A model generated the notes under the pieces. That model ran no database searches and was not told the origin of the DNA. It saw nothing but the letters and a program-made list of their open reading frames with translations. Of a DNA stretch of 64,000 bases, positions 1 through 64,000 are shown piece after piece. The DNA comes from Arabidopsis thaliana. Taxonomy: Eukaryota; Streptophyta; Magnoliopsida; Brassicales; Brassicaceae. The first letter of the stretch is position 1. Each line of letters opens with the position of its first letter. The stretch lies in assembly GCF_000001735.4 (NCBI RefSeq), contig NC_003076.8:372001-436000 (forward strand), given 5' to 3'. The translations under genes were made by a program, and so were the position numbers.

Positions 1-73
1 ATTCAGTTTCATTTGGCATGGCTCACTGTGGCGTCTCTGGGATACATAATTTGGTTATTCACTTCCAATGCAG

Positions 74-775
74 GGTCAATTGCTAACTTTGGTTGAATAT
101 TTCATGCTTCTGTATCGCTCTTTACTGCCTACCCCTGTATGGTACCGTTTCTTTTTGAACAAGGATTATGGAAGCCTCTTCTCCTCTCTTATGACGGGAT
201 TGTATCTTACATTCAAGCTCACTTCAGTAGTTGAGAAGGTAGGTGGCTTTCTAGAATTATTGGACCTCCCTTTTTTTTTTTGTGGAAGCTAAGGGAAATT
301 GGCAATGAGATTCAGGTTCAATCCTTCTTTACGGCATTGAAGGCTTTGTCACGTAAAGAGGTGCACTACGGATCATATGCAACTACAGAGCAGGTACAAT
401 TTAACTCCTTGCAGATTCGAATCTACCTTATGCCTCTTAAGGTTTAAGCCCACATGAGCAAAGAAGTGTCTTTCTAATGTGTGCAGGTAAATGCAGCAGG
501 CGACCTGTGTGCCATCTGCCAGGAGAAGATGCACACCCCAATTCTTCTTCGCTGCAAACACATGTTTTGCGAAGATTGCGTTTCAGAGTGGTGAGGTGTT
601 TTTGCATATAGCAATTATCTTTGTGTATGAATATCTTGATGTTGAAAGAATGTGATTATGACTGGGCAGGTTTGAGAGAGAGAGGACGTGTCCTTTGTGC
701 AGGGCCTTGGTCAAACCAGCAGATCTGAAATCATTCGGTGATGGATCCACCAGCCTCTTCTTCCAGATTTTCTGA
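74..775 (+). CDS. RNFT1-like RING-HC E3 ubiquitin ligase, C-terminal exons
   Basis: Four C-terminal coding exons are visible: 74-240, 316-393, 487-590 and 670-775 (TGA). The upstream exons lie outside the window. The encoded end has a hydrophobic stretch ([19 protein letters not shown]) and then a C3HC4 RING: CAIC, 11 residues, C-x-H-x2-C-x2-C, 10 residues, CPLC. It ends in [13 protein letters not shown]. The RING flanks and the short tail resemble animal RNFT1/RNFT2, multi-pass ER membrane ligases linked to ER quality control, so an ER membrane ligase is inferred. All junctions are GT-AG and keep frame. I recall this as AT5G01960. It is truncated only by the window edge. Confidence 0.88.
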
Positions 776-1013
776 TTAAAACACATATACAAGACTGCAA
801 AGTAAAAAAGACCCTCTAGACTCACTTGCTCACTCGATAGTTTTCTTAGAGAGTATTTCTATACAATGCCATTCAAGCTGTGAAAGAAACCACTGATGCC
901 TTGGAAGATGTTCATACTATGTCATTTGTTAATATGAATGAAATCGCCTTTTATATTCCGTTGCAAAAAACAATCTGATTTCATTCAAGAAGAAATAATT
1001 AATAATAATGAAT

Positions 1014-2651
1014 TCAAGAAACTGAAACCACACTTGCACACACAGAGCTCTCTTCAGCAACCACAAGCATCTCTTTAATCATCTCTTGACTAGGAGGAGA
1101 CTGTGAACGGTCAGCGGGTGAAGAAGTCATCAACGTCGATACGAAAGGGGAAACTTGTGTCACCTCTTCACTGCCCTCGTCTATGTACACAACGTCCTGC
1201 ATCGTAAGCTGGTGGTATTCAACTATCTCCCTCAAGAACCGGTTTTCCCTCGCATACACAGAATTTTCATGAGCCAACCGTGCTTTCTCTGCCAGTAGGC
1301 TCTCCAGCTGGAGTCGAATCTGATACAACAGCATCCACACCGAGTTGTTAGATGGAATGCAACACACAAATTAGAACATGAGCTCAGTCAAAAGATTTAC
1401 CAAATCTTCGTCTGCAGGGTTGCTTCCTTTCTCACGGTGGCTCTCTCTCAGATGTTTGTTCTCTTCCTCAAGCTGAGCACAACGCTCTTTCGCAAATGCA
1501 AGATCTGCTTTGACAGTTTTCAGCTCACGGAGGAGTAGTTTAGCTTTAGCAGCAGTGGCCATCGCCACCTGCAGCTCACAGAAGAAACTATATATCAACG
1601 AAGAGAGCTATCGTACAAAAATCACCAACCAACCAAGCCATCGAAAGACTGGACCTTACATCGCGAGATGCCTTGAGTTGAGTTTCATGTTCTATATGAT
1701 TTAACTGCATTGGCTGCTCTGGAGACTTCTTCCATGAGCTACTAACTCCATAAGATTGATTCTGATTCTCATCTTCACCACCAGTTCCTCTTCGTCTGGT
1801 TTGAAGTTTTCGTGTTTCCTGGATGATATCAGCTGTTTTGTTCTCAACGAGTGTTCGGCCATCCTAGAGAAACAAGGAAGCAATTCAACCAAAAGAATGA
1901 AAAAGCGGAACGATTTAGAGAGAAGGAAGGAGAAACAACACCTCAAAGGCTTTTTCAAAAGTGTCACCGATCTGATTAAGAGAAGATGTAAGCTTATCCA
2001 GCCCCCTCCGAAGCTTGGGATTGTCCATTTTCTTGAACCCTTCATCTGATAGGTATGAAAACCGGGACTAGAAGAGAAACAAAGACCAAAAAACCATGAC
2101 GACGTCAAAGCAAGAGGATGATGGATCATGAGAATGTACTTGAGTCAGATGAGCAAAAACAAAACCTGAGAAGCTGTTGTAGAGCGATCACTAGATTTAT
2201 CATCTTCAATAACAGATTTTGCTTTCTGGGCTATGACTCCCCACAAGCCCTTTGGCTCGGTCGTAAAATTCTGCAGTTATACATCCCCAGAAAACATAGG
2301 ATCAATGGCAGAAGAAAGATCTCATGATCACAACTTGTAACAAAACCACTAGATTCGACCTCACAGCTGAATCTGATCAGAAAGTTTAGCATTAACTTAA
2401 GACAGTCAAAAGTCGTCAAAGATTGGTCACTAAGGATATCCTAAGAGCGGATCATGTAAATGCAAAAACATAAAGTGGACTCTCAGTTGAGATAAAGGAG
2501 AAACCTTAGATCTGGGTTGGTCAAAAGCAGGGGAGGATCGAGCTGGCGGTGATCTATCCTTGACGGCGGTGATGCTTTCCGGGGGAAGCCGATCAACCTC
2601 CTCCTTGAAAGTCGCAAACTTTCCGATCCCCTGCCTTCTTCTATACGCCAT
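1014..2651 (-). CDS. Plant-specific coiled-coil protein (AT5G01970-like)
   Basis: Five minus-strand exons join in frame: 2505-2651 (ATG), 1942-2067, 1660-1863, 1401-1568 and 1014-1319 (TGA), giving 316 aa. The N-terminus is basic ([12 protein letters not shown]). The middle reads as a long heptad helix ([20 protein letters not shown], then EENKHLRES and [16 protein letters not shown]). The tail is Ser/Thr-rich and acidic. There is no enzyme motif. I recall the locus AT5G01970, described as a heat-inducible repressor-like protein on weak grounds, so I call it only a coiled-coil protein. The start is the first in-frame ATG of a frame that stays open through all splice junctions. It is transcribed divergently from the RING-H2 gene at 3.5 kb. 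Confidence 0.85.
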
Positions 2652-3496
2652 GATTTAGGTTCAAAGACGATTGATAAAAAAAAAAAAACTGTATGGACAA
2701 ATTGATGGATGCGGACCCACGAGGCTCTCGAAAGAAGCCAGTGAGTGATTATTTATTAATGTCCAAGACAACTCGACAGAATCTGTGATATTGTCCTAAA
2801 AACTAATTAGCTTTCTATGGAGAACATCTTCATTCCCAAACCCAGTACTTCCATACCATTCCCCACCATCTCAGACCCATCTGATACATCAATGAAAGCT
2901 CTTTGTGTGAACCATCATTAAGCTTGAGAATAAAAATCATGTATAAGAGTTGCCGACTCTACACCACATTTCTACAAGTTGGGAAAGATCTCTGCTTAAA
3001 ATGCAACCACTTTACTAGTTGAGTTAGCATGGCTTTTGATGATTCACCAACATACAATGTACTATATTATGGATTTGACTGGCGGCTCAACGGAAACTCC
3101 ATAGTCTTTTCTGCCTCTAGACTTGGGCAATTTCACAGAAGTTGAAGACCCTCTTCATGAGTCGGAGACTTTGGTTCCTTTTAGTCTAGAGATAATAAAC
3201 GTTAAGAAAAAAGGAAAGAAGATGAGAAATGTCTCTCAGCTAGACAAGACCCCCATCCGTCGTCGTTGACCCCTTTCCGCCATAAAATCCCAACACCTGT
3301 TTTCTTGCATCGAAACCATCCCCTTGCCTTGTTTGCTTGGACAGATGACTCCTTGCTAGTTTTTTGAAGATCCGGCCGTATCTCTTCGGTAATCTTTTCT
3401 CTTCATCCTTTTTGTTGTTCCTTGTGATTTTCGAGCAATTGGAGATTAGTGTGGGTGTATCCGGTCTGATCTAACCCTCCTTGGTCATGATTTTAT
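2652..3496. other. Divergent intergenic region
   Basis: This 845 bp stretch separates two divergently transcribed genes and should hold both promoters and 5' leaders. I see a short poly-A near 2679-2690 and a pyrimidine-rich leader just before the RING-H2 gene. No other gene or strong motif is visible. Confidence 0.5.
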
Positions 3497-5023
3497 ATGT
3501 ATGCCCCTTTTCAGACCTCAAAGCTGCCGCCTTTGGATCCGATGGAATCACAAGGACCTTCTAATGGTCATCCCATGGATATCAGCAGCAATTCAATCCC
3601 ATCGTCTGCCTGTAATCTGTGCGGAAGAGTCGTTCAATCTGCTTCCGATGATCTTGAAATCTTCAGCTTATGTGTCGACTGTAAGTTTTTGTTGCTTGAA
3701 GATTTCGGCACTCCCGCGCCTCCCTTGGCTCGGCGGCAGACAATTAGGAGGAGGAGGATGAGGAGGAGGAGAAGAACAACTAGGCACGACAGCTCTGAGT
3801 CTGTCGGTGTCGGTGATCTTTCCTCCCAACAATTCACACACTTGATAAGCATTGCAAGACAAAGCCTTTCAACGGTTCAAGCTAGTGAGGATCTACGTGA
3901 TGACCTGCGAACTAGCTCCCATACCACTCCAAGCGGCTCGACAAGATGGAGACTCTTCTCAGAATCTGAAAGTGATGATTTTGACAACTTTGGCGAAACC
4001 GAATCAAACGCTAGCTTTAGCCTCTACAGATTTCCCCATGCTGATAACGATACCATTTCTTTTAGTGCTTACGGTGGAGAGTCTGATGCTTCCACGGACA
4101 GGCATGCCGATATCTTTGTTCAACCAGATGACAGGAGCGACATTGACTTTGACACTGATATAGACCCGATGCGCGCTGGTCTTAACCAGTGGAACTCAGA
4201 CGAAGAAGACAGGGAATGGGAGGAAGGAGCGGGTCCTTCTGGGGTTGCAGGAACACGCTATAGAAACTATTTGGCAAGTCCAAGTGAGAGCTACAGCTCC
4301 ATGACTCGGTTTGATTCACCTGAGTTAGAGAGAAGCTTTCGTCAAAGAATTATAGAGAGGAGGCATTCGTTATCTCGCAACATCTTCACTGGTTTGGAGG
4401 ATTTGGACTTCTCCCCCTATGCTGCAAATGTTGGGGATTATCTTGATGAGAGAGGCTTTGATGAACTGCTTGAGCAACTTGCTGAGTCTGACAATTCAAG
4501 AAGAGGTGCACCACCTGCATCTGTCTCATGCGTCAGGAATCTTCCAAGGGTTATCATTGCAGAGGAGCATGTAATGAAGGGCCTAGTTTGTGCGATCTGC
4601 AAGGAGCTTTTCTCCCTCCGCAATGAAACCACGCAGCTTCCGTGTCTACATCTATACCATGCTCATTGTATCGTACCTTGGCTGAGTGCCCGTAACTCCT
4701 GCCCACTCTGCCGTTATGAGCTCCCGACAGATGATAAAGATTACGAGGAGGGAAAGCGGAATGTGCTGGATGTGAGCGAGGATAGCTCCTCCTCTGATGA
4801 TGGTACAGAATCGGGGGAAGAGGAATATGTAGAGAGAGGTGAGAGCGAGTCTGGTGTGAGCAGAGTCAGCAGAGGAAGATGGCTGTTTCTGGCTGCTGCA
4901 CCAGTTGTGAGTCTGGTGGGCGTTGTGTTGGCAATGTGGCTAAGCAGCCCACACAGGAGGGGTATAGCAATCTCTCATAGCCAAAGGGAGAACAGAACCA
5001 GAAGATGGCTGCCGTTTTTCTGA
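3497..5023 (+). CDS. Acidic RING-H2 membrane E3 ubiquitin ligase
   Basis: An intronless ORF of 508 aa, or 493 aa if the second in-frame ATG at 3542 (MESQGPSNG) is used. The shorter form matches my memory of AT5G01980. From N to C: a putative zinc-ribbon (CNLCGR...CVDC), an Arg-rich stretch (RRRRMRRRRRTTRH), a long acidic Ser-rich region, then RING-H2 ligands C365, C368, C383, H385, H388, C391, C402 and C405 (long-form numbering). Near the C-terminus is one hydrophobic segment (LAAAPVVSLVGVVLAMWL) followed by basic residues, which suggests a tail-anchored ligase. The zinc-ribbon plus C-terminal RING-H2 layout resembles BCA2/RNF126-type and plant RDUF ligases. Substrates cannot be inferred. Confidence 0.9.
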   Translation: MYAPFQTSKLPPLDPMESQGPSNGHPMDISSNSIPSSACNLCGRVVQSASDDLEIFSLCVDCKFLLLEDFGTPAPPLARRQTIRRRRMRRRRRTTRHDSSESVGVGDLSSQQFTHLISIARQSLSTVQASEDLRDDLRTSSHTTPSGSTRWRLFSESESDDFDNFGETESNASFSLYRFPHADNDTISFSAYGGESDASTDRHADIFVQPDDRSDIDFDTDIDPMRAGLNQWNSDEEDREWEEGAGPSGVAGTRYRNYLASPSESYSSMTRFDSPELERSFRQRIIERRHSLSRNIFTGLEDLDFSPYAANVGDYLDERGFDELLEQLAESDNSRRGAPPASVSCVRNLPRVIIAEEHVMKGLVCAICKELFSLRNETTQLPCLHLYHAHCIVPWLSARNSCPLCRYELPTDDKDYEEGKRNVLDVSEDSSSSDDGTESGEEEYVERGESESGVSRVSRGRWLFLAAAPVVSLVGVVLAMWLSSPHRRGIAISHSQRENRTRRWLPFF

Positions 5024-5372
5024 CTGATGCCCAGATCCGTAGGTGCCTCCAGAATCTGTATTTTTTTAAGACCCTTAAAAGATACTTGAGTTTCGTCTGC
5101 TGTTTATCGACTTGGTACTGTTTCCACACATTAGTTTTAATTGACGTTTAACTAAAGTTGTGCTGTTTGTCGCGTGTTTCAAATAATATTCTTGATATAT
5201 CCAGAGAAAAAGGGAGTGCTCATTAGTTGAAAAGAGTTATAAACTAACATTTACACAGGAAAGGAAAAAAAAAAAATCAGAATTTTGGTTGGTTCAGGCA
5301 CATAGGAGATGCCACTGTATTTACACAGAAGTATTGTATAGTAGCAGATGAATGTGTCAATAAGAAGAGAAT
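5024..5372. other. Convergent 3' flanks
   Basis: 3' untranslated sequence of the RING-H2 gene (plus strand) and of PILS6 (minus strand). There is an A-run around 5266-5276. I see no gene. Confidence 0.5.
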
Positions 5373-7600
5373 TCAGAAGAGTATGTTAATGTAGAGTACC
5401 ATCCATCCAGCCATTGAGAAGATGGCGAAAATGTGGACCCAGAAGAGCACAGCAGCTGATTCCCTTCCACAGCCTCTAAGGTTGGCAACAGCTCCTGAGA
5501 GCACTGATGTAGGCATTGTGTGCTGAAGGAGTAACACAAATCGGAACATCTTATCATCAGCAGGAAGGAACCCAAGTTTGTCTGCTACTGTCACGATTCC
5601 TAGTCCTACTGGTGGCACTAACACCAACCGTCCAATTATAATAGCTGCTGTTGTCTTGAAACCAAGTTTTGAACTTCCTGGTCCTAAAATTTACCCAAGG
5701 AACCAATAAGATCCATGTGATGGATGGGGCTAAAAACTAAGTCAGTATGAAAAGAAAGCAACCACCAAACCTACCGTTAATGAGATTTCCCCCCAGTGCC
5801 AGTAAGATACACGGTATCATCGCGTCCCTGATAGCCAAAGGTTTTACATATATTAACTAATTAATTTGCAGCTGCTTCACAGAAGACAAATAAAGAGTGT
5901 GCTTACCCAAGAATCATGCAGCTGTCTGTGAAGAAGAATAGAGGTGCACCATTTGTGAATATCAACTTCTTTGTGAAAGGTATTGCTCCGAGTATCATGG
6001 CAAGGATCTGAAGTTAACAAAAACACGTCTAGTTTAGTTACATGGTAAAGGCAATCGCACGGTCTCTTGATCTTTAGATTGTCAGATAAAAAAGGGGAAT
6101 AGAAAAGACGAGATACTTACCGAAGCAACAATTGCAGGCTGGACAATTTGCTTCAGTTTCAGCTTCTCATAGAGGAAAACAAAGATCTGTGCAATCTACA
6201 TCACGGAGCAAAAGATAAAAAGTTTCGTAAGAACCAGCTTATATCAGGTAAAATACTCCTGAAACATAGAATAAAGATTCCATAATTGCAGTCCCACCTT
6301 GCCTTTCCTTGAAACCCCTCTTCCCCTAGGTTCGGTGCTCTGTACAGGCAAAAGATCTTGAGTCGGCGAAAAGTCCTTGGGAAAATTCTGAGTAAGCAAG
6401 GGGACTTGCTCTGGAGCAGCATCTACTGGAAGGGTTTTTAAAGCAAGATTTTCTTCTTCAGCATCAAACCCTTCTGGAGGAGGAGCAAACATCTGGTACA
6501 CATATGTATAGAGGATGATGGCACCAACCTGATATAAAAAGTAAACCTTGTGGTTAATTGAAGTCCCACAGAGAGAAATAATATCCATTCCCATAAGACA
6601 TTGATGACAAACAGTACATTGGAACTAAAGATCCTATACAAAATAGTTTCAATGAGGATACTCCTCATACATCAAGCTCCTCTTCATCCAAACAGAAAAA
6701 AAAAGCAGAAGACAAGAAACTGTATCACTGTTACATAAGAGACAGAAACTGAAGCAGCTAATGGACTGATTCTAGTAGGTATAATAATAGTTACAGCATA
6801 GAAGCAGTTAAAAAGAGAAAAAAGAGTACCCATTGACCAAAGGAGATATAAGCAGTGCCATCAATGCTACATTTTTCGGAGTCACCAAAAGGGTTGGAAG
6901 TGTCCCTACAAAGAGCCGCAAGTAAAACAAGAGGCACATTGCCAATGTTGCCTGAAACAAACAAGGCACATAAAGTGAGACTAGTGTCAGAGCAGAAAAG
7001 CGAGGGTAGGGAAAAAAAGGGGTCTAACCAACTCCAATTTGTATGATTGTAAACTTGAAGTAAGGGTAAGGCGGACGAACGATGGAAGCAACGATGAAAC
7101 CGATTATGGAGCCAGAGATGGTGCCAAGAACGACGTTAACGGGAATGAACCACCTGAAAGATGGAAAAGAATATGATGATCTATATAAGGACTAGAGAGA
7201 GACTAGGGGGGACAAAGAAGGAAACAAATACCACTGAAGCATTTTTTGGAGAGTGACGGCTTGTCCGAGCTGGGAAAAGATCAAGCAGGGAAGCAAAAGC
7301 GAGAAGACCAACTGTGTGAAAAGGAGAGACAGTTTCATTCAAAGTTTGCTTTTTTTGGATTTATAGAGAAAGTGAAAAAGTCTAGTGTGGAGAATTAATT
7401 ACCCCGTTCAAGAGTTTGCGGCCAGAGGGAGGCAAGATGTTAACGTACTTGGAGGCCATGAGAAGACCCAAGAAGCACATGGTGAATACCTTTGCAATTG
7501 GCATCACAGCGATTTTGATGGTACCGAGCACTGATCCACCACCGGCAGCCACCGGCATCTCCATGGAATCGGCTAAGGCGGCAAGGATCCGAGCAATCAT
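5373..7600 (-). CDS. PILS6: PIN-LIKES auxin carrier PILS6
   Basis: Nine exons join in frame to 431 aa: 7403-7600 (ATG), 7232-7311, 7029-7153, 6830-6951, 6298-6528, 6121-6195, 5907-6007, 5775-5827 and 5373-5683 (TGA). The product starts with Ala-rich hydrophobic sequence and the family-typical PIAKVFTMCFLGLLMASKYV. Five N-terminal membrane segments follow, then a central polar loop encoded by exon 5 (APPPEGFDAEEENLALKTLP), then five C-terminal segments ending in WMVLYINILF. PILS proteins are ER-membrane auxin transport facilitators that lower nuclear auxin signalling; PILS6 has been tied to temperature-dependent root growth. The 431 aa length agrees with the remembered AT5G01990. Confidence 0.93.
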
Positions 7601-8154
7601 TCTGAGAATTTTGAGGGTGGACTTGGGTTGAAAAGTGGAGGAGAAACAGAGAGAATCGGAGTCTCTGAGATGATATTTTGATTTGATGAGAGAAGAGAAT
7701 CAAAGACTTCTCTCGATCTCTCGTGACTCTCGTGACTGCCTGCCACGTGCGCCGCTTCTTCCTTTACTTCTTTCCTTTTCTAAGCCCAAAAGCCCCTTCA
7801 AAACTTCCCCACATACCTTTTTTTTTATTCTGTTTTTATTATTACTCAAGTTTAGAACTTCATTTATTTATGGTTTATTTTCATTTAATTAAAATACTCA
7901 AGTTTACAAGTTTTTACAACAAACTTGTAAAAATATCAGCTGACCAAGCCTCAAAACTATGTTTGACCTGACTTGGGATTTGGGATAATGAGGATCACAA
8001 CTATAAAATATATTCTTAAACGGAAATAAAAGCAAAAAGATAAAAAGAAAAAAAAACAATGATATAGTTGATGATGCCCTAGGATTTGGACACATCAACA
8101 AATATTGGTTGGTTCCAACATGATTCTGTAGAAAAGGTATTATAATAATAATAA
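7601..8154. other. PILS6 promoter and leader
   Basis: The stretch upstream of PILS6 (minus strand). It has a pyrimidine-rich tract at 7755-7810 on the plus strand and AT-rich sequence after it. Toward 8154 it also includes the 3' flank of the unknown minus-strand gene. No additional gene is apparent. Confidence 0.45.
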
Positions 8155-8595
8155 TCAAGTTTGTAGAGGGGAGAGAGATGAGGCATTGCAGTAAGCGATA
8201 GCTGCCTTGAGGGAATCGTCCGTTAATGCTTCATCCTTATTATTACTCATGCTGCCTTCGTAGTAGTATCGTAGGGGGCTCTTGTTTCGTCGTCTCTGTA
8301 TAACTTGGAGGACCCACCTCTCTCCCACGTTTACTTTCTCTCTTATGACTCCCACTATACTCAAACACCCCACTTTCATCATCAACCTCGTCACGCTGCT
8401 GTATGCTGAGAAGCAACTAGTGGCCGATGAGAAGATTGCTGTCGTCGTCTGCATTTCGTTCTCGGGAGATGGCGAAGAAGAGATGCTCAATCCTGTGGTT
8501 CTGACTGCTTTGTTGATTTGTATTTCAATGAAAGATTCACCATTGTTGCTGCTATCCTTCGACGCTTCATTCATCCATCCCACCTCGTTCTCCAT
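8155..8595 (-). CDS. Unknown 146 aa protein
   Basis: A single-exon minus-strand ORF. I start it at the ATG at 8593-8595 (MENEVGWMNEAS), because the longer reading begins with a non-ATG codon. No domain is recognised. The N-terminal third is acidic and Ser-rich, and a short hydrophobic patch (MMKVGCLSIVGVI) sits in the middle. Then comes a basic stretch (QVIQRRRNKSPLRYYYEG) and a C-terminal helix-like DSLKAAIAYCNASS. This last block, just before the stop, looks like the conserved tail of a family of short plant proteins of unknown function. It could be AT5G02000. It is unlikely to be a random ORF given its length and balanced composition, but this is not proven. Confidence 0.6.
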   Translation of the reverse strand: MENEVGWMNEASKDSSNNGESFIEIQINKAVRTTGLSISSSPSPENEMQTTTAIFSSATSCFSAYSSVTRLMMKVGCLSIVGVIREKVNVGERWVLQVIQRRRNKSPLRYYYEGSMSNNKDEALTDDSLKAAIAYCNASSLSPLQT

Positions 8596-11492
8596 ACTAT
8601 TAGTTACCGGGTCACTTCCCAAAACTCCATCTACTACGACTAGTTATAGATATATAAGATTTGATCTCTTGCTCCTAATTTTTTAACAATAATCAAGTAG
8701 ATTCTAATTGATATACAGCTAGCAGCTCATGTGAGCTCTTAGTGCAATAATATAAGAGAATGAATACACGATTATTGTCTGATCAAATTAAATCTCTCGA
8801 TGGGATCGGGGGATTGGTGGTATAAATCAAATTTTTAATAATATATAGTTTGGACACTAGTCCCTGATAATATCATAATGTAGCTAACTGAGTTGTATTT
8901 ATCGCCAAGCTCTTGGGATATCACATGCATATATCACATGTCACATTTTATTTGCTTTCTCGTTTTGAATTGTATTTTGGTTTCTCATTTTTGATGGAGT
9001 CAAATTCCGAAAAGCCGGAAAGAACAGCTAATGGATTAAGTCTTGAAATGTATCTTTTGTATACGTGTTTCGGTTTTTGTTGTGAGATTTTATTGGATCA
9101 CGCTTGAAGATATTATTTCAAGGGATAAAAGGATAAAGAAAAAAGATTCTTGATAAAATATTATGTTAGCTTAGCTTGGTGTACGTACAATAATATGAGA
9201 AGAGCGATTTTGATCTCACCGTAAAGTACTTTTTCCAAACGGGTTTGCACTAGATGGCCCATAATGAAGTTTTATTAGGCCCATGGATGATAGTCCAATG
9301 AAATGATGTAATCAAACGTAAGCAATAAGTAAGAACTTATGAAGAACCAACTGGTTTGCTTCGGTCCATCAATGAACGTTATGCACCGTGGTCCGTGGTA
9401 ATTAGACTTTTCTAGTTCGTATTTGAAAATTTTCAATAGTTCTTATTTTGTAATTATCATAATCTCTAAACTTTTGTAGTGCAGTTGGGAAGTAAACAAA
9501 TAAATATAAAAATAACATGGTTTATATAGCTCAAAGAAATGGGATATGTTTTTTGGAGAACTTTTTGATTAAGGATATTGGGTAGTGTAAGTTGAAAGTA
9601 ATGTTCTTGTTAAAAATAATGATATAGCATTATAGCGTAAGGAGAAATTGAAAGTTGATGAAATATTTGTAAGAATATTATGAGTACGTAGAGTAGATAA
9701 TATTCTTTTATATATGATTAATTAACTATCACTTTAGTATTGTGTAAAACTCAAACTCTCGGTATGATTATAGACGCAATGACAAAATCATGATACTTAA
9801 GTCGTTCAAGTATTATTAAATAGATACTTTTGTCATCGTGTTGCGTTTGTTATACAAAAGGTGGAACAGTTTTGAGTTTTGACCTTATTTTTAGGGTTGT
9901 TTTGTAAGGGAAACAACGACGTGCAATACGACAACTGATAGAGAACAAAGGACAAAACATTATCTTTGTTTGAAATGCTCGACAACATCTACATATTCCT
10001 ATTTAATCACGACATTACGTTACTTGAAAAATTCCATAATTCAACTATGGCTATATCTTATATATTTGAAAAGAAGTTATAGAATTGGAAAAAACAAGAA
10101 AAATGAGAAATTTTTGGCAAACATATAGTATAAATTATGCAATCAAGAAGAAAAGTTTAGGGATTTTGAAAATGTTAAAATCTTCTCCTAGTTTCTAAGC
10201 AAAAAGTATAGGTTGAAACTATTTTCACAAGTAAATTTTTTTAAAAAAATCTATGAAATTCGAGATAAATAAAGATAATTATGAAGCTACAGTTCATATT
10301 AAAAAATCGTGTTGTGACCACTCGATCGTAATACACACGCAAAGACAAGGAAAACGTTGGAGATTTGGGTTGGGTTAGAACCAAAGACAAAGCATCACTT
10401 TCTACCTTTATCCTTAAGAATGGACCAAATTGTGGTCATTATGGAAGCCTATACGGCTAATACCATTCATTTATCAAACTTGTTAAATGTAAATGAAAAC
10501 ATAGAAGAAAATTTTTATTGATACTTATTGAGTTATTGAATTTCACTTCACGTATTGAATGTGTGTGTTATCTTTGAAGAGAGGACGCATTCATTGTTAG
10601 GGAGTGAATGCTTTACGGAGTAACATTTTTGAAATTTGTAAACTTTTTTAGAAATTTAAACTATCTTCGATCCGATCCGCTGCACTATATAAACAAAAAT
10701 TGTATATAGTAATATTGAACCGTAAAAAAAAGTAGAGGAATTTTCAAGGTTGTGTGTTAATATAAATGAACAAAATTTAAAATACTGACACCAAATATAT
10801 CTTGTGGAAGTTGTAAAAATAGACAATAAATGGGATAAGTAATAGTAATACAAACTGTTATAGAGGTATTGTACCGTTGCATACTTGCATATCATTTGAT
10901 GAATACGACTTTATTTTTATTTTTATACTTCTTTAGTTCCAAATTCCTAATTTAATATGGTTACGTAATTTGTAAAAAATATATAATCTTATTGAATACG
11001 TCATTTTATGATTTTATAGTTATCAAATCTCATCGTAGATGGATCCGTCAATTACACGATTCCCATAATAGAAAAAGAAACAGTTAATTAGTAAACTATA
11101 GTATAAATTTAAATCTTGTCGTCATTGATTTGGATTAGTTTAGAATTAAACCCGTTGATTAAAATAATCACCTGGTTACTGAGAGAAGATAAAGTTGGTG
11201 TTTTTAAATCTTATGTTGAAGATGCAGAGAGATCGAGGAAGACAGAGCAAGAGAACCTCTTCACTCACAGACCCACTCACTGCATTTTCTCTTCTTTTCT
11301 CAGAAAATACTTTTTTCCCCCGAGAAAATGTTCCACAAGAATCAGATCGAACAATAAGGGTTCTCATAAATGTAATGCGATTCAAGCACGAGAATATCCA
11401 CAGAGAGAGATACAGAAGGCTCCTTTTGAGTATTTGAGCAAGTTTCAGAACTCGAAGACTGTGTTTGAAAGAGAGATTCAGGCGTAGTAATA
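8596..11492. other. AT-rich spacer, no gene seen
   Basis: About 2.9 kb of low-complexity AT-rich DNA upstream of ROPGEF7. ORFs here are short and of poor composition. Two GGCCCA-type elements lie at about 9255-9283 without an obvious adjacent gene. The last 300 bp, around 11220-11490, look like transcribed leader sequence of ROPGEF7 and contain upstream ATGs. Confidence 0.5.
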
Positions 11493-13698
11493 ATGGATGG
11501 TTCGTCGGAAAATTTGCCAGAAGTGGAAGAGAAAGGTAGAGAAAGCAGTTGCTGCAGCTCGGAAACAACCAGACAAGAGGAGGAAGAACAAAGCCCTAGC
11601 TGTACGGAGGATTTCACGGCTTCTCCGGTTTCATCTCGTTGGTCTGTGAAGAACATCGATGGAGAGAAGAAGAAGATTCGTTCGGATTCAAGAGTTTCAG
11701 GTTCGTCAATTTTTATACAAATGCACACCAAATGTTTGCTTTTATTCCTCACTGACAATTTATTAAAGTTCGTAGCTTTGGATTTTTCTGTCTGAGTTTA
11801 AGGCTGTTTTGTGCCACTGGTTTGACTATGTAGAGGTTGAGATGATGAAGGAAAGATTTTCGAAACTGCTGCTTGGAGAAGATATGTCAGGTTCTGGAAA
11901 TGGTGTCTGTACAGCTTTAGCTATCTCAAACGCAATCACTAATCTTTGTGGTATGTGGAATTGGAATTACTCACATGAATTGGTGGATTATACTCTTTGA
12001 ATATATTTTGATAGGCTCGACTTTGTGTTTTGCTTGAAGCTACCTTGTTTGGACAACTATGGAGGTTAGAACCACTGCCTACAGAGAAGAAAGAGATGTG
12101 GAGAAGAGAAATGGAATGGCTTCTCTGTGTCAGTGATCACATTGTAGAGATGACTCCTACTTGGCAAACATTTCCTGATGGAACCAAACTTGAGGTACAG
12201 ATTAGGCATTGATATTGATTGCATTGTTGTTGTTTCGATTATAGACCCATATATTTTGTTTTTCCATTGTTGTAGATAATGACTTGCAGACCAAGATCAG
12301 ATCTTTATGTTAACCTCCCAGCTCTCAGGAAACTAGATAACATGCTTCTTGTAAGAACAAGTGATCTCTTTTCGTCTTCCCAGTTTCTCTATAGGTATTT
12401 TAAGCAGCAAAGGTCTCATTCTTATTCATCTTCCATCTTTGCAGGAGATATTAGATAGTTTTGAGGAGACAGAGTTTTGGTATGTTGACCAAGGAATCAT
12501 GGCACACGAATCAGCAGCGGACGGATCATCTTCTTTCCGAAAATCTTTTCAGAGACAAGAAGACAAATGGTGGCTTCCTGTTCCACGGGTTTCACCAGGA
12601 GGTTTACAAGAAAACTCAAGAAAACAGTTGCAGCATAAACGCGACTGTACTAATCAGATATTAAAAGCTGCTATGGCCATCAACAGTATCACACTCGCTG
12701 ACATGGAAATCCCTGAATCATACCTTGAATCTCTTCCGCGGGTAAAAAACCGAACTATATATACATATGTACTGCTAACATACTCTAATATGAAATTTAA
12801 AGTTGCAACTTTTTTGGTATGTTTCAGAAAGGGAGATCTTGCCTTGGTGACTTAATCTACAGATACATTTCATCGGATCAATTTTCACCTGAATGTCTTC
12901 TTGATTGCCTTGACTTATCCTCTGAACATCAAGCCATAGAGATAGCTAACCGAGTCGAGTCATCGATCTATCTATGGCACAAAAGAACTAATTCCAAACC
13001 AGCTACTAATACCAAAACGTCGTGGGAAATGGTGAAAGAACTAATGGTTGATGCAGATAAGCTAGAGCTAATGGCGGATCGAGCTGAAAGTTTATTGCTT
13101 TCTTTAAAACAACGATTCCCAGGTCTTCCTCAAACCGCTCTAGACATGAGCAAAATCCAATACAACAAGGTTACTACATGGAAATCAAATCCCAAATCAT
13201 TCTTTCTTCTTGTAATCCGCTCTAAACAGTTTTCCTTTTTCTCTGTTTTAGGACATCGGGAAATCGATTCTGGAAAGCTATTCAAGAGTTCTAGAGAGCT
13301 TAGCATTCAACATTGTTGCACGCATCGATGATTTGCTCTTTGTTGATGATCTTACAAGACATTCATCGGATCAGATTCCTACAACATTAGGCAACAACGG
13401 GAATGACGCTCCTAAGAGCATTGCAGTGCCGGTTTCAAACTACACAACTCCGAGCTACTCGCCTTCAAAACAGGAGCTTCGATCATCAATTACAGTTCCA
13501 CCATCTCCCTCCCGGTTCAAGATTCCTCACAGTAGCAGTGTTAAAAGGGTTTTGACAGCTTATGTAACAAAGAACGAACCAAGACTGAAGAATCTTCCTT
13601 TAGAAAGATCGAGCCGTTCTTCGTCGAGTGAGAGATTGTCTCTGGAGAAATGCATGAAGGAGTCGTTGAATGTATCGAACCTTGATCCTGGGATTTGA
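11493..13698 (+). CDS. ROPGEF7: RHO guanyl-nucleotide exchange factor ROPGEF7
   Basis: Seven exons join in frame to 546 aa: 11493-11700 (ATG), 11834-11950, 12040-12194, 12276-12350, 12445-12741, 12828-13169 and 13252-13698 (TGA). Residues about 70-430 form the PRONE catalytic domain. Family-typical blocks include [66 protein letters not shown] sequence (here [14 protein letters not shown]) and [13 protein letters not shown]. The variable N-terminus (Ser/Glu-rich) and C-terminus (Ser/Arg-rich) flank it and in relatives carry autoinhibition and receptor-kinase contacts. PRONE proteins load GTP on plant ROP GTPases at the plasma membrane. ROPGEF7 is known for a role in root stem-cell niche maintenance. 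I recall the locus AT5G02010. Confidence 0.93.
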
Positions 13699-14556
13699 AT
13701 TACCTACACCTTGGAAAAGTCTCTGTTTTTGGATCCCTTTTCCTTTCAGTATCTTCTATAATGTTTATTATTCTTTCTTTCTTGTGTGTAGTTTAGATTT
13801 GTATAATAATAATTGGAAAGATGGGCTTTGACTTTGAGATTAACAACAAATGAGTCAATTAAACAAGTTTAACAAGTGCATTATGACAAGTTTTATAACC
13901 AGGTTTAACAAAGAGGATGAAAGTTGAAAAGATCAAGAACTAGGACAAATGTAAAAAGAATCTCCTTGGAATCTTTGGAGGACACATCTTATGACAAAAA
14001 GGCAGAATCTGAACATTGTTCTCCTCAAAAGTAGATTCCCATATAAACCAGACAAGGAACCTTTCACAACCCAACACCGATAATAACCAGACCGATTTGA
14101 ACATTCAAACATAACAAAGAGTTTCAAAGAGCTAGAACAGGATTACAGGAAGGGTTATTTATTTATTTATATGCGTGGAAACTGGAATTTTAAAGAGTTT
14201 GTACAAAACCATCAACGGTTTAACTATAAAATTAAGGGAAAATTAAATCTGAACCGGTCGGGTCAATCACTAAACCACGACAAGGGACAAAAACAACTCC
14301 CCTGCTTTCTGCAGCTAAGCTACATTCAAACTTCTTCCATACTTTTTGTAATAATAAGATGAGAAGTTACTAAAAACGACGGATCCACAGCTACTCTATT
14401 CTTTTTTTGTTCCTATGTACCTGCAAAATCCGAAACCAAAACCATAATCAGTATTGCGTGTCTAAGAACCGAACTTGAATCATTTCAATGAATGTTTGGG
14501 TTCATTATACCTTGATTTTGTAGTTATAACATTTGCTTAAGTAGTAAGATCTCTAC
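13699..14556. other. Convergent 3' region of ROPGEF7 and SIS
   Basis: 3' flanks of two convergent genes. The ROPGEF7 side shows a T-rich, TGTA-containing polyadenylation-like stretch at about 13760-13810. ORFs in this span are short and I reject them as genes. Confidence 0.4.
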
Positions 14557-15921
14557 TTAGTAATACAGAGACCCTGGAAAGTTTTCAAGAACGGTTAGAG
14601 AAATGGAACAAGATTTTCCACAAAGCAGAACAAAATGATCAAAAGATGGGAATCGGATACCTTGCCACCAATTTCCTCTTGAGGCACTTCCGGAATCATC
14701 TTCGCCTCCATCTTTCTTGTTCTTCAAAACGATAAAACATAACCAAACAATATTCTTTAGAAACAATAATCTATGAACAAGCGTGATAACTTCGGTTCTA
14801 AAACCCTTAAAACTCATCAAAAGTTCCACAAGACTAACTTTATAAAAAAAACAGCTATAGATAAAAGTTTCTAGCTATTTCCCTAAGTAATTCGTCTTCA
14901 GATTCTTCAGCCAGATTCTTTAGAGACAATAGTCGATGAAGAAGCACAATAACATTGGTTTCAAAACCTTTAAGACCATCAAAAGCTCCACAAGACTATC
15001 AGGTAGCTACATATACCAAGTTTCTAGACTTAATGATTACCGTAGAGTTGCTGGTGGAATTTTGAGGCTGGAAATAAACATCAGGACCACCGTAATAGAT
15101 GGAAGAACTCAGATGACAGGGTTGTACTCTCTGATCCTGCTGATAACCTGAACCATGATTCTCCTGTTGTTCCCTGTTTCTATCAACATTACCTGCAAAT
15201 AAAATTCAAATATCAACAAGAAGAAATGCATAACAAAGACTAATCATTCGTTATCAAAGATGATGTAGTATTACCACCAGTCTTGGAGGTTTTCTCGTTC
15301 CAGCAACCACCAGTCACAGTCTCTTGTCGCACAGATTCTCTTCCCAAAACCTGAAACAAGAACAAACCCCTGAAATTTCTAAATCGAGAAGAATAGTATC
15401 AAATTCTTCTTAACGAAGAGAAGCTTGTTCTCCAAGACACGAATCATGAAAGTCTCCTTCATCTTCAGTGGTCTTATTCTTTAATTTGGGGCTTGTGGGG
15501 TCTTCCATAATTTAAAAATCTCCTTTTTCAAAAATCCATTATTTCCAAAAAACAAACAAAACTCACAACAATTCAAAAATCTGAAACACGAAATTGAAAA
15601 ACAACAATCAAATCAGATTAATCATCGTTTCGTTTTGAAAACCCTAATTCCTCAAAAATCCCAATTTTTATCCCAATTAAAAATCGATCGAAATCGAAAT
15701 GGAAACAGAGGTTATGAAAATTGTTAAAACAAAATTGAATTCGAGAAAAGAAAGAAAAAGATCGAAGCTTTAATTACCTTAGAAGGAGGAGGAAAAATGG
15801 ATCCGAGAATACCAGAAGAGGAAGGAGAAGAAGGGTTTTCTCTGGAACCAAAAAGCTCAGAGGTTAACGAGGAAGAAGAACAAGGAGAGGAAGACGAAGC
15901 TTTCTTCTTTCTTCCTTCCAT
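14557..15921 (-). CDS. SIS: Salt-induced serine-rich protein SIS
   Basis: Five exons join in frame to 149 aa: 15778-15921 (ATG), 15275-15350, 15041-15192, 14661-14721 and a 17 nt terminal exon 14557-14573 encoding the end GSLYY. The N-terminus is basic then Ser-rich (MEGRKKKASSSSPCSSSSL, then SELFGSRENPSSPSSSGILG). The middle holds YYGGPDVYFQPQ, and the end is DDSGSASRGNWWQGSLYY. These short blocks are conserved across small plant SIS-like proteins, and no enzymatic domain exists. I recall AT5G02020, whose mutant is hypersensitive to salt. Exon 2 ends in two donors 3 nt apart (after 15278 or 15275), so isoforms with or without one Gly are possible. An ABRE-like ACACGTGG lies about 850 bp upstream. 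Confidence 0.85.
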
Positions 15922-17892
15922 TGGAATTCGTCGCTCGCTCTAAAAAAAAACACTCTTTCAGCTATTATACGTATATGTATGATGTATGTGTCTATATACG
16001 TATGTGTAAATACGGAGAGATATATATATATATATATGTGGGTGTGGGTGTATGTATCGGTTTATACGAAGGGTGAAGTTATAGAGAGAATTGTGAAAAT
16101 ATTTGGGAGAGGAAAGGGGAAGTAAAATGTATAGGTCGGTCTTGAGAATTTATAGAGATGGATGATGAAACCTAACTTTACTACTCTACTACAAATTTGT
16201 TGGCTATTTACCAAAATCATGTCATTTTTTTAGACAACAAAAAAAAAAGGTTACACGAATTTTTTATACATTTTTTTGTTTTTGATTGTAAAAATTTAGA
16301 CATTTATTGTGTCATCACTTGACATGTGGAGTATGAGTTTTTTTTCTTTTGTGTATTATGCAAAAGAATTATTAAAAATTCACAATTTCGTTTTACTTTT
16401 TATTTTTGGCTTACAATTTTTTTTTTATCGTTTTGTATAACCAAAATTGACGATTAAAAAGCTTGATCCTCTCTAGGTAATATTTGGGATGATATCAATT
16501 GAAGTAATATTTGAGTTTTGGGATAATTTTACCATAGGTTGAATCAAATATCAATTAGAGATCATCTAATGGTTTTTCGTAGACAACAACAATATCAAAG
16601 ACTCACCTGGTACGATGGCTTAATTGACTGAATTACAGGGGATAAAAACAAGGACACTAACGTTGATAGTTGGAATATGATTTCATGTCAATGTCATAAT
16701 CGTACCTATGACCGTTATCTAGTTACTAACATACAACTCCCACTCGAGGTGTCGGATAAGCCGATCGACACGTGGTGATCGAATACGAGAGTAGGACCAG
16801 GCTTATCTAAGGTCGGTAGTTGCCACATGCCACGAGTCAGACCAAAAAATGGATAATTAACGAACACCTTCAAAGGATGAGTCAAAGTTCGTTGGGTTTT
16901 TAATCTTTGACTCTTCTACGTCTCTCATTCGCTCTTTGTGGATATCAGTTTCACGTGACAGTTAAAAAACAAACAAAAAAATATAACGAAGACCTTATCT
17001 CTTCTTATCTATTGTCGGCTGCGACATTGAATTTGACCTCTCTACTATCTAATCTCTTCGCAATGAATGAGACGTTTTATTAAATGCCAAACACTTTTTT
17101 CTTTTCTTTGTCCAACTTTATTTTGTTATCATATTTTTAAGGTTTCGAGATGTGAAAGATTAGTTTGAAAATCTGGAGTGGGCCGATCATCTCCACTTCT
17201 ACTCGCCTTTCCATAAAATTCAGGTTTTGATCTTAGGTCTACTAGAGGACTGGAAAAAATGATTTAAGATTTAGATTTGACACATAGTTTTGAATAACAA
17301 TCAAAAACTTGTTTTTTTGTTAAAAGGGTTTTAATTGTAATGAAAATGTGAACATATTTGTTTGGGAACTTGGTTTGATGCGGAAGATACGTCGGTTAAG
17401 CTGCTAACTATGACACGTTTCCTTATTCTCGTCTCGAGATTCTAATACAAGGATCTTTCGTGATCCTAAATTTGTAATGTTGCTCAATTTACTAGACTCA
17501 AGTTTTTATTCACTCCATCTCATTCATCAAGATTTTGAGAATTATTAAAATCTATATCGTGGAAAAAATATGCAGAACCGAATATCTTAATGGTTACAGA
17601 GCAATAAAGCCCAATGGGAGAAATTTCGAGGCGAGTGATGGTACCGTTTCAATTTTCTACAACATTCGTAGAGATTAATTGTGCTTATGAGTCCCGCTAA
17701 ATTAAAATCTTGGATCTATACATGAGCAAAAAAAAAATTGCGATATCTTCAATTCAAAAAAACGTGAAGAATATAATTTTATTTATATTGGGCTCCTTTT
17801 GCACACAAACCATAAAAATCTATTGGGCTCCTTATTTTTAGACCCAACGGCCCAAAACGTTTTCTAATCTTTGAAATAAAATTAAAAGAATA
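15922..17892. other. Spacer upstream of SIS
   Basis: About 2 kb between SIS and the tRNA. It holds a TA repeat near 16019-16037, an ABRE/G-box near 16768, and a cluster of TGGGCT/GGCCCA elements at 17789-17856. No coding ORF is supported. Confidence 0.5.
16768..16775. promoter_or_regulatory. ABRE-like G-box ACACGTGG
   Basis: The sequence ACACGTGG (core CACGTG at 16769-16774) is a classic abscisic-acid response element bound by ABF/AREB bZIP factors. It sits about 850 bp upstream of the SIS start codon. A link with salt induction of SIS is inference; the distance is rather long for an Arabidopsis promoter. Confidence 0.45.
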
Positions 17893-17963
17893 TGCACCAG
17901 CCGGGAATTGAACCCGGGTATGTACCGTGGCAGGGTACTATCATGCCACTAGACCACTGGTGC
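17893..17963 (-). tRNA. tRNA-Gly (anticodon GCC)
   Basis: A 71 nt minus-strand cloverleaf. The acceptor arm GCACCA pairs with TGGTGC and is followed by discriminator A. The D-arm/A-box reads TGGTCTAGTGG. The anticodon loop in CCCTGCCACGG places GCC as anticodon. The T-arm/B-box is GGTTCAATTCC inside an ACCCGGG...CCCGG-type stem. There is no intron. Short T-runs follow the 3' end on the minus strand, fitting RNA polymerase III termination. The B-box deviates by one base from GGTTCGANTCC, which is common and tolerated. Confidence 0.96.
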
Positions 17964-20900
17964 TATTGTTTACTGTTTATCTTACTGAACTAAATAATTT
18001 CTCAAACATGTAAAATCAAGCCTAAATTTTTAAAAGCTAGTATTGAAACTTTCAAGAACATGAATTATATAAACCAGTAGATGAAAAAAAAAAAGAGAGA
18101 GCATTGGGAAGATAGCGTAATACAGAAACAGCGCCCAGGAGTCACGCAACCTAACAGGTGACGTCATCACAGTTGATTCTCTGTACTACTACCCCCTAAT
18201 ATGGGCCCTAAATATTTTGTTTTTAAAAAAAATGAGAAATAACCATTTTATGGAAAAATATTATCCCAAATAGTATTTGTTGTCAGTTTTATTTATGTAC
18301 TCCATTTATGACATGACCAAATTACTTCTCTTCATTTTAGTTTTTATGAGAAATAAATAATAACAACCCTTTAGACCCAAATAGTTTTTCTTGTATTACA
18401 CCAAAGAAAAGAGTAATACAATCAAAATTAGGGTCTAAACCTTATCTCTGTGTGAATCATATTATGCATTATCTTTTTGTTGTGTGCTAAATCATGTTTT
18501 GTTTTCTGTATAGTTAGTTAAACATGTAGCTAATTATGGTTGGAAGTAATTTTGGCCAATGTTTTAAAGTAACAAGAACAATTGTTCTTCTAGATTTTAA
18601 TCTAAATCTCTGTTAGCTTTTCACCTAGATGCTAAGTTGTATTTGATGGAACATAACATAATATAGTCGTCAACATGTGGTGTGGATTTGTCATTTATGT
18701 TATGATATGACCATTTTTTAATCTAATTTATTGCAAACTACTTAATTTGATTTACGAGAGCACAAATAAATCCTATATATCGGTTCAATTTAAAAGAAGA
18801 AGAAAAAAAGCATCGAATGACTGATGTGATTTATACTTTAAGAAGTGAGTTGGAATTATCTTTCCATGTGCCAAAATATAGTATTGGTACCATGAAATAT
18901 GGTTTCTATTTCCATAATTCTCCTTTTTAATTTTTGCTATTTAAATTCTTGTTTAGGTCGTGTAATACAGTTCTCGATGATAATTACAAAAATCATCATT
19001 GTTTCCAATTGAGTGTAGTTTTTCTTTAGTTAGGATCCCTAATTAAAATTGATGGGAGCGCGTGGAAGTGAGTCGCGAGTGAATGGGAAATGAGTAGATA
19101 TATATCAGTTTCTGAAGAAGACGTACGGAGTTTTGTGAAGAACGAGAAACGCCGTTACATCAACTGACGGCAAACTCGGTGGATTCTCACTAAGCAAAAG
19201 ATTTGTGCAGAGAAAAATCATCAAACGTAATAATCTTTTTGAATGTTTATTTTTAATAATCTAAACGACGTTAGCATGACGACGTCACCTGAGAATCCCA
19301 ATGGGCATTTATCAGAACTTGAGTACTTTGCAGTTGTAATGTTACTTTAATTAACTGCTACGTACTACTAAATTTTGTACTGTCCCTATAGATCAACTTC
19401 AAAGATCTATTTTTATTTTATTTTATTTTGGTCAAAAACGAAACCTAGGTGCCTTATGTATATACACTACAAAAAAGTTTTAAGGGTTGAACCAAATAAA
19501 TAAAACAAATGTTCCAAATAAAATCGTTGAATGACAAGATTCATTTATTGTACGTAGCTGAACATAAATCATATTATGTTACGGATAATTAATACATCAT
19601 GCTAATGTAATTGTTTTTTCTTTATTATTCAATTAGGAAGTTGGTCCAATGGACCTTAATTTTCAAAACATGTGCCGATTATAGTTATTTTTTTAGTAAA
19701 AAGTAATTACTTGGTATATTGATTTTTATTCGTGATGTGACACTTTCGTATTATCGTGTATAACATTTTTACATATATTTATGCATGTTGTCGTCCAAAA
19801 GTTAATTTCAATAGTTCTTGTGGTTGGGATGTTATTTAGCTATGACCTACCAAGCAATTAATAGTTTTCGCATTATTATTTTAACCTTTATGAACTTCGA
19901 TACAAAATAGGTAAAATGTTGATACAAAATAGTAAACGACCAAATGAAGAGGAGTTGTGCAAGTTGAGAAGCGATGCTCAGACTCTTCCCTCAGTGCAAA
20001 ATGAAAAATGGTAAATCTGCAGAGTTTTGCAATAGGTCCGTTAGCTAGGTACTAAATTCAAGTGGTCTGCTAATACCAGGACTAGCCATAGACACCAAAG
20101 TTAATGTGAGGTTAGTCGCGATTGAGCTCGGGCGACTACAAACTCTTGACCTTCAAGCACTTTAACAAGTGTTTACCTCTCTTGAGGACACTTCTACCTC
20201 AAGAAACCGGATCATCGTTTATTCGTTTATGAAATTAAGTTCTTGATTCGTTTTCACATATTTTATCTTCTGTTCCTTATAACATCCTCTTCCTCATGAA
20301 GTTGATTGGCACGATTCTGAAACACGGATCCTTATTTGGATTAGAATGCTGTCTCGAGGCCGTTTGAGAACTTGGGGGCATATTATGAATATCCCACAAC
20401 AAATAAATAAGGGATGGTTTCTTATCTTCAACATCATTTTAATCCTCACCTCTAACTCAATATACATACACTCGCCTTTGGATGAAAAAGCAACATCACA
20501 TGACAAAATCTTTCTACAACCCTTATCACTGCAAAATCTCGATCAGCCAGACAATTCTCACCACTTGGGTTTCAAGCCTTACACATCCATGTTGTTTTAA
20601 TAAAATTCCAAACCATCCCCATTATTTTTGTAACTAGGGCTCCCCCATGAAGTTATTTTTGTGCAATATACTAACATTTAAGAAAAAAAACCTAGAAAAT
20701 TGAAATGATACAATTATTATGAATTTACTAAAATTAGAGTCGCAAATCTAAGCGCGCATTACATCTATAGAGGCAGATAATGAAAAATATATGTAATTTT
20801 TTTTTGGGTTATATACTATTTTATGTTCAGCCAAGAAGGTGAAAAAGGAGCGATTGCTTAAAAATGTTTTCGTGTGGTTACCCGTGATGCAATGTAAAAA

Positions 20901-21325
20901 GAAAAAAGAAAAAAAAAAGAAGAGAAGAGAAGAACTAATAATTACGTGCACTTTAATTTACTGTAATACTTTATTGGAGTGCCTTGGTTCTTTTTCAATT
21001 TTTGTGGTCCATCTTAGCCAAAAGAGGAAATACTTTTATATAATATAAAATATTGTAACGCAAAGTATTGCTTAGTATTCGAAACACATTTTTTCAAATG
21101 ATTTACGTCCCATTATTTCCCATGCAAACGGAAATATCCTCTAATGATTATTTCAAACACGATTATTACAGTACAGTCGAAATTACTTTCCCGGTTTAAT
21201 CATATTCTGGCATATCTTATAACATATTTTTTGCAAAGGTATTCGCTTTTGTTTTTGTGACAAATTATTTATTAGGTTTTTAAATTATTACAAATAACTC
21301 TCACAGACGTATGTAATCCAACACA
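17964..21325. other. AT-rich spacer upstream of REPLUMLESS
   Basis: About 3.4 kb with no supported gene. A TGACGTCA palindrome (bZIP/TGA-type site) is at 18159-18166. The segment 19980-20600 is less AT-rich than its surroundings and has short ORFs on both strands, but I could not match it to any family; it may be a decayed mobile-element remnant. Confidence 0.45.
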
Positions 21326-21326
21326 T

Positions 21327-21562
21327 AAAATATATGGTTGATAAGAATTCACATCAATTTTGATTAATTTAGGGACTATAAATATGTTATATACAATAAT
21401 TAATCTATGCATCTTTTTTAATCATTGTGATTGTTCTAGTTATAATAAAATATGGTTGATCACAATTCACAACAATTTTGATTAATTTATGGACTATAAA
21501 TTTGTTAACATAATTAATCTAGGCATCTTTTTAAATCTTTGTGATTTCTCTAATTATATAAT
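21327..21562. repeat. Imperfect tandem duplication of about 120 bp
   Basis: Two adjacent copies, about 21327-21446 and 21447-21562. Both run through ATATGGTTGAT, AATTCACA, CAATTTTGATTAATTTA, GGACTATAAAT and TTAATCTA.GCATCTTTTT in the same order. Divergence is visible as substitutions and small indels, so the duplication is not very recent. Confidence 0.75.
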
Positions 21563-21625
21563 ATGAACTGCAGAATTTGATTGTTCTCAATGTATAATCT
21601 TACGGGTCATACCATACCATCCATG

Positions 21626-21633
21626 CTTTGAGT
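21626..21633. repeat. Left target-site duplication of the hAT element
   Basis: CTTTGAGT directly left of the terminal repeat. The right copy at 22713-22720 is CTTTTAGT, a 7/8 match. An 8 bp duplication is the hallmark of hAT insertions. Confidence 0.6.
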
Positions 21634-21970
21634 TAGGGATGTCAAAATAGGTCAAAATTCATGGGTCAACTCAACTCAACTCAACCCATGAACCCTAATG
21701 AGTTGAAAATTTTGACTCAAATGAGTTGATGAGTCAAATGGGTTAATGAGTCAATTGGTTTGATGAGTAAAATGAGTTGGGTTGTAATGGTTAATGGTTT
21801 CAATGGTTTACCCAATTAACCCATCAAATTTTATAAAATTGAATTAAACCAACTAAAATCTCTAAACCAATGCCAATTTAAGTTTAACCAACACATCTAA
21901 ACAAATTTAATAAAATTAATATTTTTCCAAATTTCTTAAATATACAAGCGATGAAATTGAGAAAAAATAA

Positions 21971-22463
21971 ATTCGTAATTTTTCCACCAAAAAACATAAA
22001 CCCGTGATTTTCTCGCCAAAAACGTAAACCCGTGATTTTCCCGCCAAAAACGTAAACCCTTAATTTTCCCGCCAAAAACGTAAACCCGTAATTTTCCCAC
22101 CAAAAACGTAAACCCGTGATTTTCCCGCCAAAAATGTAAACCCGTGATTTTCCCGCCAAAAACGTAAACCCGTGATTTTCCCGCCAAAAACGTAAACCCG
22201 AGATTTTCCCGCCAAAAACGTAAATCCGTTATTTTTTCGCCCAAAACGTAAACCCATGATTTTTCCGTCAAAAACGTAAATCCGTGATTTTCCCGCCAAA
22301 AACGTAAATCCGAGATTTTTTCGCCGAAAAGCTTAAACCCGAAATTTTCCAGCCAAAAACGTAAACCCATCATTTTCCGGCCAAAAACGTAAAAAACTAT
22401 AATTTTCCTGTCAAAACGTAAATCCGTGATTTTCCGTACCTAAAACGTAAACCTGTAAAAAAT
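21971..22463. repeat. 28 bp minisatellite with E2F-like sites
   Basis: About 17 head-to-tail units of consensus CCCGTGATTTTCCCGCCAAA plus AACGTAAA. Seven units carry the intact core TTTTCCCGCCAAAA, which fits the plant E2F/DP consensus TTTSSCGC and reads as a near palindrome. Other units have point changes (CTCGCC, CCCACC, TTCGCC, CCAGCC, CCGGCC). Conservation is best in the middle and decays toward both edges. Minus-strand ORFs seen across it are by-products of the repeat: because 28 is not a multiple of 3, the reading frame shifts with each unit. Confidence 0.9.
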
Positions 22464-22589
22464 AAAATCCGTAAATATCTTAAGTTTGATGATAATGAAT
22501 TAATAATGATAATTATTTATTATTGTTTTATAATAATAATTAATTAAATTATTACTTAAATGGGTTAACATCTCAAACCATTAAATTAA

Positions 22590-22649
22590 ATGAGTTATAG
22601 GTTGACCCAACACATTTAACAAAATGAGTTGGGTCAACCCATAACTCAT
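22590..22649. repeat. Near-terminal inverted repeat (hairpin)
   Basis: Two 22 bp arms, 22590-22611 and 22628-22649, are reverse complements with one mismatch and a 16 nt loop. The core arm is GTTGACCCAAC. It lies inside the right subterminal part of the hAT-type element. Confidence 0.8.
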
Positions 22650-22720
22650 TTATTCTTAAACTCATTTGATTATAAGTTGAGTAGAGTTGGGTTATCCATT
22701 TTGATATCCCTACTTTTAGT

Positions 22721-23753
22721 ACTATAGCTACAAGCCTACAACTATGGAGATTAGTGTGAATGTATGATTGTCGAATAAAAATAGAGTGACTAAATATTTT
22801 AAGCGTAAAAAGGTATTTATTCCAGCAAAAGAAAAGAAGAAAAACGACAAAAAGAAGACTTAAAAGTTGTAGAAATGTCAGTACGTATGTGAAAGACTGA
22901 GACACAGAACACTTTGTACAAGAACCAGTTCCAGTGTCACCGGTTACAGCCGGTCGCCTTCTCTTGATTCCCCAAAGCCTCTCCCACCAAACCCGGGACT
23001 TTTCACTTTTCATCAGTATTTTTTTTTGTTAAAGATTTTCATCAGTATTTTATATATATATATATATTATAAAGATCGAATTTGTTTGCATGATGAGGAA
23101 AGTATATCGAGTTACTATGTATCCATCGTTTGAAATACCCGTTTTAAAAAAAAATAATGAGATTTATTTTTAGGACTTCAGTATATATACGATTAACTTT
23201 TAACAGTTGTGTGACTAAAACGAAATGTAACAAAAATAAGAGAAAACTACAAAACAGGTAGTGAAAAATGACAAAAAAATTGTAGGACGCTAAGACGAAA
23301 AAATGATTCAAGAAAGAATATGTCTTTTCAATTTCAGTTTTACGAAATCGTGTAATAACGTAAATACTAAATCACGATTTCACAGAACCATATAAAATAC
23401 TAAAATCCCACGCAATCATTAAACTTAATTCACCATTCTACGGATGACCTATGAGAGAGCATTGAATTGGCTTTAGTAACAAACACCAAAAAGATGAATC
23501 TTGACCAAATTTGTAATGCTCATACTAAATTCCTCCAAGTCTTATAAACATTAGATATTTTATATTTTAGGTTTTCAAAATATGTCATATAAAGAAAAAT
23601 TTGATATACATATTGATCGTGCTTCAAAAAGACACCAAAAGAGCTTCTCTCTCTCTTAACCTCTCGTTTCGCCATTATCTCTTACACTGTTACTCTCTCT
23701 CTCTCTTCTTCTTCTTCTTCTTCTTCTGCATCTCATCGACATCATCCTTTCCC
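22721..23753. promoter_or_regulatory. Proximal promoter and leader of REPLUMLESS
   Basis: About 1 kb between the hAT element and the REPLUMLESS start codon. The last 100 bp are CT-rich: (CT)n at 23691-23704 followed by (CTT)n at 23706-23727, typical of a plant 5' leader. A TA microsatellite lies at 23051-23068. I do not see an unambiguous TATA box. Confidence 0.5.
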
Positions 23754-26700
23754 ATGGCTGATGCATACGAGCCTTATCATGTTCTTCAACAAAGCCGGCG
23801 AGACAAACTTCGTATTCCATCTCTCGATTCCCACTTCCACTTTCACCCTCCTCCTCCTCCTTCCTCCGGCGGCGGAGGTGGCGTCTTTCCTCTCGCTGAT
23901 TCCGATTTCCTCGCAGCCGGTGGCTTTCACTCCAACAACAACAACAACCACATATCTAACCCTAGCTACAGTAATTTCATGGGATTTCTCGGTGGCCCTT
24001 CTTCTTCTTCATCCACCGCAGTCGCCGTCGCCGGAGATCATTCCTTTAACGCCGGACTTTCTTCCGGAGACGTTCTTGTCTTCAAACCCGAGCCTCTATC
24101 TCTATCTTTGTCCTCTCACCCTAGACTCGCTTACGATCTAGTCGTTCCCGGTGTTGTTAACTCCGGATTCTGTAGATCTGCCGGTGAAGCCAACGCCGCC
24201 GCCGTCACCATCGCGTCTAGAAGCTCTGGTCCTCTCGGACCTTTCACGGGCTACGCGTCGATTCTTAAAGGATCAAGGTTCTTGAAACCAGCACAGATGC
24301 TTCTTGATGAGTTTTGTAATGTGGGTCGTGGGATTTACACCGACAAAGTCATCGACGACGATGATTCTTCTCTGCTTTTTGATCCGACGGTTGAGAATCT
24401 CTGCGGTGTTTCTGATGGCGGCGGAGGAGATAATGGAAAGAAAAAATCAAAACTCATCTCCATGCTCGACGAGGTATACAATAACATGATCAATTCTAAT
24501 CTCTTTAAATTATTGAAATCTGTAAATTTTCTTTAATTATTGTCTATACTTTCTTACAAGTATGTGAATTATTGTGTTAAATGTTCACAGTTTTTGGTCG
24601 GTGTCCTTTGGAATTGGAGACAAAATGTGTTAAATGATATGTCTCTTAAAAAGATCTTCCTTGGAAAATGAAACTCCTTCAAAGCCATTTTAAAATTATA
24701 TGATATTTTATTTAATTCATTATAATACCATATGTTAATTAAATTAATGTTCCCTACGTTTTGCATGAATAGATGATGTTATAGCGTCCATTTTAATACA
24801 TTATATAAATTACAAGCTTGCCATCTTCATGCTGATTTTTAATAGAATTTTAAGGTTATACTAAAGTAAGGATAATATTATCTTGAGGAAGTAACTTTAT
24901 ATAGAGCTTCCTTAGCTCTTGATCTGAATTTGTGAATTAGATTCTTCAAATCTTAGGGGTATAAACATTAAGTGATAAAAAGAGAACGTCTTCTTTATGA
25001 AAGGAATATATGCATTATATGATCTTAAAGCTAGGGACTTAAAGATTTTAATTAGTTTATTCCGAGGTATATAACATACTTTTTGAGTGAGGAAATAATG
25101 TATAAATTTATAATCACCCATTTTATTATGTAAGTGGGGGAATCTAAAAACATTTCCATGTGACGTTTTGAAGGTTTACAAGAGGTATAAGCAATACTAT
25201 GAGCAGCTACAAGCTGTGATGGGATCATTCGAATGCGTTGCAGGTCTCGGGCACGCTGCTCCGTACGCTAACTTAGCCTTGAAAGCATTGTCTAAGCATT
25301 TCAAGTGTTTGAAGAATGCTATAACGGACCAGCTTCAATTCAGCCACAACAACAAGATCCAACAACAACAACAATGTGGTCATCCGATGAACTCTGAGAA
25401 TAAGACTGATTCTTTAAGATTTGGAGGAAGTGATAGTTCTAGAGGCTTATGTTCTGCTGGTCAAAGACATGGATTTCCTGATCATCATGCTCCTGTTTGG
25501 AGACCGCACCGTGGCCTACCCGAACGTGCTGTTACTGTTCTAAGGGCTTGGCTCTTCGATCATTTCTTGCATCCGTAAGTAACCCTTCTCGCCATATAAA
25601 TGCTTTTGAAAGTTGTTGGATTCGAGTTTGAACTTGGTTCCAACAATTGATTAAACTAAATGCAAACGTTTAATTGATCATGAACCAAATTGTATATATA
25701 TGCTTGTGAACAATAGCTTTATATGTGTGTGTCAGTGTGAATAAATATGTGTGTATCGAAGTGTATTTTTACTTGGAAGTATGTTTTAGATGGGACATGT
25801 CGACTGCTTGTTTGTTTCCCAAACTTGGAGATGTCGTGTTGCAAGCGTAATTATGTGTCTATATATATGTGTATGTTAGTATATACAATGATATATTAAA
25901 TTGTTGTTGTCTGTGTCTTTTGTTGCAGTTATCCAACAGATACAGACAAACTCATGCTGGCTAAGCAGACAGGTCTCTCCAGAAATCAGGTTTCACTTCT
26001 GATATCTTCAGTCTTCTTCTTTTTTCTCTTTCCATCTTTTCTTGTTCACAATTTAACAAATTTCTTGCTAATTAAGCATGCACATAGTCACATAGATAAA
26101 TATATGCTTTTATGAAATGAGTTTCTGTTGTCGGACAATAATTATATGTTTTAAATCTTTTCACATATATCATTAGTATAGTAACTATGTTATAATTTGG
26201 TTTATTAGGTTTGAATAAGTGTTACACTTTTGTTTTTGAAAATTTATCCGTTGGTGATAATGAATAATTTAGGGATTTTCTATCGCTTGAGGGTTATTAA
26301 TTTATTATGGTAAAATGTTATTTTAGGTATCGAATTGGTTCATAAACGCAAGAGTTAGGGTTTGGAAGCCGATGGTGGAAGAGATTCACATGCTGGAGAC
26401 TCGACAATCTCAGAGATCTTCTTCTTCCTCTTGGAGAGACGAACGTACTAGCACCACCGTCTTCCCTGACAACAGCAACAACAACCCATCTTCGTCCTCG
26501 GCACAGCAAAGACCTAACAACTCATCTCCGCCTAGACGGGCACGAAACGACGACGTTCATGGCACAAACAACAACAACAGCTATGTAAACAGTGGGAGCG
26601 GCGGCGGTAGTGCGGTTGGTTTCTCGTATGGAATTGGGTCGTCGAATGTGCCGGTGATGAATAGCAGCACAAACGGAGGAGTGTCTTTGACGTTAGGGCT

Positions 26701-26872
26701 TCATCATCAGATTGGGTTACCGGAGCCTTTTCCGATGACAACTGCTCAGAGGTTTGGGCTTGATGGTGGTAGTGGCGATGGTGGTGGTGGGTATGAAGGG
26801 CAAAATCGTCAGTTTGGGAGAGATTTTATTGGTGGTAGTAATCATCAGTTTCTACATGATTTTGTAGGTTGA
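23754..26872 (+). CDS. RPL: BEL1-like TALE homeodomain factor REPLUMLESS/BELLRINGER/PENNYWISE
   Basis: Four exons join in frame to 575 aa: 23754-24473, 25174-25574, 25929-25989 and 26327-26872 (TGA). The start is the ATG of [11 protein letters not shown], not the longer upstream frame, because the CT-rich stretch before it looks like leader. Order: Gly/Ser/Asn-rich N-terminus, SKY box (about residues 160-190, [17 protein letters not shown]), BELL helices ([18 protein letters not shown]), and a TALE homeodomain about 347-409 with the PYP loop and [12 protein letters not shown]. Near the C-terminus is a ZIBEL-like VSLTLGL. It forms heterodimers with KNOX proteins and controls inflorescence meristem, phyllotaxy and fruit replum. 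Intron 1 is 700 bp and is AT-rich. Confidence 0.97.
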
Positions 26873-27557
26873 GATTATTTGTGTGGAAAGGAAAAAATAT
26901 GTTTGACGTTTGGGTATGTATAAGAAGATATGGGGGAATTGAAATGCATATGATGTGTATATTAGAATGTTTCTTCTTCTTTTTTTGTTGTTTGCTTACT
27001 TTCACAAATGTTATCTTTTTAAGAAATGAAATTGGATTCAATAACCAATGTTAAAAACATGGGTTAGACTTTAGAGTTGTCTATGTCTTGGTGAAATATA
27101 AAAGGCATCTATCATTGTTTTAATATTTTGGCATGATTCAAAACATGGTGCTTTTTTTTTTTTTATGTATGTCACAATTATCGTTGAAGAACGCGATTAA
27201 GATGTTTATCATTGATCGTTGATATTATATTTTGAACTATCTTGTTTTACTTGATAGTAAACATTGACTAAACAACATGTTTTCAAACCCTAAACCTTGA
27301 AATATTTCAGACTATTTGAGTTATCTTTTTGAGTCGGATGCAGTTTTGACTCCGATCCGCTCAACATTGTTGAATTCTTCTACTCATAAAAGAAGTTTGA
27401 GCCGATTTCAAACACACAAAACAAATGAGTTCGGTTTAATGTTCAGTGTGTACTAATACGTTGGCTTTTGAAGATCACATGAGAGCAAAAGTATTGAAAA
27501 TAAAATTGTGCTTTTGTTGCTTCAAATAACTTTCCATTTGCTTTTGGAAAACAAGAA

Positions 27558-27560
<3 letters not shown>

Positions 27561-27590
<30 letters not shown>
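27561..27590. repeat. (TA)15 microsatellite
   Basis: Thirty bases of uninterrupted TA dinucleotide. Likely length-polymorphic between accessions. Confidence 0.95.
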
Positions 27591-27594
<4 letters not shown>

Positions 27595-28219
27595 ACCTTT
27601 CCCTCTCATGGGAAAAAAGTAAATCTTTTTCTTTGTAGAATTTATTCTCCGATCCTAACCATTTCTCAGCCTTTTTGTTTGTTTACACCATTTTTGTTTA
27701 TATTCTTGGATTATGTCTATATAGAATAAGATGTAAACATAAACTGTATTAGCAAATATGTTTTGAATTATATGAAATTCAATAATTGAGAAGAGGTTCA
27801 TGTAATGAGCCGAGAGAAGAATATAAAAGCAGTCAAATAATTTTTTCAAAAAACTATTTGTATATTAAAAAGGTACAAAGTAAAAAATAAATTTAAGAAG
27901 GTGCCATCATTGGCTCCTAAAGAACAAACTACAAAGAATCAATTTCTCATGATTTGATCTCTCACAATCCGTCTCCTTTATGTGGATGCGGAAAAACACT
28001 CTCCACACGTTTCATGTAAAAATTTTAGTTAAATTTCTAAAAACAATAGAGATACTATTCGATTTGTTCTTGAATTATTCATGAATACATATAGTGGCAA
28101 CCTTAGACACTAGCCACGTCAACCGTACATGTTATATCATATATTTTTATATTGGTCTATCTATATGCTGAACTAGAGTCTAGAGATAAATATGAGAACA
28201 TATAAGAAACCATGGACAA

Positions 28220-28411
28220 CTAAAGATATTGTCTTTCTGTGTGAGTATTTGTTCCAGAAGCATTAAACCTTCGGAATAAGTATAATTCTTTTGCACCATT
28301 ACTATTTTTATAAGCTTCACCAGCTCTATATATATTCTCACCATTAACATAAAACAACAACAACACGAAGAAGAAGATGAAGGTACTTGATGATGAACGG
28401 GTAATCTGCAT
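28220..28411 (-). CDS. Candidate small secreted peptide precursor (63 aa)
   Basis: A minus-strand ORF starting at the ATG at 28409-28411. MQITRSSSSTF is followed by a strongly hydrophobic core (IFFFVLLLFYV) and NGEN, a convincing signal-peptide shape, then a 37-residue polar tail ending FNASGTNTHTERQYL. There are no cysteines. I do not recognise a CLE, IDA, PIP, CEP, PSK or RALF motif in the tail. Length and architecture suit a secreted signalling-peptide precursor, but AT-rich plant spacers produce such ORFs by chance. No transcription evidence is available. Confidence 0.3.
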   Translation of the reverse strand: MQITRSSSSTFIFFFVLLLFYVNGENIYRAGEAYKNSNGAKELYLFRRFNASGTNTHTERQYL

Positions 28412-29162
28412 CCTGAGGTTTAAAACCAATTAAGCATATACATATGCGAATGTATAGTTTTTAATCCTCGGGATACAGTTTACCTCTTCCTTACTCAAGA
28501 AAACACTTAGCTTTAACGGTTTTGGAGAAAGAAGAAGCATCGAATTAAATCCATTTGAAACAGGTTAGTTATCTTAGTGAAGAATATATCCATCAATCAT
28601 AATTTGGTCTAGTCATTCGAAGTGGGATATGATTTGATACATATAGTCTAAAATATGATTTTATGCCAGTAATATTTTGTTTTCCCTGTCCCCTACCTAT
28701 ATCTAGAGCTTGAGATCCTCCTTTTAAAACTTTTAGATGATTAATCGTTTTACAAATCATAGTCCCAGACTTTCGTTCCAATCTAGATCGGTTTAGATGC
28801 GTTTTGTTTTGGAATTTATACAACGAAAACCAAAGTTTAGATTAAAAGATTCGAAAACCGGATTACATAAAATCTGGTCCAGGACCCCTTTGGTTAACGA
28901 AAACCAGACTAAAGGGCAGAAACGTCATTTGACAAAAAGAAGGATGATTCTCTCCTTCCTCTTTCCCCAATGCAAAGAAAAAGCATTATAGACTTTTCAA
29001 GTTTTCCGATATAAGCACGAAATCGCTGTTTCTCTCTTCGACGAAGCTTTGATAATTTGATCTCAATCGATCGATTCTATTGAGAATTTGTGTACCTGTT
29101 TTCTTATAAGGTTAACTAAGGATTGTGGAATCAGAAGTGTTGTGTTTTTGTGATCGGAGATT

Positions 29163-30471
29163 ATGGATTGGGGAAACGTAACGGTTGATGATCTCTTCGA
29201 TGCTCTCCGAGAAGTTGACTGGTCGTCTCCGCCGCGTCCTCCGTCTGAGTTCTTCTCAAGGTTCACCGTTCCTAAATCTGTCCCTAAATGGGATAGTCGC
29301 CTCAAGTGCAATCTCTACTAGTACGATCTCTCTCTCTCTTTCTTGTTCGCCAATTTCATATCTATTCGGATCTGATGTTGTGATCAATCTCTCGTTGAGA
29401 ATTACCAATCAAATTCGTCCCAATTGAACATAGAATTCTTAGACTTTGGTTAGAACACAGAGTCTTGATAGCTTAGTTTCTGTATTGAGCTTAATTTTGA
29501 CCTGTGATGATGATCTGTTTATGCAGCTACCGAACAAACTATTTCATCATGATCGTCGTTATACTTGGTATGTGGTGTGAGGAAGTGGCTAAGCATTATC
29601 ATCTGTGTTGTTTATCAATGATGTCTTGTTCACTTAGAATTGTCAAATTTTACTTCTCAGGATTGGGAGTCCTTACAAGGCCTTTAGCGATCTTCGCTGC
29701 GCTTTTGACAGCATTAAGTTTGGCATTTCTAAATGACAGGTTTTTCTTCATCTTCCTTTTGTTTTTAAACTCTCAGAGCTTTGACTAGTGGATATGCTTG
29801 AATCAGTAGATCCATATTGAGTATTCTTGTCTACAGCTTTGCAGGTTCTTTTAGTGAGAAGGCGACACGAACCGTCAGAAGATTCTCTCCACAGTTAGCT
29901 GCTAAAATGAGACCTCCTTTGACGTATGTTTATCTCTCTTTGTTGCCTTTCATACTCTTTGTTACTCCTTGCTTATTATCATCTATGTTATCTGTGTTTT
30001 TTAGACCTGTCACTCGTGGGCGTCCATCATCAAAGAGAGCAATCCATGTATGTGGTCAACCCCGTTGGGTTTTTGTCTTGACATGCTCACTTGGTATGTG
30101 GCTTTGTATATTTTCATTTGATGTAATATATCTCCAAAAACCGTAAAAAACATGATTTGGAGTTTTTTTTTTGTTTCGCAGTGAGTTTTGCTCTTTGGTA
30201 TATTTCCTCTGGTTTGCTCAGAGTCTCGGTTGCGCTACTCATTGCACATCTTGGTATGCAGTCTACACAAATCCTCATAAGTCATAACTTAGTTTCTCTC
30301 ACTCTACTTCAAAAATCCACATATAGGCTTTTATAAACTCAACCTCTTTTTGTAATTTGTGTTACAGCAACAATTCTTCATGCAAGCTTGAGAACACCGA
30401 ACTTGAAGGCACGTTTTAACACATTTAGGGAGGAATTCCGAGCAGTATGGCGTAACTACAGCGAGATTTAG
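29163..30471 (+). CDS. PRA1A1: Prenylated Rab acceptor PRA1.A1
   Basis: Seven short exons join in frame to 209 aa: 29163-29320 (ATG), 29527-29567, 29661-29739, 29837-29923, 30005-30093, 30182-30253 and 30368-30471 (TAG). The N-terminal cytosolic part (MDWGNVTVDDLFDALREVDW, then PPRPPSEFFSRF) leads to paired hydrophobic segments (YFIMIVVILGLGVL, FAALLTALSLAFL), a polar linker (KATRTVRRFSPQ-like and TRGRPSSKRAIHVCGQPR), a second pair (WVFVLTCSLVSFALWYISSG, VSVALLIAHLATILHA) and an amphipathic tail. This is the PRA1 fold of small endomembrane proteins that bind prenylated Rab GTPases. I recall AT5G02040. Confidence 0.92.
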
Positions 30472-31238
30472 AGTAATGTAAGTTTGAAATATCTTCTTCT
30501 TAGTCTAACATCTATTTGCTTAACTGGATGGTTAGATTTTCTGAAATGTTGACAGTCTTTGGCAGCTTGTACCACCATGATCGTGTTCTGCTGAGGACAT
30601 AACGCTGTAAAGACCAAACTTACTGCCTTTCTCCAAGATAAACCCGGTTTCGTTAACACTGTACTATGGATGTTCAATCTGGATTTGTTGCTCAATGACT
30701 GGGATCATCTGTTTTTTCTTTGATTTGAGATTTGAGCTCTGAGCTCTTTTTGCTAGCAAAATCCTCTCTTTTTTTTGCTAAAGACTTGTAAAGCTAGCTT
30801 TGTTGTTCTTCGTTCTAACACAAAACCCTTTGTGTAAAGTCCTAGAATCGTTTAATAGCTTGCATTTTTTTCTTTCTTTTTTTGGGTTGAGAGGTCTAGT
30901 AACAATAATAATGAGATAACAAGAAATGGAAAATAAACAAATGATTTGACTACTTAGCCGAGAGTTTTCGGATAAGAATAGGCAATGGGAAAATGCAAAA
31001 GAATTATACTTTATTGAGGTCGTAACATTTTTTCCAACTGACACTCGAAAGAGTTGCATCTTATATCTAGCAAAGTACCTAAAAACCCATTAAAAACATG
31101 TAGCAATATTGTTAACAAGCATAACACATGACCTCACTTTCAACGATTGCTCATGGTGATATCAAGTTCATCTAAGATAAACTCAAAAGTTTAAAGCAAA
31201 AAGAAATCTCGCTCTTATTCTCTGAACAAAGTTCAGTT
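30472..31238. other. Convergent 3' flanks
   Basis: 3' regions of PRA1.A1 (plus) and the MAM33-type gene (minus). There are several T-rich tracts (30770-30778, 30865-30882). I see no gene. Confidence 0.4.
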
Positions 31239-32244
31239 TCACTTCTCGACAAAAGACTTGAGATCCTTGAGCCATTGAAGATACTCTCTGCTATCTTTGT
31301 TGGCCACATAATCTGCCAGAAAGGTAGTGAAGCTTGGTTTAATACCTCTGATCTCCAAGTACCTGTGGAAAGCCTTCTGCAAATTCTCATCCAAGTCACT
31401 GCACATAACACAATAACCAAATTCAATCACATAACAATACCCCAATCTCATATATTCCAAACAAGAACTCACTATCATTGAAGTAAACTTACTCAAAGTC
31501 AGGTCCTTCGTAAGCAAGGTCATTATCAGATCCTTGCGGTTGTTTGATCGATAAACTATCAATCACAATCTCATCCGGGTATGCGCTGACTCCAAACTCA
31601 AGACACACACCATCACCTTTCTGCACACTAACAACCATCGGAACCCGGACTTTACCCGAGCTCTCTTGATCTTCATCGTCTTCTTCATTGTTTGGTTCTG
31701 CTTCCTCTTCTTCATCTTCATCATCATAAGAAGCAACAGAGTCAACTTCCACTTGGATGGTTTCATCCTCAAATTTCCTTGTCAGCAACACAGTTCTCTC
31801 CCCTGAATTATCAATGATTTCAAATGGAAACCCTTCTGGCTTATCTTCCAACTGTTTTTCCAAAACATTTCTAATTCAGATACAATTGTTCTAAACCCCA
31901 GAAATATTAAAATCTCATGAATTCGAGAAGAATCATGTATATTGAAAGAGAGAACTTACGAAGTCAGTGTCATGAGGAGCCTCCTCTGCGACGGCGCATT
32001 CGATTTCAGATTCGATAACGCTAACAAGATTCTCGTCGGCGGTTGTTTTAGAGATCGCACTTTCCGTCGAAAAGCTCGAGACTGAGAATGAACTAACCGA
32101 TCCACGCCTGATCTGGTGGCTACCACGAATCAGCCTCTCGACGGAGACAGCGCCACTGCGGAAGCTAACCGGAGATCTACCCGCACGGAAAGCAAGATTG
32201 GCTACTGTTGACGAAGCTCGACGAAACACGGTGCTCAACGCCAT
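31239..32244 (-). CDS. MAM33/p32-type mitochondrial glycoprotein family protein
   Basis: Three exons join in frame to 267 aa: 31960-32244 (ATG), 31493-31851 and 31239-31398 (TGA). The N-terminus is Arg/Ser-rich without acidic residues (MALSTVFRRASSTVANLAFR, then AGRSPVSFRSG), a mitochondrial transit peptide by appearance. The rest has the p32/MAM33 layout: paired N- and C-terminal helices around beta strands (FEIIDNSGERTVLLTRKFED) and a long acidic loop (DDEDEEEEAEPNNEEDD). The end (FHRYLEIRGIKPSFTTFLAD, then YLQWLKDLKSFVEK) matches the family's C-terminal helix. p32 proteins form trimers in the mitochondrial matrix; function in plants is little known. Site II elements lie about 150 bp upstream. 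I recall AT5G02050. Confidence 0.92.
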
Positions 32245-32375
32245 TTCTGAGGATTCTAGGGTTTTCCTTAAAAGTGAAAAGAGAAACAGAAATGAGGGTT
32301 TTACTGAGAGAAGAAGAGAGGTTTAAGGTTTGTTTATAGTGCAAAGCATTATGTAGGAGATAAAAAGCCATTTAA

Positions 32376-32412
32376 TAAGGCCCAATTACTTAATGGGCCA
32401 TAAGAAGCCCAT
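32376..32412. promoter_or_regulatory. Site II (TGGGCC/T) cluster upstream of the MAM33-type gene
   Basis: AGGCCCA, TGGGCCA and AGCCCA occur within 37 bp, 130-170 bp upstream of the start codon. Site II elements are bound by TCP factors and are frequent in plant genes for mitochondrial and ribosomal proteins, which fits the neighbouring gene. Confidence 0.65.
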
Positions 32413-32907
32413 ATATTAAAAGGAATTGGTCATTCGTACAGTGAGAGAGGAATGTCTGTGTGTGGACACGTCCTTAAAGGCAAAAGGAGAGAAGAACAAA
32501 ATAGCTCTTGCCGGCGTCAGAATTGCGTCACTGTTTCTTCCAACTTCAATTTTAATATCGTTGGCTTGAAGTTAAGGGAAACATAATTGTTCCTCCAAAA
32601 AAGCAGAATTAAATTTGTGGTAGATACTTGTTTTTAAATTCATATAGCTCAAAAAAGTTGTCATTTTTAATGTTGGTTTTCTGGTGGCGATGCTCTTAAT
32701 TACCCAATTCCGTACGATTTATGATCATAAGTCAACTTTTGAGATTTGGGTTTGTGAAATTTTCCTGAATAAAATTATGGGTTTAGGGTTTTTATGATCA
32801 ATTTCCTGTAAAGTAGCGATTTTTTTCTCCCGGGGATTTTGGTGAGGAACAGGATAGAAAGTCTTGGTTTTGTTCTGTTTATTGTGTTTGTTTTTGGGTT
32901 CTGATCA
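32413..32907. other. Rest of the divergent promoter region
   Basis: About 500 bp between the site II cluster and the CASP-like start codon. The sequence is AT-rich and no further motif is distinctive. Confidence 0.4.
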
Positions 32908-33774
32908 ATGAAGAAGATGATTGGGAGTCCTGGAACAATGAGTGGGTTGATACTGAGACTAGGGCAATGTGCAACTGCTGCTGCTTCCATTGGTGTTATG
33001 GTTTCTTCTTACGACTTTTCCAATTACACTGCTTTCTGGTAATTGTCCATCTTCAATCTCATTGGTCTTGGTGTTTTGGTTTAGTTTAGTTTAGTTGAAG
33101 ACATTGGACACTGATGTATCAAAAATCTTGACTTTGTAGTTTTTTCTTGGATAAACTTTTGAAGATAGAGCTAACTGAACTAGTAATTGTGTATGATTAA
33201 CATTTGCCTGAAACTTTGACAAGATTTTTTTCTTTGTTTGGTAAAAAATATGTGGAAATGGAATTATTTCTATATTTCGATTACTGTATGGGGTTATCTC
33301 AAAAGATACAAAATGATGATAGATTGCTTTTGCCAATGATTTCAGCTTCTTAGTCGCATCTATGGGTCTTCAATTGATATGGAGCTTTGGACTTGCGTGT
33401 CTTGATGTATATGCGATAAGGAGAAAAAGTGATTTACGAAGCCCTATCTTATTGAGCCTTTTCACTGTTGGTGATTGGGTATTAAACTTATCTTCCATTT
33501 CATTATATGCTTATTCACTGTTGGTGTCTTGTTGTTTTAAAGGTTATTTGTTTGATAGGTTTCTTTTGGAATTCTGCAGGTCACTGCACTTCTCGCTCTT
33601 GCAGCCGCGTGTTCCTCTGCAGGAGTTACTGTTTTATTCACTAAAGACACTGAGTTTTGCAGGCAGCAACCCGCTCTCTCTTGCGATAGGTTTCAGATTT
33701 CTGTTGGTTTATCTTTCTTTAATTGGTTTTTAGCTGCTATATCGTCTCATACCATGTTTTGGATCTTGATATGA
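32908..33774 (+). CDS. CASP-like membrane protein (CASPL5B type)
   Basis: Three exons join in frame to 152 aa: 32908-33038 (ATG), 33346-33478 and 33580-33774 (TGA). Four hydrophobic segments are visible: [56 protein letters not shown] and [19 protein letters not shown] polar loop with two cysteines ([13 protein letters not shown]) lies between the third and fourth. This is the MARVEL-like CASPL fold. Founding CASP proteins scaffold the Casparian strip domain in the root endodermis; subgroup 5 members are plasma-membrane proteins of mostly unknown role. Length fits subgroup 5B. I recall AT5G02060. Confidence 0.9.
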
Positions 33775-33894
33775 TATCAAACAAAACCCATCTCAATGAT
33801 TTTACAAAAATCCATTTCTATGAATTGTTTTTCTCCAATCCATAACCGGAAACAGGGCAAGGGTACAAGTCATTTTGGTAATTTTCTAAGACAG

Positions 33895-36220
33895 CTATGT
33901 CTCAGTAACCTCTTGTGACAGAATATTGATGATGTATTCAATCTCATCAGCAACCTCTTTCATCGAAGGTCGGTTTTGTCTCCGTTCGTTAAGGCACGCA
34001 GATGCTAAATTCCCGAGCTGCTGTATCGTCTGCATGTCAATCTTGTTAGCTGTCTTCTTCAGCAGTGGATCGATGCATTCAGTCAATCTCTCTTGATCCA
34101 TCATCTTGTTAATATACATCACCAGGTTCACATCTTCCTCTTCTCTAGTGAAATCTATCGCCTTCTTCGATGTAACCATCTCCAGAAGCACAACCCCGAA
34201 GCTGTACACATCGCTCTTATCAGTTAGCTGGAAATTCCGGTAGTATTCTGGATCGAGGTATCCCAATGTACCTTGCGCACCCGTGAAGATATGGCTCTCG
34301 TTATTAGCGGTTTCTGTCAAATCCACAAGTCTTGACAGCCCAAAGTCTGAAACCTTGGCGTTTAGCTTCTCGTCAAGCAAAATATTGCTTGACTTTACGT
34401 CGCGGTGGTAAATGGGTGGCTGTGCTGCGGAGTGGAGATAAGCTAATCCTTCAGCGGTTTGGTATGCAATCTGCAGTCTGCGCCGCCAAGTCAGCGGTTT
34501 CCAAGTACGGTCTGAACTGCCATGGAGATGTTCGAACAGCGTTCCGTTGGGAATAAACTCGTAGATCAAGAGAGGCAATTCAAGATCAACACAGCAACCG
34601 AGAAGCCTAACTAAGCTTCTATGATTGACTTGGCAGAGAATCCGGACTTCGTTTAGGATCTGATCAGTGCCTTTGGTGTTGTTAAGCTTTGCTCGTTTGA
34701 TCGCGGTTATGGTTCCATCCTCAAGAACAGCTTTAAACACTTCTCCAAAACCTCCAGTGCCTATGAGATTGTCTTTTGAGAAATTGTTGGTTGCTTTCGT
34801 GATTTCTCTGCCAGTGAAGATTCTTGATGATTTTCCAGTGGAATTTGCGCTAAGCATCTCTTCTCGCTCCTTAACAATGTTCTTGTGGATATCCTTTTTA
34901 ACCTTTTGGTGGCTATGTTTGGTTCCAATTACTGCTACCGCAATCGCTAGCGTAACTCCCACAACCGCAACAGCCGCACCTTCAAGAGCAAAGAAGTTAA
35001 AATGGAGTACAATCATATGGGCATTTGAATATATTTTTGGTTTTTCGGTTCATCCTCTGTACCTGCGAAAACAACGGTCTTCTTCTTCTTTTTGCAGTGT
35101 TTCCCATGGCGACATTTACCACCTAATACATGTATGCCAAGAACTAATCAATCACAATGATCTGATTCAAGAAATTTGTTTTGAATAGTTCACTTGTTAT
35201 GCAGTTTACTTACATATTGCGTTAACCGGATCCCATTCCAAACCTTTTTTGCAGGAGCATCGTTTCAGGCCGAGACTCGTTGGATCAGGCAAGCATTTTG
35301 ATTTACCCAACAAGAGGTTACAATCTACATCAGTTTTGCAAACTGGTTCTTTAGGCAATGCCCATTGCAACTCGAGCCCCGTGTCAGGCCATTTTTTCCC
35401 GGGAGGAGGAACCTCTTTGTTTGGATTCAGCCCCACGAAGCTTTGGTACGCGAGGCATCCCCCACCGTTGATCCTGATCGTGTAAGCGGTTTGAGACCCG
35501 TCGGTTCTGAAGGTGCAACACAAGGGAGCCTTAGAACAAGGTGATGCATTGTTCTTGATGTAGCTGTAACATAAGCTGGTAGGACTACAATCTATTGGCG
35601 CCTGCAGACCCCAAAATCTCTTGGTCAGTCCTGAAAACCGGGTTCCATTACATTTTAATCGAAATCTACTTTCATTGAACCCAAACCTAATAACCAAACT
35701 AAAACTGATCTCAAATTTGATCATAAACCAATATGTTCTACAATCTTCACACCAAACCAACTAAACTTTTTTGCTTTACCTGCAGCATAGCCTGAGAGCA
35801 ATTAAGGAGCAAGATAGTGTTGCTACTAGTGATGCTGAAAGGGAGATGGGGGTCGAGCTCGAGGCCCTGTTTAGAGACATCAGCTGAGATACAGGATACT
35901 GAGCTAGCAAGACCAGGCGGGCGTAGAACGATCCGCTGGGTCACTGAGTTGATGGACGTAATGACATAAGATGACCCATGGAGGGCACCGAAATAAAGCT
36001 TACCACCAACACAATTTATCCTATAGGCTTGATCCCCGCAGGTTGGACCCGTGCTTAGAGGATAAGGTACAACCATAGGTCCGCAGTTAGGACACCGTGG
36101 TGGTCCGGCCATGGGAGGTTTTGCCTTAGCATGTCGGGCACAAGAATGACCCGCGCATGCTAGCCATACGGTCAAGAGAGTAGGTATCAATAAGGCGTAG
36201 TATGATCGCTTCTTCTCCAT
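33895..36220 (-). CDS. WAKL20: Wall-associated receptor kinase-like protein (WAKL20)
   Basis: Four exons join in frame to 657 aa: 35780-36220 (ATG), 35214-35601, 35063-35122 and 33895-34979 (TGA). There is a signal peptide (YYALLIPTLLTVWLACAGHSCA), a Cys-rich extracellular galacturonan-binding-like part (CPNCGPMVVPYPLSTGPTCG) and a C-terminal WAK-associated Cys-rich block. One membrane segment follows (AAVAVVGVTLAIAVAVIG). The kinase shows GTGGFGEVFKA, invariant K in AIKRAKL, HRDVKSSNILL and DFGLSRL, so it is intact; the catalytic loop carries RD. WAKLs link wall pectin sensing to cytosolic signalling. I recall AT5G02070 as WAKL20; the subfamily number is from memory. Confidence 0.92.
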
Positions 36221-36908
36221 TTTGTTGTATAACTAATTAAGAGTGTGGACAATTAGTGATCAAAAGATGTGAGTAAAAGTTTAGGTTTATGTACTAATGA
36301 AAGGTCATTATTATTTATTTATGTTATTGCTGTGGTTATACATTTGTTACGTATATCTTAGTAAAGTAAACAAAAGCAATTCCCGAGTTGTTTTGAAACG
36401 AGAAAATGTGAGGATTGGTTTGGATTTTCTCAAAATCATGTTTGTATTTTCTAAGGAAGATTGTGCAGATTCATTGTCTGTCATGATCATCCCGACATTT
36501 TCATGTTTCCTAAGTTTTCTACTTTTATTTACTATTCAACGACAAGTATTATTGACTGTTCATTTTTTACTCGATTTTGCGTTATCAATTTAGACTGGAC
36601 CGTTTTCGACAAGTATAATTTTCACTACATCTCTTATTCATTTTGGTTGAGGACGAGTAATTGCCTATTCAGAAAAAATTCTGGTAGATTTTCTGATTTG
36701 TAAAAAGAATTTTAGTAATTGTTGTATCACATCTTTCACTATTTATCCGTATAGATACAAAAACTTAAGAATTTAAATGGGAGTCGTGTGACAGTATAGA
36801 GTTTTCTAGAACATGTTTTTAGTAAATCTATTATAAGGTTTTTTTTCCGTAATCGTATACATCTTCCAAGATATATTACGAACTTTAACAAACACTAAGG
36901 AACAAAAA

Positions 36909-36933
36909 AAAGAAGAAGAAGAAGAAGAAGAAT
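36909..36933. repeat. (GAA)n microsatellite
   Basis: An A-run followed by about seven AGA/GAA trinucleotides. Confidence 0.9.
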
Positions 36934-37623
36934 AAGGCATGAACAATGTATTCAAGATCCAAAGTTTTGCACATGCAAAGATTTTAAGTTCATCACATAT
37001 TTTATTTTGTTTGTATTCGTTGTTACAAACTTTAACACGAGAAGCGTCCGGTCCCATTACGGAGTTATGTAACCAAGTTTAAGATACCGTTCCCACTTCC
37101 CACACCACTGGAAAGCCACAATAACCCCTTAATTACCCCTATAGCTATATACTTATCAATTAAAGGTAATTGCATACGTCAAATTACATAGAAATGTGAA
37201 GTATATGATATTGAAATTGTGTTTAGATAGAATAGTATCGCCATTTTCTCAAGAAAAAATAACGAATGATTATTATTGTTCACACTTCTCAACTATTTCA
37301 TCTATACTTATATAGTTATATCATACATTTTCAAGTCAACAAAAGATGTAATCATCATGATCGCAAAAAGATCAGTTATAGATTCTCGGAATCAACTTCG
37401 TAGGTTAAAAATGAATGCACAAGTGTTGGTTGATAACACTTGACAAAAAGAAAAAGATAATGCATAAGTGACACAAAAGACATCGACACAATCTGGCAAA
37501 ACAGCAATCCAAAACTCACTATCTCAGGTACTTTCTTGATACAAATAAAACTAAAAGCGTACAAGTGTGAGTTTATCAGAAACAAATGTCCATAGTTGCA
37601 AGAATATAAACTTTGTGATTATA

Positions 37624-37673
37624 TGGGCCGTTTCTAAGGCCCAATTAGAATAGCTTGATCATCAAAAGCCCAA
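37624..37673. promoter_or_regulatory. Site II cluster upstream of PPCS
   Basis: TGGGCC, AGGCCCA and AGCCCA within 50 bp, 87-136 bp upstream of the PPCS start codon, a normal position for TCP-bound site II promoter elements of housekeeping genes. Confidence 0.65.
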
Positions 37674-37759
37674 CAAGTTTTGTTCTTCTTCCTCGCTCTC
37701 ACACTCCTCTGAAGCAAGCTTCGTCAATCTGAATCACTTTCTCTGGATTTGGAAAAGTT

Positions 37760-39557
37760 ATGGAAGATGAAATTAGTTCGTTTTTCGAATCATCCCCACC
37801 TCAGAAGAACATGGAGGAGATTCTAGAGAATCTTAATGAGTTCATCAAACTGAATTCATCGTCACAAGGCAAGATCATAGCTGTTGATTATATACGTGAC
37901 ATTATTGAATTATTGAAAATGATTCAAAGGGTTTTTAAATTTCAGGGGGAAGGAGGATTGTATGTGTGACTTCAGGGGGAACAACGGTTCCATTGGAGCA
38001 ACGATGTGTTAGGTATATCGATAATTTCAGCTCCGGAAACAGAGGTGCTGCTTCTACTGAGTAAGTTTTGTTTCTCTTATAGAAACCCTAATAAAGTTGT
38101 GGTTTTTCTCTGTTTTTATGATCACTCTTTGATCTAAATTGGTTTTGATTTGGTGCATAAGGAATTTCGTCAAGGCTGGATATGCTGTGATATTTCTGTA
38201 TAGGAGGTAACGTTGGCCTTGTCATGTGTTTCTCAATTGTGTGTAGTTGAAAGATAAGTGAGATTTTTGTTTTTGTTGGTAATGGTTATGGTGGTTTTTA
38301 ATATCGGTTTATTATGTGAATCTTTAGGGGAACTTGCCAACCGTATTGTCGATCTCTTCCCGATGATCCATTCCTTGAATGTTTTGAGTTTTCTGATAAG
38401 ACTAACATTCAAGGTTTTTTCTTAGAACATCTCTTTCTCAATCTATATAGATAGATTCATGTTTATTCAAATGTAGTTCATGGTTTATGGATATTAAGTG
38501 TGTGTTTCTGCTCTCTATGGTTGCAAATTATGTGTCTTTATACATCACTTTGTTGGTTTTCAGTTCATACTCACATTTGGAAGCTGTGAAAATGGCTGTT
38601 ATGGATCAGCAAACTGTATGCATTAGACCATTTTTTTATTGTTATTGAATTCGTTCACGGAAAATGCTGAGAACTCTTTTCAGTTTTGTTGTGTAATAAC
38701 CTTGCAAATTAACATTGCAGGCAGTAGCAGAAGGCAGCTTACTAAAACTCCCATTCTCAACCATATATGAGTATCTTCAGGTTCTTCGATCTTACACCAA
38801 GCTAATCTTTGTTTTTTGTCTTGAGGCATATAGTAACTGCAAAAGAAACTGCCATAAAGCGTAGTGAGAATTCTTCAACAGAGCTGCCATGGCTGAAATT
38901 ACTTTCTTTTTGTGAATGTTTCTGGTTACAGATGTTGCGGTTGATTGCAGAGGCATTGAAAGATGTTGGTCCATGTTCAATGTTTTATCTTGCTGCTGCT
39001 GTATCTGACTTCTATGTGCCATGGAAGAGCATGGTACGAGTCTCATGTCCCTAAGACTATGCTACACAATTCTTGTATCTGAAAGATGTTTTTTGTATAT
39101 ATTTGGTGAAACCAGACAGAGCACAAAATAGAATCAGGATCTGGTCCTTTAGACATAAGACTAGCTCAAGTCCCTAAAATGCTATCAGTCTTGAGATCAA
39201 ATTGGGCTCCAAAGGCCTTCTGCATATCATTCAAGGTCAATCTCTCTCTCTATTCTCTATTCTTTCTTGTATTGATTCTCCGAAATCCGATGATGTATAT
39301 GCAAATTCTTGATTCAGCTTGAGACAGACTCAAAGATTCTGATGGAGAAGGCTACAAAGGCTCTAAGAAAATACAAAGTGCACGCAGTTGTAGCCAATGA
39401 GCTATCAACCCGTAAGGAAGAAGTTGTGGTTGTTTCAAGCAGCGGTAATGTTGTGGTTAGACGCGAATGCGATAAGCCTGAATCTTTTGTTGAAGATAAT
39501 CTCATTCGTCTCATCGTAGATCGACATTCAACATACATCAAAGAATCTCACAACTGA
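37760..39557 (+). CDS. PPCS: Phosphopantothenate-cysteine ligase (coenzyme A biosynthesis)
   Basis: Nine exons can be joined in frame to 302 aa: 37760-37868, 37946-38060, 38162-38206, 38328-38413, 38584-38615, 38721-38780, 38932-39033, 39116-39235 and 39318-39557. Family blocks include [45 protein letters not shown] and [11 protein letters not shown]. The enzyme joins 4'-phosphopantothenate to cysteine, the second step of CoA synthesis. Two oddities: intron 1 needs a GC donor (AAG|GCAAGA), and exon 5 is in frame only if the acceptor is GGAAG at 38583; the better-looking acceptor at 38563 gives a stop at 38587. I recall AT5G02080, a paralogue of AT1G12350. Database models may differ in exon 5. 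Confidence 0.8.
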
Positions 39558-40349
39558 TTGCTCAAGTGTGCTTCTAAAGGCAAAGAAAAGTTTAAATCTT
39601 TCCTCCACATAAAATAGAATCATAGAGCATCTTGTTATGTGTATGAGTGATGATTAAGTTTAACCATAATTTAAACAATATTTCAGATTTGTTGTTAGAT
39701 CTTTTAGAATTTAACACATTTTGAAATGTTTGAATTTATAAATAGGTAAATCACCCAAAACTTCACGAATTAAAATATTTAGCGTTCAATCTTTTAGTTA
39801 ATGGATTGGAACGAAATAATTTGAAAGTATTATCATAATTTGCACCCTGTTCAAGTCAAACACGTATTCTCTAGATTAAAATATAGTTTTAGTCATGAAA
39901 ATGTTTAGCATTTTTTTTTTTATAGGTTTAATCATCTGTATTGACTGCGACAAAGCAACTTCGTCGTTGACGAAAAAGAATGCGTAAATGACAAGAAATC
40001 CATTATGATATGATTTTTGCAAAGAAAAAAGAAAATCCATAAGATAACACACTTGACTTTCTTTTTTGGTTTTACAATTACACAATGAACAAAGCCACTA
40101 ATCAATACATATATGATCGATCCACCGTAAATTAAAAAAAAAACAGTAAATTACATATTTGTTTAATTTCTTCATCAAAATTATGGACAAATTATATTTA
40201 CAGTTTAACCATAATTTCGATGATTTTAACAAACCTTAGTTTTACTAGCAAGTATAATAATTTAAGGTGGACCGTACGTATATAACAATATTTAATTTAC
40301 AATTACCACAATCATATCTTTACGTATGTATATCGATCATCAGTCGTCC
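39558..40349. other. Convergent spacer
   Basis: 3' flanks of PPCS (plus) and the small unknown gene (minus). AT-rich with several A- and T-runs. No gene seen. Confidence 0.4.
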
Positions 40350-40607
40350 TTACGTACGTTTGGTGATGTTCCTAGTGGAAACACGAGAAGGCGAAGATGA
40401 CGGCGTCGTTTCGAGCATTCCAAAACGGTCCGTCCCAAATCGTCGGAGATCGGACGTTCGAAACCTACTAGACGAGTCGCCAGGAAGTCGCATGTAATAA
40501 CCGGCGTTAGAAGGAGAGTGATGATCGCTGAGCAAAACCGACGAAAAGCTTCCTTCTCTTTTATACATAACAATGGCTTTGTACAAAAATGGAATCAAAC
40601 CCTCCAT
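40350..40607 (-). CDS. Unknown 85 aa protein (AT5G02090-like)
   Basis: A single-exon minus-strand ORF. I start at the ATG at 40605-40607 (MEGLIPFLYKAIVMYKREGS), since the longer reading begins with a non-ATG codon. After a hydrophobic N-terminus come Ser-rich sequence, SNAGYYMRLPGDSSSRF and a basic end (STRNITKRT). The pattern IPFLYKAIVMYK followed by a YYMRLPGDS-like core is shared by a group of short plant proteins of unknown function. I therefore think it is real, probably AT5G02090. Role and location are unknown. Confidence 0.7.
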   Translation of the reverse strand: MEGLIPFLYKAIVMYKREGSFSSVLLSDHHSPSNAGYYMRLPGDSSSRFRTSDLRRFGTDRFGMLETTPSSSPSRVSTRNITKRT

Positions 40608-41638
40608 TTTCTTTTTAAATCTCTGCAATCCTTAAGAAACTTTTTTTTTCTTCCTTTTGATGAGATTTTTTTTTTTGTGGTTTTGTGATTTGATCAATGC
40701 GAGAGAGGGCTTCTGGTGTATAATATAAGAGGGAAGAGGGTTGCGATAGTGACGTGGCGTGATGCTTATGTTGCCACGTATGCTTAAACGTGACGGTAAA
40801 TAATGTTCTTGAGAGGATATGCATCGAAAGATAAATTAAATAAAGATGTTTTTTATGAGACGATAGATAATATGTGAAAGGGAAGTCTCAACTTACATAA
40901 AGAAATCTTCATCTTCTCAAGCAATCTTGAGTTTAACATTTTTATATAAATGAAAGTATCCTCACAAACAAATTTGTTTTGGTATATGAAAAGAGTCTCT
41001 ACTCAAAATTGAATAACAAATTCTCGTATGAAGTATAAAATAATTTATTCAAAATTCATTCGTATCAAATTACCCACCGCACTATCCTCAAAATCTTGAA
41101 TGAAGTCATAGTTTACATCATAGATTGGGAAAAGTTTGATCCCATAGTCATTATATTTTATATATTATCCAAAAAGATTAGTTAAAATGATATAATTATA
41201 AAATTTTGACTTCAATACAGATATAATTGGCTCTCTCACTCAAAAAGCAATGACAATACTTTCTTAGTTTTGAAGATCGTGTTAGGTGAGGGAAAATAAG
41301 AACAAACACATATATAGCCGTTAAAATTGAACATAATTCTATTTTGGGCCGTTATATAAAGCCCAACATGTAGAATGTGAGCTTATATTGGGCCTCACGT
41401 GGTTTATGTCGACATCTTCTCAAATCTGCTTGCTTTCAAATATCAAGGAATCCGGTTTGGTTCGGTTAATGCTTCAATTTTCAAATGTGATATAAGAAAC
41501 AAAATCATTTAGTGGCTTTTTGACTTCAAATCGGAGAACCGCCAACGAAGAATCGTCGTCTTCTTCGTCATCTCCGTCGCTGATCGATCTCATTCTTTCT
41601 TAAGGTAGAGCTGGTGGTTTCTGTAATCGCCGGTGGTG
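40608..41638. other. Divergent spacer upstream of ORP3A
   Basis: About 1 kb between two divergent starts. A site II cluster lies at 41345-41395. The stretch 41520-41638 is GC-richer and looks like the ORP3A leader. Nothing else is distinctive. Confidence 0.5.
41345..41395. promoter_or_regulatory. Site II cluster upstream of ORP3A
   Basis: TGGGCC, AGCCCA and TGGGCCT within about 50 bp, 244-294 bp upstream of the ORP3A start codon. Likely TCP-bound promoter elements. Confidence 0.6.
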
Positions 41639-44016
41639 ATGGCTTCTAACGATCCAAAAAACGGCGGCGGTTTCTTCGCCTCTCTTGCTTCATCCATCAC
41701 CAATTTCGGATCGGCCATGAGTAAATCAGTGAACGGGTAAGAAAATCAAATCCCGACCACTTTTTCTCGTTTGCGAATCCTAGAATCGTCAGCTGGATTC
41801 ACATACTTGTTATGTTAATCTTTGATTTGGTCTCCATGTGGAAACGGAGGAGTAAATTTGGTTTTGGGAATGTTCTATCATTTCATTTGGTTGGGACTCG
41901 AAGTCTTGTGTTAATTGGTGAATTCTGGAAAAGATCTAGTGATATAGTTGGGGAAGATTGTGCATGTTGTTGTGAAGAATTTGATTTTGTTTGATGGTGT
42001 TTTTTCTCAGTTTGATGGGATATGAAGGGCTTGAAGTGATTAATCCAGAAGGAAGTACAGACGATGCAGAGGAAGAAGCAGGGAGAGGAAGATGGAAGCA
42101 AGAGGTATAGTGCTGATTTACTAAAGATTTCTCTCTTTGTTCTTGTTGTTGTTACAAGAATTGGAAGAAAAAACAGTACTCTGGATTTATATGTTGGCTT
42201 GATTTCTCAGGAACGTGATGGCTATTGGAAGATGATGCAGAAGTATATAGGGTCTGATGTTACATCTATGGTTACTCTTCCTGTGATCATTTTTGAACCC
42301 ATGACAATGTTGCAGAAAATGGCTGAGGTTTGTGGTCTTAGATTTTAGATTATATGAAAGATCTTTTAGCTTCTGGTTTCTATTGAACATGTTTTGGTTT
42401 CTCCATTTGTTGTCTCTGCAGTTGATGGAATACTCATATTTGCTAGACATGGCTGACAAAACTGAAGATCCTTACATGCGTATGGTATATGCATGTAAGC
42501 ACATCCCCACTCTTCTTGTTCTTCCTTGTAGTTTTTTCATGGTGTGACTAATTTCATCTGATCTTTAATAGCATCATGGGCTATATCTGTGTATTACGCC
42601 TACCAGCGTACCTGGAAGCCGTTCAATCCAATTCTCGGTGAGACTTATGAGATGACTAATCATAATGGGATCAATTTTATAGCTGAACAGGTGAGTGATT
42701 TCTTTACAACTCATATTCCAATGTGACTTGGGAAAAATTATGAGTTCTTAGTTGACATATGTCAATGTTTTGTTCCTCAGGTCTGCCATCACCCACCAAT
42801 GAGTGCTGGTCATGCTGAAAACGAGCATTTCGCTTACGATTGCACTTCAAAACTGAAAACGAAATTCCTAGGCAACTCAATTGATGTCTACCCAGTAGGA
42901 AGGTAATATCTCCTAACTATGTATTTATATTTAAGAGTCTCCTTGTGAGACTAAAACACTGAACTTTTCAGTCAATGAATATGTGTGCAGGACACGAGTG
43001 ACACTTAAAAGAGATGGTGTCGTTCTTGATCTTGTACCTCCACTGACAAAGGTTCATAACCTTATCTTCGGTCGAACATGGGTCGATTCGCCAGGAGAGA
43101 TGGTCATGACGAACCTGACCACTGGTGACAAAGTGGTGCTTTACTTTCAACCATGTGGCTGGTTTGGGTAAGTTCTTTCTTCATCAAACTTAAAAACCTT
43201 CAAACAAATCTGATCAATTGAAATCTCATCTCCATGCTTCTCCATTTAGAGCTGAAATGTGGACCTAATGGACAGATCTGGACGATATGAAGTGGACGGT
43301 TACGTGTATAATTCAGCTGAAGAGCCCAAGATGCTAATGACCGGAAAATGGAACGAGTCCTTGAGTTATCAGCCATGTGATGCGGAAGGCGAACCTCTTC
43401 CAGGCACCGAACTGAAGGAGGTTTTATCAATTTCTCTCCTCTAAGCAAACCCTCTGCATACTATATCTAGTCACCTTTCTAATTATGTTACTTCCACAGG
43501 TGTGGAAGGTTGCTGAAGCTCCAAAGAACGATAAATACCAATACACACATTTTGCTCACAAGATCAATAGTTTTGACACTGCCCCTAAAAAGCTACTGTC
43601 ATCTGATTCACGTCTACGTCCTGATAGATACGCGCTGGAGATGGGTGATATGTCCAAATCTGGATTCGAAAAGAGCAGGTTACTAACTACTCATAGTCTT
43701 TTGGTTAGCTTCCCTAAGACTACTAATCCCAAAGTAATGCAAAGGCTAATAGAAGCCGGGTTTTTTTTTGTTTTGCAGCCTAGAGGATAGACAAAGAGCT
43801 GAGAAGAAAAGCAGAGAAGAGAAAGGCCAAAAATTTGCTCCAAAATGGTTTGATGAAACAGAAGAAGTCACTCCTACACCATGGGGTGATCTCGAAGTTT
43901 ACCAATTCAATGGAAAGTACTCGGTGCACCGCGCCACAGCTGAAAACTCTGAGGATACAACCGATGTGAAGTTGACCCAATTCAACCCTTGGCAATTCCA
44001 AGATCTCTCTGCTTAA
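41639..44016 (+). CDS. ORP3A: Oxysterol-binding-protein-related protein ORP3A
   Basis: Ten exons join in frame to 453 aa: 41639-41736, 42011-42104, 42211-42327, 42422-42494, 42572-42690, 42781-42902, 42991-43167, 43276-43420, 43500-43678 and 43779-44016 (TAA). It is the short ORP type, with only the lipid-transfer domain and no PH domain. Signatures are [12 protein letters not shown] and the lipid-binding [11 protein letters not shown] at about residues 166-176, where Cys replaces Ser of the common EQVSHHPP. A C-terminal helix region follows ([20 protein letters not shown], then FDETEE). ORP3A binds sterol and is held at the ER via a VAP27-type partner. Note exon 8: an upstream AG at 43250 would bring a stop, so 43276 is the used start. 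I recall AT5G02100 (UNE18). Confidence 0.94.
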
Positions 44017-46553
<2,537 letters not shown>

Positions 46554-47143
46554 CATTTTATGAAAGAAGCCTACAAAGAGAGAAATGTTTGTTTGTTTTT
46601 TAATTGTTTTTACACATACCTTGACTCAATTGTAATATATACTACAGAATAATGTATTGATTAATAAAAGTTAAAAAAAAACTACTCATATTTTATTTTA
46701 CAGATAAAACAATCAAATCTATAACAACAAAAAAACTCTAATTGTAATCTGATAAATATATACATATCATTTTATAATAATTAAATAAAATCATGGAATA
46801 TTATTTAATGTAATCATGAATACATTCATTATATATACATATATATATATATATATATTTTTTAATTTATTTTTGACGACAAAAAAATATAAATGAGTTT
46901 ATAATTACATTAAATATTACCCCATAATTTTTTTTTTGTTGGTGAGGCCATGATTTTGTTTTACTGTCAGAAAATTCTAGCAAAAAAAGGAAAAATGTGT
47001 TGCAGGATATAACACGTGGCGAAATATGAATGGATCGGAGAAAGAGAGCAGTGTAGCCACAAGCTAAATCCTGAAGTGATTTCTGAAGATAAAGATTGTT
47101 CATATCAAGTAGTTTTCGTTAATTCACTCTACAAAGGAAAATA
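46554..47143. other. Spacer between CYCD7;1 and OHP1
   Basis: About 590 bp, very AT-rich in the first half, with a TA microsatellite at 46841-46858. The last 100 bp form the OHP1 promoter and leader. Confidence 0.45.
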
Positions 47144-47633
47144 ATGAGCTCGTCGCCGTTATCTTCATCTCTCTTTCATCCTCTGTCGACCTTGTCGACT
47201 CATTGCCATGGTCGGAGACAGAACCTCTGTTTCAATCGGAAGCAACAACCTTTCGTTGTCAGAGCCGCAAAACTTCCTGAAGGGGTAACGTTTGGAACAT
47301 TTTTTCAAATATTCAAATGTCTATCTTCAATGGTAGTTAAATCGTGTTTTTCGCAGGTGATAGTGCCAAAAGCACAACCCAAATCTCAACCTGCGTTTCT
47401 GGGATTCACACAAACAGCTGAGATATGGAACTCACGAGCTTGCATGATTGGTCTCATCGGTACTTTCATCGTCGAACTGGTGAGGGTTACTAGATGGTTT
47501 CTTTTTGCAAGAATTGATTTAATCTAACATACAACGAAACCAAACTGAAATATACGTTTTCCAGATTCTGAACAAGGGAATACTTGAACTGATCGGTGTA
47601 GAGATTGGGAAAGGACTCGATCTTCCTCTATAA
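47144..47633 (+). CDS. OHP1: One-helix protein 1 (thylakoid)
   Basis: Three exons join in frame to 110 aa: 47144-47284 (ATG), 47357-47479 and 47565-47633 (TAA). A Ser-rich basic transit peptide (MSSSPLSSSLFHPLSTLSTH, then NRKQQPFVVRAA) precedes a single LHC-type helix. The motif EIWNSRACMIGLIGTFIVE is the chlorophyll-binding consensus with the typical E, N and R ligand set. The C-terminus is short (GVEIGKGLDLPL). OHP1 forms a dimer with OHP2 and HCF244 and delivers chlorophyll during D1 synthesis and photosystem II assembly. I recall AT5G02120. Confidence 0.95.
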
Positions 47634-47746
47634 TGTATATCACTGTTTGTGTTCTTTCCAACAAAAACATCTCTTATGAAATGTAAAATTCTCAAGTTTA
47701 ATTACACATCAAAACGTGACATTTGTTGTAAAAGTTTGAGATTCTT

Positions 47747-49958
47747 TTAGAGTACACGAGTGGTGCGAGCATCTATGATTGCTACTTTACCTAACGGCTC
47801 TGAGAGAGTCAATGCTTCTGATAGAGAAATGCGTTTGTTTCTCCACGCTGATTCGGCCCATGATTTCATTTTCTCTCCTTCGCTTTTTCTGTTCTCTTGA
47901 ATCAGTAGTAACTCCGCATACCCGGCTGCACAATCGAAAAATCGAATACGCTTATTATAAGCTAACCATGGCAATCGTTTCTGTTTGCAAGCAAACGAGC
48001 TTAAGCTTACCTCTTGCTAAAGCTATTACTTCTTGATTTTCCATGTTTATTATCCCTAAAGAATGCAGAAAGAAGTTGTTGAGGACAATCGTTGTTTATC
48101 TCAATAACCTGCAAAGTAGATAGATGTCTGTAAGTACCTTTTGAATCCAGTGGAGGTGCTTTCATGAGCTCCAATGCTTTTCTGTAGAGGCCCTGAGATG
48201 AAAAAGAAACAGGGGTAAGATGACGAAACTCCAATGTTTTTGAGTTTAAAGAAACTTATCTCTCACCTCTTGAATCAAGATAGAACTTGAGCGTTCTTGC
48301 TTTGCTTTGTTTCCATACATCAGAGCCACAGCGGTTAAAATCACACCAACCTTAGGATGATTGTCTCCTGATCAAATGAAGGATGATATAAAAGGCAGAT
48401 TCCGTTAGTCTGGAGATTTAGTCATTGAGAATCGATGACCAAAAAACCGCACCACACAGTACCGTAATGTTCCTCAGTCTTTGTCAATGCGTCGGTCAGT
48501 GTCTTCTCCGCAACACCAAAGTTTCTAACAAAAGCAAACACAAACAGGGACTAGTGATATAGCCAGAAAATTCACACTAGGACCTGTATGCACAAGCTCA
48601 AAAGTCTACCCAATGTGTGACTCGAGCTGACCCAGAGCAAATGTGGCAGCCAGTGAGACTGCCTTCAAGTTCATGTTACATGAACACATAGATTCTTTGG
48701 TCTCTGTCACTCCTTGAATTGCCTTCTGATACATCTCCTTTGCCAGTTCAAAATTTCCAGTGGCGTGCAAGTATTCACCATAAGAAAGTGCAATGTTACC
48801 TATTATCATGTAGTTATAAAGAGGTCCCAATAATCAGGTTTCTTCAAGGCTAGCTCCAGACTAACAGAAAAAGGCTAGTGTGTACCTTTGCAGCTTTCAT
48901 GATTCTCAAGTCCTCGAAATAAAGATTCGGCTGCACCCAAAATCCTTACCATTAAACTATACCAAACTTACTTTGGAATTAAAAAAAAACAGAGAGAAGA
49001 GAGGTTGAGGCTTGTGTCTCTACCGGATTCGATATTTCCTTTCACAAGCTCAGCAAGGCCTTTGATCGCTTTAACTGTAGCAACCACACCCTGAAGATTC
49101 TCATGGCCACTCTCTTTTACCAATTTCAGAAATTCGTCAGCAACATCCAATGAAGCATCATCCTAAACACGAAAAAATAATAATCATATTTCTAACACAA
49201 GTTCCTAAATATAGAAACACAAAAACATAGCAGCAATGTTGGGATTTGAACCTGTCCTGACTGAATCAGCAGACCAACAAGGGCTTCCACAGCAACAACT
49301 GCACAACAAAAGAGAGTTTCAGATACAGAAGGCCACAAAACACTCAACAACTCTTAAGTTCACAACAACAACCTCTAATAGCCAACGATGAGTGTGTCAG
49401 AGTCATGACTTGCTTAAGGCGTTCAATGGCCTCACTACTATTCCCACTGTAAAGATAGAAAACCAATCAATATACGTTTATAGAAATCTTAAGCTACCAA
49501 TTGAAACAAAGAGAGAAAATGGTAAAAAAAGATGAAACCTTTCGTATAAAAGATCAGACATGGCAAGCAAGACTGTTGCTTTAGAATCATGAGAAACCTG
49601 ATCATCGTTAGGTTGATTCCCAAGACACTGCTCAAGCACTAGCATCCCTTGAGCATAAGATTCATCTGCAAAAATTCAGAATTCACAGAGACCCATTTCG
49701 AATTCAGTCAGAGACTTAGAGTTTAAACACCTAAAATCCTTATAACTATAGAGAAAGACCTGATTTTTGTGACCTAGCGTGAGAAAGAGCGTAATTAACC
49801 ATCTGAATAGCAACATGATTCGCGTTTGGAACGCTGATTTCACCGTGAATCAATCTCAATGGCGTCGAGTATCGAATAAGGTTTCCTCTAACGGAGATCG
49901 TGCGGCCACGAATCGTTGCCGCTGCTTCTCTGGAGAATTTGGCAGCTGCGCGAATCAT
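47747..49958 (-). CDS. SSR1: TPR protein SSR1/NDP1 (mitochondrial, root growth)
   Basis: Twelve short exons join in frame to 420 aa: 49760-49958 (ATG), 49539-49665, 49373-49446, 49252-49298, 49024-49162, 48886-48930, 48610-48799, 48463-48524, 48267-48367, 48138-48192, 48011-48055 and 47747-47925 (TAA). The N-terminus is Arg/Ala-rich without acids (MIRAAAKFSREAAATIRGR), a mitochondrial presequence by look. The body is helical with TPR-like repeats, e.g. GEYLHATGNFELAKEMYQKA. I recall AT5G02130, SHORT AND SWOLLEN ROOT 1, which affects mitochondrial function, auxin transport and root meristem. Exon 11 begins at the AG before GGATAATAAACATGG; reading through the preceding intron would end in a stop at 48007-48009. 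Confidence 0.9.
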
Positions 49959-51383
49959 AATCGCTCAATATCTTCTTTTTTCTTGTCTTGCTCAGAAGTA
50001 AAGGTTTTACTCAGTAAACGTCGGCGGAGCTCTTCCTCGCCGTCGTCACTAAGAGTGGCCAATTTCAATCGGTATAATTTGAGTTTGGTTTGGAAAAATC
50101 GGTATAATTGGCTTGGTTTTGTGATAACCAAATAAACCAAAAATTGACCCAAAAGTTCCTCTAGAATTTTTTTTTTTTTTTTTTTTTTTTTTTTGTTGTT
50201 GTGGTTTTTAAAGAACTTATAATCCATTGTTGTATATGTTCACTTTGTAAATCATTGTGCAAATTCACTCTTTACATTTGCAATATGATTTGAAGTGTTA
50301 TCTCAATTTGGTTTCATATGTTATTTTGCTTCAGCTTGAAGTAATATTGAGCAAGTAGTACTCATCAATATGTTATATGTATGTCTTGCAAGATACCTAC
50401 CCACCAAAACCTTCAACCTCCCCACCTGTTATTAAAAGCAAGTCTATAGACTCTAGTGACATTCTTGGCTTCGATCTCTATTATTACCTTTCAAAAACCA
50501 ACAAAATATTATAAGAACATTAAAAAGAGAATGATTTGTTTTGTGTAAATATAGCCTTTGTTTAAAAACAAAGCAAATCCTCTCATTGAAGTAATGCATA
50601 TATGCTCTCTGCTGATTTGATGTACAAAGTGAAAAAGGTCATAGCAAAGGTAAGAAATGTTGGGACATGCTAGGCTACTAGCAAGTGATGAAGTTTATAT
50701 ACGCATAGATAACATATAACATAATTTTTGAAAGAAAAACAAACTGACATATAAAATCAAAAGTTCAAAACTCTAGTGAAGCACTCTAACATTTTCCTTA
50801 TTACAATTTTCATATAGACTCAAAACAGTGAATTCAGGTGGTAACATTACGACATTATTACAAAAATTATAAAACTATATTCAAAAATATCAAATCAATT
50901 TCTAAGAATAATTAAAATGTTAGACAATGAGATTTTAGCTAGGTCTGAAAATTAGTTATGGATTGTAAAGTATAAACAAATTTGCCTTAAAGAAATGCAA
51001 TGATGAAGAAATCTATGAGTGTTAATCTTTATCCAATAATAAACGTTTGAGAGACATATGAATCTTTCTCTTTTTCTTTAAATCCAACTTTAACCCATTC
51101 TTCATAGAAGAAGGCTCACGATCAAGCCTCCATATCTTTCTCTTTCCCACTAATCCCATGAAAGTCTCAGTTTATAAAACGTTAGCACTTGGCAGTTCCC
51201 TATACAACAATCCACTTCACCACACCAATATTAGTCTTGCAACCCAAGTTTCCACTTCTTCCTTCGACCACGACGTCCTCAACATATTCTTTATTAATAT
51301 TCTCTTGAAAACAACCACAACACACACAAAAGCAAACTTTAGAAGTGATATATCCCCACACAACAACAACAACATCAACAACA
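49959..51383. other. Divergent spacer before the thaumatin-like gene
   Basis: About 1.4 kb. A 28-base poly-T is at 50167-50194. The rest is AT-rich. The last 130 bp contain CA-rich leader sequence (ACACACAAAAGC) of the thaumatin-like gene. No other gene is seen. Confidence 0.45.
50167..50194. repeat. Poly-T tract (28 nt)
   Basis: Twenty-eight uninterrupted T on the plus strand, about 210 bp upstream of the SSR1 start. It could be the tail of an old retroposed sequence; no body is recognisable. Confidence 0.9.
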
Positions 51384-52209
51384 ATGACGAAATCTGCAAC
51401 TCTATTCCTTCTCTTTCTCACTATCTCAGCCTTCACTGGTACGATATCTCTTCTCCTTCTCGATAATTTATGAAATGGGTTTTGTTTCTCGTTTTGATTC
51501 CTCTCAATAATAGTGACTTTGTTCTTTTGCAGATGGAGCTCAGCTTATAATAGTGAATAACTGCCAGGAGAGCATTTGGCCGGGAATTCTCGGCGGCGGA
51601 GGCCAAATCACACCAAGAAACGGCGGATTCCACATGGGAAGCGGCGAAGAAACCATCATAGACGTACCGGATAAATGGTCCGGTCGAATCTGGGGTAGAC
51701 AAGGCTGCACCTTTAACCAAAACGGTAAAGGCTCATGCCAAACCGGAGACTGCAACGACGGCTCTATCAACTGCCAAGGAACCGGCGGTGTACCACCAGC
51801 AACCGTAGTAGAAATGACATTAGGCTCATCTTCCTCTCCGCTTCATTTCTACGACGTAAGTCTCGTCGACGGTTTCAATCTTCCGGTGTCGATGAAACCA
51901 ATCGGCGGTGGAGTTGGATGTGGCGTTGCGGCTTGTGAAGTGAATTTGAACATTTGTTGTCCATCAGCTTTGGAAGTTAAGAGAGATGGGAAAGTGGTTG
52001 GTTGTAAAAGTGCTTGCTTGGCGATGCAATCGGCTAAGTATTGTTGCACCGGTGAATATGCGAATCCTCAGGCGTGTAAGCCGACTCTGTTCGCGAATCT
52101 GTTTAAAGCGATTTGTCCTAAAGCTTATAGTTATGCGTTTGATGATTCTAGTAGTTTGAATAAGTGTAGAGCTTCTCGTTATGTTATCACTTTCTGTCCT
52201 CCAAAGTGA
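51384..52209 (+). CDS. Thaumatin-like protein (PR-5 family)
   Basis: Two exons join in frame to 243 aa: 51384-51438 (ATG) and 51533-52209 (TGA). A signal peptide ([18 protein letters not shown]) is cut near residue 21. The mature part has the thaumatin layout: [14 protein letters not shown], the TGDC block, [16 protein letters not shown] and a Cys-rich domain ending [12 protein letters not shown] count 17 cysteines in the mature chain rather than the usual 16; the extra one is in NICCP, where relatives usually have a single Cys. Secreted thaumatin-like proteins are stress- and defence-related, some with glucan binding or weak glucanase action. I recall AT5G02140. Confidence 0.93.
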
Positions 52210-52480
52210 GAGGCTTCTGATTTTTATGTTATGTTTATCATGCAGTAGCTTGATTTGGTACTTGTACGGTCTGTTTTTAGGTCATTGAATGAGAAACTGA
52301 GAAAATTTGAACTCAAAATAGAATCAAAATTTGGTCATTATACAGTGGTTACCATCCTTTTAACTAGTGTTCTAAAGACACAAGCTTTAGCTGGTGGGTC
52401 CAAAGACATAAAAGACGGTTTTAGTGCTTACTCATGATATAAGGAAGCACAGACGGTTTTGTCTCTTTGTATCTTTGTCT

Positions 52481-54068
52481 CTAAAGAGAAGAAGGTTCGT
52501 TGAAGATTGTGGTCCATAGTGAATCTAAGAGCTGCCTCTCCTCTTTAGCGGCTGATAGATCTTCTTGTGACATAAACAAGCTCATTGCTTTGACCCGGCT
52601 GATTGCTTTGATCCGATCTTTTAGAATCTGTCTGAGTCTCTCATCGCCTTTCACTATGCTAGAACCACAAGTACTACAGTCTTTTCTAGCTTTCACGAGC
52701 TCAAGCAATCCTCGAAGAGCAGCTTCTCTTACATCAGCATCGAAGCTAGACACGAGGTGCATCATCAAATGGTGAAGCCCGAATTCTATAGCAATATCGG
52801 AGTCTGAGTCATTCTCTTGTAGAAGATAATGCAACAAGTTTAAAGCTTTCCTGAAGAATGAGAAAGTAATGACAAAAGTTTTGAAAGTTAGACAACAGCA
52901 GAACAAAGGTTACAACTTTGTGTTCTCTCAAAGTTCAGAGGAATCCAAGCATGAAGAAAAGTGAAGAGTATTATTACCTTTGAAATCTCACACTATCAGT
53001 TTCCAAAGCATCTTTTAAACCAGAGTAACCATTTGCAATCCGGAAACCTGTGATCCCAGGTTTATTATTGCGAATCAAAGCTGTACCCCAAATTTACCAC
53101 AATACATTCATCAGATTTACGATAGACATTTTTGTTTTTGAAAAAGGCATTCGACCATCTAAGTATATAGGATAGAACTCAGAGCAGCTTACATGATATT
53201 GCACCGAGAGCCTGTGTTCGAGAATGCATATCGGTGTCTGAAGTAAACCTTAAAAGCAAGGACTCTAAACCATTGGCTTCCATAACTGATTCTTGACTCC
53301 GAGGATTGTTCTCAACTATTGTGCTTACAACATCTGCAGACTTAGCCCGGATATTAGCATTGGAGTTTTTGAGGTAGCCAAGAAGAGGTACCAAGCCTCC
53401 AACGGAATGAAGATCTGCCCATACATTCAAAGAAGTACAAGTTAAGCCCAGCAATCAAAAGACAGATATAGAACAAAGTTACAAGGTCAAAGTATGAAAA
53501 GACTCACCATTAGCCATATCAATCGATTCAACATGTTCCTGCAACTCATCCAACAAACCTACCAAATCATCATAACTCAAAATCTTAGTAACCAACAAGA
53601 GAGAAAATAGCTAAGAAAACAATAGTGAACTCCATATTGAACCTTCAATATCTTGAGGGGTCACTTCATGAGCCTCCAAAACTTGTTGAGGTGTCTGCAA
53701 TACCTGTGTAATCTCCTTCAACCGCTTGACTACATCTACCGTTTGTGATTGCATAGCTTCTGCAAACCATTTTCGATCCTCCTCACTGTCTAACCAAACA
53801 ATTTCATATCATCAAAAACCATCTACCAAACAATACCAAATCAAATAGTCAAATTCCACTACATGATTCATTCCTCATAAGAAACTGACGCAGAACCACG
53901 CAAATTTCTAAAACAACCCAACAAACAACATAAGCTCCACTAAGTGACCAACAAAACCTGAAATTACAAAGAAACTTCGTACCTTAATTGGCAAGTAGGT
54001 CGAGTACCATCGGAGTGAGAGAGACTCCACTTAAGCAGACCGTCCCAGTTAGGTCCGTCTTTCGCCAT
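52481..54068 (-). CDS. FES1C: Hsp70 nucleotide exchange factor FES1C
   Basis: Six exons join in frame to 324 aa: 53983-54068 (ATG), 53643-53785, 53508-53558, 53193-53414, 52978-53080 and 52481-52850 (TAG). It begins MAKDGPNWDGLLKWSLSHSD, the family's conserved Fes1 N-terminal helix, and continues SEEDRKWFAEAMQSQTVDVV. Armadillo repeats follow (LVPLLGYLKNSNANIRAKSA; SLLLRFTSD; LLHYLLQENDSDSD). The tail is Glu/Asp/Ser-rich. Fes1/HspBP1 proteins release ADP from cytosolic Hsp70. FES1A is the main heat-tolerance member; FES1C is a minor relative. Exon 2 starts after ACAG at 53786; the AG four bases earlier would break frame. I recall AT5G02150. Confidence 0.92.
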
Positions 54069-54391
54069 TGAAGCAACGGAAGAAGAGAAAGACTCTGCGA
54101 AGGTCAGAGAGTCAGAGACAATGACAAATAGTTTGGGCCTTATGTTCACGCTAACTTAATAATGGGCTTAACAGGCCCAATTGTTAACTCGAAATATCTT
54201 GAAGGGGCCTACCTTATCCACACACAAAAGAAAACTGAAGAACCCCAAAAATCCCAAGTGAAAACGTTATCCACTTCGAGAGAGTGACACGTCACGAAGC
54301 AAATCCAAATTCAAAACCTTTCCATAAAAATCAAATCACTTCTTCTTATTACTTCCCCCAAATCGAAATCAGTCACTTAAAACCCTAAATT
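54069..54391. promoter_or_regulatory. Bidirectional promoter between FES1C and FIP
   Basis: A 323 bp spacer between divergent ATGs. Site II elements (TGGGCCT, ATGGGCT, AGGCCCA) lie at 54134-54180 near FES1C. TGACACGTCA, a bZIP-type ACGT element, is at 54285-54294, about 100 bp upstream of FIP, where light- and stress-responsive genes often have it. Confidence 0.6.
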
Positions 54392-55024
54392 ATGACGATC
54401 GCACCGGCATTGCAGACGACGTTCGTGTCATCAACCAACTTCCTGAAACATTCTTCTTCGTGGGGATCACCATCACCGAACAATGTGATTCTTCCCAAAA
54501 ACAAGAGATCTTCTTCCTCCGTAGTTGTCGCCGCCGTCGGTGATGTCTCTTCTGACGGAACAATCTACTTAATCGGCGGAGCCATCGCCGTTGCACTCGT
54601 CGGAACTGCATTCCCGATCCTCTTCAAACGCAAAGACACGTAAACCACTCTCATCTTTTTACCTTGTGACTTAAACCGGTTTTAATGCTCGTTAAACCAA
54701 ATTTTGACTGATCAATTGCAGATTATCATAGTTTATTGTCCGGTTCAACATTCGAATTATCTTAACCGGACTAAATCCTCTGTTATGGATTTTGAAAACG
54801 TACATAAACTCTTAGCCGATGTAGTAAACTGAATCAGAGATTGTACATTGTGAGTTTAAGCTCTGAAATGTGTGTGGTTTAGGTGTCCGGAATGTGACGG
54901 AGCAGGATTTGTGAGGAAAGGAGGAGTGACTCTGAGAGCCAACGCCGCACGGAAGGATCTTCCTCAGATCGTTTGTGCTAACTGCAATGGACTCGGAAAG
55001 CTTAACCAGATTGATAAATCATAA
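54392..55024 (+). CDS. FIP: FtsH5-interacting thylakoid protein FIP
   Basis: Two exons join in frame to 129 aa: 54392-54639 (ATG) and 54883-55024 (TAA). A Ser/Thr/Lys-rich chloroplast transit peptide is followed by one membrane segment (LIGGAIAVALVGTAFPILF) and a C-terminal zinc finger with two CxxCxGxG-type motifs, CPECDGAGF and CANCNGLGK, as in the DnaJ Cys-rich domain but without a J domain. I recall AT5G02160, a thylakoid protein that binds the FtsH5 protease subunit and is lowered in abiotic stress. Zinc binding is inferred from the paired motifs. Confidence 0.92.
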
Positions 55025-55858
55025 GTCTTCTTCATATATATGTAAAAAGCTCCATTTCTCATTCCTCTTCTTCTCTACAATATACCTCTGCAAAAGTAGA
55101 TAGCTTGGAATGATCAATGGTTGCTTGGAGATGGGTGGATATATATATATATATATATATATACAATTGCTTTTTTATGTGTAAGTTTCTTTGCTTTCTT
55201 GTTCTGTAAGAAATTGTCTGAGTATTATTGTAAGTTTTTAAGCAGTTATAGACGAAGGTGCTCAGCTACCAAAATAAAACGAACAAAAAATAAATTTAAC
55301 TGCTGCATAAGTAATTAGAGATGAACATTTAATGGCCAATTAATGACCCAACTGTCATTGGCTTCTTACATCACATGCATATCAACTAATCTTCATTACG
55401 TGTCTATTTCTGTGTTTTATAAATAACCTCGCCAGAAACGTTTTTATATTTTTTCAAGCAAATAGTATTATTGTATAAAAACTAAATTTTTTGTAAATGA
55501 ACCTTACGCGTCAGAGTAGAAGATTCTTTGAATTGTTCTTGAAGTTTCTTAGATTTAGTAGTGATAGGATAATGGGACATTATTAAATTTATCTTATTGG
55601 TGGAATAATGGGAAAATCGTGAATTTGTTCATTAATACATTTAAATTATGGGGAAAAACAAATTCAGGGAGACATCATCATAGGTAAGGAGACTGCTAAT
55701 TAAAGAATATAAAGAAACGTGACAATAATTTAGAACTTGAAAACAGAACACGTTTCGTTGCGTCCCCTAGTTGCTTCTTCTCAATCTTCTTCTTCTTCTT
55801 TTTAGACCTTTTGTTGGTTTTTGAAACAGAGCACAGTAGAAGAATACAAACAAAGTAG
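55025..55858. other. Spacer between FIP and the first AVT gene
   Basis: About 830 bp. It holds the FIP 3' flank, a TA microsatellite at 55139-55164 and AT-rich DNA. A TCTTCTTCTTC leader-like stretch appears just before the transporter gene. No further gene. Confidence 0.45.
55139..55164. repeat. (AT)n microsatellite
   Basis: About 13 AT dinucleotides. Confidence 0.9.
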
Positions 55859-58472
55859 ATGAAGCAAAACGAGACATTCGATCAAGAAAGGGAAGATTTG
55901 TATCACACGTTCGATGAGGAAGATGAAGAAAGCCAAACAGAGAGCTCCGTTCCCTCAACTCCTTTATCTCGTAACAGATCCGAAGACGTTCCCGTTCCGT
56001 GGCCTCGAAGTTATCGGTAAATCATTTTCTTTTTAAGTGCTCTGTTTTTGTAAGAGATCTGAAGAAATTATTCTTTAGAGAATAATTTTGGTGTTCTTGG
56101 GGATATTTTCAGACAATCTATGGATTTGTTGACTGGAGTTACACCTCCGACTAGTACAAGTTTTGTCTCTTCATTTCGCCAGAGACGACAAAGCTCTGTT
56201 TTCGGTTCGTTTACTTCTTCACCAAGCAAACAGCAACTTCTCATAGACAAAGACGAGATCCAAAGCTCTGTTGTGTCCTCCATCAAATCATTTCTTGCTT
56301 CTCATCTCCAGCTATCAGTCCCAGGGGATCTTTTAACTCCCCAAGAAAACCGCAGTTGCACATTCTCTCAATCCGTTCTCAACGGTAATAATTGCATTAG
56401 GAATGTTCAATCTGAGTTTTGGTTAGGTTTTCTCTGTTTTCCAAGATTAGTCAAATAATCAAACTGAAACCAAATCTGATATATATTGATGAACTGAGTT
56501 TACGTTTAGTATAGCATTAGTGCGAGAGTACTGAGTTTACGATTATCTTTTCTATTTAGATTGAGATTCTTAACATTCTCTTTTTGCAGGAATTAACGTT
56601 CTATGTGGAGTAGCTTTACTTACAATGCCTTACGCAGTTAAAGAAGGAGGATGGTTAGGGCTTTTCATACTCTTCTCCTTTGGCATTATCACTTTCTACA
56701 CCGGCATTCTCCTCAAGAGATGTCTCGAGAACTCCCCTGGAATCCACACTTACCCGGACATCGGTCAAGCTGCATTCGGAACCACTGGACGCATCCTCGT
56801 CTCTGTAAGATTATTTTTCAAATAATCAATCTTAACTTTGTTTGTGTGTGAATTGTGATCCTAACTTAACTTGGGTTTGGAATTACATTTCAGATACTTC
56901 TCTACGTAGAGTTATACGTAAGTACCAAACTCTCTTTCATGTTTCATATCATGATTGAAGAAATTGAGGTCCTAACTTTGAATTTTTTTCTGTAGGCATC
57001 TTGTGTGGAATACATAATCATGATGAGTGATAATTTGTCAAGAATGTTCCCAAATACCTCCTTATACATCAACGGATTTTCTTTAGATTCTACTCAAGTT
57101 TTCGCCATTACCACGACTCTTATTGTTCTTCCTACTGTCTGGCTCAAAGACCTCAGCTTATTGTCCTATCTCTCAGGTTCATCTCGTAATTGGCACACAC
57201 AACAATCTCTGAGATTTGAACTCTTTAATTAAATTTAAGAAATGTTTTGTTTCCTTAGCCGGAGGTGTCATCTCCTCAATCTTGCTTGCGCTTTGCCTCT
57301 TTTGGGCTGGATCAGTAGACGGGGTTGGATTTCACATAAGCGGACAAGCTCTTGATATAACTAACATACCTGTCGCAATCGGAATTTACGGGTTCGGTTT
57401 CGGGAGTCACTCTGTTTTCCCCAACATTTACTCATCCATGAAAGAACCTTCCAAGTTTCCTACGGTGCTTCTCATCAGGTAAAACAACTTTTGCTTATAG
57501 CGCAAGAAACCTCTAGGTCTAATTTTCATCACTTCTCATTTCATAAAATAATTGTTTGTTGCGTTATGTAGTTTTGCGTTTTGCACTCTATTTTACATTG
57601 CGGTAGCGGTTTGTGGATTCACGATGTTTGGTGATGCGATTCAATCCCAATTTACACTGAACATGCCACCACATTTCACCTCATCTAAAATCGCAGTCTG
57701 GACAGCGGTTAGATAACCTTCCAAATCAAGAATCTCAGACCTTCTTCACATTCTGTTCATAATAATTTTCTCTCAATTCCTATCTCATTTGTATGATTAG
57801 GTCGTAACACCAATGACGAAATACGCTTTAACGATCACTCCAGTAATGCTAAGCCTAGAAGAACTCATACCGTCTTCATCAAGAAAGATGAGATCCAAAG
57901 GTGTCTCTATGCTCTTTAGAACCATATTAGTTCTCTCCACTTTGGTCGTTGCACTCACAGTTCCATTCTTCGGTAAACTATCTCTCTCTATCAATTTCTA
58001 GTTACCCTAACTTCTTGCACAAGAAACCCCTTTGTATAAAACAATGACCGAACTCGTTAATGTAACAACGTTAATTGCAGCTACTGTGGCGGCTCTGATT
58101 GGATCTTTCATCGCAATGCTTATCGTAAGTTCTCCAAGAACAAATCAATCTCAATAATTGCCGGAAAAATTAAGGATCAAAACAAGTTCTTGACGATTTC
58201 GGTTTTGGTCTTTTTCAGGCGTTAATATTCCCGTGTCTCTGTTATATCAGCATTATGAAGGGTAGATTAACTAACTTTCAGGTAAGAATATAATTGAAAA
58301 CTTCGATTTTGATTATATATTTTTACTGTCAATACTTCGTAGAAAATTGAGACTGAAAAGAGTTTTTATTTTTCAGATTGGAATTTGTATTTTAATCGTG
58401 ATAATCGGCATTGTAAGCGGTTGTTGCGGGACTTATTCTGCTATCGCCAGATTAATCGGCGAAATGACCTGA
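55859..58472 (+). CDS. AVT1-type vacuolar amino acid transporter (tandem copy 1)
   Basis: Eleven exons join in frame to 526 aa: 55859-56016, 56113-56384, 56590-56804, 56894-56917, 56996-57176, 57259-57478, 57572-57707, 57801-57972, 58081-58124, 58219-58281 and 58377-58472 (TGA). The N-terminus is long, acidic and cytosolic ([14 protein letters not shown]). The Aa_trans domain follows from about residue 140 ([20 protein letters not shown], then [35 protein letters not shown]) with some eleven membrane segments. It ends [14 protein letters not shown]. Family members move neutral amino acids across the vacuolar membrane. Exon 4 is a 24 nt microexon (ILLYVELY). I recall AT5G02170. Confidence 0.93.
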
Positions 58473-59033
58473 TTGGTTTTGCAGAATAAGTACGTATATT
58501 CGAAGGAATAAACCGGTATATACTTGAATAAAACCGGTTTTTGATAAACCAATGGTTTTTTGTGTGAAGATAATCCAATTTGATTTTTTTTTTTGGTATT
58601 TTATTCATAGTTTTAAGTCCATTTTACTCAATGTAGTCTTCATTTTTTTTTTTCATTTGCTCATTTAAAAATAAATAAATAACAGAATATTTTGGAAAAT
58701 GGGACTGGAGTAACACTTGCATTGATGGATTTACACAGTTTTGGAAGTTAGTCAACAGAGAAGACGAAAAGAACAATAATCAAAAAAATTGCAAATTCGT
58801 AGAATCCTAAAAATATCGTCAGCATCAAATCTACACCGCAATTAAAATAAAAGGAAACAAATATTAAAGAAACATTAAATAGTTTTCTCTCCATTGATAT
58901 GTTTCCGTATATAGAAGAAATCTCTTTGACTCGCCGGAAAACAAAACCCCGTTGTTCTCCGTCTATCTCTCCCTCTCTCTCTCTGCACATTTCTTCTACC
59001 TTTCTTTGAGATTTGAGAAAACAGAGGAAGAAG
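58473..59033. other. Spacer between the two AVT copies
   Basis: About 560 bp: 3' flank of copy 1 and promoter of copy 2. It ends in a CT-rich leader (TCTCTCCCTCTCTCTCTCTG at 58965-58984). The duplication does not extend recognisably into it. Confidence 0.45.
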
Positions 59034-61544
59034 ATGAAACTCGACGAAGAATTCTTACACGACAGAGACCATTCGTTTCTGACAGATGACGAGGAAAATC
59101 AAGCAGCACTTGCTTGTTCCGACGATGAACACGACGGAGACGACGACGGTCGGAGAGGCGGAGAAAATTCAGATTCCTCCTCTCCGTTATCACGAGACCG
59201 TTCTGATAACAATCTCTCGGATGTCTCAAACCCTCCATGGCCACAAAGCTATCGGTAACAAACTCATAATTTTCCTCTGTTTTTTCAATCTCGAATTCTC
59301 TAAAATTACAAGAGTTCAGATATTTTTAGATGAATTTATTTCAGACAATCAATGGATTTGTTGACCGGAATGACTCCACCTTCGGTGAGTTTCATGCCTC
59401 AAAGCAGTTCCCGGAGATTAGCCTCTTCCTTCCAGAAGAAGCAACAATCTTCGTTTTGCGATTCGTTGTCTTCTTCCTCAAGCAAACCCCTTCTCTCTCA
59501 ACCAGTTCCTGACAAAGAAGAAACGATTTTACCCGTCAACCCTCAATCTCAGCTCAAGCTCTCCGTCACCGATCTTCCATTACCGGAACCTAACCTCTGC
59601 TCCTTCTCTCAATCTGTTCTCAATGGTAAAATCATGAATAACTCTTAATCTCTAATGATGATTGCTCTGTCTCATAAATAGAGGAATGTTTTCATATATC
59701 AAGTTTATTTGCAGGAACCAATGTACTGTGTGGATTAGGGTTAATAACAATGCCTTACGCTATTAAAGAAAGTGGATGGCTTGGTCTGCCCATACTCTTG
59801 TTCTTCGGAGTCATAACTTGCTACACAGGTGTTCTCATGAAAAGATGTCTAGAAAGTTCCCCTGGTATTCAAACTTACCCCGATATCGGTCAAGCCGCCT
59901 TTGGAATCACCGGTCGCTTCATCATCTCTGTAAGTTTTTGATCAATCAAACTCAAATATCAAAATTTTCTGTTTCTTGAAAATGAAACTTTGGTTCATGA
60001 ATTGCAGATTCTTCTATACGTGGAGTTGTACGTAAGTTTCATCTTAGTTATTGTTAAATATTCTTGTCTAAATTCTTCCACTGATAGTTGACAATTTATT
60101 GTTAATCGTAACTCTGTTTTTCAAAAATAGGCAGCTTGTGTGGAATACATAATCATGATGAGCGATAACTTATCAGGGCTATTCCCAAACGTTTCATTGA
60201 GCATTGCTTCAGGGATATCTTTAGATTCTCCTCAGATCTTTGCAATCTTAACCACTCTTCTTGTTCTTCCAACTGTCTGGCTTAAAGATCTTAGCTTGCT
60301 TTCTTACCTTTCAGGTTTGAAAATTTTCCCACTGAAAACTCTGATTATCTCCTCATTGGCTATATATAATGGGCCGTTCTTGTGGTCTTAATTATCTAGT
60401 TGGAGGAGTCTTGGCGTCAATCTTACTCGGTATCTGCCTCTTCTGGGTCGGTGCAGTCGATGGAATAGGGTTTCATGCAACAGGACGAGTTTTCGATTTA
60501 AGTAACTTACCTGTCACTATAGGGATTTTTGGATTTGGTTACTCGGGTCATTCGGTTTTTCCCAATATCTATTCTTCAATGAAAGATCCTTCAAGGTTTC
60601 CTCTTGTCTTAGTTATCTGGTAAGTCCAAGAAACCTATCCTTTACTTGTTTCACAAGGAACCCTAATAGACATACTCATCATCCTTCTTTCTTATGCAGC
60701 TTTAGTTTCTGCACGGTCTTGTACATAGCTGTTGCGGTCTGCGGCTACACCATGTTTGGCGAAGCAGTGGAATCACAGTTCACATTGAACATGCCTAAGC
60801 ACTTCTTTCCATCTAAAGTCGCGGTCTGGACAGCGGTAAAATACAACATTCTCTTATATTCTCTGTATACTAGTATAACCATAAATTGATGTTCTTCAAT
60901 CTTTTAGGTCATTACACCGATGACCAAATACGCTTTAACAATCACCCCAATAGTTATGAGTCTCGAAGAACTCATTCCAACAGCTAAGATGAGATCACGT
61001 GGTGTATCGATATTATTTAGAACAATGCTAGTTACCTCTACTTTGGTGGTTGCTCTTTCAGTTCCTTTCTTCGGTAATGTCTCTATGTATCCCTAACTTC
61101 CTACGCAAGACACTCATCCCACTATAGCTTCTCTGATCGAATTTTCTCAATTACAGCGATCGTGGCAGCACTAATCGGATCGTTCCTTGCAATGCTTGTG
61201 GTAAGTTCTTCCATCCCAAAAAAATTGAAACTAAACATTATCAAACCCAAGGATATTCATTTTTGTTTTGTTTTGTCGAAGGCTCTTATCTTCCCATGTC
61301 TATGTTATCTCAGTATCCTCAAGGGTAAATTAAGCAACACACAAGTAAGAACATACCTACTTTACTTTAAATGTAATAATTATTTGATTCAGCTTTAGTA
61401 GTCTTTAACTGTTTTTCGTATGTGTGTTGTGTTTTATTTGTTCAGATTGGATTATGCATATTCATTATAGTCTTCGGGGTGGTTAGTGGTTGTTGTGGTA
61501 CTTACTCGGCTATCTCAAGATTAGCCAACCAAATGACAGATTAA
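59034..61544 (+). CDS. AVT1-type vacuolar amino acid transporter (tandem copy 2)
   Basis: Eleven exons join in frame to 550 aa: 59034-59254, 59345-59625, 59715-59929, 60008-60031, 60131-60314, 60400-60619, 60700-60835, 60908-61073, 61157-61200, 61282-61344 and 61446-61544 (TAA). It has the same layout as the neighbour at 55.9 kb, with an even longer acidic N-terminus (DDEHDGDDDGRRGG) and near-identical core blocks ([23 protein letters not shown], [12 protein letters not shown]). Exons 3, 4, 6, 7, 9 and 10 have exactly the same length in both genes. Divergence is concentrated in the N-terminal exons, exon 5 (+3 nt) and exon 8 (-6 nt). I recall AT5G02180. Confidence 0.93.
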
Positions 61545-63321
61545 CTGAAATTTTCGACGGCGATTTAAAATTAGGTGTGTTGTGTTCTAATGTTTATTAT
61601 ATTATCTAGTTTTTATTCAGTTTTGGTTCAGATTTCTTTTAATTGTTTTAGGAAACAAGCAGAGATAAAACCACATATACTTCATTTCAGTTTTAACAAA
61701 ATGTATCTTTCATACCCTATGTATTATGGTTTGTATTTAACAAAAACTTAAGATTTATTGTATTTTAGTTTATATTTATCTTGCATAAAAATTGTACTCA
61801 CTTGCAATCGTTTGTTATCTGTTAGATTAATCAATGAAATCATTACTACAAATAACGACGATAATCCACTTAACTCTAATTAAGACCTTTGAAACTCTTG
61901 TTCCTAAGCTGCAATCATCAATAAAACTCCTTAAACTTCTCGCAGAGACGAACCCGGCTCGAGGAATTAACATTATAGGTGATCAGAATAGAAATTTCCC
62001 AACCTCTTGGTCAGCTATTAGGTATATTTAAATGCATTTCAGAAAGAAAAAAAAAGTTTAATAGTTTTTAATCAGATGATATAATTACGTAGTACAATTT
62101 TAAACCTAACATATTGTGAATTCAAAGCAATGTGTCACACGAGCTAGCTAGTGGGCAAGTGAGAAGAAGTTGATTGGTAAGTGAAGGTATCCTGATTTGG
62201 AGCAGGATTCAATAAACATGGACCCAAACTCATAAATGATAGGGCTTTGTCCTTAAAACAGCAAGGCAAATAACATGTGCAACCATACCTCTCAATTTTC
62301 AAAAGTCTTTTTCCATGTGAATGTCACATCTTCAAACTCTCATCCATTTTTATTCCATTTCCCAAAAGCAAAACATTAGTTCATCTTACAGCTTCTTTAT
62401 TCTTTATTTAGTGTTTTATTCTTGGGTTCAAATGGTTTTGGGGAAAAGTGAATATAATGATTACCTGCAAATTAAAGTTCTGACATCTAAACATGGGATC
62501 CAAACTCTGCAATGTATATTACGAAGTCGTTTGATATAACACCTCTCTTGATAAAAGATGATTAGAACCTAAAGTAATTTTAAAATATGGTGAAAAATTA
62601 GACTCTTGGAGTATATAAATGGCTCAATCTGTATTGCCCGCACCGCCCAAACTCCCATGGCAAATCCATTGACGAAACCAAGGTAAAAATCACATGCTTT
62701 GAGCGTTTTTTTAAAACAGAAGTGTAAGCTTAAATTTTTTAGTTTAATAGTAGTAACAAATTCAACCTTGTGAAGAGATTTATTAATAATATTAAAATCA
62801 TTCCCCTAATTATTTGCCTTGAGTTTCGAGCCTTCTACTGTACCACTCACACATTAAAAATCATCAGACTATTCAAACTTTCTTACATGGTTGATTAGTT
62901 CATCTCATATATGCTCAGTATCATACTCTTGCAGATTAATTTTTCATTTTAATTATCAACGAATTTTTTATTTAATTATTCATGACCAAAATACATTTAT
63001 TTTTTTTAAATAAAACAAATAATAAATTTGGAAGTCAAAAATACAATCAATAGAAAAAAAAGTATGACAGTGATAGATAATATTTGCAGAATATTATGTG
63101 AAAGCTATTTTCTCTGTAACAATAAATGAGAAAATCTTTATTATTTTACATGAAAGAAAAAGAAAACAAAACAGAGATATTTTTCCAGCTGAAAAGAACA
63201 AACATCTCTCATTGATGTTCAGTGAACTTGCACCAAACTTCACTTCTTCTATACTTCTTCATAGCCACAAACTCAGTTCTTTGCAAGAAACACAAACTTA
63301 AGTATTCAAAATATCGTCATC
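61545..63321. other. Spacer before PCS1
   Basis: About 1.8 kb of AT-rich DNA: the 3' flank of the second transporter and the PCS1 promoter. ORFs such as 61834-62031 are short and unrecognised. The stretch 63175-63321 is more pyrimidine-rich and is probably the PCS1 leader. Confidence 0.45.
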
Positions 63322-64000
63322 ATGTTCTCAAGATTCCATGCTCTGTTTCTTCTCCTTGTTCTTTCAGTAAGAACATATAAATGTGTATCTTCATCTTCTT
63401 CTTCTTCTTCTTCTTTCTCATTCTCTTCATTTTCTTCTTCGTCTTCTTCTCAAACTCTTGTCTTGCCTCTAAAGACCCGAATAACCCCAACGGATCATCG
63501 ACCCACCGACAAACTTCATTTCCACCACAACGTCACTCTCACCGTTACTCTCACCGTCGGTACTCCTCCTCAAAACATCTCCATGGTCATTGACACTGGC
63601 AGTGAACTCTCCTGGCTTCGTTGCAACCGTTCCTCAAACCCAAACCCGGTTAACAATTTTGACCCGACCCGTTCCTCCTCTTATTCCCCAATCCCCTGTT
63701 CCTCACCCACTTGTCGTACCCGGACCCGAGACTTCCTCATACCCGCTTCTTGCGATTCAGACAAACTCTGCCACGCAACTCTATCCTACGCCGACGCTTC
63801 CTCCTCCGAAGGTAACCTCGCCGCCGAGATTTTCCACTTCGGAAACTCCACCAACGACTCCAATCTCATTTTCGGGTGTATGGGTTCCGTATCCGGATCC
63901 GACCCGGAAGAAGATACCAAAACAACTGGGTTATTGGGTATGAACCGTGGTTCCCTCTCTTTTATCTCTCAAATGGGTTTCCCCAAATTCTCTTATTGCA
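63322..64000 (+). CDS. PCS1: Aspartic protease PCS1 (pepsin-like), N-terminal part
   Basis: An open frame from the ATG at 63322 to the window edge (226 codons), so the gene is cut by the edge, not broken. It begins with a signal-peptide-like MFSRFHALFLLLVLS and a Ser-rich stretch. The pepsin fold follows: TVTLTVGTPPQNISMVIDTG holds the first catalytic Asp (DTGSELSWLRC), then the Cys-rich plant insert (IPCSSPTC, PASCDSDKLC) and the flap-like SYADASSSEGNLA, then GLLGMNRGSLSF. The second Asp lies outside the window. PCS1 (I recall AT5G02190) is an ER-type aspartic protease that protects embryos and gametophytes from cell death. No intron is visible so far. Confidence 0.93.
   Translation, partial: MFSRFHALFLLLVLSVRTYKCVSSSSSSSSSFSFSSFSSSSSSQTLVLPLKTRITPTDHRPTDKLHFHHNVTLTVTLTVGTPPQNISMVIDTGSELSWLRCNRSSNPNPVNNFDPTRSSSYSPIPCSSPTCRTRTRDFLIPASCDSDKLCHATLSYADASSSEGNLAAEIFHFGNSTNDSNLIFGCMGSVSGSDPEEDTKTTGLLGMNRGSLSFISQMGFPKFSYC

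What the first reader, a model, noticed from the sequence alone, without database searches (positions are those of the whole stretch)
21634..22712. hAT-type element carrying a dense array of E2F-like binding sites about 1 kb upstream of REPLUMLESS
The element has 14/15 matching terminal inverted repeats and a 7/8 matching 8 bp target duplication. Inside, a 28 bp unit is repeated about 17 times, and seven units keep the intact TTTTCCCGCC E2F core. Spread of E2F sites by mobile elements in Brassicaceae has been described. Here the array sits roughly 1.1 kb upstream of the start codon of a meristem regulator, so it could bring cell-cycle factors near REPLUMLESS or act as a sink for E2F. The regulatory effect is inference.
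Basis: partly seen in the sequence, partly recalled or inferred. Interest (0 to 1): 0.72.

Follow-up and report, generated by a model that had tools for sequence, protein, structure and literature searches.

The report
Ordinary SIMPLEHAT2 transposon upstream of REPLUMLESS
A worn, non-coding copy of a common Arabidopsis jumping element that carries a row of E2F-like sites happens to lie about 1 kb in front of the REPLUMLESS gene; the element and its E2F sites are a known phenomenon, and no effect on the gene has been shown.

Summary
Window 21634-22712 is a 1,079-bp non-autonomous hAT element: TIRs 14/15, TSD 7/8, 17 units of 28 bp, 7 exact TTTTCCCGCC. It belongs to a family with about 77 recognisable left ends and 83 right ends; of 37 full-length copies cut out, 22 have a perfect 8-bp duplication. 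Its right terminus matches the published 'Simplehat' siRNA probe, so it is SIMPLEHAT/SIMPLEHAT2, a known RdDM target. A 4,037-bp relative with the same ends and hAT transposase domains has only about 4 units, so the long arrays belong to the non-coding derivatives. E2F-site spread by such elements is published (Henaff 2014, seen through reviews). This copy is typical: 7/17 intact cores against 287/585 in the family, about 4% arm divergence. Better conservation of the core than of the spacer is weak and depends on the positions compared. Most likely it is a decaying passenger that may bind some E2F; an effect on REPLUMLESS is possible but unsupported.

The parts
21626..21633 (+). left target-site duplication CTTTGAGT
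   Evidence: 7/8 match with 22713-22720; 22 of 37 family copies have 8/8
21634..21648 (+). left terminal inverted repeat TAGGGATGTCAAAAT
   Evidence: 14/15 with right end
21634..21970 (+). left arm, with TGAGTCAA-type subterminal repeats
   Evidence: 40 scored genome matches at 94-100% (40 of 97 candidates scored); 17-bp repeat 21713-21779
21974..22453 (+). tandem array, 28-bp unit, 17 units, head to tail
   Evidence: TRF; phased units
22036..22297 (+). stretch holding the seven exact TTTTCCCGCC cores (starts 22036, 22064, 22120, 22148, 22176, 22204, 22288)
22464..22712 (+). right arm
   Evidence: 40 scored copies at 85-100% (40 of 90 candidates scored)
22587..22652 (+). near-perfect hairpin inside the right arm (31-nt arms, 4-nt gap)
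   Evidence: DNA fold -27.1 kcal/mol, z -10.6; 40 further opposite-strand matches of this stretch (80 matches in all)
22698..22712 (+). right terminal inverted repeat; the 25-nt end 22688-22712 matches the Simplehat probe with 3 mismatches, all C-to-T
22713..22720 (+). right target-site duplication CTTTTAGT
23754..24470 (+). first coding exon of the neighbouring gene (REPLUMLESS), end approximate; context, not part of the element
   Evidence: ORF, POX domain PF07526 E 1.7e-06

Best explanation
The feature is one decayed copy of the non-autonomous hAT family SIMPLEHAT/SIMPLEHAT2. The family looks like an internal-deletion derivative of a coding hAT element with the same ends, in which a small cluster of about four 28-30-bp repeats grew into arrays of up to about 28 units (inferred). 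It was pasted upstream of REPLUMLESS by a hAT transposase acting in trans (inferred), leaving an 8-bp duplication (shown, 7/8). The E2F-like cores came with the element (shown by the other copies) and are decaying roughly in step with the rest of the repeat. E2F proteins can probably bind surviving cores when chromatin allows (inferred from published E2Fa binding to such sites), but the family is normally silenced through 24-nt siRNAs (papers), and the copy most likely has little or no effect on REPLUMLESS (inferred).
For: 37 full-length copies, 22 with 8/8 and 8 with 7/8 duplications. Published 'Simplehat' probe = family right end: 23 exact and 83 within 3 mismatches genome-wide, 0 for the reversed control, this copy among them. 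4,037-bp relative at C4:2789604-2793640 with GGAAGAAG on both sides; its left 274 bp match this copy at 92% and its right 401 bp (part of the array included) at 80%; about 4.4 repeat units with 1 exact core; separate ORF pieces with zf-BED, hAT-like RNase-H and Dimer_Tnp_hAT. This copy is ordinary: 7/17 intact cores, rank 9 from the bottom of 37, family median 0.50. Core and spacer G/C positions are kept at 0.874 and 0.849 (most variable spacer position left out) or 0.877 (two left out). From papers, passages only: E2F sites amplified by hAT and other elements in Brassicaceae (PMC12595863; PMC13317346); SIMPLEHAT2 siRNAs depend on Pol IV (PMC6753494) and on Pol IV plus Pol V (PMC3335838); simpleHAT2 as RdDM-controlled locus (PMC4209038) and as silenced control (PMC8592841).
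Against: With every spacer G/C position counted the core is better kept (0.874 against 0.808), A/T positions likewise (0.990 against 0.968), and a per-copy test without position 27 favours the core in 25 of 36 copies (Wilcoxon p 0.015), so past constraint on the core is not excluded. At least three array types with different spacers share TTTTCCCGCCAAAA, though the search selected for TTTTCCCGCC. A review reports that in A. thaliana such elements lie near genes and vary between ecotypes, with a possible role in adaptation. No expression, methylation or occupancy data for this copy could be examined.
Confidence: 0.76

Rival explanations
1. The array is a live cis-regulatory module: E2F/RBR complexes bind the seven intact cores and tie REPLUMLESS to the cell cycle.
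For: Seven exact cores in a regular 28-bp array; all seven strict TTTSSCGC sites of 64 kb fall here; E2Fa binding to transposon-borne motifs is reported in a review.
Against: Cores lie 1.46 kb or more from the ATG, while E2FA/B/C/RBR bind mostly just upstream of transcription starts (PMC10477330, passage). 'REPLUMLESS' and 'AT5G02030' do not occur in the main texts of two E2F ChIP-seq papers (other gene names not searched, supplements not available). The copy is average for its family.
Confidence: 0.08
2. The copy acts on REPLUMLESS, if at all, as a patch of RNA-directed DNA methylation rather than through E2F.
For: SIMPLEHAT2 is a Pol IV-dependent siRNA source, an RdDM-controlled locus and a silenced control. 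15 of 22 arm substitutions of this copy are C>T/G>A, and its three mismatches to the siRNA probe are all C>T.
Against: That share is not clearly above the other 36 copies (374 of 710, summed; Fisher p 0.19, computed on 372 from rounded shares). Methylation of this copy was not examined. The element ends 1 kb from the ATG.
Confidence: 0.1
3. The repeats exist because they serve transposition (subterminal repeats bound by the hAT transposase), and the E2F match is incidental.
For: hAT transposases bind short subterminal repeats; Tag1 has L-AAACCC and R-TGACCC motifs (PMC3143072, passage). The unit contains AAACCC (11 in this array) and the arms contain TGACCC (1 left, 2 right). In the coding relative the array lies 3' of the ORF pieces, not in a promoter position.
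Against: AAACCC is not better kept than other 6-mers of the unit (0.54), and the coding relative shows no AAACCC in the 500-bp bins from 2000 onward, where its array lies. TTTTCCCGCC is 27 times commoner in the genome than its reversed control (1,527 against 57).
Confidence: 0.06

Closest known systems
SIMPLEHAT / SIMPLEHAT2 (A. thaliana non-autonomous hAT family)
   Same: Right terminus equals the published Simplehat northern probe at 23 genome places and with 3 C>T mismatches here; the same ends, arms and array recur in 37 copies.
   Different: Only ordinary divergence seen (22 of 556 arm positions, a 9-bp gap in the right arm). The Repbase record itself could not be compared.
E2F-site-carrying transposons of Brassicaceae (Henaff et al. 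2014)
   Same: hAT element carrying multiple TTTTCCCGCC sites, in A. thaliana, near a gene.
   Different: The original paper is not held, so whether this locus is listed there is unknown; occupancy here untested.
Tag1 / Ac subterminal repeat organisation of hAT elements
   Same: hAT ends with short repeats inside them; TGACCC in the arms.
   Different: Here the long array is internal and asymmetric, of 28-bp period, with an E2F-like core; transposase binding untested.

Membership tests
hAT superfamily | 8-bp target-site duplication | tested here: met
   7/8 here; of 37 copies 22 have 8/8, 8 have 7/8, 1 has 6/8, 6 have 3/8 or less
hAT superfamily | short terminal inverted repeats with TAGGG/CAGGG-type ends (type recalled) | tested here: met
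   TAGGG...CCCTA, 14/15; family 11-15 of 15
hAT superfamily | related coding element with hAT transposase | tested here: met
   C4:2789604-2793640, zf-BED, hAT-like_RNase-H, Dimer_Tnp_hAT
SIMPLEHAT2 | right-end sequence of the published Simplehat probe | tested here: met
   3 mismatches of 25 here; 23 exact places in the genome
SIMPLEHAT2 | agreement with the Repbase record over the full length | not testable with these tools
   no Repbase or TAIR transposon annotation on hand
SIMPLEHAT2 | source of Pol IV-dependent 24-nt siRNAs | not testable with these tools
   reported for the family, not for this copy
MITE (strict sense) | non-coding, short (usually under about 800 bp; limit recalled), high copy number | tested here: inconclusive
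   no Dimer_Tnp_hAT match in the element among 112 genome places; dozens of copies; but 1,079 bp, family range 694-1,392 bp among 37
E2F-site-amplifying transposons | matches to the E2F consensus within the element | tested here: met
   7 TTTSSCGC, 7 exact TTTTCCCGCC
E2F-site-amplifying transposons | E2F binding in vivo | not testable with these tools
   reported for the class in a review; no ChIP data on hand

The most novel reading that the evidence does not exclude
The insertion put a seven-site E2F/RBR platform into the REPLUMLESS upstream region, so that in A. thaliana, unlike relatives without it, a meristem and fruit patterning gene senses the cell cycle, while several array types in different transposons were kept E2F-competent by selection on the elements.
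Probability: 0.06. Interest if true: 0.75.

Novelty: already known. Interest (0 to 1): 0.27.

Why it matters
The case shows how a striking transcription-factor array next to a well-known gene can be explained by family membership: the sites came with the transposon. It gives one concrete, testable locus for the published idea that transposons spread E2F sites. It also adds a coding relative with a short repeat cluster, which suggests that the array lengthened in the non-coding derivatives.

Tried and rejected
Chance array: rejected by shuffles and by the family. E2F array as the transposase gene's promoter: in the coding relative the array lies 3' of the ORF pieces, so unlikely. Excess C>T as a mark of methylation specific to this copy: not clearly above the family. 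Conservation of core against spacer: the size of the difference depends on which variable positions are counted, so it is used neither as support nor as disproof. A second array type near C1:56010 was scanned for TIRs with an 8-10-bp duplication; none found by that simple scan. Paper searches for SIMPLEHAT2 with E2F (one paper held both terms, incidentally; none), REPLUMLESS with E2F, with transposable elements or with an upstream regulatory element listed no paper on this locus; these are listings, not readings. Henaff 2014 and one review are not held. Presence/absence among accessions and the orthologous site in relatives could not be tested: no other plant genome was on hand.

Full report
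What was checked. The window is C5:372001-436000 of a 119.66-Mb genome in 7 contigs. Size, contig lengths and gene content fit Arabidopsis thaliana (my recognition; no call names it). The element at 21634-22712 has 15-nt terminal inverted repeats with 14/15 matches and is flanked by CTTTGAGT/CTTTTAGT (7/8). Tandem Repeats Finder finds 17.0 copies of a 28-bp unit at 21974-22453. Seven units keep TTTTCCCGCC. TTTSSCGC occurs seven times in the 64 kb on both strands together, all inside the element; the looser WTTSSCSS occurs 33 times, 17 inside. Shuffles of the element give 0.0035 exact cores on average.

What it is. Searches with the left and right arms each scored 40 places, of 97 and 90 candidates (lower bounds). 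A left-end pattern with up to 2 mismatches has 88 matches against 0 for the reversed control; 11 of the 88, by eye, are right ends read in reverse, leaving about 77. A right-end pattern of 25 nt with up to 3 mismatches has 83 against 0. From 60 loci (L009-L068) I cut 37 distinct full-length copies; 7 loci gave no complete element and 16 repeated a copy already taken. Of the 37, 22 have an 8/8 duplication, 8 have 7/8, 1 has 6/8 and 6 have 3/8 or less. Lengths are 694-1,392 bp, and the arrays have 4.4-28.6 units. All but two of the strict E2F matches in these copies point the same way.

Name. The 25-nt right end TGGGTTACCCATTTTGACACCCCTA is printed as the 'Simplehat' northern probe in PMC3189211 (passage). 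It has 23 exact genome matches, and this copy's end matches with 3 mismatches, all C to T. SIMPLEHAT2 siRNAs depend on Pol IV (PMC6753494, passage) and on Pol IV plus Pol V (PMC3335838, passage); simpleHAT2 is named an RdDM-controlled locus (PMC4209038, passage), and SimpleHat2 is used as a silenced control (PMC8592841, passage). That the probe named Simplehat and the family SIMPLEHAT2 are the same is inferred; the Repbase record was not available.

Origin. Among 112 places with a hAT dimerisation domain, compared by eye with the end matches, one (C4:2790262-2790513) lies between a left end and an exact right end 4 kb apart; a second, looser case (C1:14075938) was not followed. The 4,037-bp element on C4 has GGAAGAAG on both sides. 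It matches this copy over its left 274 bp (92%) and right 401 bp (80%, part of the array included), and has about 4.4 repeat units with one exact TTTTCCCGCC. Its ORF pieces match zf-BED, hAT-like RNase-H and Dimer_Tnp_hAT. So the common non-coding copies look like internal-deletion derivatives in which the repeat cluster lengthened. The opposite, shrinkage in the coding copy, is not excluded. The array in the coding copy lies 3' of the ORF pieces, so it is not where a transposase promoter would be.

Is this copy special? No. It keeps 7 of 17 cores; the 37 copies keep 287 of 585 phased units, median 0.50. Its arms differ from the column majority at 22 of 556 positions: 8/320 left (rank 14 of 37) and 14/236 right (rank 33 of 37). 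Private differences are 1/320 and 4/236. With a recalled rate of 7e-9 per site per year these would mean something like 1-6 million years, a rough guess. The core is at most weakly better preserved than the spacer (548 units with 6 or fewer mismatches): G/C positions 0.874 against 0.808 with all spacer positions, 0.849 without position 27, 0.877 without positions 22 and 27; A/T positions 0.990 against 0.968. A per-copy test without position 27 favours the core in 25 of 36 copies, p 0.015.

E2F sites in the genome. TTTTCCCGCC occurs 1,527 times against 57 for the reversed control; the 37 copies alone hold 298. 453 pairs stand 24-32 bp apart, start to start. At least three spacer types exist: this 28-bp unit, a 27-bp unit near C1:56010 and another 27-bp unit near C1:8278165. 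This fits the published account that hAT, PIF/Harbinger, MULE and Helitron elements spread E2F sites in Brassicaceae, that such motifs bind E2Fa, and that in A. thaliana they lie near genes and vary between ecotypes (PMC12595863 and PMC13317346, passages on Henaff et al. 2014; the original paper is not held).

Function. Nothing found here ties the array to REPLUMLESS. E2FA, E2FB, E2FC and RBR bind mostly just upstream of transcription starts (PMC10477330, passage). Neither that paper nor PMC12915602 holds 'REPLUMLESS' or 'AT5G02030' in the main text. As a sink the copy offers 7 of 1,527 sites. My best account is a decaying passenger with possible weak E2F binding. Methylation spreading and a true cis-regulatory role are less likely but open. 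A transposition role of subterminal repeats (TGACCC in the arms, a motif bound in Tag1 according to PMC3143072, passage) may explain why such repeats exist, but AAACCC in the unit is not specially conserved.

Limits. Only one plant genome was on hand, so presence/absence, age by orthology and binding could not be tested. The copies analysed were chosen by similarity to this copy, so they over-represent its close relatives. The phased-unit counts use my 28-bp yardstick, which itself contains the intact core.

Noticed in passing
L069 (C4:2789400-2793900), element C4:2789604-2793640, minus strand: Coding relative of the family with 8/8 duplication, BED zinc finger, RNase-H-like and hAT dimerisation domains in separate ORF pieces, and only about four repeat units.
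   Followed up: yes
C1:14068623-14076682 (+): A second hAT dimerisation domain (C1:14075938-14076144) lies between a left-end and a right-end match about 8 kb apart; possibly another coding or nested relative.
   Followed up: no
C1:8275620-8278956 (L032): Two different E2F-core arrays lie about 0.9 kb apart: the 28-bp SIMPLEHAT2 type and a 27-bp type with another spacer, 28 copies.
   Followed up: partly
window 21884-22373 (-): The array is open on the minus strand for 145 aa (and 91 aa in another frame); probably a by-product of a repeat whose length is not a multiple of three, so the peptide repeats every 28 residues.
   Followed up: no
window 22587-22652: Very stable hairpin in the right arm (z -10.6) that recurs in the copies scored; a plausible source of double-stranded RNA for silencing.
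   Followed up: partly
window 17893-17963 (-): tRNA-Gly (gcc) in the long intergenic stretch upstream.
   Followed up: no
window 21400-21558: Two 45-nt direct repeats, 87% alike, 114 bp apart, just left of the element.
   Followed up: no
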